The translations under genes were made by a program, and so were the position numbers. Below are positions 1 through 64,000 of a stretch of 64,000 nt of DNA, one piece after another. This DNA comes from Floccularia luteovirens (Eukaryota > Basidiomycota > Agaricomycetes > Agaricales > Squamanitaceae). How positions within the stretch are numbered: position 1 is the stretch's first letter; every line of letters begins with the position of its first letter. Under the pieces are notes generated by a model that worked only from the letters and a program-made list of their open reading frames with translations, searched no databases and was not told where the DNA came from. The stretch spans positions 558,001 to 622,000 of the forward strand of contig VSJF01000004.1 of NCBI GenBank assembly GCA_009739215.1, given 5' to 3'.

Positions 1-622
1 GATGTTGTCCTACACTATCTTGTCCCTTGAAATTAAGTTTTTTTGCGCTGTGCCCTGGTCATACAAACAGTCCAGTCTTTTCTTTATGGTTGGCTCTCAC
101 ACACTCACTAGCTAGTGGATATAAGAGCTGCGCATCGGATCCGGATATGTCCGTTCCCAATGGCTATTTGTATTACCGTTAATTTTCCGGTAGATTTTTT
201 ACGATGTTTGCTATTTGGTGTGGGGACCACGAGGGTTATTCAATAGAGAAGATCGATTCGAGTGGTAAGAGAGAGACCTGAATATATTGGTTGATACGTA
301 ATTTTTAGATGTATCTTTAGAGAATTTCGTGTGGTCACCCATGGATACAAAAGCCTCTTTCCCTCCCTTTTGCTCGGATTCTGGTGAGAAATGGCAGAAC
401 GTGTTATCCTAAAAAATATGGCAGCAATTACAAGACTCCAGAGTCTAATCAAAAAAAACCTATGTATAAGTAACCAACAAGTAAAAATCATAAAACGTGA
501 AAGTAAGACCTTCCAAGACCAACACAAATTTAAACATTTAAACTATAATAAGATATATAAATTCATGACCTCAGAGGAAATAAATCGAAGGACGTTAGTA
601 TGTAAGTCGAGTGCGAGTCGAG
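1..622. other. left-edge intergenic DNA
   Basis: AT-rich sequence with no reading frame I can support. It lies downstream of the minus-strand gene ending at 623 and may include the 3' UTR of that gene or of a gene beyond the left edge. The short open frames on both strands show no domain, codon bias or plausible splice structure. Confidence 0.5.
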
Positions 623-3600
623 TCATGCTTCGACTTCAAGAACAATGGAATGTTCCTGCATTGTAATGGGCTTAGAAGTGGTATCTGGGGTAATTCGTAT
701 GTCGCTATCGACGATGGTAGATTCCAAGTCATTTTTGGGACTGGAGTTTACTAGGGTACTTTCGTTATCGTGCTTGACTATATAATCGTGGGGATTTGGA
801 TTTGACACCAGGTCGCTTCCAGTGAGGAACAATTCAACTAATGAGTGTTCCAAGGTGGAGTCTTTAGGTGTGTCGTTGACTGAGGTAGCAACGGTCGCTA
901 TGTGCGAGGTATCGGGAAGCTTGTTGAGTTTCTTCTGAGTCCCACCCTTTGCTAAGAACATGTCAAAAATCAGGCGGCACTCATCGGCTGTAGTGGCCTT
1001 CGACATCATGCGGCGCAAGTCTCCCACTTCCATCTCCGAAAGACCTCCAGTTGGCGTAGTGGGAGTTGGTGATACTGGAGGTACTGGTTTACGCTGCAAT
1101 GTGTGTCTAGGCGAATCTGAACCAGATTTGGACTCCAATTTTGCTGGGATTGGTGTGGGGGGTGAACTAACTTGATTTTTCAAAGTTCCACTACCGTTAC
1201 TTCCAGTAGGGATGATTTGAGGTGGTGGGATACGTGCCAAGCCATTGGGTGTTGTCTCTTTTCGAACCGACATGGGAGATGTGGGTACAGTATCACGAAT
1301 TTGTCTTTCCCGAGAAGATCGACTTTCCTGAGCATTTGATTGCCTCGGATTATCCTGACGTAAAGATGACAGGTCATCAAACGAATCTTGAGAAGGTGAA
1401 GGAGGTGGCGAGATCGGTCGTGGAGGTCGTGGAGGAATAGGTCGGTTTGCAAGCGAGGGTATAGTATTAGTCGAGGGTTTTGTATCAATAGTAGGCCTGA
1501 TGGGGGTTGTTGGAACCCTAGCCCTTGACGACCCATCAGTTGAGCCTCGATTGGACTTCTCTGAGCTTCCCAAACTGAGTTTGGATATCATCCTTTGGAG
1601 GCGACCAGAGCCTTTAGGCTTTTGCTCCAAAGAAATGGCACTTGCATTGTAGCTAGGTGGACCCTCTGCCAGGTAATCCGTTATGTTCTTTCCTGCCTTG
1701 TATTGCTCTGGAGGGGGACCTTCAGCCAAAAATTCCATCAACTCCCTAGTACTTGCTGAGACTGCGTGCTGTCCTGGCTTTTTGGATACAGGACGTGAAG
1801 GAGGTTTAATGGGTGGAGTGTCGGCGGACTGCTCATTGTCTGAGCCTGCCATAACTTCGTCAAGATCAAGAGACTCGCGGTTTTGCTGTCGTTTACGAGT
1901 GCGAGGAGGAAAACCATTGTTGTTACTGATAGTAACAAGAGGAGCATCTGGGGATTTGACGATACGAGGGCTGCGATGTTGTAGCATTGCGCCAGATAGT
2001 CCAGACGTGGACACGGAAGTTGCAGTGAAAGCAGAAGGAGTAGGATCTACAGCACTTCGCGGGGTTCTTGGAACTACGTTTCGCTGGCTGCTCGAGGTAG
2101 AAATAGATCGGATGCGAGTGGTTACATTAGTGCTCAGGGAAGCGCTGGGCGGAGTTGTAACGCTAGCTTGGCGGTTCCGATTCATTTTAGGGGATTTAGT
2201 TGAGCCCGCTTCTTCGTCGTCCTCAACGATGGAGTCTACGTTGCGTAGAGAAGGTCGCGGAGCAGACGAACGAGGTGCAGGAGAAGAGATCTGAGAGGGA
2301 TCAGGATCAGCCTTCAGCGGAGGCACATGGCGTCGATTTCCACGCTGGTCTTTCTCTTGTTTAAAGACCTAAAAAGGGAGTTTACTTATAGCTCAGTAAT
2401 GACTAAGCGTGAGATAAACTATAAAAACAGACCTCCATGGTTTTCAAACGTTCAGGAGTCAGGGACACTTTCATCGTGGATGTAGAACGCATCAAATTAT
2501 CAAACTCTTGGAGCATCGCCGTGTCCTGTATCACAAACACCATCAGTAACAGGATCTTTGTCTTAAAAAACATACCGACTTCATATAGTTCATCAAACGG
2601 TGCCACTCTAGAACTCTCACTGATCAAAGATTCGGATTTCTTGTGGCTGATTTGACTATCCGTATCATTGGATCCTTTAGTGTTTGATATAAACATCTTC
2701 ATAGCACGATTTTTTTCAAGAGACGATCGGGAGGTGGAATTCGAAGCTTGTGCCATAGTCACGCTTGAGCCTTCTGATGATAATCGAGATCCTGACGTCG
2801 TGGTGTTTGACCGAATAAAATCCTGACTGGGGGAAGCAGTGCGGGACTCTGAGCGCCTGTCGCTTCTTGAGAAGGATTTGCTTCGTCTAGATTTATTGAC
2901 CTCAACCTTTGTTGATTGTTCAATCTGTTCATACACTTTGTCCATGCGTATGTGATTAGGATATAATTGCAATGTAAGGCAGAAAAAAAGAAATGCGGAC
3001 CTTTCATGGTTTTGAATAATCCATAAATTGCCTCGTCTTCGCAAAGCGCGATAAAAAGATCATCCACAGTCGCGTTTGTGCGACTACTATCGCGTGCAGC
3101 TACACGCCCTACGTTTGTTAAAACATGTCTGGCAGAAGATTATTTGATATGGGTAAACGAGAGATTGATAATTGTTCTACTTACTCGCACATCGCCCTAG
3201 GGTATGAACATATTAACGCCACCCACATTTCCAAAGTCGAAAAACATACTCAATGATAGCTGTGAGGTACAGTGCAGCTGGTGCCACAAGAGTCGCCTTT
3301 GGTGGATGAGGGCTTAACTTTCCAAATATCTCATTTAAGCGACCTTCAGCAGCTGAATCTTCATCGGAATCATTAAGCGTTGAGTAGGCTTCGCATTTAA
3401 GCCTTAGCAGCTGGTGGGCCGCATTAACAAAAGGTCTACCTTCTTTTATGTATAACAACGATCACTAACCTCGAAAGCCCACTGCAAGTGAAAAGTTTTG
3501 ACATCGTCTTCGTTCGGCGATAAAGCAGCCCCAGCAGGCCCAGTCCTCTCCCAATATGCTCTCAGCTCAACCTCAGCCTCCAATAAAGCCTCCTTCCCAA

Positions 3601-3868
3601 GACTTGTCGGTAATAAGCTTAAAAGACTGGCACGCAGTTTATCCGTTGATAAGGAGGACGAGGCTCTGAGGATGTTAAAGAGGAATTCATCAAGTAGGGC
3701 GTTGATTGAACGCAAGGCGTCAACTTGAAGCTTGATTGGACGGATATCTGAGAGGACAACATCGGCCGAGTGTGGGGATATATAGACAGGACCTAAATGA
3801 TAATTAGAGGTAATAGAAGATATGTTGATATATTGAAGCTCACTGTTGCCCTCTGTGAGGCCAGGCAT
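623..3868 (-). CDS. uncharacterised protein with two histone-fold-like segments and a long disordered tail
   Basis: Seven-exon model, spliced 3868-3470, 3410-3250, 3196-3185, 3128-3001, 2935-2580, 2525-2433, 2368-623, giving 964 aa. I chose the ATG at 3868; an in-frame ATG at 3928 is possible. Residues about 47-108 look like the H2B alpha2/alpha3/alphaC region, including a LLPxxLGKxALxEA stretch comparable to H2B LLPGELAKHAVSEG. Residues about 174-233 align with H2A: APAALYLTAIIE and GRVAARD match H2A APVYLTAVLE and GNAARD, followed by a VDDLFIALCEDE helix. The remaining roughly 700 residues are Ser/Pro/Thr-rich and probably disordered. The H2A-like match depends on a 12-nt microexon. The 54-nt intron at 2579-2526 has a weak GTCGGT donor and is in frame, so it could be retained. 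I do not recognise the family; a chromatin role is inferred only from fold resemblance. Confidence 0.75.
3185..3196 (-). other. predicted 12-nt microexon of the histone-fold-like gene
   Basis: On the minus strand the bases GGCGATGTGCGA lie between a CTAG acceptor and a GTAAGT donor. Including them joins the upstream LTAIIE codons to the downstream EHVLTNVGRVAARD codons in frame and adds the residues AMC. The result has the spacing expected for the H2A alpha2 helix. Skipping the microexon keeps the frame but shortens that helix by four residues. Confidence 0.65.
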
Positions 3869-4116
3869 TGTGAAAGGTAGGGTTGGCGTTGGGAAGGCTT
3901 GAAGGAAGGTCCAAGTGAGACCTTCCAATTAACAGTCCCACAAAGGACATAAATTTCTCAGGATTCAGGGGCTCTCACCATCACACTCACAGCTCTACAG
4001 AATTTTGATCATACTGCACCCATCACTTTTTTCATGCATCCCATCTTGCCGTGAAACATTATTTGTGCATGCACTGTATGTACAATATATATATTATAGT
4101 CTGCCATTAGATCCAT

Positions 4117-7100
4117 CTACGCTGGGGGATACATCAATCCAATATCAGTTTCTTCCTTCCTTGAACCAGTGGCTACCACTTGCTTAGGTGTCTGCAATCC
4201 TTGTTCGGTAGCTGAACCGAGTGATTGATCTTGTGGGAGGTTCAATCGAGAAGGAGATAGCTGTTGTGCTTCCTTCATTACCTGCCTCTTCGGAGAATCC
4301 CATAAAATGAGTCCATCATAAACCAATTGTGATGTTACATCAGATTCAATATCATCAAGTTCACCCATTGGCTGGCCCATGGACAGGATCGACGAATATT
4401 GTGTTGATTTCAACTCGGGATGCACAAAGGCGTATGTGCTGCCACCAGAATTAGCCAAAATCGCTTCTTTTGAATTTCGTGAATTCCGCAGTTTCTTGGC
4501 TGCATTGTATCTTGTTGTGACAAAGACAGGGCCAGCGCTGTTTCTTAGCACCTAAAGTCGTATTGTCGTATTGCAAAGGTTGAAATTATACTATTAGGTG
4601 GTTACAGAGGTTCACTCACCCAAGGACCCAGTAAGGCATGGCGCTCCTGGGATATAGGCGCTGGGCGGACATTTCGTGCGACAGCCATAAAAGATGGTAA
4701 AACCGGCGGTGTTTCCGGCAATGGAGCAGGTTGGGGTCTAAACGGTGACACGGATATTTTTAGAGCGCTATTTTGGTGCTGCGATTGATGATGTCTAACT
4801 AATTGGCTTGCGGTACGATAAGCTTCATCGCAACCTGAGATGCTGGTCAGCAGGACGCATTTCACGAGATAAGGGTGCCAAATACCTTGATAGGCGCAAA
4901 CCAAAGGTACTAGAGCATGTCGTTCCAAATGTGAAGGTTTTGGTTCGCGGTGTGTGCATCGCCTGCCACACTGTTGCCATAGACACAAGAAAGGTTTCTA
5001 TTAAGATTATCAGCTAAATCACTTATCACAACCACGCGATTCCTAGTCTCACTTTTCCATGAGGCTGATGCTGGGAGTTTAGATGGTTAAGTAGGTGCTC
5101 CGCCGAGTTTGCAATGATATCGCATCCATTCCATTTACACTCGTTTCTGCGTAATCGCGTGCACGAAAGTTTTACTGCCTCTTTTTCCGCATCAGCTGGG
5201 AACAAAATTTTAGATCAGTCTTTCAATAAATATAAACATATCTCACTTGTAGCAAAAGTACCCTGATCTTCCATACTGAACCCTATTTTTAAAAACGAAT
5301 TGTTAGAGACACATGACAGAAAAGATATAAAAATCAACACACTATCTTCGACTGATATCGAGCGAGATCGAGACAGAACTTCAATAATCCGCTTCTCTGA
5401 AGTGTCACTTGTATTCACAGTGGTCCCAGCCAATTTTGCCTTGTATCTCTCTACATAATCCACTGAAGGAACAAGAATGTAAAATTGCTGATTCTGCTTT
5501 TTAGGTTTCGAGTCTTTCCGCTTTTTAGCTGGAGGTTGATCTACTGTAGGGGAGGATTCGTGGCTCGATGGTTGGCCATCGCTCGGAGGATGTGAATGGG
5601 AAGTGGATGAAGTAGGTGAAGGCAAAAATAGCGGAATTCTTGGGGGTGACACAGATTGAGAAACATGAGAGGGACTTCTTGTAGTTGGAGGGGGAGTAGA
5701 TGCAGGAGGCTCAGTTTGTTTGCCACCACCGTCACTGAGACCTTCCATATCGACGTCGAGTATTTCATTGATATGTGCTGGACCATGTACACGATTAAGT
5801 GGTGAGGAAGTGATTTCAAGAACAGCGGCCACGGATACTTCAGATCTAGCTGGAGACGTATGTACCAGTGAAGTTGGTGGCGGTGTAGGGGTGGGTTCCT
5901 GTCCAGTATTTGATGTAGGATTTACTTCAAGAAGTGTAGATGTTATAGGATGGATATCTGATTGATCAGTGGATTGTAATGCAGCCACAGGCTCTTGTTG
6001 GAAATCTTCTGAGGTTGATGCTACGAGATTCACAACTGGTTCTGCACCTACATCCGTAGGTGCAGGTTGTTGGTCAGGGACTGGCATCATTGCAAAAGTT
6101 TGTTCTTGGGGTGGCTTTGGGGACACAGCCATCGTACTAAACTCAGCTTCCATCCCAGTCACAGCCTGTTCATCAATGCTAGCACTAGCATCTTGTACGG
6201 CTGGTGGTGGACTCAACACTGCACTGGGGACCGATTCAGGTACCACAACCTCCGGAGTTACTATCGATAAAGATTCAGCAAGCGTGGGATCGCTTGGATC
6301 ACTCGTTGAGATAGGAGCAATAGACGACGTTATGACGGATGGCTTAGGTTCAGGTTCAGGAATCGGGACATCCTTCGTCGGTGTCGGGATCTGGCCATCA
6401 CCCAATGAAGTTGTGGGGCGTGTGTCAATAGCAGCAGCTACAGCTGTTTCAGGAGCATGACGTTTCGCCGGTGGTTGATCTTTCATCATACTAAGGTCGG
6501 ATTCATCATCTCTAAGTCGTTTTTGGGGTGAGAAACCCAAGGCGCGCAGAATATCTCTAGCAAGATGCTTTTTGTCCGCTTCTGTTGGGCTCGGTAATTG
6601 AGGTTGGATTTGAATTATTTCAACGTTTTGCTCTGTCTGTTGTGTCTGGGGAACAATGGGGGTTTGCTTCTCCTTCGGGGCAGGGACAACAGAGGCAGCA
6701 GGGGTTGGTTCATTTGTAGGTTTCATGAGTTGAGATGCCAATGGTAATATTGTGTATACGCCCTTATCATCTTTTTGAAAGATCCTGATTATGGAGTTCC
6801 TGTCCTTGTAAACTGCATAGTTGGTGCCGGGCCATATGTAGCTTGTGTTTGGGGAGACTTGTTTGCTCCATTCTGTGAGACGCTCATGCCATTGAGCTGA
6901 CTGAGGATTGAACTGTATTGGCTGATGATTTTTTTGTGTCGATACCGGAGTGCTTTGGGTTTGAGGTTGAGGTATCTCGCGTTGGGGTTTAGGATTTGGC
7001 CCTTGCTTCCTCACATTGGTGGCACCTTCCGCGGGAAGGCTGCGAGTAGTTTGCATATTGTTGCTCTGAGGTTCTGTCATTTCACCACCAGGAAGAATCC

Positions 7101-8543
7101 GTTTTGCTGTTGATGGAACAGCGACCTGTTTGGTCTGATATGTCTGAGATGTTGCACTTTGGTTTACAGGAGGTGGTACAAATCGGTTAACCGTCTTAGG
7201 ATCCTGTGAGGGTGCAGTAGGAACTTCGATTGGGGAGGGGTTGGCGATGTTCGTTGTGGGTCTATTTTGGTACTGTACAGAAAGATCTCATGTCAGGTGC
7301 CAAGAAATCAGAACAAAAAAGATTACCATAATCTGTTGAGCAGGTATTCCACTGTTGTTGCTGCTACTCACAGGAACATTTCTCGATGGTTGTGTTGGTG
7401 GGTCAAGAGCACCAGCTAATGATGAATTCAGATCTGGGAAAGCAATAAGGTACATTCACCACGGAATATATCAAGGCAAACACACAACGTGTATTGAGAT
7501 GGCTCTGTTGAGTTAACGTATTATTAAAATTCTGAGGTGTTTGTGCCGTATATGTTTGTGGTGGATATTTCATCCGCGAACGAAGATGTTCAGCTTGTCT
7601 TGTAGCTTCTTCGAGCTGTCCTCTCGCAAACTCAAGTTGTGTCCTCTCGATGTTCGAAATACTCTGGTTTTCGTGTTCTTTCGCGGTAACTCTTCTTCTA
7701 GTAGCTTCGAACAGAGTTTGTGCCTCTCGGATACGTTGAGTAGCATTTTCAAGTTCATTTACGTAATAGTTGGTTTGTCGCTGGGGTGCAGCGGGGATTG
7801 ATTGATAATTTTGCCCTTGCTGTACAGTTTGATTTATTGGCATGGCCGGTGGCACACTCGTGTAATTGTGAGGCTGATGATATTGTGAACTTGCTGCTCG
7901 ACCATTGCTACTACCCTGTACAAAGTGTGGCTGAGGATCCCATCGTTGCCGAGGTTCAGACTGATGTTGTGGATACCCAACCCAACGCCTAGAACTTTGC
8001 TGCTTCGGTGGATTCTGGTGTAATTGAATTTAGCTTTCGATACACGCGTCGATGCCGAATAATGAATTTCTCACAGTTTGGGTTCCAGTAGGTACTTCTT
8101 CTATCCGTGCTGTCGTCGGCAAATTATAGGTTGGTTCCTGCATGACTTCGTTGCTCACGATAGAAGGGCCAGATACTGGTATGGTACTCGGTAAAGCCAA
8201 TCGCCTAACAGAAACGACAAAGTATAAGGAAGATTAAATAGCATCGTGGAATAATATACTTGCTGGTTATTAGGGTTATGCAAAGCTTGGAGCAATTGTC
8301 TTGAGTCATGGTGAACACAATGTAGTTATCGGTCGTCAGATATATTGACACGAACCTTGCCTGTTCCCCCTCGCGAACCTTCGCCTGGAGTTCTAATTCC
8401 TCATGAATATGTCTCCCCGCCTCATTCCTCAACCTCAGACTATTCAAGTAGGCTTGGGCTTGTTCAATCCGTGCTTGATTTGCGCGGTACTCTTCTGGAG
8501 TGACGATGTTTCTGATGCCAAAATTGTCCTGGTTCCCAGACAT
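4117..8543 (-). CDS. large three-finger C2H2 zinc-finger protein
   Basis: Ten exons: 8543-8356, 8203-8075, 8014-7489, 7434-7327, 7272-5343, 5282-5247, 5195-5053, 4997-4886, 4834-4620, 4551-4117. They total 1,273 aa, and all junction phases agree. The N-terminus carries two Glu/Arg-rich helical stretches, including ELENATQRIREAQTLFEA. A long Pro/Ser/Gln-rich middle (the 1.9 kb exon) contains a basic patch, PAKKRKDSKPKKQ, that could be a nuclear localisation signal. The C-terminus has three CxxxxC-type fingers: CKWNGC...HLLNH...H, CLWQQC...HLERH and CAYQGC...RHHQSQH. The third finger is split by an intron. The start is the ATG beginning MSGNQDNFG; an upstream in-frame ATG exists at 8636. A transcription or chromatin factor is the likely role. 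Fungal ARID2/Rsc9-type proteins have comparable C-terminal fingers, but I see no ARID domain, so no symbol is given. Intron 1 (8355-8204) is longer than its neighbours and could be retained in part. Confidence 0.8.
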
Positions 8544-8672
8544 AGAATTGTATTGCGGTACGTTCTCTCTGTTGTGATGTACGGAACAGAATGATATCGA
8601 TTTGACAAGTATTTTCAAGGACGACAAAGAGAACACCCAAGGACAACCAAGTAATCACACCCTGATCCAGAT

Positions 8673-8678
8673 CACGTG
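8673..8678. promoter_or_regulatory. CACGTG E-box in a 185-bp divergent promoter
   Basis: A CACGTG hexamer lies between the start codons of the zinc-finger gene (8543, minus) and the NDUFAF5-like gene (8729, plus). In fungi this is the core site for bHLH factors of the Cbf1/USF type. Use of the site is inferred. Confidence 0.35.
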
Positions 8679-8728
8679 CAACACGCGTTTTCTTCACCAA
8701 GTTCAGTCGCCATCACTCCAATTTCTCT

Positions 8729-10214
8729 ATGTCTCCTCATCTCTCACGTATTCTGAGGTGTATCCATTCTCAAACACGCTCATTTGCCGCAGTATCCCCT
8801 AACTCTTCGCCTCCGAGCTTTAACACAGTAGGCCCGTATCAAGTTTTCGACCGTAACGCTAAAACAGCACAGAAAAACCGTGCTGCATTGCGTGATGGCG
8901 GTTCGCGGAGCAGAACGGTGGACTATGTGAGGGATGAAGTCGCGGATAGGTTGATGGAGAGGTTTTTGGTATTTTTAAATGTCAATAAGAGAAGGAGCAA
9001 CCTTCTTATTTGATATTATGTAGGATATAAAGCGTAACTTCAATACCATTGTTGACCTGGGTGCTGGATCTGGTCATTTTTCAAAACTGCTCGAATTGAA
9101 TAAAGTCCAGAAGTCTATTATGATAGATTCAAGCGGTAAACAGCACTTATGTGTTCTTTACCCAGATGCATAACACAACGTACTCTAGCAGCGACGCTTA
9201 ATCGTGATCCGGATTCCGAGTTCGAAGGTAAATATCCTTTATCAAAAAAACACTGGGTTTTTACAACCGAAATACCGCAGTGGAAATCGAAAGGATACAT
9301 GGAGATGAAGAGAGCCTTCTTGAGATCATCGACCGCAATTCCCAAGAAGCAATTGTGTCCTGTCTAAATTTGCATTGGGTCAACGATCTACCAGGTGATC
9401 CATTATGCATGAAATTACCGATATTTTCTGATACATTATTATTACTACAGGTGTTTTGATTCAGATTAGAGAGGCACTGAAGCCTGATGGGCTTTTCTTA
9501 GGAGCAATGTTCGGGGGGGACACTCTATTCGAACTAAGGTAAATATGTTATTTTAGAATATTCGCCGGTCGAGTCTCACCATAATCAGGACATCACTGCA
9601 GCTTGCAGAAGTTGAGCGGGAGGGTGGTATCTCGCCTCATGTATCTCCCATGACAGGTCTGCCAACGTCTGCGTCATAAAGATCAAACTATAATCCACAT
9701 CGTGTTCAGATACCCGTGATATCTCCAACCTCCTCGGCCGTGCAGGGTTCACACTACTCACGGTTGACATAGATGAAGTCAAAGTCGCCTATCCAAGCAT
9801 ATGGGAACTGATGGAAGACCTTTCAGACATGGGAGAGGGAAATGCCGTTATCGGACGGTTTGATCACATCTTTATTTGTCCTTGCCACGATTGAACCAAC
9901 GATGCCATTTACCCTAGGCGCAATTTTATCCACCGGGATACACTAGCCGCTGCATCTGCTATCTACAAAGGTTGGTTCACGGATCTTATCCATATGGCAC
10001 CCTAGTAACTTCTGGATCTAGAAATGCATGGCGATGAGGAGGGTAGTATCCCCGCCACCTTCCAGGTAATATATATGGTACGTCTTCCATAACTTTATGT
10101 CCGACCACCCCATGCGACTTGATGGATGAATAGATTGGATGGAAGCCTGCTCCATCACAGCCAAAACCACTTGACCGGGGAACTGGGAAAGTAAACCTTA
10201 AGGAGGTCCTGTGA
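8729..10214 (+). CDS. NDUFAF5: NDUFAF5-like SAM methyltransferase, mitochondrial complex I assembly factor
   Basis: Ten exons: 8729-8968, 9024-9135, 9189-9227, 9281-9394, 9451-9538, 9589-9656, 9710-9857, 9918-9970, 10022-10077, 10134-10214. They give 332 aa, close to the 345 aa of the human protein. After a presumed mitochondrial presequence comes the family signature [15 protein letters not shown], then SAM motif [11 protein letters not shown] near residue 90, [22 protein letters not shown], and a conserved tail of the type [20 protein letters not shown]. Human NDUFAF5 hydroxylates an arginine of NDUFS7 early in complex I assembly in the mitochondrial matrix. The gene is transcribed away from the zinc-finger gene across 185 bp. 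The family assignment is strong; the exact chemistry is inherited from the family. Confidence 0.93.
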
Positions 10215-11341
10215 TTACACTGAATTTGTGATGTAAAGCTTGTGAAGCGATATGCTCCGCAATGCATTGTAACACGGGATCTATCCCTTCGTCTTGCAGG
10301 GAAATGAAAGCAAAGGATGTTCTTCTTCGTTACGTACTACATTTCATGTTTGCCAAATCTTTTCAAATCCTGAGTGACCGATGTGATTCGAAAAGTGATT
10401 GGGACACGTCCTATTTTTGCACTAATGACAAGACTGGAGCTTTTTAATCCATATGTTACCGGCGGCACTTTTCAAGCGGCGGCGCGGAGAGGCTTCTTGT
10501 TCAGATATGGTTAAACCCACGTACGTGATGTGTCCCTGCCAAATCATTTGGGGTAACCATTTCCAAAGATGCGGATTCCAAGACCCTACGAAACGCCAGG
10601 CCACAGGTTGATTACTACAAGACAATTGCATGAACTATTTGCATATGATGGCTACGTCAGGAATAATGACCTATGCAGAGCCAGGCACTATCTACTTTCG
10701 TCCCGACGGTGATCATTTGCGGCATCGTGCACCCCATTTGCCGCAAACTCGTGAACAAGGGAAGATCTGAGAAGGAAACGTTTTTTACACGAACTCGAAG
10801 AACACAAGCCGCAGCAATGCATCTCCACTTTGCCAAACTTAAACGCCTTATGCCCACTGGGTCTCAGGGCTTCCAAAGCATGTAGTTTTTTTCCGTCCGT
10901 CGAGGTGCATTTTTTGGGACAAGCAGTGCGAGTTCACCGGAGGGCCCTGGGTTCCAACGACCCGCCGGTCTTCAGGGTTTCCCCAAGGACATACTTGATG
11001 AGACGTTCGTGGTGATAAATTAGTGGCTAACATCTGCACTAAGCTACTAGACATGTTACAACAGATGAGAAAAAAAAAGTTGTTTAGACGCATACGGACT
11101 ACATACTTAATTTTAAGTTTCTGAATACAGTAAAGTCCGTGCAACAAAAGGAGTCAGCGGCTCTGGGAATAAGTCGATATCAGGAGAAGAACCTAACATT
11201 CCGTGCAAGTTGCAATTGAATGTATACTCCCATCATGCGACCAACTGTCGCGGGGTCTGTTTTTATTCTAGAAATCAGATCCGGCAGAAGCTAGCATTAA
11301 GGAGCGACAACCACCCAAGCCTAAGGCGAACCTTTTTCGTT
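10215..11341. other. anonymous intergenic DNA
   Basis: This is 1.1 kb between two convergent genes. Short open frames occur on both strands, up to 99 codons at 11147-10848, but none has a recognisable motif, a plausible intron structure or a partner frame. I see no terminal repeats or transposase remnant. It may be 3' UTR plus decayed sequence. Confidence 0.5.
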
Positions 11342-12648
11342 TCATTCAAGCTCCACTTCTTGTATAATAGTGGGGTCTTGTGCCTTAACCGGTTCCGTTT
11401 CGTCGTCGGTTTTTTCTGCGTCATCCACACAATTCCCACCTTGTACCTCATCATCATGGATCGTATCTGACTTGTGATCTTTTCCACCTGGGTTAAACTT
11501 CCGTTTTGGTACGATAGAATACAAAGCTTCTTCCCAATCTTTCGTTTCAACCCATTTGACGAGGATCTCGAAGACTTGATTGACGGTTAAAACCTTGCGT
11601 GTGGGAAGGGACGCTAGGTAGCGCCCGATAGGAAGCCGAGCCGTTCTTATGCGGGATTGTATTGCTTTGTTGAGGCAGAGATTCTGAGATCGATGGATAG
11701 GTAGATAAGAATGGCTCCTTGTCGAGAAGGTATGAGGCTCACTTTGTATCGGTTGTGGTCGCATATCCCACCAATGATATACACCTCGTCGGGCTTGAGC
11801 TCAGTCAACTCGTCTTCAGCGTCTGCTGTGAGGTAGACGACCCTTTGACGTATGTCCTGGGTCGGTTCACCGTCTTCATGCGACTTGCTAGCTTCAACCT
11901 CAGTATTATCCCCTTCATTTTGCACCGTCAAACTAGGCCCTGCGGTATCCTCGCCAATTGGAACATTAATAAGCCCGCGGACCTGGCGGAGCCAAAGCCG
12001 TTCATAACCTTGGTGCCACCACTCGGTATGTGCCCACCGTTTGTATGCGGCTTGACTCAAACTTTCTAGTCGAGTCAACGTGCGTCCACCTAACGAAGAG
12101 AAGATGAGAGAAAACGGGAAGGAGGCATTGCGGTTTGCACTATACGTATATGCAAGCTGAGAGCACAGTGACGTTATTTCCTGAAGAAAGTGATCGGTAT
12201 CTCCAATAAATGACGATCCGCGCATTTACACCAAGGACGGAACGTGTAATTCGCTCCATCCTACAGCACCGCAACAACCCACCTTTTCGCTCATCTTATC
12301 ATCAAAACCCAGGTCGACAACTACAACCCCACCAAACGCGACCCGTGCGCGCTTTGCCTGGCGCAGTATACTCTCATTCTCGTCCAATTCGCCTCCTTCT
12401 CGTTTCTCTGCGCGTTCGCGTTTCTTCTGCTTCTTGGCTTCTTTCTCACGAGCACGACGCTCTAACTTCAACGCTGCAAAACGTTCCGCTTTTTTGGCTT
12501 TTTTGAGCGCGTTCTTAGACAGAGGGACTGTGTGCGCGTTGGGCGTCGCATTGAGCATCGGGGGTGAGGATGTGGGAAATGCAGGATCAGAGGGGGATGG
12601 ACCGAGGGAGTGTTGGACCGTGGGACTGGATTGGTTTGAGGTGTCCAT
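11342..12648 (-). CDS. TRM10: tRNA (guanine-9-N1) methyltransferase, TRM10 family
   Basis: Three exons: 12648-12283, 12180-11743, 11683-11342, giving 381 aa. A Lys/Arg-rich N-terminal helix (about residues 45-80) precedes the SPOUT methyltransferase domain. Family motifs are VVVDLGFDDKMSEKEI, CSQLAYTYSANR, YIIGGICDHNRYK with the knot glycines, ARLPIGRYL and RKVLTVNQVFEILVKW. The last is the standard TRM10 C-terminal core. The tail after the domain is acidic. The enzyme uses SAM to make m1G9 in tRNA, probably in the nucleus or cytosol. The first intron falls immediately after the MSEK codons. It shares a 246-bp divergent promoter with the thioesterase gene. Confidence 0.95.
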
Positions 12649-12894
12649 TTGGTCCAGTGCAGGAAAGAACAGGAGACAACGACGGTCAAAGGGACTTCCT
12701 GTACAGTGAAGCTCAGCGTCAGAAGCCGCGGTTTGTGATAAACTGGTGGGACAGGTAGCCGGTAAATGCCGATGAGATCGATTATTTCGGGGACAGCAAC
12801 AATTTCCAGGTCGTTCATCGGCGGCGTTCTAGGCATTGCTCTCTGTCTTATATCTTGTCCATCTCTCTTTCCCCGTCCTCCAACTACGTTCACA

Positions 12895-13961
12895 ATGGCT
12901 GCTCTTGCTCCTGTAAAGTACCTCACCGTCCCTGCTGTTGGCAAGCACTCCGCAACTGTCATCTTCGTCCATGTATGTCTCTCGACACTCACCCATACCC
13001 CACATTACACTCCTCTCTTCCAAATATTCGTCTTGTTTTTATAAAATTATCATCTTACTCCCATCTCTCAGGGCCTGGGAGATACTGGCTATGGCTGGAA
13101 GCCAGTTGCAGATGCGTATAGCAAGGATCCTTCTCTCTCGCATGTAAAGTGGCTCCTCCCCCATTCGTAGGTTCTCTTTACAATCATTATCAATTTTGCA
13201 AGGTTAATTTGACCATGACTTTGCTGGCAACCTCTGCATCTTGCTCCCCTTAATTTATTACTTTCGTATTACCAGACCAATTCAGGCCGTTACTGCTAAC
13301 ATGGGCTTGGAAATGCCATCTTGGTAAGTTCTATTCACTTCGCAAATATATCTCTGTGCGATACATGCTTTTCTTTCGTAGGTTTAATATCTACTCCTTT
13401 GGTTTTGACACTATCGAGGACGAGGAGGGAATGCTCCAGTCTGCATATCGGATAAGCCAACTGATAACTACAGAAATAGAGTCTGGGACTGAGCCCAACC
13501 GAATTGTTCTGGGTGGATTCAGCCAAGGCGGTACCATGTCACTCCTTACTGGTCTCACAGGCGAGCGTAAGCTGGCAGGTATTGCCGTTCTGAGTGGTTG
13601 GTTACCCCTCAAAAACAAATTGAAATCGGTGAGAAATTCTATCAGTTTTATGCCAATTGATATGGCAATCAAATTATTAACCGCGCCATGATTACAGATG
13701 GTCTCAGCCCATGCATCATCTATCCCAATCTTTTATGGTCATGGTGCTGTTGATCCCCTTGTGAAATATCAGTTCTGCAAGGAGTCGGCAGAGTTCATTA
13801 CGGATTCTCTCGGCATACCTCGCGTACCCTCTCCAGGGGCGTTCAAAGGTCTGACGCACAATGTTTACGAAGGTATGGGTCACACGACGAATCAGAAGGA
13901 GCTGGACGACCTGAAAGAATGGATTAAGAAGGCAATCCCGGGAGATGGAAACCGGAAGTGA
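12895..13961 (+). CDS. acyl-protein thioesterase 1 (lysophospholipase/carboxylesterase family)
   Basis: Five exons: 12895-12972, 13072-13166, 13276-13323, 13382-13628, 13698-13961, giving 243 aa, the usual length for the family. It is an alpha/beta hydrolase. The oxyanion strand is VIFVHGLGDTG, the nucleophile serine lies in GGFSQGG near residue 121, the acidic residue in GHGAVDPLV, and the histidine in GMGHTTN near the C-terminus. It is expected to remove palmitoyl groups from S-acylated proteins in the cytosol. I used the ATG that starts MAALAPVKYL; an in-frame ATG at 12766 would add 43 residues with a hydrophobic stretch. Confidence 0.94.
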
Positions 13962-15258
13962 TGGCCTTTCGTCTTACTTCTACTTTTGATATATGTTTCG
14001 ACTTTGCATTTTTGCCACCTCATCATTACGTATGTTCTTAACTCGAGTATTTTGCTCTCTCTGCTAAGATTTCCTTGCAATGACTTTTCTCTGATGTATG
14101 TGTCTGATACTCTGGGTCTTCAGCCCCACCATATAAGCTAGAAGTTGTATAGTTTCCTAACACCATTATCTCATCTTTCCCTTCAGATCTTGTATCGTAT
14201 GTAGCACATGGAAGCACACCATCAAGATGTACAATTATCAGTGCCCTACTCATATTTTTATAACAAATGACTGTTGTATGAGTTAATGAGGATGCGTTGT
14301 AACGCGGCCCTTGAAGGATGTAATATATAGAGTCCAGGGTGTTAACTTCTTCGGGAAGAACATGCAGCGAAAATGACAGCATGTTACAGCAAGCGAAGAC
14401 GGATCTCTGACGCGTTGCCGCGGGTTCTGCCGGTCAGGTTATGAAGGCAATGATCAGTCAATCGATGGGCTCCGGGGCAATTAAAGTATATCTGACCTTC
14501 GATGCTCCTTTAAGGCGTAAATAACCACAGCTGACAGTGTTAGAGCTCCAATACATGTATCCACTTCATCAGATTTGACTAGACTTTCATTGGGGCTCCT
14601 TAGTCCAATTTAAGTACGCACCAGCCCACTCGGTACGAAACACCCGCATAGGATCATCCTCGTGAAAGACTTTTTGTGGATTGGAACTTTGTTTGGGGAT
14701 TGTCAGAATACATACAAATCTAAAACAACAACTTGGATACAATTAGGTTTTGGTATCTCGGGGATCAGCAGAGGTGTGTAGTGACCTGGGATATGCCGCG
14801 ATGGTGGGTTGTTTCCCTGATGGTGTTTGTGAAGATGTTGAGATCCTTTTTCCTTGAGACCTATCCACTCCTTTTTGAACTGGGATTTCTGTATTTCCGG
14901 GAGCAGCCTATTCGCCATGCCAGATAGGGGCGAGTTATGTTAGTGCCTCATGCAATACTGGTTGGGTCACTTACGGTCACATGCCAGAGTCAGTCAGTCA
15001 GTGCCTGGTGGGCGGTGCAACTAGCAAGAGTCTCATCCACCTTGTCTCCGCTCTCAGAGTTTGGAACTAGTCTCTAAACAATCTGTGGGTACCTGTTGGC
15101 TTCTTCAGGGAGTATCTTATCGTTCTCCGTCTTGCTCGTTGCCTAAGGATCTTCTACATACAATTTACAAGGATACTCTTTCTCGGACCATCAACTGACC
15201 ATCTCGGCCGTGTTTTCTAAAGAGTCCTATTCCCCACTCTAATCATATCCAACCAATC
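13962..15258. other. 1.3 kb intergenic region
   Basis: It holds the 3' UTR of the thioesterase and the promoter of the next small gene. Overlapping short frames near 14700-14930 on both strands are mirror shadows with no motif. No RNA gene or repeat is recognised. Confidence 0.5.
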
Positions 15259-15702
15259 ATGTCAGCAACCCCAGATCCCACAAATGTGAAATTCCCAGCT
15301 TCCCCACCACCTTATACCGAAAGCAGCCGTGACATACCACCCCCCAACACCATTCCCACTCTCCAACCACCTATTGTACATCCCATTCAAGCAACGAGTC
15401 CTCATCCAAGCGCCCACTACCCTCGTCCATACCCTCAGTATCAACGTCCCCAAGAACAGTTTGGTCCGACTCCGATTACCACGACACAACTAGTACTACC
15501 ATATGCATATTATGGTAATCGTGATGATGCCGATGTACGGGCGCGTTGGCGGTTTGTAGGCGCGCTCATGTGCGCGTTTGGGCTATGGCTAGCGCTTGGC
15601 TTCTGCGTGGGTGTGGAAATATGGGGGGACGCGGGGACCTGGGGGCTTACGTCATTGAGATGGTGGGTTTGGATGGTTGTGAAAGGAGGGGCAGTCGCTT
15701 GA
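15259..15702 (+). CDS. small proline-rich membrane protein with a PY motif
   Basis: Single-exon frame of 147 aa. The first 90 residues are rich in Pro, Tyr and Ser and contain SPPPYTESS, a PPxY motif of the kind bound by WW domains of Rsp5/Nedd4 ubiquitin ligases. One clear membrane segment follows (FVGALMCAFGLWLALGFCVG), then a Trp-rich C-terminal stretch that could be a second, shorter one. I do not recognise the family. Its independent promoter and lack of introns fit a real small gene, but there is no homology support, so it remains hypothetical. Confidence 0.55.
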   Translation: MSATPDPTNVKFPASPPPYTESSRDIPPPNTIPTLQPPIVHPIQATSPHPSAHYPRPYPQYQRPQEQFGPTPITTTQLVLPYAYYGNRDDADVRARWRFVGALMCAFGLWLALGFCVGVEIWGDAGTWGLTSLRWWVWMVVKGGAVA

Positions 15703-17782
15703 TGCCGAGTATGTATGTACCCATGATTTTGCTTTTTGGGAGAAAATTGTGAGTATCAATCTGGATTGGTAGTTGTATGCTTTGTGTGGTTGATGGATCT
15801 GTGAAACGTGTGTGTATGCACGGCGAATTTACGTCTGTTTGGGGTCGGCGAGGTGGTCGGTATCTCATGGTGAGCCTGATTCACCCTTTCTCGCCGTCCT
15901 TGAGGAACTAACTCACGTTATCCTGAGGACAGCTTCTCATGTATTATTTGTATTGTTCTTATCTGTACTAATAAACTGCCTAATCTTGCCTTTGTCTTGT
16001 GTCTACGTCTCGTGCAGTTCCATACTCAGAAAGTTCTCTGGACGGTTTCGCAAAAGACTTGGTGCAAGGTCATCAAGGTACCGCTTCCAGATGACATTTA
16101 CCACGATATTCACAGACAAAGTCTTGGACAATTTTTCCCAAGTCAGGCAATGTGATCGTGCTCGCTAAATCCTGACACGGCCGGGGTCTGCTTCTATGAA
16201 ACCTGCTTTTCTTGACATAGCTGCAAATCTGGGATTTCCATGTTTCGACTTTTCCTTTTTGTCAGGAACATGTCTATTGTAACAAATGGCTTTGGGAAAC
16301 ACCGCATGTATCCTCGTCGGGCTAGATGAAGATCCATGTGGAAACTCGTCAGTTTATAGTTGCCTTGGTAAGTAATAACAATTTTTTGGCAGGTTGTGAT
16401 ATCTGTGATATCGCACGTATGGCATAGACTGATTTTGTTCAGCTCGCGCCGCATGCGAAAGTGATAAGATCTCACTGGCCGGAAGATTCTTGACTGCATT
16501 AGAAGGTGCTGGGAATGAACAGATTTCTCTTTGGTATTTGGGGGCAAGATGTGTGGATCCAAGTGGAGAATAAAGGTAGAATGGACACCACGCTGTGACA
16601 GCGAGACGTCCACGGTTCTCGCTTGGCTTGGTGTTGGATAAAGCAATAGAGAGTAGTACTAAATTAACTTGTCTTCCATGTACTTGAGATAAGTTGTACA
16701 GATTCATCAACTAACGGCTGTCGGCCATAATCAAGGCTAGCAGACCGTGACTCGGATGGAATATTTATGAGTAAAAAATATCGATGTCCCTTAGACAAGC
16801 CCTATCGGCATGAGTTACAAGTCTACAGCCACTGAACCGGTGTAACGATGGTGTGTTAAATACGCGTATCGGTCACAGCGGCGACGACCGGTTTGTGTCA
16901 ATTTCGCAGGTGCGTGTGGCTGTCTTTTCGGGGTCACACCTTTTGCTTTTTTGTTCAAACTCATTTTTCAGACGTGCATCATGCCTTCACTATCTCATCT
17001 TTCGACCTGTTCTGTATAATCTGTTACTGGCGACGGACAGTGCAGGTGCCAACGCCCACAGAGATGCTCACTCCCAGAATGTTAGAAGAAATGCCTGATT
17101 AATCTTATGGCTACGATATGACCATGTGGAATATTATTCAGGCAAGAGGGAATGATGGAGAAAAAGGAGATCAGCAATAACGGAGGACAATGGGAGAGAA
17201 ACAGTGTATAGGTGGAGAGCAATGGTAGCGTCGTTCATTGTGCTCGTCAATGGGAAGGGAACGAGCCAATGGGGTAAGGGCCGAGGGACCGATCATGTGA
17301 TATTGTGATGGGTTGTTGAATGGTCTGTGCGTGGGAATGGTAAAGTATTAGTTGTGATGAGATTTAGATGTGACACTCCAAACTCGGGACCGTCCGACTT
17401 CCTTCATCACATACCCTCTCGATCGCTCAGTCCCCGACTACTTTCCCCTCCTCTCCCGGCCCCTTGTCCATCTCCCTCCGTCGTCGCACTCATCGAGCTC
17501 GCTGTTCATCTATTAAATACTCACTTATCAAAGTCAATCTCTATCCCTTGTCCTCAACAATCCTTCTCTTTCCTTAATCACGTCCGTCTCACGCGTCGTT
17601 TCCATTTCATTTCGTCGCGGTCTCCGCTTCCCGAAGCTTCATCTGCTGTTCTTTAGTCGCTAAGGTCATCCATCTGGTTCGCTACTAGCCTCTCTATCGC
17701 CTTGCCACTTACTGCGCCCATCTGTTGATGTGCTGAGTTCTTTCCCCAACAAAACTTTATCCCTATCCCAAAACTTGCATAC
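15703..17782. other. 2.1 kb upstream region of the Whi3-like gene
   Basis: No convincing coding frame. From about 17390 to the start codon the plus strand is strongly pyrimidine-rich, with CT-rich blocks such as CTTTCCCCTCCTCTCCCGG. This is typical of a long fungal promoter and 5' leader. The upstream 1.6 kb may be regulatory for the RNA-binding protein gene. Confidence 0.5.
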
Positions 17783-20700
17783 ATGCCCAATATCGCTGTT
17801 TCTCAGCTCTCCTCTCACCAGCCTGGCGAGGACTATATCAACAAGTCTCTTCTAGACTCTCTTGATGCTCAGGCAGACGCAGAACCTATATCTTCATCGT
17901 CTGAATCCGAACAACCGGCGCCTGCCTCTTACGGCTCCAACTCCAACTCTTCCTCAGGTTCTCCTTCAGCACCATACCACTTTGCCGTGCAGCCGCAACA
18001 ACAACAACAACAGCAACCACAACATCTCACTCGTTCTGATTCGCCCAGCGACAACAACAATCAAGCAATTCTTCATCGTCTACATTCCCAAGATCCGTTA
18101 TACAATATGCACGGTCAACACTCAAATTATTATCCTCACTCACATTCAGCCAATAACATGCATATGACTTCCGAATATGGTTCCGAATATGATGCTCAGA
18201 AACAATCCCAGCATTCTGGCAAAGTCAATGATAGTTACAAAACGTCTCATGGCTCATATCCTATCACAACTCGCATGCGACACCATACCAACCAACACAC
18301 TGCGCTTAATTCCGCCCAATACCGAGACACCTCTTCATTTTATCCTTCTTCAGCAGCCGATGTCTATCCTCCAACACAAGTGACATCTCCGATTCAATCT
18401 CATATGCAACCATTCGATCCCCGTGCCAGTTATGACTTCAACGGTGGTCGAACAGACATGGGTGTAGGGCCCAAGTCATATCTCATGGAGAATTATGCCT
18501 CTTCTGCCACGATAATGCAATCAGTTCAACAACCCGGTAAACCCAATGTTGTCCAGCAAACGCCACTGAATGGGTATGCTTCGAATGGGCAATACATAAA
18601 TGGCATACAGCTCTCCTCACAAACTCCTTATGGCCCTCATGTACCATCGAATGGTCATATATCAGCAGCTAATGGTGTTAGCGCCAATGCTGTGGGTGCG
18701 CCACCGGGCTTGTCGGCTACTAGTGCAATGAATATGGCGAATGGCCATGGTTCATCAGCCAACCAAGAAGAAATTTCCACTATTTTTGTAGTCGGGTTTC
18801 CTGACGATATGCAGGTGGGTAGAGTACTCATACACACAGTATTTCTCTCATAGCTAATGGTTTGATTTGCAGGAACGGGAGTTCCAAAATATGTTCACCT
18901 TCTCGCCTGGATTCGAAGCCGCGACCCTGAAGATTCCCAACAAAGAATATACTTCGTACGGTGGTATGGCTATGAATGGCGTTCCTGCGCCACTTCGTAG
19001 CTCATATCAAGGCTATACTGGATCGAATGATCCATACAACCTAGTAACTGTCAACCAAGGTGGTGTAGTTGTTGATGGTGGCAGGGACGGCACAATGGCA
19101 TCTTGGCCGTCCAGCACCCCTATAGAGGAAAATGCTTCCAATGGGAATCATTTCGTTGGTGGTATCAACATGGCTCCGCGGAAACAAATAATCGGCTTCG
19201 CAAAGTTCAAGTCACGTGAAGAAGCACTGCACGCACGGGACGTTTTACAGGGGAGGAGAGTTGATATAGAGAAAGGTGCCGTGCTGAAAGCTGAAATGGC
19301 GAAGAAAAATTTGCATACGAAGCGGGGCGTCGGTCCTGTTCCAACCTCATTGCACGGTATAAATGGCACAGTTACAAATGGTCCCGTCTCTGGCACAGGT
19401 AGCTCTTCCGTCATCGGATCATCCAATTCATTGGGGGGAATGCAGCATAATATGATCAATGGTTCTGCATTGGGAGGATCCGCAGGTGCAGATGTTTACG
19501 GTCTCGGAACTAATGACTCAGTTAGTGCCCGTGAAAGAGAATACGGTGCTATTGGACCTGTCGGACTCAGTGGTGGTGGTGGTCGTCTCAACTTATGGCG
19601 AGAGCAGACCCACCATGAGGTAGCATCGACTTCAAATGGAGTCTTGATGAATATGCGTGAAAAAGATGAAGAAGAGAAGCGAAGAGATAGGGAGGACATT
19701 ATGAACTCTATGTTAGGCCAGGGTGCGGGGTTACGTGGTCCACGAGAACGAGCGGAAGATGAAGAGCGAGAGCGTCGGAGCAGGGAGAAGGAAATGCGCT
19801 TGCGGGCGAGTAATACAACAGCATTTGATCCCTTTCACCCTGTGTCAATTTCTTCCGCCACACCTTCAGCCATATCTTCTCGGCAGAGCTCTGGCATGAA
19901 CGGTGTCAACGGATCAACTTATATGCAGCCATTGTCGGTTGGTAGTAGTTCAGGACCTAGTCCCCTGTTAGGAAGTGCATTTCCTTCGCATCAATTTGTT
20001 TCGCAGCCAAGACAGGTACATACACAGCAGCAGCAGGACGGAATTGTAGGACCATGGGACAAGCTCACAGTGAACACCGCCCCAGGTCCAAGTTCTTCTT
20101 CCCAAAGATCGACATCGCCGCCATTAAGGATACATTCCCACGCACTCATGGAGGGCTCCAGGTGTTATTCCCCTGCTGTCGGCGAGACCGGGCATCTATA
20201 TCGGGAGAACAATGAGATACAGCAGCAACAATACCACGCACCATCTGAGTCTAGCTCTTCGAGTATTGCAGGTACCCAAAGAACAAATGCAAACAGCAGT
20301 GCAGAACAAAGTGCAGACTCTGGGACGGATGGAGAATTAGACAGAGCCTCTGATGGTTTAGCTTTAAACACCAATGACGGAAATACTTCCCCTCAGCTAC
20401 CGTCGCCTGCGTCTGGCGCGAGTTCGGCTAGTGTAAGAAATATTGTCGATCAAAATCCTCCTGTGAGTATCGGGTGACAAGTTTGATATGCGCCGTTTAA
20501 CTCGTTACTAATGTGATGCGTCATCACCTTTAGATCAATACCTTATATGTTGGAAATCTACCGACGTCCCCTCCACCATTAGGCTTTCCACAAGATTACC
20601 TGGAGGAGAGACTACGAGATCTATTTTCCATTCAACCCGGTTACCGTCGCCTACTCTTCCGTCAAAAAAGTAACGGACCCATGTGTTTTGTTGAGGTACG

Positions 20701-21364
20701 TTTCAGAGTTGATTTTATGAGCTGTATGTTGATCCCTACATTTTTGTAGTTTGAGGACGTTCAATATGCTACCAAGGCATTGAATGACCTGTATGGCAAC
20801 AATCTTAAGGGACTTATCAAGGGAGGGGGTATCCGCTTGTCATACAGCAAGAATCCACTTGGGGTCCGCACTCCAACTAGTGCAGGCAGTGCAACCGGTC
20901 CATCTTTACAACAACAACAGAATCAGATCTCAACTAATCCTCTCCAAAGCGGTGGTTTTCCCTCTGAAAATACTTCTGCTCGTGTAGAGGAGCCACCACA
21001 GCAATCTCAACGTCTTCCATCCATCTTACGTCGAGAGTCGAAGGCTCTGTCACCTCCTCCTGTCAATAATCATACTTATACCACTAACTTCCTTGCGTCA
21101 CCTCCCCGCTTCCATGCTGTGGCAACTGGAGCAGCCTCTCAATATGGTGCTCAGCCGTCAGCTACACAGCTGACAAGTTCTTCTGCCGCTTTTGTTCCAC
21201 GCGGCACTGGCAACACCTTCTACTCTTACAGTCTAGCTGCATCAAATGGGCTCAGTGCGTCCCAGTCTACACCATCGTTCTCCCCATTTGCTATGTCCAG
21301 TCCTCCCACACACTCATCGATACCCGACCAGAGCTCTTCCTCTGAAGCATCGCATTCATCATAG
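17783..21364 (+). CDS. Whi3/Scw1-like RNA-binding protein with two RRMs
   Basis: Four exons: 17783-18814, 18873-20462, 20534-20695, 20750-21364, giving 1,132 aa. The N-terminus is low-complexity with a polyglutamine run ([10 protein letters not shown]). A first RRM begins [12 protein letters not shown] near residue 330. It is interrupted by about 80 low-complexity residues and resumes at [19 protein letters not shown] long disordered region with a charged RE/KE block follows. The C-terminal RRM ([15 protein letters not shown] ... [21 protein letters not shown]) matches the Whi3/Scw1 RRM. Relatives bind mRNAs, form condensates and influence cell-cycle entry, cell size and wall integrity. Introns 2 and 3 flank the core of the second RRM. 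Confidence 0.85.
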
Positions 21365-22383
21365 CATTTTAATCATCATTGGGTGCCCTCCCCTCTCTAG
21401 CAATTTAGAGGCCACCAGGGCCAGCTAAACGGGGATATGGCTTCATTTTATCTTTTTTTATCTGGCTCTCCACGACAACTTTTCTTTTGCAAATAAACAA
21501 CAAGCATCGCATGGCACATTACACGCGCAAACTTCAAGACTATATCTATGTATCATTCGACCAACACGAACGTCTTTATCCCAATCGCATTCGGTCTTAT
21601 TCTATCCACTTTTCACCTCGTCTTGTCATTCAGGACTGTTGTTTGTATGTCTCTCATTTAACATCAACCCCTCCACTCATATTGCCATCCTTCGATGGCC
21701 AACCACATATATCCTTCACATGCCCCCCCCCCCCCCCCCCCCATTTTTTGTCTTCATATACAGAATCTCCCCATATACATATCTTCATATCCTGTTTCTT
21801 TAACAGTGTTTCCTCTGCCTCCCTTGTTGCACATGTGATCAATTTTCCTACTCTTACTGTTAGTTTTTGATAGTTTTTTCTTCTTTGCATTTCAGCAAGA
21901 ATTCTTTTCTTTTCGCTAGTCTCATTCGCAGACTATGTTGCTTCGTATCTATATATCTATCTCATGTATACTACGATGGTTTTTCGAAAGATTCTCATCG
22001 AGAAACTCCTAGGATCCTTTTTTCATGTCACATTGTGAGATTATATAGATAATATATATTCCTAATGCTTTCCTCTGAAGTGAAATCGGATAAGAATGTT
22101 CCCTTTGAAGCTACCGTTTTCAACCAAATCCTTAAATTTCTTTTCACATGCGAAGCAACGAACCATAGGTCATATGGTTTCTATCTAGATTTCACAACAT
22201 CAAAGGTGAGAGGTGCATAAAGACCCGGTACACTAAGACCTCATGACATGTAAAGATATCCATGTAGTACGTAGAACAAGTATGGAAACATACATGGGAA
22301 ACGCAGATAAATAAGTCCTGATGAATAAAACACTGATAACAAACCTTCAAAGAAAAAGAGTGAGAAAACGAGGAGTGGAAGGT
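21365..22383. other. convergent intergenic region
   Basis: About 1 kb between the Whi3-like and PP4R3 genes. It is pyrimidine-rich on the plus strand up to about 21950 and AT-rich thereafter. Open frames here are short and lack motifs. Apart from the poly-C tract I see nothing specific. Confidence 0.5.
21723..21742 (+). repeat. 20-nt poly-C tract
   Basis: Twenty consecutive C residues about 360 bp downstream of the Whi3-like stop codon, probably within its 3' UTR, followed by ATTTTTTG. Homopolymers of this length are prone to length variation and sequencing error. Confidence 0.9.
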
Positions 22384-25300
22384 TCAACCCGTATCCCCGT
22401 CTTTCGCACTCCCTTCTGAAGGTACAGGTGTTGTCGAGGGTGATGGTGATGTTTTCGCCACTGTTAGACCTCCTGCACCGAATTTGACTTTCATCTTTTT
22501 TGGTGGTGGATCGTCCCCATTCTTTGCACGAGCTGTCCCACCTGTCACTCCTCCCGTTTCCTTCTGTGAACCGAGATCCTGCTTTTTCGACCTGCTTAAC
22601 CGCTCCAACAGCTCATCGTCATCGTCATCACTGCGCCGTCGTTTTTCAATTGGTCGAGTAGGAGGCATGGTATTTGTATTGGGTGCAGGAGATTGGGATC
22701 TTGTCTTGGGGCGCACCAGCGCTTCCAATAGGTTGTCTTCGTCATCGTCATTATCTTTCTGAGTCCGTCTTGGTGGAGGTCCAGAGAAAGGAGGTGTTGA
22801 TACTAGTCGATGGGGTGGTTTGTAACTAGAATTTGTTATGGGAGAAGATTGTAGTAAAGGTTTGTTTTGGGTCCCTTGAGATGATTGATCTGTGCCGTCT
22901 AAGTCTTCTTCATCTTCATCATAATCCACCAAAGAACTTAGGCTTGGATTTCGCAATGGAGGACGGTGGCCTTTAGGACCTGATCCTACAACTATTCGCC
23001 GTCTTCGTTTGAATCCCGCTCGGATAGGAGATGTTGGTCCGTTTACGCGCAACCATTGTTGGCTAATGGGTGATATAATTTGATCTGCATCATCATCATC
23101 ATCCGCATTAAAGTAGTCCTCCTCTTCGGCGTCAAGTACACGACCCTGGTCCGGCCAACGAGTATCAAGCGGTCTAAAGAAATTCGGTGTCAATAACAGG
23201 TAAACGACAATTCATTTCATACACCAAATACACGGCATGACGTACTTTTCGGGTTTTGATTCCATTGGTGGTAATGGCTCGTTGTTCATCTCGAATCTCC
23301 GGATGAGCAATTCGAATCTTTGGCCGCCAAGAACACTCTGAGCCAACTTTCTGATTTCAGGTTCGTGTCTCTTCATGCAAAATTTGATCATTTCCTTCAT
23401 ATTTTCCTGAAAATAGTTGTGGTTAAGTGGGAGTACTTTGGCTTAATTTTTTGCGCAATAGAAAAAGCACGAACTCTACGCATATTCTCAAAGAACTCTT
23501 GGCATGAGCAGCTGAGAAGGTTGTCACGACGTGATTCCTGCAATGTCAAATCAATAATCGGCTTTAGAACGTCGTACTTCATCATCAATGAATGCATGAT
23601 CTGGTTGTTTTGCTTCAGAAGTAAGCGGAATATACGGAATGATGCTACAGGGGAACCATCAGATCAGCTGACGAAATACAGTGAGATGGGAACACATACA
23701 GTGACGCAGATGCTTATCTTTTGCCTTTAACAGACTAGCCACTCGGCTGATGATATCCGAAGACAACACATAAAAATGACTCCGGAAACTATGCTGTAAT
23801 ATGAAATTATGCAGCAGGTCACATAAATACACGAATCGATTTATTTCTTCACGAGTTAGACGTAAGACCGGGTCTGTATTTCCGTTGGAGTTTAAGTATA
23901 TCACTAGCCATCAGAATAAAACAACCCACCCTTGACATCCTTCCACTCTGTGAGTTCGAGCAGTGGTTTCAACAAGATGTTGATGCAGGACTTGTAGAAG
24001 TATTCCACGAATCGTTCGGTACCTGGTTCGTCTTTACGTTGGGGGAGTCTGGCATTACCAGCCTTTCATGATCACGTCAGGAACTATACAGTAGTCAGGA
24101 GTAATGATTGCACATACATTCGCCTCGCCTGCAGGCGTAGGGGGTGCAGCATCAACTGGAGGAATATCTGTCCACACCTTGAGAGCATCTCCAATCTGAC
24201 TTTGCACTGCTAGATCACGACTTTGTGTCATAATCCTACAAGTCATCTCAATGAGAGTCTCGGCCGTATCGGCACCCTTTTTCCCCGCATCTCGTTCCTT
24301 TTCGATAGCTACCACCTGCTTCGCTACATGATTTCGCACGCCGTTCAAATCATGGTCAAGCAGCGAAGATAACACCTCTCCTGCTGCGCTGATCATAGGT
24401 TTGTTGATGGCCTCTTTCTCTGGAAGACCCAAAGCCCATTGGACAGCAAACAGGATGCCGCGATCAACGAGACTGCGAAAGAGTGCCATACGAGCAGGAA
24501 GTTGTACATTCTTCCCCATGACAGATAGTTGTTGGATCAAAATAATAACCTCCCGCCGTAAGTTGATTTCTTCCTCTGTTAGGTCGTCTGGGACTGCAAA
24601 GCCGTATGACTCATGTCGCCTTGGTCTTTCCGTCGATGGTGAGGGTGGAACAGCACCATTCAAAAGCTTTGGGCTAGGAGGTTTTTGGTCAACATCCATT
24701 GGTGCAGGCTCAGGGGGTTTAGCAGGTCCAATGTTATCGCCGTTCCCATTAAGGCTGATAACCATGTGTTGGGGCTGAGAAATTGGCTGTCCCTGTATGG
24801 GTTTCTTCTGCGGAATCGCACCCAACAAATCTTCATCTACAAATAGGCGAACTATATCCCGTAAAAAGGTATGATCTTGCTGCACGTGAGTAATAATATC
24901 AATTTGGTTGAAAATGACACAAGAGTTTAAGACGTTAAACGTGGAGTCATCAAGTGCTCGGGCGAGAACGACATCTTTCAGAAATTGAAGACGATATGTG
25001 TGGTGTATCTTTCGTTGTATTGCAGGGTCACGGATTAGAATGGGTTGATGAAATCGGGAAGTCTGGTGAAGGAATTGTCGGTAGTTGGCCTTGTGACCGG
25101 GGAAATCGGGATCATCTATTGTATCAATGGTAAATCTATTAGGAGTAGAAAGGGACAAGACAAACATTCGAGCATGCCCACGACACCGAAGAATACATCA
25201 TCTTCAAGGACGTGTTCGTACAGCCCATGGTCATTTAACATCACTGCATAAACTACAGTTAGGTCTCCTTCACCTCATCTACAGTATGACGCACGTATAG

Positions 25301-26829
25301 TTTGCATGATACTACAGAGAGCATGCAGATTCTCCAAGCTCTCCAGATCCTCGGCCGTATTCATGACCTCTATTAAAGACTTGATGTAATCCTGCCGGAG
25401 GGGAAATGATGCACATTCTAATCAGCTACTGTTCCATCTGGGTACGAATGATACAGATTCATAATTGAGGAACAGAACAATGTATTATAGCATTTGATAG
25501 CTTTACAGATTCGACAAAGTCCGCGGCAGTGACACGGGAGGGGCAGAGAAAAGACGAGTTCCAGTTGACAATGCTCACCTCTTGTTGAATATATTCACAT
25601 ATGCGCTCTTTTACCAGCTGTGTCCGTGCAAGCGCCTTGATAGCCCTTTCAATTTCACCGATAATACCAAGATGAGGCGTTGGTAAGTGACCCGACCGAA
25701 TGATGCCTGCCGTTGTGTGGGACGTTTCTGGGTCTAGGTGAGGTGAAGATGACAAATTGGTCGAATCATCTATGAAAGTTAACAGTGTTAAAGAATCGAA
25801 GATGGAAGTCTGGTACCTGTATTATTCATATGCCGCTGGACTTCTAGGATAAAATTCCAGACTTCTGAACACCCTTCTGGATCTTGAAAACTGAGCGCAT
25901 AATCTACACCATCTGGCTCTGTCCAAACGATGAGTGTATCTGCAATAAAATCTGTCAGTCGTTGTTGTTCGGTCCAAAATAGAATACAAGTGAGTGTTGA
26001 TAAGGGAGGGTTGAGTAAATAAATCACAAGGTATGAAGCACCTTGTTGTCGTTGATAAACATCATTGGATCGAATAGCTGTAGAGAGAATAATGTCGCTA
26101 TAATTACGCTCTGCTCGAGCAATTAACAAGGCTTCGTTTGTTTCTTCTTGATAATGCCCAAAGCAGAATGCTGTCCCTTGATCTACCCATCGTGAACCGA
26201 TAAGTTCGTATACCTGCATGATCAATAAGTGCGTGGTTGCGAAGAAAATGTGATCATGGTATTATCAGAGCCCTTCAACAACAGAGGCCGAGGGAGATGG
26301 TAGAGTGTAGACGAATGAGACTCACTTTAACGCGTTTCAACTCATGTTCACTATCTGGGACATATTCATGACCTTCCTCTCCGGCAGCTCCTACAGTATC
26401 AGAAGTGCCCGCTAGCTGATCTGGAGTATGCTCCAGAAGTTCAATCTGCCCATTGACGTGACTTGGAGCGGCCACTCCTTCTTCTTTCACCGAGGCTGGT
26501 TCATCCAGCCCTGTTCCAGCCGAAGAAGCTAGCTCTTTAACTTCATCGACCTTCCCCTGACACTCCACAGCGGGAGTTGTTCCAGCAACACCTGATTCCA
26601 GTTGAACCTTTGCGGTTTTGGCAGCATCTGGCACTTGTTTGGGTGTGTTCGAGTTTGCTGTATCTGGAGACGTGACAGAGGGTGTATCGGATGAGTTGGA
26701 GGGCGAGTGCTGTAATGATGGTGTATTGTTGGCGGATTTAGAGGAAAGAGTAACGGAGGATGGTGAAGATGAAGAGGGAGAGATCTGGAGAACAGACTGC
26801 TGGGCTTGTGAGCCGGCTATGCCGTTCAT
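22384..26829 (-). CDS. PSY2: protein phosphatase 4 regulatory subunit 3 (SMEK/Psy2/falafel)
   Basis: Twelve exons: 26829-26326, 26213-26042, 25939-25817, 25769-25579, 25391-25295, 25243-25166, 25115-24118, 24062-23930, 23873-23700, 23644-23475, 23406-23246, 23173-22384, giving 1,196 aa. A disordered 165-residue N-terminus precedes the EVH1/PH-like domain (VYELIGSRWVDQGTAFC ... LIVWTEPDGVDYALSFQDPEGC). The Smk-1 helical-repeat region follows (YEHVLEDDVFFGVVGMLEYD, FPGHKANYRQFL, FHQPILI, RLQFLKDVVLARALDD, RHSFRSHFY-type segments). The C-terminus is acidic and Lys/Arg-patterned. The protein targets PP4 catalytic subunit to substrates in DNA-damage and cell-cycle control, mainly in the nucleus. 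The 187-nt intron 25578-25392 is long for this genome. It could be a retained or alternatively spliced segment, since 25578-25459 is open. Confidence 0.93.
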
Positions 26830-27353
26830 GACCAACAGCCAATGATGAAAGGTAAAGCCCGACGGCGTTGAAGAATATGAGATGAACGAAGAAAATGAAC
26901 TCCAAGTCAGAAGGTCGGCAGGATAGGTCGTGGGTACTTTTTTCCGTCCAAATAAACGTCCGGGCCGAGATCTGTGAGTGCTGTAAGATTATATCCGGTA
27001 TTGAAGCGACAGTGCCAGCAGGCTTCAGGAGACTTGATTGGGGACGGGAGGCGAGTGAGTAGATAGCAAATCCGGAGATAGATGTTGAAGGATGAAAATT
27101 TGTTGGGAAAGTACAAAGAGTTGTAAATGAAAAAAGTGAAAGCGAAGAAACACGTTGAGAGCACGCCGTGATATGTTATGATTATGTTATGTTATGTACT
27201 GAAGCTTAGCTTGAGCGTTCACTGGCAGACTTGTTCCATTGCAAGTCTGTCATTTCTGTTTTTCACTGAGGATTATGTAAGCGGCACCCATAAAATAATT
27301 GCTGTTTGGTCTCGCTCAGGCTCGGGTCTCTTCTTCGTTGAACGCGAACCACC

Positions 27354-28125
27354 ATGGACAACAGGCCTGTCAAACTTTTCACTGTAACCGCTGCTGCTGT
27401 TGCCACCGGTTTACTCGCTTATGCCGTCTATTTTGACTACAAACGGAGGAATGACGCCCAATTCCGCAAGAAACTGCGTAAGTTCTTTGTTTAGTTCACC
27501 AACATCATCGTTTAACGTTCCTTTCAGGCAAGGAGAAGAAGCGTGTCAACAAAACTGTCGCGGAGCAAGCAAAGGAAAATCCTTCTGCTTCTGCATCGTC
27601 AGAAATTACACCAGAGGTTTTGCGCAATGCCTTGCAACAAATTAAAAATGAACCCAGCCCAGCAACCTCAGATGAAAAAGAGGCTTACTTTATGACACAA
27701 GTAGGAATGGGTGAACAACTTGCTGCTCAGGGTACGTTGCCTACCAAGCTATGTATATAGTAAAATTAAATTGTTCCAGGTCCTGCCTTCCGCCTCCCTG
27801 CTGCAATGGCATTCTTCCGGGCCCTCCGCGTGTATCCTTCACCTGTGGAGTTGATCGTCATATATCAAAAGACCGTTCCTGAGGAAATCTTTAATGTGCG
27901 TCATTTGTGTATAGCCATGCCACACCCTCATGTCGTGAACTCTCCCAATAGATCGTTATGGACATGACCAATCTGGACGTAAGTACACCTTCTTCGCCAA
28001 GTGGCCGAGAGGCAAAGATCGTGGAGGAAGAGGATCACAGTCCGACGAGCGGCCCGCCCTCAGAGACTTCCTCGCAGGAATGGGACAGAGTCACTGATCC
28101 TGGTTCTCTTACACCTGCTTCATAA
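27354..28125 (+). CDS. TOM20: mitochondrial import receptor TOM20 (short form)
   Basis: Four exons: 27354-27477, 27528-27731, 27780-27895, 27952-28125, giving 205 aa. An N-terminal anchor (LFTVTAAAVATGLLAYAVYF) is followed by a basic segment, FDYKRRNDAQFRKKLR. The MAS20 receptor domain carries GMGEQLAAQGPAFRLPAA and FFRALRVYPSPVELIVIYQ. The acidic tail ends near SSQEWDRVTDPGS. The protein sits in the outer mitochondrial membrane and recognises presequences for the TOM complex. The last exon reads through a GTAAGT donor at 27979; splicing there instead replaces the tail with the downstream SET-domain protein. The anchor and receptor domain are firm; which C-terminus predominates is unknown. 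Confidence 0.92.
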
Positions 28126-28313
28126 GGGTATTCCCTTAATCTACCTCCCTGCTACTTCTGGAGGTAGGAGAGGTTGTTTTGATAGGTCGTCACTCGTAGG
28201 ACAATTACAGCTATCAGTCCGCACCTTGTTCTGTCCTGCTTCATCGTTTGCACAAATATGTTCTAATATACTTTTATTCTCTTTTTTTGCACAATATACA
28301 CCACTTCTCACAG

Positions 28314-29722
28314 GTTAAAGCCCGAATTGAAGGTGAGTGAATGAAGATTTCAAGGTTTAACTTGTGCTGAGACTGCATGAATGTCATGAATAGCTTACTA
28401 TGATGAATTTCCACCAAAATCCACCAATGTTGCCGTAGAAACCCGGGAAACGCATCCTAACCAAGGCCCTCGTAAGGTTCTCATCGTGAAAAAGGGTATT
28501 CCAGCAGGGGAGGTGATATACAAGGTACAGACATACATAGTACCTCGTTCTTTTACATTTGTTCTGACAAAAATATGGCAGGAATTCCCTATTGTTGCTG
28601 CTCTCGACCAGGATCTCCAACTTTCAGGAACACATTGTACTCATTGCCTCCGTCTCATCCAATCTAACATGGCCATCCAACTACCCGAAGACTCTTGCGT
28701 ATTTCCGTCTACTTACTGTTCCAAGGCTTGCCTCCTATCTTCGAAAGCCCAGTCTAACTCACTTTTGTTTACTTTGGATCCTGCCCTCCCTCCAGAGATT
28801 CCTGCTCCTCCTTCTCCCCCTGCACTAATGGAAAATCGTAAAAAGGCTCAGGTTCAATTCGTCAATCACCTCAAAAAGGAAGGTCGTGCTGCACCTGTGC
28901 TCGCGGCTCGCTTCATTGCAAGACAGGTTGTTGCGGAAACAAATAAGATGATCGAGGCAACAGGAAAGCGCCCCGCTAAGGATGAAAATGACTTTACCGA
29001 TTCTGATTCCAAAGAATACGGCTTGGCTGACCATATAGAAAGGTTGCGGTACCTGGAAGTAGTCCCCGCTGATGGGGAACATCATTTCCTGGTAGATGTG
29101 TTGCAAGCGACTTTACCTGGTTTGGAACAATTTGTCACAGATGAAAGATATGCGACACTTCTTGGAAAACTTGCATATAACGCATTTGGAGTATGCTTCG
29201 GTGGTGGACGGGATGATAGGGTAATGTTCTTATAGTGTTGATAGATACTTTCTAATCACAATTACACAGCCTCAACAAGATGTTCGCCCAGAGAATGTCG
29301 AAAAATCACGTACTCCATATGGCACGGATCGTCAAATTGGAAGCGCATTGTATACGGTTTCCTCTTACCTCAATCATTCCTGCAGGCCCTCTGCACGGCC
29401 TTCATTTAGCTCGGGAACATCCGAGTTACACCTTATTGCCACCCGCGATCTGAAGGAGGGTGATGAACTTACCGTCGCCTATGTTGATGTCACCCAACGC
29501 CCTGATGAAACTATCGTTGATTGTCGTCGCCGTCGTCGCATGGAACTTGTCCGGGGTTGGCGTTTCGCATGTTTGTGTGAACGTTGTGCGGAAGAGGGTA
29601 AGGACATGTCTTCTGAGGAGAAGGGAGGAGATGTTGCAGAGGAACCTAAGGATGACAGTAAGGTTGAGAAATCTGCCCGTCATGAAGATCCTGTTGGGCT
29701 CGCTGTCGGCGGTGTTGAGTAA
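28314..29722 (+). CDS. SET-domain protein, probably expressed as a C-terminal fusion to TOM20
   Basis: Exons 28314-28332, 28394-28524, 28582-29220, 29270-29722. Joined to TOM20 exons 27354-27477, 27528-27731, 27780-27895 and 27952-27978, the frame is continuous for 570 aa. The junction reads NLD|VKARIEAYYDEFPPKS. Early residues resemble the SET N-lobe (RKVLIVKKGIPAGEVIYKEFP). A MYND-like cysteine pair set follows (CTHCLRLI ... YCSKACL), then SET core motifs SSYLNHSCRPSARP and GDELTVAYVDV, and a post-SET CLCERC. It is a probable protein-lysine methyltransferase. There is no in-frame ATG in the preceding 188 nt or in the first two exons. The first in-frame one is near 28669, inside the cysteine motif, so an independent start is unlikely. 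Confidence 0.85.
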
Positions 29723-30249
29723 AAATAGGGGCATCCACGAAGGCACCATAGGAACCCCCTAGCTCTGCTGATATCATCTTTAATCTCTATTGAGGCAATA
29801 TGATGCGTCAGAATAAAAAATTCTTTAATCCAGAACGTCATGTATACTATATACACCTCATTTGCACTTTCCAAACGATTTTTTTGACGCATTCATTTGA
29901 TCATTATGCCCTGACTTGCCCACGATTAAACGAAGAGAAATACATCATAGGTACAGATTCGTAACTATGTTGAAAGGCAAATATATACACTACTTATGAT
30001 TAGTTCAAGTACAAAGGTATATTAATAACTAAAGCAAACGGTTATCACCTAGCTACAAGATAAGAACAACAGTATCATTATGCCAACAACGTATCGTCAG
30101 AAAAATATTGCAAGTTGTTTTTTGAAATGGAAATTCGCCAACTTGAGTAGACTCTGCAGACACCCATTACAAAGCGATACCACGTTTCACGATACGAGAC
30201 TGGCAGCGCAATCCCCTGATAAGTTAAAATACAAGAGGGTTCGCATCCA
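29723..30249. other. convergent intergenic region
   Basis: About 530 bp of AT-rich sequence between two 3' ends. No coding frame, repeat or RNA gene is recognised. Confidence 0.55.
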
Positions 30250-33097
30250 TTAAGCCAGACTCCTCCACATGCTGGAATCAGGCAACTCGCTGCGTTTCTG
30301 CAAAATCTTCAATGCATGCTTGCGCCCTCGTCCCCCAGATTCAAGTGTTTCTTTGGTAGGAATATTATCGCCTTCATCATCATCGTCGTCTTCATTTTCG
30401 TCCTCCTCTGCCGCGAAATCCAACGCTCCAGGATCCATAGATCTAGACCGATCTCTTTCTGCATATGCTGCTTTACGCAAAGCGGCAGAGGTCATGGATT
30501 TTGTTGCTAGACCGGACAGAGCCGGGTTTGTTTCCTCATTCAAAGCGGATTTTGGTTGGTAAGAAGCAAGACTAAGTGTCTCGCGTTGTTTATTGCGGGT
30601 GCTGATAACCACGGGTAGCGACTCCGCTATTCCTGCTGGAACAAGCTGGTATGGTCCCCTACCTGCTTGCAAGTCAGTATAAATATACATTCCGAAAAGG
30701 GTATATCGCTGACCATTATGGTATCCACCAGAATATCCGTCCGCGGAGTTGTTCTCAGCCAAGTCGTCCCCATTATCTTTGAGATCATCTTCGGTCTCCT
30801 CAGGAATGTTACGACTTTCTCTTCGAGTTAAATTTTGCCAAGCTTTACCTCCCCGTCCCCAGGCCCCTCGGTGGCTTGGCACGTCAGCAGCAACAAGTTT
30901 CATTATTTCAGCATCATGGGGAGTGATAGTCTCATCTTCAATACCGTCGTTATTAGACCGCCTCGGCGAATCGTGACGTGCTGTTGTAGGGGGGTTGTGT
31001 AGGGACAATACAAGCGCCTGAGATGATGAGTCAACCCCCGGTGGACTACGTATAGGTCTGATATGAGAAGGAGCCGGTAGAGACGCTGGGCGTAATGATG
31101 ATAGCGACTGAGGCAATCCAGATGCTCGAGGTTTTCCTAATCTGTTTGGGCGCTGAACTACTGGTTGCTCGATAAGTGGAAGTGTTTGAGCATTGCTTGG
31201 TGAATTGCCTCCAGAATTGTCATCAAGATTGTCAAGGTCAAATATCATATCTGAAAGATGTAAAAATTCAGTTAGATGATAATGAAGTTGAAACAATCAT
31301 CAAAACATACCTCTGTGCCGTTCATCTTCCACAGCCTTTGCTTCTTCTTCGTTTTCAGCATTAATTTCTCTTTTAATAGTCACAACTGCGGGCTGAACTT
31401 CGAAAGTGACTTTCCGTTTCCCCTTCTCTCTCCCACGTGATTCTGATGGATTCGTTTCTGCTATTGTACCAGCCTCGGATGTCATCATGTTTTGTTGTGG
31501 TTCCGAGATCTGCTTCTCAGGCTTCTCCCCGTTAATGCTTGAATTGACGTGGGGTTGAGATGGACCAGCTTCCTGGGTTTGGTCATTTTTACTCTCCTTC
31601 TTGGAAGCTTCTCGCCCCAAACGATGCCGAGCTATTTCTTCTTCCAAGTCCAGAAAATATTTGAAGCTTACAGCGGTATTGATTGTATCGTCAACATTTC
31701 TCCTGAATTGCAGTACATTGCTGTTGCCTTGCGTTGCGGGTGGGACAAGTGTCAGTGATTCGGACTGTGTTGATAAAGTTCTACTTGAGAGGGAGAGCGG
31801 AGATTCATTGCCTTCGGTCGAAGTACTCGCTCTGCGGCCCTTTGTTGCCATAGAAGTGTGTAGTGAAGAAACGGATAGGGACGCAGACAGTGCAGAAATT
31901 CGTTGTGCCTGAGTTGAAGGCAATTTTATCGGTGAAGAGACTGGTGTCGGAACGAAATCGCGGACTGCAATGGGAGTCCCATATGAGGTGCTTAGGGCTT
32001 CATTGTTCTCCATTCTGACTTCTCGTTCTTTTGGGAACACTTTTGCTCGCGGCGATGATAAGGAATTATGCTTTTCAAGGTAGAGCTTACGGCTCTCCCT
32101 ACATTTTCTCCAAATAATTTCAACCTGTTTTCGAAGCTGATCTTCTTTGTCCTCAACTTCAGCAGCTTTTTCACGGATGAAATCGGCAATTTGTTGTTCA
32201 GCGAAAAGCCGAACACTTTCTGATTCCTTCTGCACGAGAGAAGAAAGATACAAAAAAGCCGGATGAGAAGGGGTATAGGGTGGTGGAAGGAAAAGGGGTT
32301 TAAGATCTGAAAGATATGGTCCCGTTGTTGAGGGTACTTCTGTAGGACTCCTTGAACGTGGAGACTTATCAGATGAGTTGCCGGTGTCGATATCCAGCGG
32401 TTTAGGAGGACAAGATGGGGTTGGCAGAACAAGTAGAAATATTGGGGAAAAATCGGGGGAAGATTCTGCTTCTTTGATAGAGTCGCCGGTCTATGCAGCA
32501 GGTCAATAGTTCATCCTAAATCCACCGTATGATACATATGAAAAAGGGATTATCTATGCTCGGTTGGCTCATGGCAAGCAATAAAATGCATCGCCGGTGT
32601 ATGAGGTGTCCTTAAAGCTTATGATACAAAACTGAAACATACCAGACAATTTTCATTAATCTCAATCCAACCACTAGGACTTTTCATTATGTCGGATTCT
32701 ACCCAGTCTTCAGTGGGTAGTAGTGGTCCATCTTTACCTTCAAGGTCGAGTGGGACAATTTGGAAGACACGATAGACAGAAGTTGCACAAAGAAGACAGA
32801 TCAATGTCGTAAATCGTGAGCACCGAGTTGTTCCTGGTATTGCAACACCGCGAGTTCTAGATCTTAAAGTAATTTGAGGATGGGTCTATAACATACGTCA
32901 GGCAAGCTATGACGCTAGTAAGATTTATGTTTGCTGACAACAGTAATTCCTTCGTCTCCCACAAAGACCTGGGTATATGCAGGATCTTTTATTGATTCTG
33001 GTGGCACATCCTGAACAATCGCCGTACGAATGCTGACGTTCAAACAATGGCATGAATAAGTCCCTCCGGCGATGTTTGCAGCGACCGTGCTAGGCAT
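30250..33097 (-). CDS. uncharacterised protein with N-terminal cysteine motifs and a charged helix
   Basis: Four exons: 33097-32939, 32885-32643, 32490-31311, 31250-30250, giving 860 aa. Residues 16-18 are CHC. A second cluster (RCSRFTTLICLLCATSVYRV, about residues 75-92) follows, so the N-terminus may bind zinc in a CxC/CxxC arrangement somewhat like Yippee or Mis18 folds. After a Pro/Ser linker comes a conserved-looking helix, HPAFLYLSSLVQKESESV, leading into FIREKAAEVEDKEDQLRKQ. The rest is disordered and rich in Ser, Glu and Arg. I do not recognise the family. The first junction (GTT|ACC) was chosen because it alone keeps frame. The 152-nt intron 32642-32491 is longer than usual. Confidence 0.72.
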
Positions 33098-33516
33098 TTA
33101 GCAAGCAAAGTGGCAGACGGAGGGAACTGGAGGTAGCGACGAATCGGCAGAGTAGTTGAGTGGTGATAGTGGTCAAATATAAGGTTCTATTGGGGTCGAG
33201 CGGAAGGGGCAGTTCCGATCGGCTACCGGGAACCATAAGGCTGAATGTTGAACAATTGACATTTCACCCTTCATTCATAGTATTTACCACAAATCATCAA
33301 TTGTACCCCATCCAATCCTTATTCCAACCCAATATTCACCGTTGGGAACATCCTCATTACGGCAACAATATTTCTCACAAATGACATCTATGCTACCTCA
33401 GTGGAGCACCCACTTACTATACCTCCGTGCAACCTGGAGCCCATACTTGGAGCATTCCATACGCATCCCCTTCGATTTTTCCGATAAATTGTCCGCATAA
33501 AACTTTCCCAAGTAAC
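33098..33516. other. intergenic region between two minus-strand genes
   Basis: About 420 bp holding the promoter of the cysteine-motif protein and the 3' end of the CLPTM1-family gene. Nothing else is recognisable. Confidence 0.5.
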
Positions 33517-36345
33517 CTATTGGTTCTTCTTGCTTTCTTCTGCACTGTCTACATCCGAGGCCAACACTTGACCATATTCGTTGATTCTCTTTGGGTCAAT
33601 CCGATATATCCACCGCTGGTAGTCAATTGTGTTAGTAAGTTGTAAACAAAATGCGAGTCAATCAATCACCTGATACAAGAAAACAAGAAACACGACATCA
33701 TCCCTGAAGGTTTTCGGAATTTGTTACAAGGCTATTCTTATGATGACCGACATAAAACCACATACCGGAAACAAGCAAGACGATGCAAAAATGGCATCTT
33801 GATGCAGAATCTAGATCAACATATGAGGCAAGATTGAAATCAAGAAAAATAGTTGAAACTTTACGCGAAAAAGTCATCGACAACTGTGGAAAGTGTCTTG
33901 TAAACCATAGCTTTCATCGGCATATGTGCAACACTCTAAGGAAGAGAAGGTTCAGCACACAAGAGGATGTATAAAAAATGGATGATGTACCTTTAACTTG
34001 TAATTGATGATCAACTGAGGGATGAGCTGCGCCTAGAACATATCTCAAGGTCAGTGATCACAAGACACAAGATTATGGAATGAAATGTCCGCACAAAACC
34101 GAACATGTACACAAACGAGGTCAGAGTCGATATGACAAAACTATACCATCCCTTGTGTGACTCATAAAGTAACGAGTACACAGAATATGCCATCAATGTT
34201 GGAATCGTTACGTAGGACACATAGCGGAAGGCCAACTTGTCGTATCTTCAAAGCATGGGTTAGAATTAAACCATATAAAATACTAAATATTCCTACTCTT
34301 GTGTTTTCTTCTCATCCTCGCTAAGAACATGTTTGTCTATTATGAAAAACAGTTAGTTTTGGAGCGCTGGATTTATTACAACCTAGTTACCCTTGATGTC
34401 GAGTTTATACGGTAGGGTGGAACCGGGAGGCGACTGAATAACTTTGATGTCCACAGCTTTTGTAATCTGACAGTTTTCATCAACGACAAGAGTTGAGATA
34501 AGGTTATATCTGGTTCTCACTTTCCATGCTTCTATGAGGACACCCATGCCAGAACCAAACAGGATCATCCAACTTGTGTTTTCATTGTTGTCGATGAGAT
34601 ATAAAAGAATTACGATTTGTACGAAGACATTGGTAACGATCTAGATTTTTAAGCGTTTATCAGTGTCACACCACAATGATCATTAGTTTACACATACAGT
34701 CCTATAATCAAGGTGCAATGATAATCAGCTTAATGCGATTATTCACAGCATATTAGAGAAAGTACCTGACGGAAACTCCGACCATCTCTTTCTTTTGGCG
34801 CCAATGAGAAACATCTGACTTGAAGGCCAACATCTCGAACCTTCCGACAGTTTTGTTGAGTAACACTGGGCAGGATATGTGTAATCAACACGTACAACAC
34901 ATGCAACACGCTCACAAGCCCTGTCAAACCTAGGAACCAAGGATTGGTTTCAAGCAACATACGCTTTACTTCATCGAGTTCTGCCCCCGATCCTCCCCCT
35001 TGTTGTTTAGCAGCCTCATTGAATCCATGTGTCATAGAAGCGAATATTTGGAACTTGAAGAAAGACATGGGTTGGAAAGTGATCTGCAAAGGCAGAGAGG
35101 GTGTTGTCATGTTAACCTCAGTGTAATGCGACCTAAGGTGCCAAAATTCATTAGCGAAAACTATGGGTTTATAGAATCCTGTTTTGCCAGTTGCGTCACG
35201 TTCTCCCTCAACAAGATGAACATCTACAGCCGATAAGATATGTGAATATGCGGGAGAATAATAGCTACTAACGTTCTAAGATAGGAGGAGGTAGCGTGTT
35301 GTAAGGAATAACGCCAGCATCGGATACCAACGCTAGTGTCACGTTCTATATAGAAGCTCAAGTTATCCTATCAATTGCAACCGTAATCTAGAACTCACTC
35401 TGTGCCAATGTGGGACTATGACGTCGGCCTATCCAAAAATCAGCATATAATGAGCTAAAAAAAAATTGGAGGCGAATACCTCTTCCGGTTCTTCGACATC
35501 TTCAACTGCATTATGAGATAGTAGATGCTTCTCTTTGCGAACTTTCACTCTTGCCAGGTATGGCGTCAGTACTGGACACAAAAACGATAACGTTAGGTGT
35601 GAAGGTAATGCTGCAAGATGAACACTCACGCTTTCGTACATGGTGGATATCATATGCATTATAGGATTTACTTTGGGGGTCAGGACTAGCACCATTCTTT
35701 GTCAGAAATATGTCGGCCCATAGTGAGCCATTTCTCAATACACTCTGAAAATTGATTTTGTCAAGATATCAGAACCAAAGTTCAAGGAGCTCACCTCGGG
35801 AAAGGTCACATCATACTCAACGACTCGGGCATCATTAAAGTCCCCAAAGGTGATATTATTCCAGACAAAACGCGGCAACCCTTCATCGATGTCTTTACGA
35901 TAGGCAGACGTCCATTTGGTAAAAACGTCTCCATGGGGTGAAGTCGAGATATAGACATGCATATCAAGAGTTTGACCCAGAGGCCATGCGACAGCAGCTT
36001 GAGTAGGGGGCAATGACCAGGGGTTTACGGCAACAGCGTCGCCATCGGTTTCTGGCCCAGGTCCAGCCGCAGGTGTTGCAAGTGGAGGTTTTGGTGGGGA
36101 AGCAAAAAATTTGCTGACTACAAATCATTGAGATTATAGGTAGTTTAAGGGGTTCAAGGTAACTCACTCAGTTGCGATACTGCCCATGCCAGAAATAAGT
36201 GCTGAAGAACAACATATGTTCAGTACTCGCCAATGACATGATAATGTGATGGACAGCAGACCTGAGCAATCTTCAGTACTTTTTGCAGAGTGGTTTCGGG
36301 TTCTGCATTCTGTTGGCGGGGTACAGCCTGTCCTGGTTCGGACAT
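33517..36345 (-). CDS. CLPTM1-family multipass membrane protein
   Basis: Nineteen exons: 36345-36262, 36201-36168, 36117-35795, 35744-35630, 35571-35480, 35428-35399, 35345-35273, 35223-34896, 34840-34766, 34701-34698, 34640-34521, 34466-34391, 34336-34297, 34245-34095, 34032-33991, 33935-33865, 33810-33766, 33703-33670, 33615-33517, giving 611 aa. Family signatures are FANEFWHLRSHY, ITFQPMSFFKFQIFASM, LAFKSDVSHWRQKKEMVGVS, FVQIVILLYLIDNNENTSWM, LIPQLIINYKLKSVAHMP and YQRWIYRIDPKRINEYGQVL. An N-terminal hydrophobic segment precedes a large luminal domain, and several membrane segments lie in the C-terminal half. Human CLPTM1 and CLPTM1L sit in the ER and Golgi; CLPTM1L has been reported to scramble GlcN-PI in GPI synthesis. 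This would fit functionally with the PGAP1-type gene nearby, but linkage is not evidence of that. The 4-nt exon is discussed separately. Confidence 0.93.
34698..34701 (-). other. predicted 4-nt microexon in the CLPTM1-family gene
   Basis: The minus strand reads TTATAG|GACT|GTATGT. The preceding exon ends in phase 2 (GTC AG) and the next begins ATCGTTACC in phase 0. Only a 4-nt exon joins them and recreates the conserved SVRTIVTNVFVQ stretch of the family. Direct joining shifts the frame. Confidence 0.75.
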
Positions 36346-37300
36346 AGTGGTTATGAGATATATTAACCTGTGTGTAGAGATGAAGTAGCACACTGAGATG
36401 TATGGAATTTCAGTATACGATTCAGGAACGTCACCGCGTCACCACGTGACAAAATGGTGGAAGTCATGACATTGATTCAAATTGCAGTTTGTCAGTGTCA
36501 GAATAAAATTTCTTTGCCATGCATATACATCAAAGATCGGCCTATATACAATTCTATCCCATCGTTCAGATTTTCTCTTCATACAAGACCAGGTTAGACA
36601 CAGTAAATAATAATATGTCAACACAAAGGCATTTTGTGGTCTTTTTTAGATGACATTAATTCAAAAGCGTCTAGGGGTAAACAATCCGAACAATCTGATA
36701 GTTACATAAATCATGATTCGGTTATAACGGTCTGGGCAATGTTAAAACATTTCATCTCTGGAACAAAATCGAAAATATGAAATTTATGGTGAAATGTATC
36801 ATACTTACAGATACTTACAGTTGTACATGCAAAGTAATCACTCACACGATCCAAATATAATGCTCTCACGCTGCTGACAATAGAAAATAACCATGGGGGT
36901 GCCGATAGTTGTCAAGATAACAAGATCGATATCTTGGGCATTGATATCGAGCAAGCTGTTGAACGTCTTGGGTCGGTGGAATATTCCGGAGAACGTCACA
37001 CGTGATGAAACCCGCAACCCTTTGCCCATGCTCACCATCACGTGCCTTGGAAACCCTCTGCCCAAGTTCCTTTATTTCAGCTCAACTTGTATCGCGCTTT
37101 CTACCCATCACCATCCCCATCCCAAGCCTATCCCATCTCTCCCCACATTGTAAGCATTACTCCCCTCGTTGTTCCCCCGCGTCCGCTCATTTTTCTTTCA
37201 TTTCTTAGCAACCAACTCACCCCCAATTCAAACCTTCTTCTGCTGTACGTTCACGACGCGTTATTTACGCGTTACCATCATTTTCTAACATTTGTCTTAG
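36346..37300. promoter_or_regulatory. divergent promoter region of CLPTM1-like and 14-3-3 genes
   Basis: A 955-bp region with three CACGTG E-boxes: 36443-36448, about 100 bp upstream of the CLPTM1-like ATG, and 36999-37004 and 37039-37044 upstream of 14-3-3. A heat-shock-element-like array, GAATATTCCGGAG, lies at 36979-36991. The 14-3-3 ATG directly follows TTTGTCTTAG, so the end of this region is probably a 5' UTR intron. Confidence 0.45.
37150..37300 (+). other. probable 5' UTR intron of 14-3-3
   Basis: A GTAAGC donor at 37150 and a TTTGTCTTAG acceptor ending at 37300 bracket 151 nt directly in front of the ATG. The acceptor placement is striking, but the donor is not proven; other GT sites lie between. 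Confidence 0.45.
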
Positions 37301-38235
37301 ATGCCTGAATCACGCGAAGACTCTGTCTACCTCGCCAAGCTCGCTGAGCAGGCTGAGCGATATGAAGGTCTGTTTCACCCATCAATGTCATGTTACGGTA
37401 CTAATACTAAATTCGGAAAACAGAGATGGTCGAGAACATGAAGCGTGTTGCTTCAGCCGACCAAGAATTGACCGTTGAGGAACGCAATCTCCTCTCGGTT
37501 GCATACAAGAATGTCATTGGTGCACGACGTGCATCGTGGAGAATAGTATCGTCAATCGAGCAGAAAGAAGAGTCAAAGGGTAATGAAGCTCAAGTGTCGA
37601 TGATCAAGGGTTACCGGGAAAAGATTGAGAGCGAACTTGCCAAAATCTGTGAAGACATCCTTGATGTCCTTGACAAGCACCTCATCCCTTCTGCTGCATC
37701 AGGAGAGTCAAAGGTGTTCTACCACAAGATGTAAGTCAGATTTATGATATTGTAGCTCCTCATTCTCATCAATACATATTATAGGATGGGAGACTATCAT
37801 CGTTACCTTGCCGAGTTTGCTACTGGTGACAAACGCAAAGATAGTGCAGACAAGTCACTAGAAGCCTACAAAGCAGCATCAGACGTTGCTGTCACTGAAC
37901 TCCCTCCTACACACCCCATCCGCCTCGGTCTTGCCCTCAACTTCTCTGTCTTCTACTATGAAATTCTCAACAGCCCTGATCGCGCCTGTCATCTTGCCAA
38001 ACAGGCATTCGATGATGCTATTGCTGAGCTCGACACACTGTCAGAAGAAAGCTACAAGGATTCTACATTGATCATGCAATTGCTAAGAGATAACTTGACA
38101 TTATGGACATCTGACATGCAAGACTCCGGTTCGTTGACCTGTTTTCACCCGAAACATACTTCGACTGATTTTCTATATCTAGCAGATAAGCCTGCAGATG
38201 CTAAGGATGAGGCCGATGCTCCCGTTGACGAGTAA
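37301..38235 (+). CDS. 14-3-3 family adaptor protein
   Basis: Four exons: 37301-37367, 37424-37730, 37785-38128, 38183-38235, giving 256 aa, normal for the family. The two 14-3-3 signatures are [20 protein letters not shown] and [20 protein letters not shown]. The phosphoserine-binding basic triad is present: Lys in LLSVAYKNV and Arg in GARRASWR and SVFYYEI-flanking helices. The C-terminal tail DEADAPVDE is short and acidic. The protein dimerises and binds phosphoserine/threonine clients in signalling, cell cycle and stress responses. Exon 4 encodes only the variable tail. Confidence 0.97.
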
Positions 38236-38636
38236 ATCTTGTTCTGTCTTTCCATTTTTCTTTCGCATTATTTGCCTGTCTATTGTGCAACCTTGCAGGG
38301 TTTCATCCTCCTTTGGATGCCGACCTTTCCCACACTCCTCACCTTTGATCATTAGATCTTGTTGCCGTATCCTCAAATACTCTTTATTAGTTTCATTTTC
38401 ATATAGTCTGTTAAAGACATCGTAAATCTTGAGACTTGAATTTGCAAGAATGGTAAACTATGATAATTTTATCTGGGCCAAGTTATGTAAAATCCTTTGG
38501 AAGAATTGTTTTTAAGAGCATATTGAATGTTTGGGAACTTTGTCTGAAAGAGTAAGTGAACCAAAATAAGCGTAATGAACATGATGTCTGCCTACCACAT
38601 GAATACAAACCCTTACACTTGCCTCTCTTCCAGAGG
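38236..38636. other. intergenic region
   Basis: About 400 bp with the 3' UTR of 14-3-3 and the promoter of the PGAP1-like gene. Nothing else is recognised. Confidence 0.5.
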
Positions 38637-41600
38637 ATGTCAACACCCACCACATATACACTAGGGATATTTGCTATTTTAACAATACTTATCTCCTATT
38701 CAGCACACCTGTATGTAACGGAGAATTTATCACCACAGGGATGTCGAATGTCATGGATGTCCCCATCTTACTTGCTTCAAGAAAAATTTGACTCTTCGTG
38801 GACACCATTGGCAAAGCGCTATTCGTTATGGTTATACCGTGAAGTGGGTTGGGACCCTGGTCAAGTGAGTCAATCTCGATAGCCACGTCCATATCTGTCT
38901 TGTATTCATCATGTCCGTTGGTTCATAGGGAGACGTTGATAGTGTTCCTGTTCTTTTCATTCCTGGAAATGCCGGTTCATCGCGTCAAGTTCGTTCAGTT
39001 GCATCATCTGCAACAAGGCAGTTCTATTCATCTCCTTTTGTTGTGGCGGATGAATTCAAGTCACTCCCGGTGAAGCCCCTTGATGTTTTTGCAGGTAAGA
39101 ACGCCTCCTTTTCCGCAGCTTCAGCCTTGTCACCTTATTATACGTTTGGTTCTTAGTGGAATTCAATGAAGATCTTAGTGCATTCCATGGCCCCACACTT
39201 GAGGCCCAGATCAGATATACCTCGAGTGCTATTTCCTACATTCTCTCCCTGTATCCCCCACACACCGAGATCATAGTCATGGGCCATTCCATGGGTGGCA
39301 TTGTGGCGACATCCCTACTTCCATCCAATAATATCTCGGCTGTAATTACCATGTCAACACCATACACGCTCCCTCCTGCTCGGTTTGATGCACGAATCGA
39401 TGGTTTATACGCCAAGGTTCGGCGAACATTAGAAACGGACGCAACTCCAATTGTATCTCTGTGTGGGGGTGCAACTGATGTCATGATACCTTCTGAATCA
39501 TGTGTCCTCCCTTCAGTTTCTAGTAATCTGTTCAGGAGGACAATCTTCACATCTGCATTAGAGGGTGCTTGGACTGGGGTGGGGCACCGTGAAATGGTAT
39601 GGTGTCATCAAGTCCGTTGGCGGGTTGCAAGGGCTGCACTAGAAACTGGTTCATCGAAATCTCCATCCCAAAGAATGTTTCTTTTAGACAAGTGGCTACG
39701 GGATGGCCACAACCTCCCCCCAGATATCCCAACAGACAGCCAAAGTGTCGAATCAGATATAAAAGATGTATGGACATATTCCGTTCTGTCTCAGCATAGA
39801 AACCTACTGCTGCAAACCCCCAAAAATGCAAAGACATACCTGTTGCCACTCCCGAGAGACAACTCTTCATCGCCTTCTGTTGTATTCTCAGTTTTCGTGT
39901 CAGGTGGTTCTATCGGGCCGGTCTCTCCCCAAAATAAGATACCCCTACACATATCGGTTCTTGACTGCACAATCCCGTCCGAGTCAACTGAAGTTAATGC
40001 AAAATGCAGTCCTTTAAAACCCAGAAGTCTAAAACTTATTCCAAATCCTGTGCCAGGGGAACCATTCCCTGTTCCTGGACATGGTTCAGACGAATCGGAA
40101 GGAGTTGTGTTATATGAAGCAGATATCCTGCTATCTGGGGATATGCAGAATGACGAACGTTACGTGGGAGTCCAAGTAGAAAATCCTGATGGTAGGGGTT
40201 GGATTGTGGGTGGATTCAATGTAGAACCACCATTGAACAATGACAGTGGCATGCTCGGTAAGTCACTCATTCTATTTTGTGTTTGTAGTTTCCTCATAGT
40301 CAGTCTTGCGCAACAGCTGCATTGTTCGGGATCACAGTCAATCTAGTACTAGATGCCGAAGAAACTCTGCGGACATCCATGAAATTCCCTAACCTGATCA
40401 CCAATGCAATCATTGCCTACCAGGTAACTCCTATCTTGAAAAATGGGTATAGATGTACAAGTTGGTATACGTAATAATATCATTCGAAAACCATCTGAAG
40501 TTTTTTTTTTTTTTTTGGCTAGACCCACTCCTGCCTCCGATTATCACATATACATCACACGCAGTCGAAACACATTACTATCCACTTATAGGTCTCCGAG
40601 ATCAACGCATTTTATTACACACGCATATACCCGCGCCACACATACCATCACCTCAAGTTTCTTCTGGCGGACTTAATTTCACTATCTATACCTCTGGGTC
40701 GTCAGGTTGCGGCAACGCTCTGCAAGGTTTCTATGTTCAGCTAGATTTATTTGCTACCATGGGTCGTATAGCAACTCGTTACATGATCACCATTGTCAGC
40801 TGGTCGATTGGTGTGACTTCTTTAGTACTCTTTTATGCATGGGGGATGGACAAACAAGGTGGTACGGAACTATTTTTCAGATACTCTAACCTCTATTTCT
40901 AACCATAGCTGTTTCTATTAATAGTACAAATGCCGACAATATCTGAATCTCTGATTACCTTTGGTCACAAAATGTTCCGCTACTTGATGCCAGTTTCATT
41001 CATTTTTTCGTTACTCCCCTTATCCGAAAGGTACTTTCTGGGAAATAAGGGATCTCTCATCTTCGCTCCTCTTGCGCCGTTGATGTTACTGGTCGCAAGT
41101 GGCCTCGTTTTTACCAGTTGGTGGATTCTTTCCATATTTATCTGGTTCGTCGCCAATGTTTCGAAGTTTGTACTAGGAAAGTAAGTCAATATTTATGGCG
41201 TTGAATGATCATCATTTCTCATGTCAAAAACATAGGAGACGAGAAAAAACTGGCATCCAGAGAGGCACATTGATTTCAATGTGTATCGTCTTCATATTAA
41301 TTCTGCTGTTTATTCCATGGCAAGTGGCTTATCTAGGTGCTTGGATTCTCCAGCTTTATTCATGTTCATCTGGACGAGTTGAACTTTCTTCGGCATATCA
41401 ATCTGAACAGAGAGCTTTATCAATTCCTCTTGTTGATCTTTCTACCGATCCTGCTGATGGGGACTTCAACACAGAAGTTTATGTCCCACGCCAACAAATT
41501 CCACAGAACTACATCATTATGAAACAGAATAACCTTAACCATAATGACCACATACTCCTACTTATGACATGGCTTATCCCTCTTGTGGCACCTGTCCTAG

Positions 41601-41976
41601 CTGTCTGGGTTCGGACCCTAATGATTGCGGGATTGACAACACCTTTTGATGGCGACCATTTTTTCCTTTCTGTCGCGCCGTACTTGATTCTCGTGGATTT
41701 CGCTTCATGGGCTCCAGGTCCAATCTTTGATCAGCGGTCAAGGTATGAGTATCATTTCTGCCAGGCAAACTTAACAAAATTGACTTTATGTGTAGTGCGG
41801 AAACTATTTCTGTGCGATGGGTATTCGCTGGAATAGCTGCGGTTGCATTCCTTATTGGATCCAGAAAACCTTATGATATCTTCAATGCAGCATCTATTGG
41901 ATTTTGTATTATCGTTGTGCTTCGAATAGGTCGACGGTACTGGGGAGGATCACCTTATTTTTCACATCGTATTTAG
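38637..41976 (+). CDS. BST1: GPI inositol-deacylase, PGAP1/Bst1 family
   Basis: Eight exons: 38637-38864, 38929-39094, 39157-40257, 40317-40454, 40523-40858, 40925-41180, 41236-41742, 41796-41976, giving 970 aa. An N-terminal membrane anchor ([19 protein letters not shown]) is followed by a luminal alpha/beta hydrolase. The PGAP1 motif is [18 protein letters not shown] and the catalytic serine lies in [13 protein letters not shown] near residue 175. The C-terminal third has multiple hydrophobic segments ([39 protein letters not shown]). The enzyme removes the acyl chain from inositol of GPI anchors in the ER, which allows export of GPI proteins. Intron 4 ends in a 16-T polypyrimidine tract (40501-40516). 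Its donor at 40455 was chosen because it alone preserves frame. Confidence 0.93.
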
Positions 41977-43228
41977 CTGGAGATATACATAACATGGATA
42001 AAATCAGACATCAGGAACTGCGATCAATTGTGATACTTCATGATCAGGAACATCGCGGGGTTGTTCACACAATCTGGTGTGCTTTTTATAAACGTGTTAC
42101 ATAAGATGTACCCAAGGTACAAAAGGGTATAAGAGGTGCGGAACAGGACCGGAAACAATGGTCCTTTTATAACTTGTCGCTGGCATTTATTTGTTCTGTC
42201 CAAGTTTTTACATGGCGGGCAATAATACTACTCGTTGTAACGACACACACCTCAGCTATGATTAACACAAGTACATAATCGGAGAGGATCTCCGGCTTTA
42301 ATTATTGCACACTTTGTGGGCACCGATTGATCACATCAGAAACACGAAACAAGGATCTGGTTCTGCCCGGATTCAAGACTCTTAACTATAAACGCTACGG
42401 TTCAATTAGATTCTCATGGTGACATATCGGGAAACACGGCATGTGATTGAGCGCTTCGTCTCAAGGTAACTTCGGAGGCCACAAAAGAGCTAAGAAGAAT
42501 GCTGTGGTACGATTGATCATCAAACCATATTGTTCCAAATCAATGAGAGCCATCCAGCTATACAACATACACACGTTGCATCCGTTATGTAGACGGTAGG
42601 GTTTTTAGGGATCTATCCTGTCAAAAGTGCTCCAGGTTGCGTATACATTGCAACAATGACTCAAAAGAACGGGATGTGACGGACAAATGTGGCCAGGAAG
42701 CCGGTTTTGTATTTGAGATGACTCATCGGGCTGAGCCACAATTCACAGCCATACACAATGATGCAGGTAGAGAACACTAAACAGTGTCGCATGTCGTTGC
42801 ATGGAGCTATGAGACGAACATTCTGTGAGAGGACTAATGCTGTTGCTTCTTTGGGTCGCAAGTCACAGCCACATGGCGATATCGATTCCCCCTAGTCAAT
42901 CTGAGGGTCCAATTATTATTTAGATAAGCATAGCAAAAAAATCAACCAAAGCAAGAAACAGGAAGGTAATATTAATGTAATTAGAATGTTATGGGGAATA
43001 ATATAGTAGGAGGGTCAACCACAAAGTTTTTGACAGACTTGAGATGGCACTGGGAGAGCGGATTGTGGAATCTAATTATAAAAGGCAATTTACCCACGCA
43101 GAACCATTTGAGTAACATAACTCGTCCTAGTTAGAACTCCGCCACACACTCTCTTAGCTTTACTACACCCAGAACTGTTGGGAGGAGAAGTCAAACACTT
43201 TAAAAAAAACAGTTTCCTTTCCATAGCA
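41977..43228. other. 1.25 kb intergenic region
   Basis: It holds the 3' UTR of the PGAP1-like gene and the promoter of the KDM5 gene. No coding frame with motif support, no repeat and no RNA gene is recognised. Confidence 0.5.
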
Positions 43229-46200
43229 ATGCACGGCAGCCCTTCTGCTGCCACCCCCCGTGGAACTCCTTCTCGTCGAGGAAAATCACCCCGATTTTCC
43301 AACGACAGCGTGTTACAAGGTGGATCCGGCACTTTGTCCGCTAATTTTCCAAATAAACCTGCCGCTACATTCACCTCATCCCTAAATATCCTCATCGAAG
43401 GTACCGTACCTACCGATGACGATTCGGCAGAAGAATCGGGTCCTACCGACAGTAAAGCAACAGCACCAGCGGAATCCAGACGGGCTCCTCGCAAATCCAA
43501 GACCGATGCCTTGGCAGCACTGAATAATCACGCAAGGTTGACCTCGGTTGGAGCAGACGAAACTGAAATTTTTGAAGACTTGACAGAGAAATATCGCAAT
43601 GTCCCTCCTATTTCTGTCCCTCCAATATTGGACTTGTCGACAGTTAAGACATCTCATTCACGCAGCGCTAACCCATCGCATCCCCCGCCTCGACCCTTTG
43701 GTCTTCAGGATTGCCCCGAATTTCGGCCTACAGCAGATGAATTCAAGGATCCTATGGCGTACATCAAATCAATATCTCCTTCTGCGAAGGAATATGGTAT
43801 CTGCAAGATAATACCCCCTGCGGAATGGTCTATGCCTTTTGTTACAGATACGGAGGTCTGTTATTAGTAATTTAGCCTCATAAGCTGTGTTTCATTTTTC
43901 ATTTTTTAGAATTTTCGCTTCAAAACCCGCCTCCAGAGGCTAAATTCCATCGAGGCATCATCAAGAGCTAAAATCAATTTTTTGGAACAACTATATCGTT
44001 TCCATAAGCAACAAGGCAACCCAAGGGTTGCTGTTCCAACAATCAACCATAAGCCACTCGATCTCTGGCTCTTGCGAAAAGAAGTCCAGAAGTTGGGCGG
44101 TTATGATGCGGTCAGTCTGGGCATAGCTTTCCAATCATAAGTTGAATCACTCATACTTTGTGTGTATCAGGTTAACAAGGGAAAGGGATGGTCAGATTTG
44201 GGCCGCATTCTTGGCTATCGGGGGATTCCAGGGCTTTCAACGCAAATCAAGAATTCCTATACCCGCGTTATCCTCCCTTACGAACATTTCTGCGATCGGG
44301 CACGGAATTCTCCAACAATGTCGCCAATCATAACACGTGACTCTTTATTAAAAACTCACACTAACATGCAAACTTCATCAACATCTGGCAAATCGCGTTT
44401 GAGCGCAGTGACTCCAACCAATGACACCAGCCCACCGGGCAGTCCTTTAACTACAACGTCGAGTCCATTATCTGAGCCCCCTGATGACTCCGAGTACAAA
44501 GATGCCAATGGTACCAAAGGTCCAGGCACCAGACCTCGGCGAAGCACAAGAATGGGTTCAGAGCAGTCTATTTGTATGTTACACCCACAAGCTCCTTTAA
44601 TTGTTGAAGCTAATTCATTATATCCACCAGCTCCAAAGAAAGCTTCTTCCAGCGTCACACTTCCGTCTCCTGTCATTCCATCACCAGTTTTCTATGATAA
44701 GCAGCAAGCAGACACCAAAGTAGGAACACCGGAGGTACGAAATTTTCGTTATTTGAGAATTTCTACCACATAATCATTGTCTTGATTAGCAAACCTGTGA
44801 AATATGTCATAGAAAAAATCGTGGAGAAGAAATGTTGTTATGTGATGGCTGTGACTGTGGTAAGTTATGGATGATATAAAATCCTTTCACTTTTCTGATG
44901 CTATTATTATCAGGATTTCACATGTTCTGTCTTGACCCTCCTCTAGAAACAATTCCAAAGGAGCAATGGTTCTGCTTCACATGTTTGTCTGGAACAGGTG
45001 GTGATTTCGGCTTTGACGAAGGTGAAGAGCATAGCTTGTCCACCTTCCAGGCTCGTGACCTTGAGTTCCGAAAAATGTGGTTCGAAGCACATCCCCCATC
45101 ACAACCACCATATAATCGTTCAATGCCAGAAAACATGAAGAACCGCATTGGTGATCTTGTAATAACTGAATATGATGTCGAAGAAGAGTTTTGGCGCCTC
45201 GTCCAGTCTCAACATGAGACCGTTGAAATTGAGTATGGTGCTGACGTTCATTCGACTACTCATGGAAGGTGGGTAGTATTTAGGTCATCTGCGATCACTC
45301 GTTGATAGTAGATGTAGTGCGATGCCAACTTTAGAATCACATCCCATGGATCCATACTCCAAGGATCCGTGGAACCTGAACAATATTCCCATCTTATCCG
45401 AATCTTTGCTTCGATACATCAAGTCAGATATTTCTGGAATGACTGTCCCGTGGACTTATGTTGGAATGGCATTTTCGACTTTTTGCTGGCACAATGAGGT
45501 ATTACCTACTTTGATTTCATGGCTGTGCAATTCTAACTGGTCTAAAAAGGATCATTATACATATAGTATCAATTTTAGTAAGTTATCATTCTACTTTCGT
45601 GGAGAGCACTCTGTGACACGAAACCTAAGTGCACTGGGGTGAAACTAAGACATGGTATGGCATCCCCGGAGATGACGCCGAAAAATTCGAAGCTGCCATC
45701 AAATGTGAAGCTCCAGATTTATTTGAAGCTCAACCAGACCTCCTTTTCCAGCTTGTGACTCTCATGAATCCACAGCGGGTTACAGAAGCTGGAGTACGAG
45801 TGTATGCCTGCAATCAAAGAGCAGGAGAATTTGTCATTACCTTCCCTAAAGCGTACCATGCAGGATTCAACCATGGAGTGCGTTTACAAATAGATTCCAA
45901 TATTGGGATCATACTAACATGAATCCAGCTGAACTTCAATGAAGCTGTTAATTTCGCATTACCTGACTGGCTATCATACGGACGTGATTGCGTTCAAAGA
46001 TACCGAGAGCATCGGAAGCTTCCTGTGTTCTCACATGATGAGCTTCTAATTACTATTACACAACAATCACAGTCAATAAAGACAGCGATGTGGTGAGTGT
46101 AATTAGTTATGCCTCCATGCTTTGATACTTATCATACATTAGGTTGATCGAGAGTCTTCAGGAAATGACGGAAAGGGAAATAACAAATCGTCAAAGAGCT

Positions 46201-49200
46201 CAGTCGCTTGGCATTACTGATATCTTGAAAGAAGAGGACCGGCCGGAGGATCAATACCAGTGCACAATCTGCAAAACGTTCTGTTACCTTTCACAGGTCA
46301 CCTGTCCATGCTCCACGCAAGTTGTTTGTGTTGAACACGCCGACCTCCTTTGCGCTAATAAGACCCCCCATCACACCACCTTACGAAAACGCTTCTCAGA
46401 CGAAGATCTTCTTGACACACTGGCTAAAGTAGCCGAACGAGCAAGCATTCCTTCTGCCTGGCGAGGAAAGCTTAACAAACTATTGCAAGAGAGTGCTAGA
46501 CCTGCACTCCGTTCTTTGCGTGCTTTACTCGCCGAAGGGGACCGTATCAATTATCAACTTGCTGAAATGTCTTCCCTTCGGAAATGCGTGGCAAGAGCCA
46601 ACGAATGGGTCGACTCAGCCAACTCTTTCATAATTCGCAAGCAAAGCAGGAAGCGTTCGCGTCGATCTCGTGGCCGTCCTTCAACAACCGATGCTTCATA
46701 TGAAGACCCTGGGGATCGGCCAGACAGAGGTTTAGATGACCTGTATGCTCTCCTCAAGGAGGTTGAAACTCTTGGGTTCGATTGTCCGGAAATTGGCGTT
46801 TTACGAACGCTAGCTCACGAAGCTGAAGAAACGAAACTGAAGGCTTCCACACTCCTCCGTACATCACCCAGAGAGCAGGAACGTGATGAATTTATTCAGG
46901 AATGCAAACGATTACTACTGCAGGGGTCGTCTTTAAATGTATTGCTTGATGAACTGACGGAGGTCGAGAAAATTGTCGACAGGGAGCAACTAGTCAAGGA
47001 ACTAGAAGAAAAGTTAGATGATTCCGATTCTGATACCGTCATGACGCTAGAGGAAGTTCGTCAACTTCTGACTCGTGCCAGGACGTGCAACCTTGCGGCG
47101 GATAATAAACACATGAAGCTGTTAGAGGCTAGACAAAAAGAAGGCGACGACTGGGAAGAGCGAGCTAGGAACATCCTCGAACAACCCATCAAAACCATCA
47201 GTGAATTAGATGATTTCGCCAACCTTGATGCTAGCATACCCATTGATCCTACCATTATCGATCGTCTCATGTCTGCTCGTGCGAAAGCAAAGGATTTCGA
47301 GAAACAGGCGCTGGCATGGTCGAACCCTCCATCTGATGCCTCTAAACCTAGGGTACAAGACGTACTGAGACTCGCTACTCGCGCGGAGAAGGATTTCAGC
47401 ATCAGTGCGGTGAAAGAGTTGAAGCGGGCTGCTGACATAGCTGTAGATCTCGAAGCAAGATGCGACCAGGTTTTAAGGAATCGATACCATCGTGGGGATG
47501 AAGACTTGTTCGACACTATTGGACAATGGAAAGTCTATGCCAGGGATCATTTGAAGATATTTACCCTGCCGTCACTTGATAAGCTAGAAGCTCAACTCAA
47601 ACTTCATTATCGATGGATCAAGGAACTTCCATGGTTTTGCCCTGACCACGATGAAGCTCATGGGCAAGCAATCCTCGATGATGTGGTCGAATGCACCCGT
47701 CCTGAGGACGATCTTCCACCACATGATGAATACTTCACATGTATATGTAATTCCCCTGTCCGTCCACCACCTCCAGGTATCGTATCAGATGCAGTGCAAT
47801 GTGACCACTGCTACGCGAGATTCCATGGGGAGTGTGCAAAGAACGGAGGTTCTTGCCCGTTCTGCGACCACCACCACTGGGATGGTACAATTCACAAAGA
47901 TCGCGGCTGGCATTTCTGCTATCTTCCACCAATCCTCCGGAAAGCCCCCGACATCACAAAGAATTATTCCGAAGATTATAAGCAACTGGATATGATTGTT
48001 CACAGAGTTGATCGTCTTTCTGCCGTTATTGGACAATTTTTGTCGTACCTTTCACAACCAGCTAACCAACTTCCTGACTACATTCCCCAAGTGCGCCATT
48101 ACATGCGAAAGCTATATAAGATACAATTTGTTGTGTCACCGAATCCAGACGTATCATTTGGTTTAGATTTAGCAGGCCTGCATCGCATCCTAGCAGGCCG
48201 TCCTGCAGTGCAAAAGCCAAAGAAGAGACGCAGAGCTCGTTTCATTTTCGGTCAAGACATGGACAAGGACTGGTCTGACGGTACTCGCTGTATATGTCGC
48301 GGGTTGACTGGCTATCTGCTCAATTATCCTACTGTTCAGTGCGGATCGTGCGACAGGCTATATCATGCTGGATGTGTTTTTTACCCACTTGAATCAACTT
48401 CCTCGGAAAATTCCTTCATGTGTCCATTATGTTGTTTGCGGAAAGGGAGAGATTACCAATATTCCGAAGTTCGGGTGAAACCAACTGGTACGTATTCTTC
48501 AGCCCTCCCATTTACTGAAGCTGATCGTTATAATAAAAGATAATACAGTGGATGCCGACGTTTATGTCAACACACAAGAAATATTGAAAACTTGTGGCAA
48601 AGACATGATATACACCAAATTGCCTCCTCCGTATACGCAAACCCTATTTGTGAATCTTCTACATTTAATTTTGCCAGACGAACCTACACCCAATGCGACA
48701 TCGAGTCGTTCCTCTGGTTCACATTCCGGCTCACATCCGCCAAGATCACCAATCCACAACAATATATCTGCTCCCCAACAACATTCACATATAAGGCTAC
48801 CCGTTCCAACACCGTCTTCCACTAACTCGTTCAGCGTGGCGTCAGTGTCTTCTGCAAATAGCCCACCAGATCCGCCTTGGTCAAGATGGGGAAGAATGAC
48901 AACACCCTCCCGACCACCTTCAACACAACGTCGTAATATTGGTGAAGGGTCGCATCGATCTGGGAATACACCACAACCGTCCTCAAATCCTAGAAAGCGA
49001 AAGCACGTAGAAGATGTGCATTCCCACTCAACTGAAGATTCGTCACGGGCAGGGCCATCCTCAATGCCCTCAGCGAAACGACGTGGCCTGCCACCTCCAC
49101 ATCCGAATACACCGGTCTCACCTCCAGCACGACCGATGCAGACTCTATCTCCCTCTCTAGCAATGATTGTATCCCCAACCAATCAGACGGTACAACTATC

Positions 49201-49300
49201 CCCTCGAAACAACTATATTCCTCCCTTGAGGAATGGCCTTAATTCAGGATCCCCTACTTTACCACCTGTCGCGTCCCTAGTGCGACCAGGTAGTATGTGA
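43229..49300 (+). CDS. KDM5/JARID1-type histone H3K4 demethylase
   Basis: Eleven exons: 43229-43855, 43910-44110, 44171-44734, 44790-44859, 44914-45268, 45318-45498, 45550-45577, 45630-45877, 45929-46092, 46143-48487, 48549-49300, giving 1,844 aa. Domains in order: JmjN ([19 protein letters not shown], about 163-205), ARID (about 212-300, [19 protein letters not shown]), PHD1 ([20 protein letters not shown]), JmjC (about 610-790), C5HC2 finger ([17 protein letters not shown]), PLU-1-like helical region, PHD2 (CICNSPV ... [12 protein letters not shown]) and PHD3 ([10 protein letters not shown] ... [12 protein letters not shown]). The iron ligands are present as HNE in CWHNED and the distal His in FNHGLNF, so it should be catalytically active toward methylated H3K4 in the nucleus. 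Relatives include Rum1, Lid and KDM5A-D. The C-terminus is Ser/Pro-rich. An upstream in-frame ATG at 43178 is an alternative start. Confidence 0.95.
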
Positions 49301-49475
49301 ATCATCTTCTATAACGCACGTTTCAATCAGGGTTTCACATTCATTATGATTTTCGTGTATCTTGGTCGCTTTTCTTTGTATAGCCTTTGTTTTATTAGAA
49401 TTACATACATGATGATGTGTCTAAATGGTTAATAGGATTTATATTATTATACGACATGCAATGATTTGTGTCATA

Positions 49476-52091
49476 TCACTTGTGAACCATAAATTTATAA
49501 GTCGAATAACCCCCAATGCATGCAAAAGCTGCTAGGCACGCGATAATGGATATGAACCATGCGTAGCCCTGCAATAAAAGACTGGGCATCAGCAACACGA
49601 GCTTGTACGAGAAAAGAAATAGACTAACTGGAGTTTCTTGGCCTGGTACATGAACGTTCATACCCCAAAGTCCTAGGATCAAAGTCAGGGGGTGTAATGT
49701 GAAGGAGTGTTAAGTTGCTCACCGGTCACCAAGTTCATAGGAATAAGGACCGTACCCATCGCTGTCAACTTAGAAAGAACATCGTTGATCTGATTATTCG
49801 CGTCTGTCATTTCGATGGAAATTTGAGCAAGGTAGTTGGAGTGGGAACGTGATAGAATCTTCTCGTAATGATTTAAATTTTGTGTCATAGTAATCAAGTG
49901 GTCCTAAGATAGGAGGTTAGTCTTGATTTAAACTTTATTAATGGTGAAGAAATTGTAACCTGGATGTCAGAAAGATATAGACCCTGAAATTTACGCAAGT
50001 CAGAAGAGAAAGGATTGAAAGGATTAATGAATTTACAATGTCCGAAGTAGGAGCGACTCTCCAATTTTCATTGCAGCGTTTTGCAAGTCCTTTTACGACA
50101 TCAGCCTTGTTGCCCATAAGTCGCAACAGACCCATGACTTTTTTCCTGCAGGTCCCTATTCGCCGGAGCATGTCACTTTGTTCAGCCTCCTTAAGAATAA
50201 GCACGAGTTCGTCGATACTATCTACTTCATACTCGATGCTCTGGATAAGAGGTCCAAACGCATCGGTAATATCATCGATAAGTGCATATGAGATCCAATC
50301 AGACGTGACGCTGATATAGTCTTTAAGCTGCTTTATACGTCTACGCACGTTTTGTGGGTGAGGGGTTGGTCGGAAATGGAACTAAACACGTATTATTCCG
50401 CTGGATAAGAATATGAATGAACGCTGCACCCACTGAGAGTATCCCCTCTTTGAAGACTATAATGTACATATTGAGAGGTTCCAGGTGTGTAGGGCTGTAG
50501 GGATCCTGATCGAAACTGCGAAAACAGACGAGATAATAATTGCGAAACAGTTCAATCTTTTCACGTGTCTCCTCCATGAGAATATCTTCAGTTGTAAGCG
50601 GATGAATAGAGAACACCTAAATTTAGTGATTTAAGAGACGATAAATGTGCTATTTAAGGAAATACCAACCTTGCTCAACATTTTCATCTCGTTATCCGTA
50701 GGGCTCATTACGTCCAGCCACCACGTATTTCCTTCAGAGTCTATATCTGCTGAGTTTTTTCCATCTATAATCACGGAACGGTTGCCGTTAGCAGCTAAAG
50801 TGCTGCCCGTGTCAAATCCTACGTTCATAGATCCTATATTAGGTCCTGGACTTGGTTTACGTGATTCAGGGGTAGGGCTAAATGCAAGCGCAGATGTTGG
50901 ACGATCCTTGTACGGCTCAAACCTATCTCTATTGAGGTTATTATCTTTAGGGGGTTGCCCAGATGAGAACGAAGGCTGTATTCCCGTAAAAAGATCTTCA
51001 AAGGTTTGCCCATCCGCAGGCAGCTCGCTAAGGCTGCGCGCATGTATGGTAGCAGAAATAGCATTGGAATAGAACGAGAAACGATACGGCCGGTCATGCC
51101 CTGTGTTAAGTATACCTCCACCCGAGATCATACCACCGCCAACTATATTATCATAAGATGGGCCACCATTTAGTCCTGCTCCGTTGAGAACGAGTCCAAG
51201 ACGTGCAGGGAGAGAGGGTGGAGGTTCTGAGATGGGGTGTTCGAATAAAGCCATTTTCCCACCAATGCCCTTGCGATGTAATCGCGGATTGGGATTGTTC
51301 TGACTCAGCTTGCGATGTCGAATGGGACGTGGTGACGGTTCAGAGGGACCATCTTCTGGCTGCATAATTTGCTCACCAGACGGGGAAGTACCAGAGTTGC
51401 GGCCGCGAATAGCACTGGCAGAGAACCGAGTGTTGACTGGTGAACTGATCCCAAGATTGGACTTTTCTACTGCAGCAAACTCTTCCATGCGCGCAAAATC
51501 AAAATTTGACCGTGATACATTTGCCTGATAAGTAGGCAATCCAAATGCTGAAGATGAATGATCTTCCGTGTCGTGCATATGGGGAGCAGATGCACTAAGG
51601 GTTGCAAGAAGTGAAGGATCGTGGGCATGGGCGTGATGGTTGAGGTGTGGCTTCATGCTGACAGACGATCTGCGATGTGGAGGCGCGAGAGTATCTTCGT
51701 CAACACTATCATCATGAGCTGTTTCATGTATGTCCTCGATTTCATGCATCTCATGAGGAGATAAGCGGCCGGTAATTGTTGGAAACGTGGTTTCTGGGGA
51801 ACTCATAACATTTTCATAAGGTGAAGCAGCTTGTCCACCAGGTGAAGTTTGCATAGTTTCCCTACGTGCAAATGATAGTTGGATAGCCATGTCTGCGTCC
51901 ATGGTACGCTGTCGCTCCCTAACTTGAGGATCATTCGGATCGAAGGAACGTACAAGAGTGGGCGAATGCCTTGGACGAGAGGCTACATCACTTATTTCTC
52001 CTGGTGATATGCTACGACGGCGAACAGGGGAGCTATTTCTTACAGAAACAGGTGAGTTCTGTAGCACAGAATCCATTGTGGGGGATGTCAT
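49476..52091 (-). CDS. CorA-superfamily Mg2+ transporter (Alr1/Mnr2 type)
   Basis: Seven exons: 52091-50670, 50616-50434, 50381-50037, 49983-49960, 49903-49723, 49672-49629, 49568-49476, giving 763 aa. The first 470 residues are a long Ser/Pro/His-rich cytosolic region, typical of Alr1 and Mnr2. The CorA cytoplasmic domain follows (VFSIHPLTTEDILMEETREK, MYIIVFKEGILSFHF). The stalk helix ends in two membrane segments with the signature GMN in LWGMNVHVPGQET. It should transport Mg2+ across the plasma or vacuolar membrane. The 24-nt exon (GLYLSDIQ) is small but canonical. A CACGTG at 52235-52240 lies 144 bp upstream of the ATG. Confidence 0.95.
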
Positions 52092-52234
52092 AATTTATGT
52101 CTACCCTTGCATGCGGTTTAGCAGCCAGAACTAAAGACAGGTCGCTGAGGGCGAGTGAAATGGCGAGCAGACTTGAAAGGATGATGATGAACTGGGGAAA
52201 CAAGGAACACCTTGCAAATTGTTGGCCACTTGGC

Positions 52235-52240
52235 CACGTG
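52235..52240. promoter_or_regulatory. CACGTG E-box upstream of the Mg2+ transporter
   Basis: A palindromic CACGTG between the transporter start (52091, minus) and the tRNA gene (52287, plus). Its function is inferred from the general role of such sites in fungi. Confidence 0.3.
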
Positions 52241-52286
52241 CAACGCAATCATGGCAACACCGCAATCAACTCCTGATGCTCTAACA

Positions 52287-52368
52287 GCCCCCGTTGTCTA
52301 ATGGTTATGACGTCAGACTTCTACGTATTGGCATCTGGAGGTTGCGGGTTCGAATCCCGCCGGGGGTT
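52287..52368 (+). tRNA. tRNA-Arg (anticodon UCU) with a 9-nt intron
   Basis: A full cloverleaf can be drawn. Acceptor GCCCCCG pairs with CGGGGGT (one G-U); D-arm GTC/GAC; anticodon stem TCAGA/TCTGG around loop CTTCTA plus A. T-arm is GCGGG-TTCGAAT-CCCGC, with discriminator T at 52368. Anticodon TCT is at 52320-52322. The nine bases 52324-52332 sit one base after the anticodon, the canonical tRNA intron position. A TTTT stretch overlaps the 3' end as Pol III terminator. It decodes AGA arginine codons. Confidence 0.93.
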
Positions 52369-52561
52369 TTCTGTTTCCATGTTTATTTTTAGACAGAAAA
52401 CATGCCATTCCAACAAGATAATTTACAGACGCAGATAATAAAATGAACAGCTTGGTAAATAATAAAAATGCAGGTCAACTCAAGATGCCCAAATCAAATA
52501 ACAAAACAATATCCTTTGCAAGAAACAGACAGAAAGAAACGGAATAACTAAGATTTGCTTG

Positions 52562-55500
52562 TCACTTTTTGACGGCTCTAAGCTGTGCACGCAACATCCC
52601 ATTCTCGGTCTGCATTGAATTGAGTTCATCCAAAAGTGCAATGCGCTGTGATTGCTCTGAAGTACGCATAGCATTGATCTCTGCTTGCGCCTCCTCCAAT
52701 GCCTTGCGACATTCCGCGAGCTGGACATCCAACTGTTTTTTCACCATTTCTGGTGCAGATGCTGCCTCCTCTGCGAGGGTGAGTGTCCGGGCACTTAGTG
52801 TATTGTTTGCTTCTGTGAGTTGGCGACAAGTCTCTGCTTGTTCAGCAGCAAGAATCTCCACCTCCTGCTTCTCGGCTGTAAGGCGATCAACAATTGCTTG
52901 CAGTGTCTGAATTTCATCTTGCCTATGATTTCATGCAATAACAATTAGACTCGAAGAGTAACAGATAATAAAACCTACAATACGGTGTGTTTCGCAGCGA
53001 GAGACATATTTCGCTCTTCAAGAATGCGAACTTGCTTTTGATACGTTTCCAGCGCAGCGTTACCCTCCTGTGCCAATTTTTGTGCCCTCTCCGCATTCTT
53101 CTTCAAAAGGTCGTGTGCTTGCGCAAATCGGACAAGTCTTTCAATAAGTGCTCGATCATCCGAAATGAGCGCCTGCACCCTCGCAGCGAATCCCTCAATA
53201 GAAAAACTGCCCGGAGTACTGGGTCGGGCGGGTACTGGCCGTGAATCATAAAGTGACTTTAGAGATCGAACATCAAGATCCGAAAGAGACGTGGCTATGC
53301 CATGTCCAGGACTTTGTGCAGAATTTGGGGAGCCTGTTCGATATGATCGTGGTGAGCCATGAGCGAACTTTGCTGCTCGTGCTTCCGGAGATGGCAGAAT
53401 GTTCCAGATTGGTATAAGAATTGAGGCAATCTTTGCAGGGTCTGAATCAATGGTGATGTCTGCGGGAATTGTCGTGGGTAGCGGAATGGGTGACATAGCC
53501 GAAGGAGTGGCGGGTCTCGACTAGTAAATAATTAGACCGGAAAGAAGGTACGAAAGGACAAATTTTACTTTTTGTGTATCCGATGCAATACTCTTCCGTG
53601 AAGGTTCATCTCTTTGCCTGCGGACTTCTTCAAGCTCACGACCCAGGGTCTCCTGCTTCCTCAAACCACTACGAATGTCGTCTTCTAGCCGTTTTCTCGA
53701 CACTTCCCACTCTTCCGCAGCCTTGGATTGTGACTCCAATTCAGTGTGAATTTGTTGGATATGTGACGCAACGGATTGCACCAAACCGGGAACAGAGAGA
53801 TCGCGGGAATACATAGGTACGTTGTACTGTTTGATCAAAGCCCGAATTGTAGCACGTCCCTCATCAATTTCTTTTTGAGCTTCTTCAAGAGCAATCTGGT
53901 CTTCTTCTCTCAAACGTTCCATTTCTTCCTGGAGCCTCGAAAGATCCTCCATTTTTTCATCTTCGGCATCTGCTCTTTCTAAGTCCCAAACAGACCTTTC
54001 TGAGTCCCAACCCGCTTTTTCAGCTTCCCATGCAGCTCTCTCGGCTGTCCATTCGTCTCGTAACTTCTGCATTTCCAAACTCTTTTCATTCAGCAAGTAT
54101 TGGTTCTTTTCCTTCATTTCCGTGAGTAGTTTCTCCGTGCCGTCTACATCGTGAGCTCGAGATTCTAACTCTGTTACTCGCAATTTCAAAGAACGTGTTT
54201 GCTCCTCCATTTGCTCCTGCTTCATCATCCATTCCTTCTTCTCCTCTAACAGCATCTGAACCTCAGAATCTAGGCCTTCTAGCCGAGGAAGTTCCTTCTC
54301 CAGTGCTGAGATTGTCTCCTCTGCATTCTGTAATTCCATGCCCATCATTGTCTCTACCTCCTGTTTCTCCAAACGCACAAGTGATAGTTCTCGTGACATA
54401 TCTGCTTGTTTCTTCCCAGCGGCGGATAAAGATTCCACAGCAGCTTTGAGCTTTTCCTCCAATGCATTGATTTCGGAAGCGGCAGCTTCTGGTGATAATA
54501 TACGTCTCGGAATGACAGCATCTGCATGGCCTGCAAAAAGATGTGCACCATCGAAACGTGCACTCGTAGACGTTGAAGCTCCGCTTGTGGAGGAAACGAC
54601 TGTCATTAGTGTGCTCCGATTTGATGAGTTGTATCCAGAGTCCTCGCTTGCAGGACTTGGGGACATCTTTTTCTCCATATTCCGTACCGAGAAGCTGAGA
54701 ACACCCGCTCGATGTTCCAAGAGCTTCTTCTGCACTTCGTTGACACGATCTGACACTTTCCAAAGCTCTTTTTGCGCAGATTCAACTCGGCGATTGGCAG
54801 CTTCGAGTTGTTCCTCGGTCTGTTTGGATATTTTCTTGTGAGCGGCATTGACTTTGGATAGAGATACCGCAGCATCGCGTATTTTGGTTTCTAGTGAGAG
54901 CTTCTTCGTCATGGCTCCTAGTCGTGAAGATAAAACATGATATTCCTACACCATAAGTTAGATAATAAAATATGGGTTATGCTAGGTTAACCAGCCTTTT
55001 TAAGTTCCTCTACATCTTCCAAAGTGAGAACCTCGTAATCCCGACTGTCCACAACAGCCTCGCTAGCCAAGAGGCTCATAAGGAGCTCATCACGCGTATT
55101 CAAGAATCCTGACGATCTCTTCCATTCTGGTTCTGATTTAGAAACGGATTTCCGGTGTATTGTACGATTTAGTGGAAGCCTGGGAGATGATGGTACGGAT
55201 GGTGAAGAACTAGATGCCTTGACGTGTTTTCTCTTTGATGATGATGGGGAGAACGAGGGATTGCTAGTACGAGGCGAGTAAGCGGATCCATTTTTCGAGC
55301 GATTTGTCTGGAAAGGAGGGTTTCCTGAATCGTCGTCTTGCGGGAGTGGAGGTTGAGATTTCAGCCTGTCTTTTTTGAGGAAACTAGCAGCCGAAGATTT
55401 CGGGCTTTCTGTGGGAAGCACTGTTTGGCCTGAAGTTGGGGTCTGGGGTGGCCAAGTAGGGCCTGAAGCTAATTTGATATTATATGGGGTAGAGCTAGGT

Positions 55501-55577
55501 GATGACTGCAGTTGAACATCTTGAACGGGGGGAGAGGATGTAATCCCGGCCCCCAAAAGCCTGCGAACGCCATTCAT
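52562..55577 (-). CDS. Uds1-domain coiled-coil protein (up-regulated during septation)
   Basis: Four exons: 55577-54996, 54945-53569, 53520-52979, 52922-52562, giving 953 aa. The N-terminal 165 residues are Ser/Pro-rich. The Uds1 domain signature follows (FLNTRDELLMSLLASEAVVD ... LTLEDVEELKKEYHVLSSRL ... TKKLSLETKIRDAAVSLSKV). Long coiled coils with heptad-like Glu/Leu/Lys patterning include the Trp-spaced block AAWEAEKAGWDSERSVWDLE. A second low-complexity stretch and a final coiled coil end the protein. The fission-yeast founder is induced in septation; fungal relatives are linked to septum or polarity structures. Intron 1 (54995-54946) lacks a GT donor in the required phase and is modelled as GC..AG. 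Confidence 0.86.
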
Positions 55578-55640
55578 TAGAAAGTTGTGGGCGGAGGGGT
55601 CGGAGAGTCTGAAACGTTTAAAAGGCGATGAAGGCAGGCT

Positions 55641-55676
55641 TTACAGTATTTACTGTAAACAGAACCTAACCCTAAA
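55641..55676. promoter_or_regulatory. palindrome and telobox-like motif in a divergent promoter
   Basis: Arms TTACAGTA (55641-55648) and TACTGTAA (55651-55658) form a perfect 8-bp inverted repeat with a TT spacer. Eight bases later comes CTAACCCTAAA (55666-55676), which contains the telobox AACCCTAA. Both lie in the 187 bp between the Uds1 gene and Mdm34 starts and look like binding sites; the proteins that bind are unknown. Confidence 0.45.
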
Positions 55677-55764
55677 TCATGGCCAGCAAGTCTCATATGT
55701 TCTACTGAACCCGTCCTCTCTGCAGTCGTTTTCTCGGGGTTCTGGATGATTCTTCTTCGTCCTC

Positions 55765-57830
55765 ATGTCCTTCACATTCAACTGGCCTCGATTTTCAGAC
55801 CAGTTTCACTACGATGCTATTCAAATGCTCAACACTGCCCTCAATAAGGGAAACAAACCACCAATCATCGCAGATAAAATCCAAGTCATAGAATTAGAAA
55901 TGGGTACTCAAGTATGTCCTTCCTTACAATTGTCCTTCTCATTCCAATACTTTACAGCCCCCTGAACTTGAAATTCGTGATATTGGAGACTTGACCGTTG
56001 ACCAATTCAGAGGAATTTTTCGTCTGACATATGCTGGAGATGCCCATTTAGTTTTGAAGACAAAGGTCCAGGTATGCTGTCTTCGTTATGTCATAACTAA
56101 TTAAGGAGTAGCTCATTGATCTTCAGGCAAACCCACTAAACCATAAGCAACCCGACATTCACCTCATGTCTGGCAACAGGGGCATGTTAGCAGCAAAACA
56201 ACCCCTTGTCGTTCCTATGTTGCTACGCCTTTCACATTTCAAACTGAGCTCATATGTGGTGCTTGTTGTATCGAAACAAAAAGGAATCACGCTGGTCTTT
56301 AAGACAGACCCATTGCAGAACGTCGACATCAATAGCACATTTGATTCCATTGCTGTCATACAGAATTTCATCCAACGCGAAATAGAAGGTCAATTGCGAC
56401 AAATGTTTCGGGAGGACTTGCCTGGTATTATTCACCGACTTAGCCAGCAGTGGGTAAAAGCGAAAGTAGAAACACCACTGTTTACTGAGCGACCTCCTCT
56501 TCCTCGCCCAACCTTTGAAACTATGTCGTCTCCAGATATATCTATGCACAAAATGAGCATGACAAGCGTTGGATTACAACCACAACTCTCACGACACCAG
56601 GCTCCTGGAGTTTTGGGATATAGAAGGGCCAGATCGACGTCTGGTCTCTCTGTAGCAAGCACGAGCACCTCTTTACCCGTCCCACCTTCTACCCCTACCC
56701 CACCTCACACAGCAACACCCAATGAACCAGTATCTTTCCCTGATTTGGAGAACTTCGATCCTACTTATGGTTTAAGACCTGAAGGTCTTCCCAAAAAAAG
56801 TGGATTCAAGAGTTTCAGCAAGCTATTCGCACCAAACAAAGGTCTTGCAGATTTAGCAGAAGAGCCTAGTGAAGCTGGTGACGATTTCACTGACGACGGC
56901 ACATCATTTGATGTAATAGATTGGGATGATTCTGTTCCTGGCTTTTCTCCTCCTCCAAGCTTGTACAATGATCAGGATAGCTCAACTGAGTATGAAACAA
57001 TCCCTGCTGTCGGTGGCGGTGTGATCACACGACCAAGAATTTACCATTCACAATCTGTGGCACAAGCATCATCAACAGGGATCACCTCATCTAGACCTGT
57101 CCGTTCTATATCCCAAGATAGTATTCATTTGAGACAAGCAATCCCCATGATGTCACATAATTCTAGTTCTTCATATGGTTCAGAACCTCCTCCAAGAGTA
57201 ACTTCGGTAGGACCTGGAAGCACAACAGGGACATCATTCCGTTCTACTCCATTGTATACAACTCTCCCTGGAAGACCGATGTCACCTGATAGCAACGAAA
57301 CCCAGGCTTCGTATTCAGGTAGTGGAACATTACCGACACCTCCTACAAAAACAAGCAACGTTGAGGAAGACTCCTCGATATATATGCGCCAAACCCTACA
57401 TCAACGGCGCTTTTCTGTATCAACTTCCAACATTGACACATCTTTCAGTCCAAGCTCTCCTTCAGGTCACCATTCTATAGAAGTTGATCCAAAAATTGTA
57501 TTACGTCCGTCCATAAACAACTCCATACACCAGCTATCAACTCTCAGTCACTCAAATCACACACTATCTCCTTACACACGTTCGTTGTCCCATTTCACCG
57601 TTCGTAGTGTGCCTCCGCGTGGGATTGGCCCTACTGGATTTTCCCCCAGTTTCGAGCGGCAGCCAGTGAAAGCCAAAAGGAAACGCATATATAAGCTTGG
57701 AGGCCAAACAGCGAGGTCAGAACCCCTACACAATCCCGAACTGATTGATCTGCAACAACATGCCACTTCGCATCCGCCACCTCCATCGGAATTCGACGCA
57801 TCAGACATGGACCGCTATTTTCGCTCATAG
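55765..57830 (+). CDS. MDM34: Mdm34, ERMES complex subunit
   Basis: Three exons: 55765-55911, 55958-56071, 56127-57830, giving 654 aa. The N-terminus [18 protein letters not shown] is the Mdm34 hallmark and begins the SMP lipid-binding domain (about residues 1-200). It continues with [30 protein letters not shown] and [18 protein letters not shown]. The C-terminal two-thirds are Ser/Pro-rich and disordered, with a [10 protein letters not shown] segment near the end. ERMES tethers ER to mitochondria and moves phospholipids between them; Mdm34 sits on the mitochondrial outer membrane side. It diverges from the Uds1 gene across 187 bp. Confidence 0.95.
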
Positions 57831-58139
57831 ATAGATACCTTTATCCCTCCACTCATCTACTCAAAAAATTTTACCCTTTTTACATATTTTCAACCACTAC
57901 CTTATCATGCATATTAGTGGCCTTACCTAATCACATGTTGTATCATCATCAAACGGCAATGAAACGTCTGTTATGGATTAAACAAGCCTGATATGGCATC
58001 TGCCACAGGAATAGGGGCAGGAGTTGCATTTTCAAAATCCTGATAGCAATATCAGAAGATATCAGAGGTCAATCGCCCATTGATACCTACATCCACTGTT
58101 TGTATAGAATTCATTTGTTAAGGGAGCTTAATCTCCTAA
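57831..58139. other. convergent intergenic region
   Basis: 309 bp between the Mdm34 and virilizer-like 3' ends, AT-rich, presumably 3' UTRs. Nothing else is seen. Confidence 0.55.
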
Positions 58140-61100
58140 TCAAAACATTTGTAACGCACCATGCGTGCTAGGAAGGCGGCTCGTGTTCAACATCGCTGGA
58201 GGCACCTGGCGTAATTGCCGGAAATCATTATTTGCATATGTCTTCGTGAGACCAGTAGCTGCGGGCGATCGCAACAAAGCAGTGGGAGGCGAAATGACGA
58301 CCCCGAGGATATCGGGCGTTTTTGTACCTTTTGGAGTGGATGGAATCGGTAGTTCAGGATGCAGAAGGATTTCCATATCGTGAATCGAAAGTTCCAGTGT
58401 CTCCGGTAGTTCTACCACTTCATCTCTGAAGTCCTCATCTTCATCGACAGTCAATCTCGCCCGGATGTTGGAAATCGTATCTCCCTTTTCCACCGGGAGT
58501 AGGATGCTCAAAGAATCGCATAGTTGGATAAACGAAGGGTGAGATATTCCGCATAGCGTGTTAAGCTTGGAGTTGTTCTGGAGTAGAAGGAACTCGAGAG
58601 TGAAAAGCAGGGATTCTATCTTTTCTACTGGTATAGATGCTAGGTGGTCGCTACAAGCCTTCACAGTCCGACTGATTTCAACTCGTAGGGATTCTTCAAA
58701 AGTTCCAGAAGGTAGCCTCTGCATTATGTCGGTGATGTCATCTAATGCAAATGGGGATGTTGGGTCCAGTTGAGCAATCCGTAACACAAATAGTACGATG
58801 GATAGTAAAGTAGGGGAATCAAATGATCCCGCATTCTTTGCCAATATACGAACAAGTTTTGTTATCCGTGATGAGCTGTAGTTAAGGTCTAATAGTTTCC
58901 TCAGACACACATCAAGCAGATGTGACAATTCCGGATTTCCGGAGATAGACATAATGCACCATGCAGATGTCGCTGAAACAGCATCAATCAGGTCTGAAAT
59001 ACATCGGACTGATAGATACACCCGATGTTGATAAATCAAAAGTTGACCCTTCCTTGTTCCTGGGTTTTCTAGACTGTCCAGAGAATGCGATAGAAACTTG
59101 AATTCCTCCACAAATAGCCACTCGGCTATACCTGTGACCCCATCATCCAGAATTACTAGTCGCCGGATAAGGTTGACCTGATTTTCAGTATCCAGTACTC
59201 GGAAGAAGCTCTTGAGCTCGGAGAGAATGTTTGGAAATACATGCGTTACCCAATGTGAGTTCTCGCCAATTTCTTCTCGTGTAGTCGAGTATGGGAGGAC
59301 CAGGTCAATTAGACCAGCTACCTGTAGTAAGTGATTCACCGGGTCCCGCGCAGCACTTTGAGTGGCATGTTCAAATAGCGTTCGAAGGATTATCTCAGCT
59401 CCTAGTTTCCCAGGTTCGGCATATGAAGTCGGCGTCGAGAGACTACGCAGCAAATCAAGGCAAATTTGTCTTGCCTTCTGCGCCGACATACACGCCATTG
59501 ATGATTGTGAAAATGTCACATCTGCCGCTTCAGTACAAGCGAACAGATCGGCGATGGCGGCCGTGAGGCCACGCAGCTTCCGGCTGGTCAGTGGAAAAAC
59601 AGGAGCCAAGCGCATTTTTAAATGCATCAACTCAGAAGCCGTTTGAAACAGTTGTTCAGATAGAGAATGGTTCAAGCTGGAGGACTGGATTGCGAAATGG
59701 CTGTTAAGATCACCACTGATGTCTGCAAATATCTCAACCAATCGAGATACAAATCCATGTGAATTTGTGACCCAAAGCTCCTGAAGGATTTGCCATTCAC
59801 CACAAGGGTCAGTTGAGAGTTCGCGTTCCACGATAGCCAGCGAAACCCGTATTGTGCGTAATCGTCTGAGGGAGAGTGGGCGGTCGCTCGTGAAAATAAG
59901 CTCTTCGATAGCTGCTGGTAAACCATCTTCAGAGACTAGTGCAACTTTGCGCATGGAGAGGCGCTCATGCTCAGGAATGAAGGTTAAGGGTGATTCTAAG
60001 GCAAGAACTGTTTTCACTATGTCATCTTGAAGCATGGCCTGTGGATCCTGAACAAGATCAAAAATTATCCGCTCGGCAAGAACGCCGGAATTCCTGGGTG
60101 GGTCATTATCCATTATAATCCACTTCAAACGTCGGGTTAATTGACGAAGTTGCAAGAGGTGATTCAGTATCTGACAAAAAGTTGAATGATATTACGTTCA
60201 TGTGTTGGAGTGCTGAAGCGTGACTAACCTCTCGATACCCATGAACGCTTTGCCATAAGCTCAACAATGCCAAAGAACGTTCCCTGCATGTATCATTGCC
60301 CAAACTATCTGCCCAAGCCCAGACAGAAAGAACAGAAGCTACTCCAATAAAAGCTCTGACAAAACCGATGAAGTCATTGTGGGAAATAGACATGAAATGA
60401 TCGCGGAATAGTGATGGAAGTTGTGACTGAGAGGAAGAGGAAATAGGGTTCTCTTGGAGCTTTGTAACGATGTCATGGTGTAGGGTCATAGATTCGAGCC
60501 AGACGCCAATTGATTGCTCTTCCGCACCAACGTCCTTAAGCAATTCTACGCATTCAGAAAATTCACGTCTTGGAACTGAATTTGTGATAGCGTCTTCGTA
60601 TGATTCCCAACCTCGAATTCTAGAGACGAGCCTGCGAACTGCTAATTGGGTATGTCTATCTGATCTCTGATTATGTTGAACGTCTTGGAGAACGTCCAGG
60701 AAGCCTGAATCTTCTCTCATGTGCCGCGCAATAGCTATATTAGCGGCGGCATCTAAGAGACACAAAATGGTTGCCTCGTCCAGATATTGGTGATCAAAGA
60801 TAGAGGAAAGTTCAATTTTTTGCTGTTAGAGAGTTTATTTAAGCCAAATGATAACAAACGGTCTCGTGAGTCTCACGGACCAGAAATGCATGTGCCATAT
60901 CAGGGTGTTGTGATGCGGTAATGCTAAGAAGTTTAGCAATGTTATATGATTGACTGTGGCTCTATGCGGTCCAACAAGAGAGATGAATTCAGCAGAAGTC
61001 GCGAATATAATTTGAAAAAGTCATTGCAGACCTTTGGGCCGATGAAATCAGCAATTCTTGTTGCAAAATCGCACAAGATTTCGTAGGATGTGTCTTCACT

Positions 61101-61887
61101 AATAGGTCTGCTTGCTGTTTGGATCATGCTCTCAAGGTCAAAATCCTCATCGTCCCTCTCAAGTTCTGCATATAGGTGAGGGAAATTGGGATCATCCCAG
61201 TCGTCGTCTGTGGGTTTCATACAGAACATCAATCGTATTACGAGTGACAGAGAAGGCGAGTCTGGAATGATAGACAGTAACTGCCGAGCGAGAGCTGTGG
61301 GGTCAGCCATATTCGAAGGATCGACAGTGCTGGACAATGGGAAAGGTTCTTGTTCTTGAAAAGATTGAGGTTCGTAAGAGGATACCAGTGGTTTCTCTGC
61401 CACCACTTCTCCATAAACAGCCATAGAAAGTTTCTCAAAGTTGCCTTTTATTATCATCAAACGAGTGGCATACTGCAACCCCAGAATTGATTAGGAGCAC
61501 TGAGGGTATATATATTAGTGACTGCACCTCTATGCCCATATCAACAGTAAAATCCAGCTGCCCACCGCTATAAGCAATGGCGGTTGGGATGAGAGCATTA
61601 GCAGGCCTCTGTTTATCTTTGTTGGGTTTTCCATTCACAAAGACAGCGTTGAAATAAGCATCGAGAAAGAAGGCATCTGGTTCTGTAGAACTGAACGGAT
61701 ATGTTAATTTATGAGATGAGTTGGGAAGAGAAAGGACAGACGCGATGATATCTGGAGAGTGTTCGAAAGGACGAGCACCTGAAGGAAAGATACGAATCGA
61801 AGATATGCGGATTGATTCTGAGAAACGAATAGCAACGAGACGAGATTGACCTTGTGGAGAGACAGAGCACCAATGTAGGAGAACCAT
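58140..61887 (-). CDS. virilizer-like protein, putative m6A writer component
   Basis: Five exons: 61887-61528, 61472-61032, 60961-60860, 60822-60229, 60170-58140, giving 1,175 aa. The N-terminal domain resembles the virilizer N-terminal region: an opening LLHWCSVSP, then VAIRFSESIRISSIRIFPSGARPF, DAFFLDAYFNAVFVNG, GGQLDFTVDMGIEYATRLMI and KGNFEKLSMAVYG. The remainder is alpha-helical repeat-like, with acidic DDDWDDPNF and LERDDEDFD patches. Virilizer/VIRMA scaffolds the nuclear WTAP complex that guides METTL3-METTL14. The N-terminal match is clear; the large C-terminal part shows little I can place. It shares a 128-bp promoter with ORMDL. Confidence 0.8.
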
Positions 61888-62015
61888 ATGTTAATGTTAT
61901 AATTGCAAAGAAACAGGAACGGAGTTTGTGTCATCTTTCGGCATTGTCCGACCAGCATTTCTCCAAATCACATCCTCGCTCTCTACCTGCTCATTCGATT
62001 TCTTCATAGACTTGA

Positions 62016-62932
62016 ATGAATCGTTCAACAACTATCAAGCTGCCTCCTGTTCTTAACCTCGCTTCTCCTCCAAGGTCAACCTCTGTTCGCTCAAGGGGCC
62101 GTAGTGGGAGCATTGTGAAAGTTGAAGAGGTCGGAGATCGTTCAATCGAGGAGGTATTGGACCGCAGTGCATACGTCAATATCAATGCAAACTGGGTCAA
62201 TGCAAAGGGTGCGTCGTGTGTTTCCTATGTATCTTTCTTGTCACGTATTCACCTCTGACAGGGGCCTGGATGATCCATGTCGTCCTCATCATTCTCGGGA
62301 AGATTACCATCGACACTATGCCTGGAATGACGCAAGAATTGAGTTGGACAGCCGTTAACTTATTATATCTGGCCGTAAGTTCATTTACTCCCTGTTCTCT
62401 CCGTCTTTCATGCTCAAACCGTTCAAGTTATCATATCTCATGTTCCATTGGGTCACTGGAATTCCCTTTGAAAATGACTTGCACGGTGGTGCATATGATG
62501 ATTTAACCCTCTGGGAGCAAATAGACGATGGTGCACAGTATACTCCAGCTAAAAAATGGCTATTAATCGTTCCTATTGCTCTGTGAGTCTGGTAACTATC
62601 CTGCGCAGTACGCTCTAATCTATTTCCAATTTTACTCTGTCAGATTCTTAGCGTCAACCCATTATACAAATTATAATCCATGGCTGTTCGCAGTAAACCT
62701 CACTGCATTAGTAATGGTTCTGATACCTAAACTGCCCCAGGTACGAATCACGAATTTTTAAACTCTTTAAAACTGATGTCCCTGTCAGCTCCACCGTCAA
62801 CGTGTACGATTCATGGCTGATAATGCATCAGGCATGGCCACTCCCGATACGCCCAACTTCCCTTCTTCCGGTGCATCAACTCCTTTGAAAGATATTCCTA
62901 CTCTCGAGATCACTGAGGCTCACTTCCGATGA
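62016..62932 (+). CDS. ORMDL-family regulator of serine palmitoyltransferase
   Basis: Five exons: 62016-62208, 62262-62374, 62428-62582, 62644-62740, 62789-62932, giving 233 aa. The N-terminal extension is Ser/Arg-rich (PPRSTSVRSRGRSGS), the region phosphorylated in yeast Orm1/2. The ORMDL core has NINANWVNAKGAWMIHV, SYLMFHWVTGIPFEND, LTLWEQIDDGAQYTPAKKWL and FLASTHYTNYNPWLFAVN. It has four hydrophobic segments in the ER membrane and restrains sphingolipid synthesis by binding serine palmitoyltransferase. The tail, with TPDTPNFPSSGASTP, is species-specific. Confidence 0.96.
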
Positions 62933-63212
62933 TGTTCCATTACCCGGACTTTGTCGATTCGGCTTGGGAACATGTTACAAAATTATTAGGAACTCTTTGG
63001 TAAAGGTTCGAAGCGACCTCGCTAAATAGTATCCACAACATTATGTATCTAATACGTAGAACCTTAGAGGATGAAAATCCTCGCCTCTAGTCGCATATCT
63101 AACAGCGTTCTATATGGCTATATAATATATTCGTCTATAATTCAAAATCTGGAAAATTGTTGGTATACTTGCAATCGCAACCTGTGTTTATTGTTTTCGA
63201 ATACTTGCGGAG
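62933..63212. other. convergent intergenic region
   Basis: 280 bp between the ORMDL and MTD1 stop codons, AT-rich, with nothing recognisable. Confidence 0.55.
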
Positions 63213-64000
63213 TCATTGTGTAAAAGAGTTGACGTACAAATTACGGAGCAACATCAAAATCGTGACTTTTCCAACAGCTGGAATGTAGATTGACGCCTGG
63301 ACAGCCACCATTAGAGGAGTAAATAACTTGGTTTTTTTTTGTTACCTTATCACGGACATCCTTTTCAAAATTCTTGTCCGCAGCAACATTCAAGCAGACA
63401 CAGCCGTCCTTGAGCAATTCGGTCTTGATTTTGTATGCCGAACTCGGGACAGCCGAGACGACTACGTCAGATACTAATAAACACTCCTCCAAGGTCATGT
63501 TACTTGGGTTCACGACGTTATGTGGATGATAACGTTTCACAGTAGCATTCCCTGTGGCACGCGGCCGCTTCGTATATTCCTATCCCCCCACTGTCAGCGA
63601 TACGCACAGCCCTATGGGTTGGGCGGGAAACCTTACTTGAATAGAATCAATGTCAACTGATAATACACGGGCGCCATCATTTGCCAGTAACGCTGCCAAA
63701 GGTCGGCCAACAACCTCGGACCTGACGAACATCCCAATCAATTAAACACTGCTGCTCTTCCGTGCGAGTCGCATATGACATTTACCGATTGATTACAGTA
63801 ACCGTTTTACCATAAGCGCGGTCCCCATAAGGCAGGATTTTATTATATACTCCAATATGTTCCAAGCATTTGACTATAGCGAGTGGCGTGCACGGAATTA
63901 TGGATTTTACCATACCGGGAGGTGGTTCATCATTGTCGGCAGCCATGGTCCGAATTGTTGTTGACGAAGGAATCGAAGCTAGAAGTGATTTAGGCTCGAC
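63213..64000 (-). CDS. MTD1: methylenetetrahydrofolate dehydrogenase (NAD+), MTD1 family, 5' end beyond window
   Basis: Partial gene; exons visible are 64000-63786, 63721-63637, 63579-63346 and 63296-63213 (stop TGA). The start lies right of the window. Motifs include SIIPCTPLAIVKCLEHIGVY, KTVTVINRSEVVGRPLAALL (the nucleotide-binding loop), DVVVSAVPSSAYK, and a C-terminal YIPAVGKVTILMLLRNL. It oxidises 5,10-methylene-THF with NAD+ in cytosolic one-carbon metabolism. The order and spacing match yeast Mtd1 rather than the trifunctional C1-THF synthase. The last intron (63345-63297) must be removed, otherwise the frame ends with an aberrant tail. Confidence 0.93.

Follow-up and report, generated by a model that had tools for sequence, protein, structure and literature searches.

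TOM20 is a central receptor of mitochondrial import. SMYD proteins are defined by a complete MYND finger with two zinc sites, and they have a C-terminal TPR-like domain. The closest described counterpart of the gene reported here is Group 25 of the fungal SET genes, in which a MAS20 domain lies upstream of SET (PMC9692433, 2022); the authors of that paper did not find the group in Ascomycota. The TOM20-SET architecture is thus already known. The original prediction for this locus, which named no characterised example, needs correction on this point: the architecture is published in PMC9692433, though without a study of its function. Our search, mainly of open-access literature and without bioRxiv, found no other paper on MAS20 with SET.

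We analyzed a 64,000-nucleotide stretch of the Floccularia luteovirens genome (the window; contig VSJF01000004.1). We propose that its TOM20-SET locus is one gene with two conserved C-terminal ends, TOM20 or TOM20-SET, chosen at a single splice donor, and we consider this reading likely.

The spliced TOM20-SET gene and its relatives

Splicing of the eight exons (Table 1) gave a single open frame of 570 aa, with GT-AG borders in all seven introns. As originally predicted, the splice from 27979 to 28313 joins TOM20 in frame to the SET protein, and the protein reads NLD before the junction and VKARIEAYYDEFPP after it (27978 joined to 28314). The junction intron measures 335 nt, compared with 48 to 61 nt for the other six; all seven amount to 656 nt, and the three TOM20 introns to 154 nt.

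Table 1. Features of the TOM20-SET gene, in window positions.
Feature	Positions	Strand	Description and basis
Shared TOM20 (MAS20) part	27354..27978	+	157 aa; N-terminal anchor and receptor domain
TOM20 exons	27354-27477, 27528-27731, 27780-27895, 27952-27978	+	Pfam MAS20; PDB Tom20 9i7s
GTAAGT	27979..27984	+	Putative splice donor of the fusion; as codons GTA AGT, Val-Ser of the TOM20 tail
Alternative TOM20 C-terminus	27979..28125	+	48 codons and TAA, within the junction intron; protein matches
Junction intron	27979..28313	+	335 nt, phase 0, GTAAGT...TCACAG
TGTTCTAATA intronic element	28259..28268	+	Conserved; peptides of mis-spliced relatives' models
SET part	28314..29722	+	413 aa and stop; Pfam SET, SMYD3 match, fold of relative P0001
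SET exons	28314-28332, 28394-28524, 28582-29220, 29270-29722	+	

A Pfam scan of the spliced protein detected MAS20 (2.9e-42; 144.3 bits against a curated cut-off of 27) and SET (2.9e-10), so that MAS20 lies upstream of SET in one protein, as in Group 25. The best PDB sequence matches were Tom20 of 9i7s for the TOM20 part (5.2e-31) and SMYD3 for the SET part (about 8e-8). An N-terminal anchor followed by a conserved YFDYKRR...FRK segment was recognized in the sequence and its conservation line. Searching the genome with TOM20 returned this locus and no second TOM20 gene; ordinary TOM20, if made, therefore probably comes from the TOM20-SET gene. The SET search found no second close copy either, returning the TOM20-SET locus, three distant matches (3.9e-11, 3.7e-6 and 1.8e-5) and one at 0.15.

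The SET part had been predicted to have no usable ATG of its own, and this was confirmed for the window. Its first in-frame Met is residue 80 of the SET part, and the 12 ATGs between 27952 and 28640 all open frames that end after at most 55 codons in the unspliced reading. We therefore rejected an independent SET start in the window.

Protein databases were searched with the fusion, the TOM20 form and the SET part, and the best 120 of 260, 152 and 270 matches, respectively, form the three lists used below (E ≤ 1e-3 for the fusion query). The order for which the original prediction proposed to search other Agaricomycetes was found there: by precomputed Pfam assignments, MAS20 and SET are both present in 118 of the best 120 of the 260 fusion matches, the other two (P0008 and P0104) having MAS20 only. 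The fusion is therefore no chance arrangement. The genera include Hypsizygus, Pleurotus, Coprinopsis, Suillus, Gloeophyllum and Ramaria, all of which we take to be Agaricomycetes, and Sistotremastrum, whose species S. niveocremeum was placed in that class by a taxonomy check. Among the matches listed, no complete fused model was found in the Agaricomycetes Tulasnella and Ceratobasidium (Cantharellales) and Rickenella (Hymenochaetales). All three have SET models, Tulasnella has TOM20 models as well, and the Rickenella SET model starts within the end of TOM20. A third domain, PF04430 (presumably DUF498-type), follows SET in P0043, P0079, P0081 and P0120, which we believe to be Boletales, as if a downstream gene had been joined likewise.

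The spacing across the junction is exactly that of the window in 73 of the 109 models in which it was measurable; nine of the 120 lacked a match to the core end and two a match to the SET start. Conservation of the SET exon sets in with its first codons (among the 120, Val158 in 86, Lys159, Arg161 and Glu163 in 79 each, Tyr165 in 118). Most of these models are automatic predictions, and their junctions therefore do not count as independent experiments. Three proteins, on the other hand, lie on contigs without room for introns and thus look like spliced transcripts: P0036 (611 aa on 1948 bp, 112 nt to spare), P0089 (554 aa on 1883 bp, 218 nt to spare) and P0242 (437 aa across the junction on 1474 bp, 160 nt to spare).

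These data bear on the view that TOM20 and SET are two ordinary neighbouring genes, the fusion being a gene-prediction artefact or a product of occasional read-through transcription. Sixteen species are indeed annotated in that manner. Even there the TOM20 and SET models remain together, on equally long contigs (one name of the 32 being incomplete) and, in 10 of the species, with visibly consecutive locus tags. Among the split SET models, 7 of the 16 begin with an internal Met just behind FPPK, where the window has Thr, and the nine others with assorted leaders. The 2275-bp contigs of P0174 and P0298 may carry a short TOM20 and a separate SET ORF, and polycistronic transcripts are reported for mushroom fungi in the available portion of PMC4503453. 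However, the 16 split models share no start that includes the first SET residues, the SET part of the window is without a start of its own, the junction spacing is identical in 73 of the 109 measurable models, and three contigs have too little room for the introns. We consider two separate genes highly improbable. In relatives, though not in the window, a slightly shorter SET protein with its own start is conceivable: 56 of 118 relatives (from the best 120 of 260 matches) have a Met no more than 25 residues from the GYY motif, and 7 of the 16 split models begin at a Met of this kind. Taken together, the comparisons provide good support for the spliced TOM20-SET fusion as a genuine product of this gene across many mushroom fungi.

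A conserved TOM20 tail within the junction intron

The original prediction described the locus as a TOM20-SET fusion. The fusion was upheld, but the locus is not simply a fusion, as the junction intron also codes for a conserved alternative TOM20 end. Without the splice at 27979, exon 4 runs on to a stop at 28123-28125, and the product would be a 205-aa TOM20 with a 48-aa acidic/serine tail that contains GPPSETSSQEWDRVTDPG.

In frame 0, this tail matched 82 of the 360 proteins of the three lists at E < 1e-3. The fusion list, gathered without the tail in the query, contributed 28 of its 120 proteins; the TOM20 list, gathered with it, contributed 54 of 120, and the SET list none of 120. As a control, the other five frames of the intron matched 0, 1, 0, 0 and 0 of the 360 proteins, and five shuffled sequences matched none; the single off-frame match, P0234, is apparently a shifted reading of the same region. 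Taken with the junction and SET comparisons above, these protein matches show both ends of the gene to be conserved as coding sequence.

We aligned the tails of 84 of the 240 proteins in the fusion and TOM20 lists, chosen by the pattern S..(E/D)W(D/E). As the pattern itself contains Ser189 and Trp192, their presence in 100% of the sequences is not evidence of conservation. Positions outside it are nevertheless well kept, with Pro183 and Pro184 at 89%, Ser185 at 96% and Glu186 at 93%. The two residues encoded by the donor, Val158 (94%) and Ser159 (93%), are equally prominent, and the next ten positions are kept at 14 to 43%. Val-Ser covers GTAAGT in 77 of the 84 tail-bearing proteins; the exceptions are P0171 of Naganishia, P0189, P0210, the Russula protein P0217 with Ile-Ser, and the seemingly misread P0023, P0138 and P0239. 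AGT accounts for only 1 of the 34 Ser codons of the fusion coding sequence, yet in the tail it is part of the donor. Naganishia (P0171), a Tremellomycete according to a taxonomy check, has a tail with EW and without VS. This observation points to the tail as the older end and to a donor that arose within it, on the basis of very few sequences, compared as proteins and not as codons.

Could the fusion alone be made, the intronic tail being a relic or a prediction error? Regular expressions sorted the junctions of the best 120 of 260 models into 78 direct, 28 with the tail and 14 others, and the 78 models that skip the tail fit such an explanation. However, a relic would hardly leave GPPSE...EWD recognizable in 82 of 360 proteins. 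In addition, the contig of P0136 carries the tail in a 204-aa short form on 736 bp, with 121 nt to spare against the 154 nt of the TOM20 introns in the window, so that these introns have apparently been removed. Transcript status was judged for both forms from contig size and coding length only, and for the short form from a single tight case, P0136. With this evidence, we regard exclusive production of the fusion as very unlikely and retain the two-ended gene as the preferred reading. This reading would also explain why public annotations disagree, describing one fused gene, two genes or a gene with the tail inserted. On the 2275-bp contigs of P0174 and P0298, the short TOM20 and the SET ORF possibly belong to one transcript that has kept the junction intron.

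Tail and SET occur in one protein in 28 of the 120 models, and in nine of these (P0004, P0011, P0013, P0045, P0053, P0057, P0071, P0092 and P0096) SET follows immediately on the EWDK or EWDT of the tail. These junctions suggest either a second donor that gives a third form, or an error common to the predictions.

Another element of the junction intron, TGTTCTAATA, occurs once in the window. Of the 109 measurable models, 33 have at least 16 extra residues at the junction, and the peptide encoded by the element (CSN(I/T) or xVLI) appears in 7 of them, in which the intron is wrongly translated far enough to reach it. The same seven, from six genera that we assume to be Agaricales, are among the eight models with at least 65 extra residues; the eighth, P0054, in fact joins TOM20 directly to SET and had been measured wrongly. 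Such 4-mers occur 9 times in 128,309 residues, the seven models included. Judged from peptides of the relatives, TGTTCTAATA may be a branch point or a 3′-end signal for the short form. We also noted a perfect short inverted repeat, CTACCTCC...GGAGGTAG, at 28141-28167, just 3′ of the TOM20 stop. An unusual RNA structure of the junction intron was rejected (z of -0.98; 17 of 100 shuffles folded equally well or better).

The SET part as a candidate methyltransferase

The predicted structure of relative P0001 (pLDDT 87.6, pTM 0.83) has a SMYD-like fold with a SET domain. In this model a single helix, residues 143 to 167, spans the junction at 156/157. The alignments listed for P0001 with SMYD proteins go no further than about SMYD residue 304, a point shortly before the protein ends. 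The Pfam scan of the fusion gave no zf-MYND match at E ≤ 1, and of the MYND-type zinc ligands there are only CxxC and CxxxC, which are conserved in all of the best 120 of 260 relatives; the MYND finger is thus not complete.

The active-site Tyr and the NHSC motif presumably have the roles attributed to them in SMYD-type methyltransferases. Among the same 120 relatives, the presumed catalytic Tyr (residue 491 of the fusion) is Tyr in 81, Phe in 37 and Trp in 2, and is therefore replaced in 39; the window keeps Tyr491 and NHSC. The His of NHSC is found in 120 of 120 and its Asn in 12 of 120. We regard the SET part as a candidate lysine methyltransferase with a presumed catalytic Tyr that varies among relatives. 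Both forms might instead be made with a SET part that is no enzyme and serves TOM20 as a module for binding or scaffolding. Against this, 119 to 120 of the 120 relatives retain the His and Cys of NHSC, the YNAFG Asn and the post-SET cysteines, and the window has both Tyr491 and NHSC. We hold the scaffold to be unlikely, though a serious contender.

Under the two-ended reading, the mechanism would be as follows. If the donor at 27979 is ignored, the intron would be kept, the transcript would end in or after it, and the 205-aa TOM20 would be made. With the donor in use, the transcript would lose the tail and its stop, and the receptor would be joined in phase 0 to the 413-aa SMYD-like SET protein. 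The resulting 570-aa receptor would present its SET domain to the cytosol at the mitochondrial outer membrane; given a TOM20 anchor and a SET fold, a lysine methyltransferase at the mitochondrial surface is a fair expectation. The targets of the SET domain there might be lysines of precursors, of the TOM complex or of ribosomes located at the mitochondrial surface. We infer that both forms are made in F. luteovirens, that their ratio is regulated and that the SET domain has this location.

More tentatively, the donor may have acted since early Agaricomycete history as a switch of TOM20 between a plain receptor with an acidic tail and a tethered lysine methyltransferase that marks the import machinery or incoming precursors. 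In that case the tail would have been held to Val-Ser by the double role of these codons as splice donor. This extended proposal is possible, and we put its chances below even.

Comparison with known systems

If mushrooms make part of their TOM20 as TOM20-SET, protein methylation is possibly part of the import gate itself; we did not find such a link described in a search of mainly open-access literature. The two-ended gene can be tested with RNA of cultivated or laboratory mushrooms. Beyond the known MAS20-SET architecture of PMC9692433, the two conserved ends, the choice between them and the double use of the donor codons were not found described in mainly open-access literature, bioRxiv apart.

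The TOM20-SET gene has the same domain order as Group 25, MAS20 upstream of SET, whereas TOM20, the junction, the intronic tail and the two products go unmentioned in the accessible part of PMC9692433. Compared with the Chaetomium Tom20 of PDB 9i7s, a TOM20/MAS20 receptor, the mushroom receptor has a C-terminus that would be either the conserved tail or a SET protein. Unlike SMYD2 and SMYD3, the TOM20-SET protein has only CxxC and CxxxC of the MYND zinc ligands, half the usual set, shows no match beyond about SMYD residue 304 and is joined to TOM20, and its presumed catalytic Tyr varies among relatives. Finally, the gene resembles the polycistronic transcripts of mushroom fungi, as presented in the available portions of PMC4503453 and PMC11590231, in that two neighbouring coding units would share one transcript. 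In TOM20-SET, in contrast, splicing would bring the two units into a single frame, and the stop codon of the first unit is intronic.
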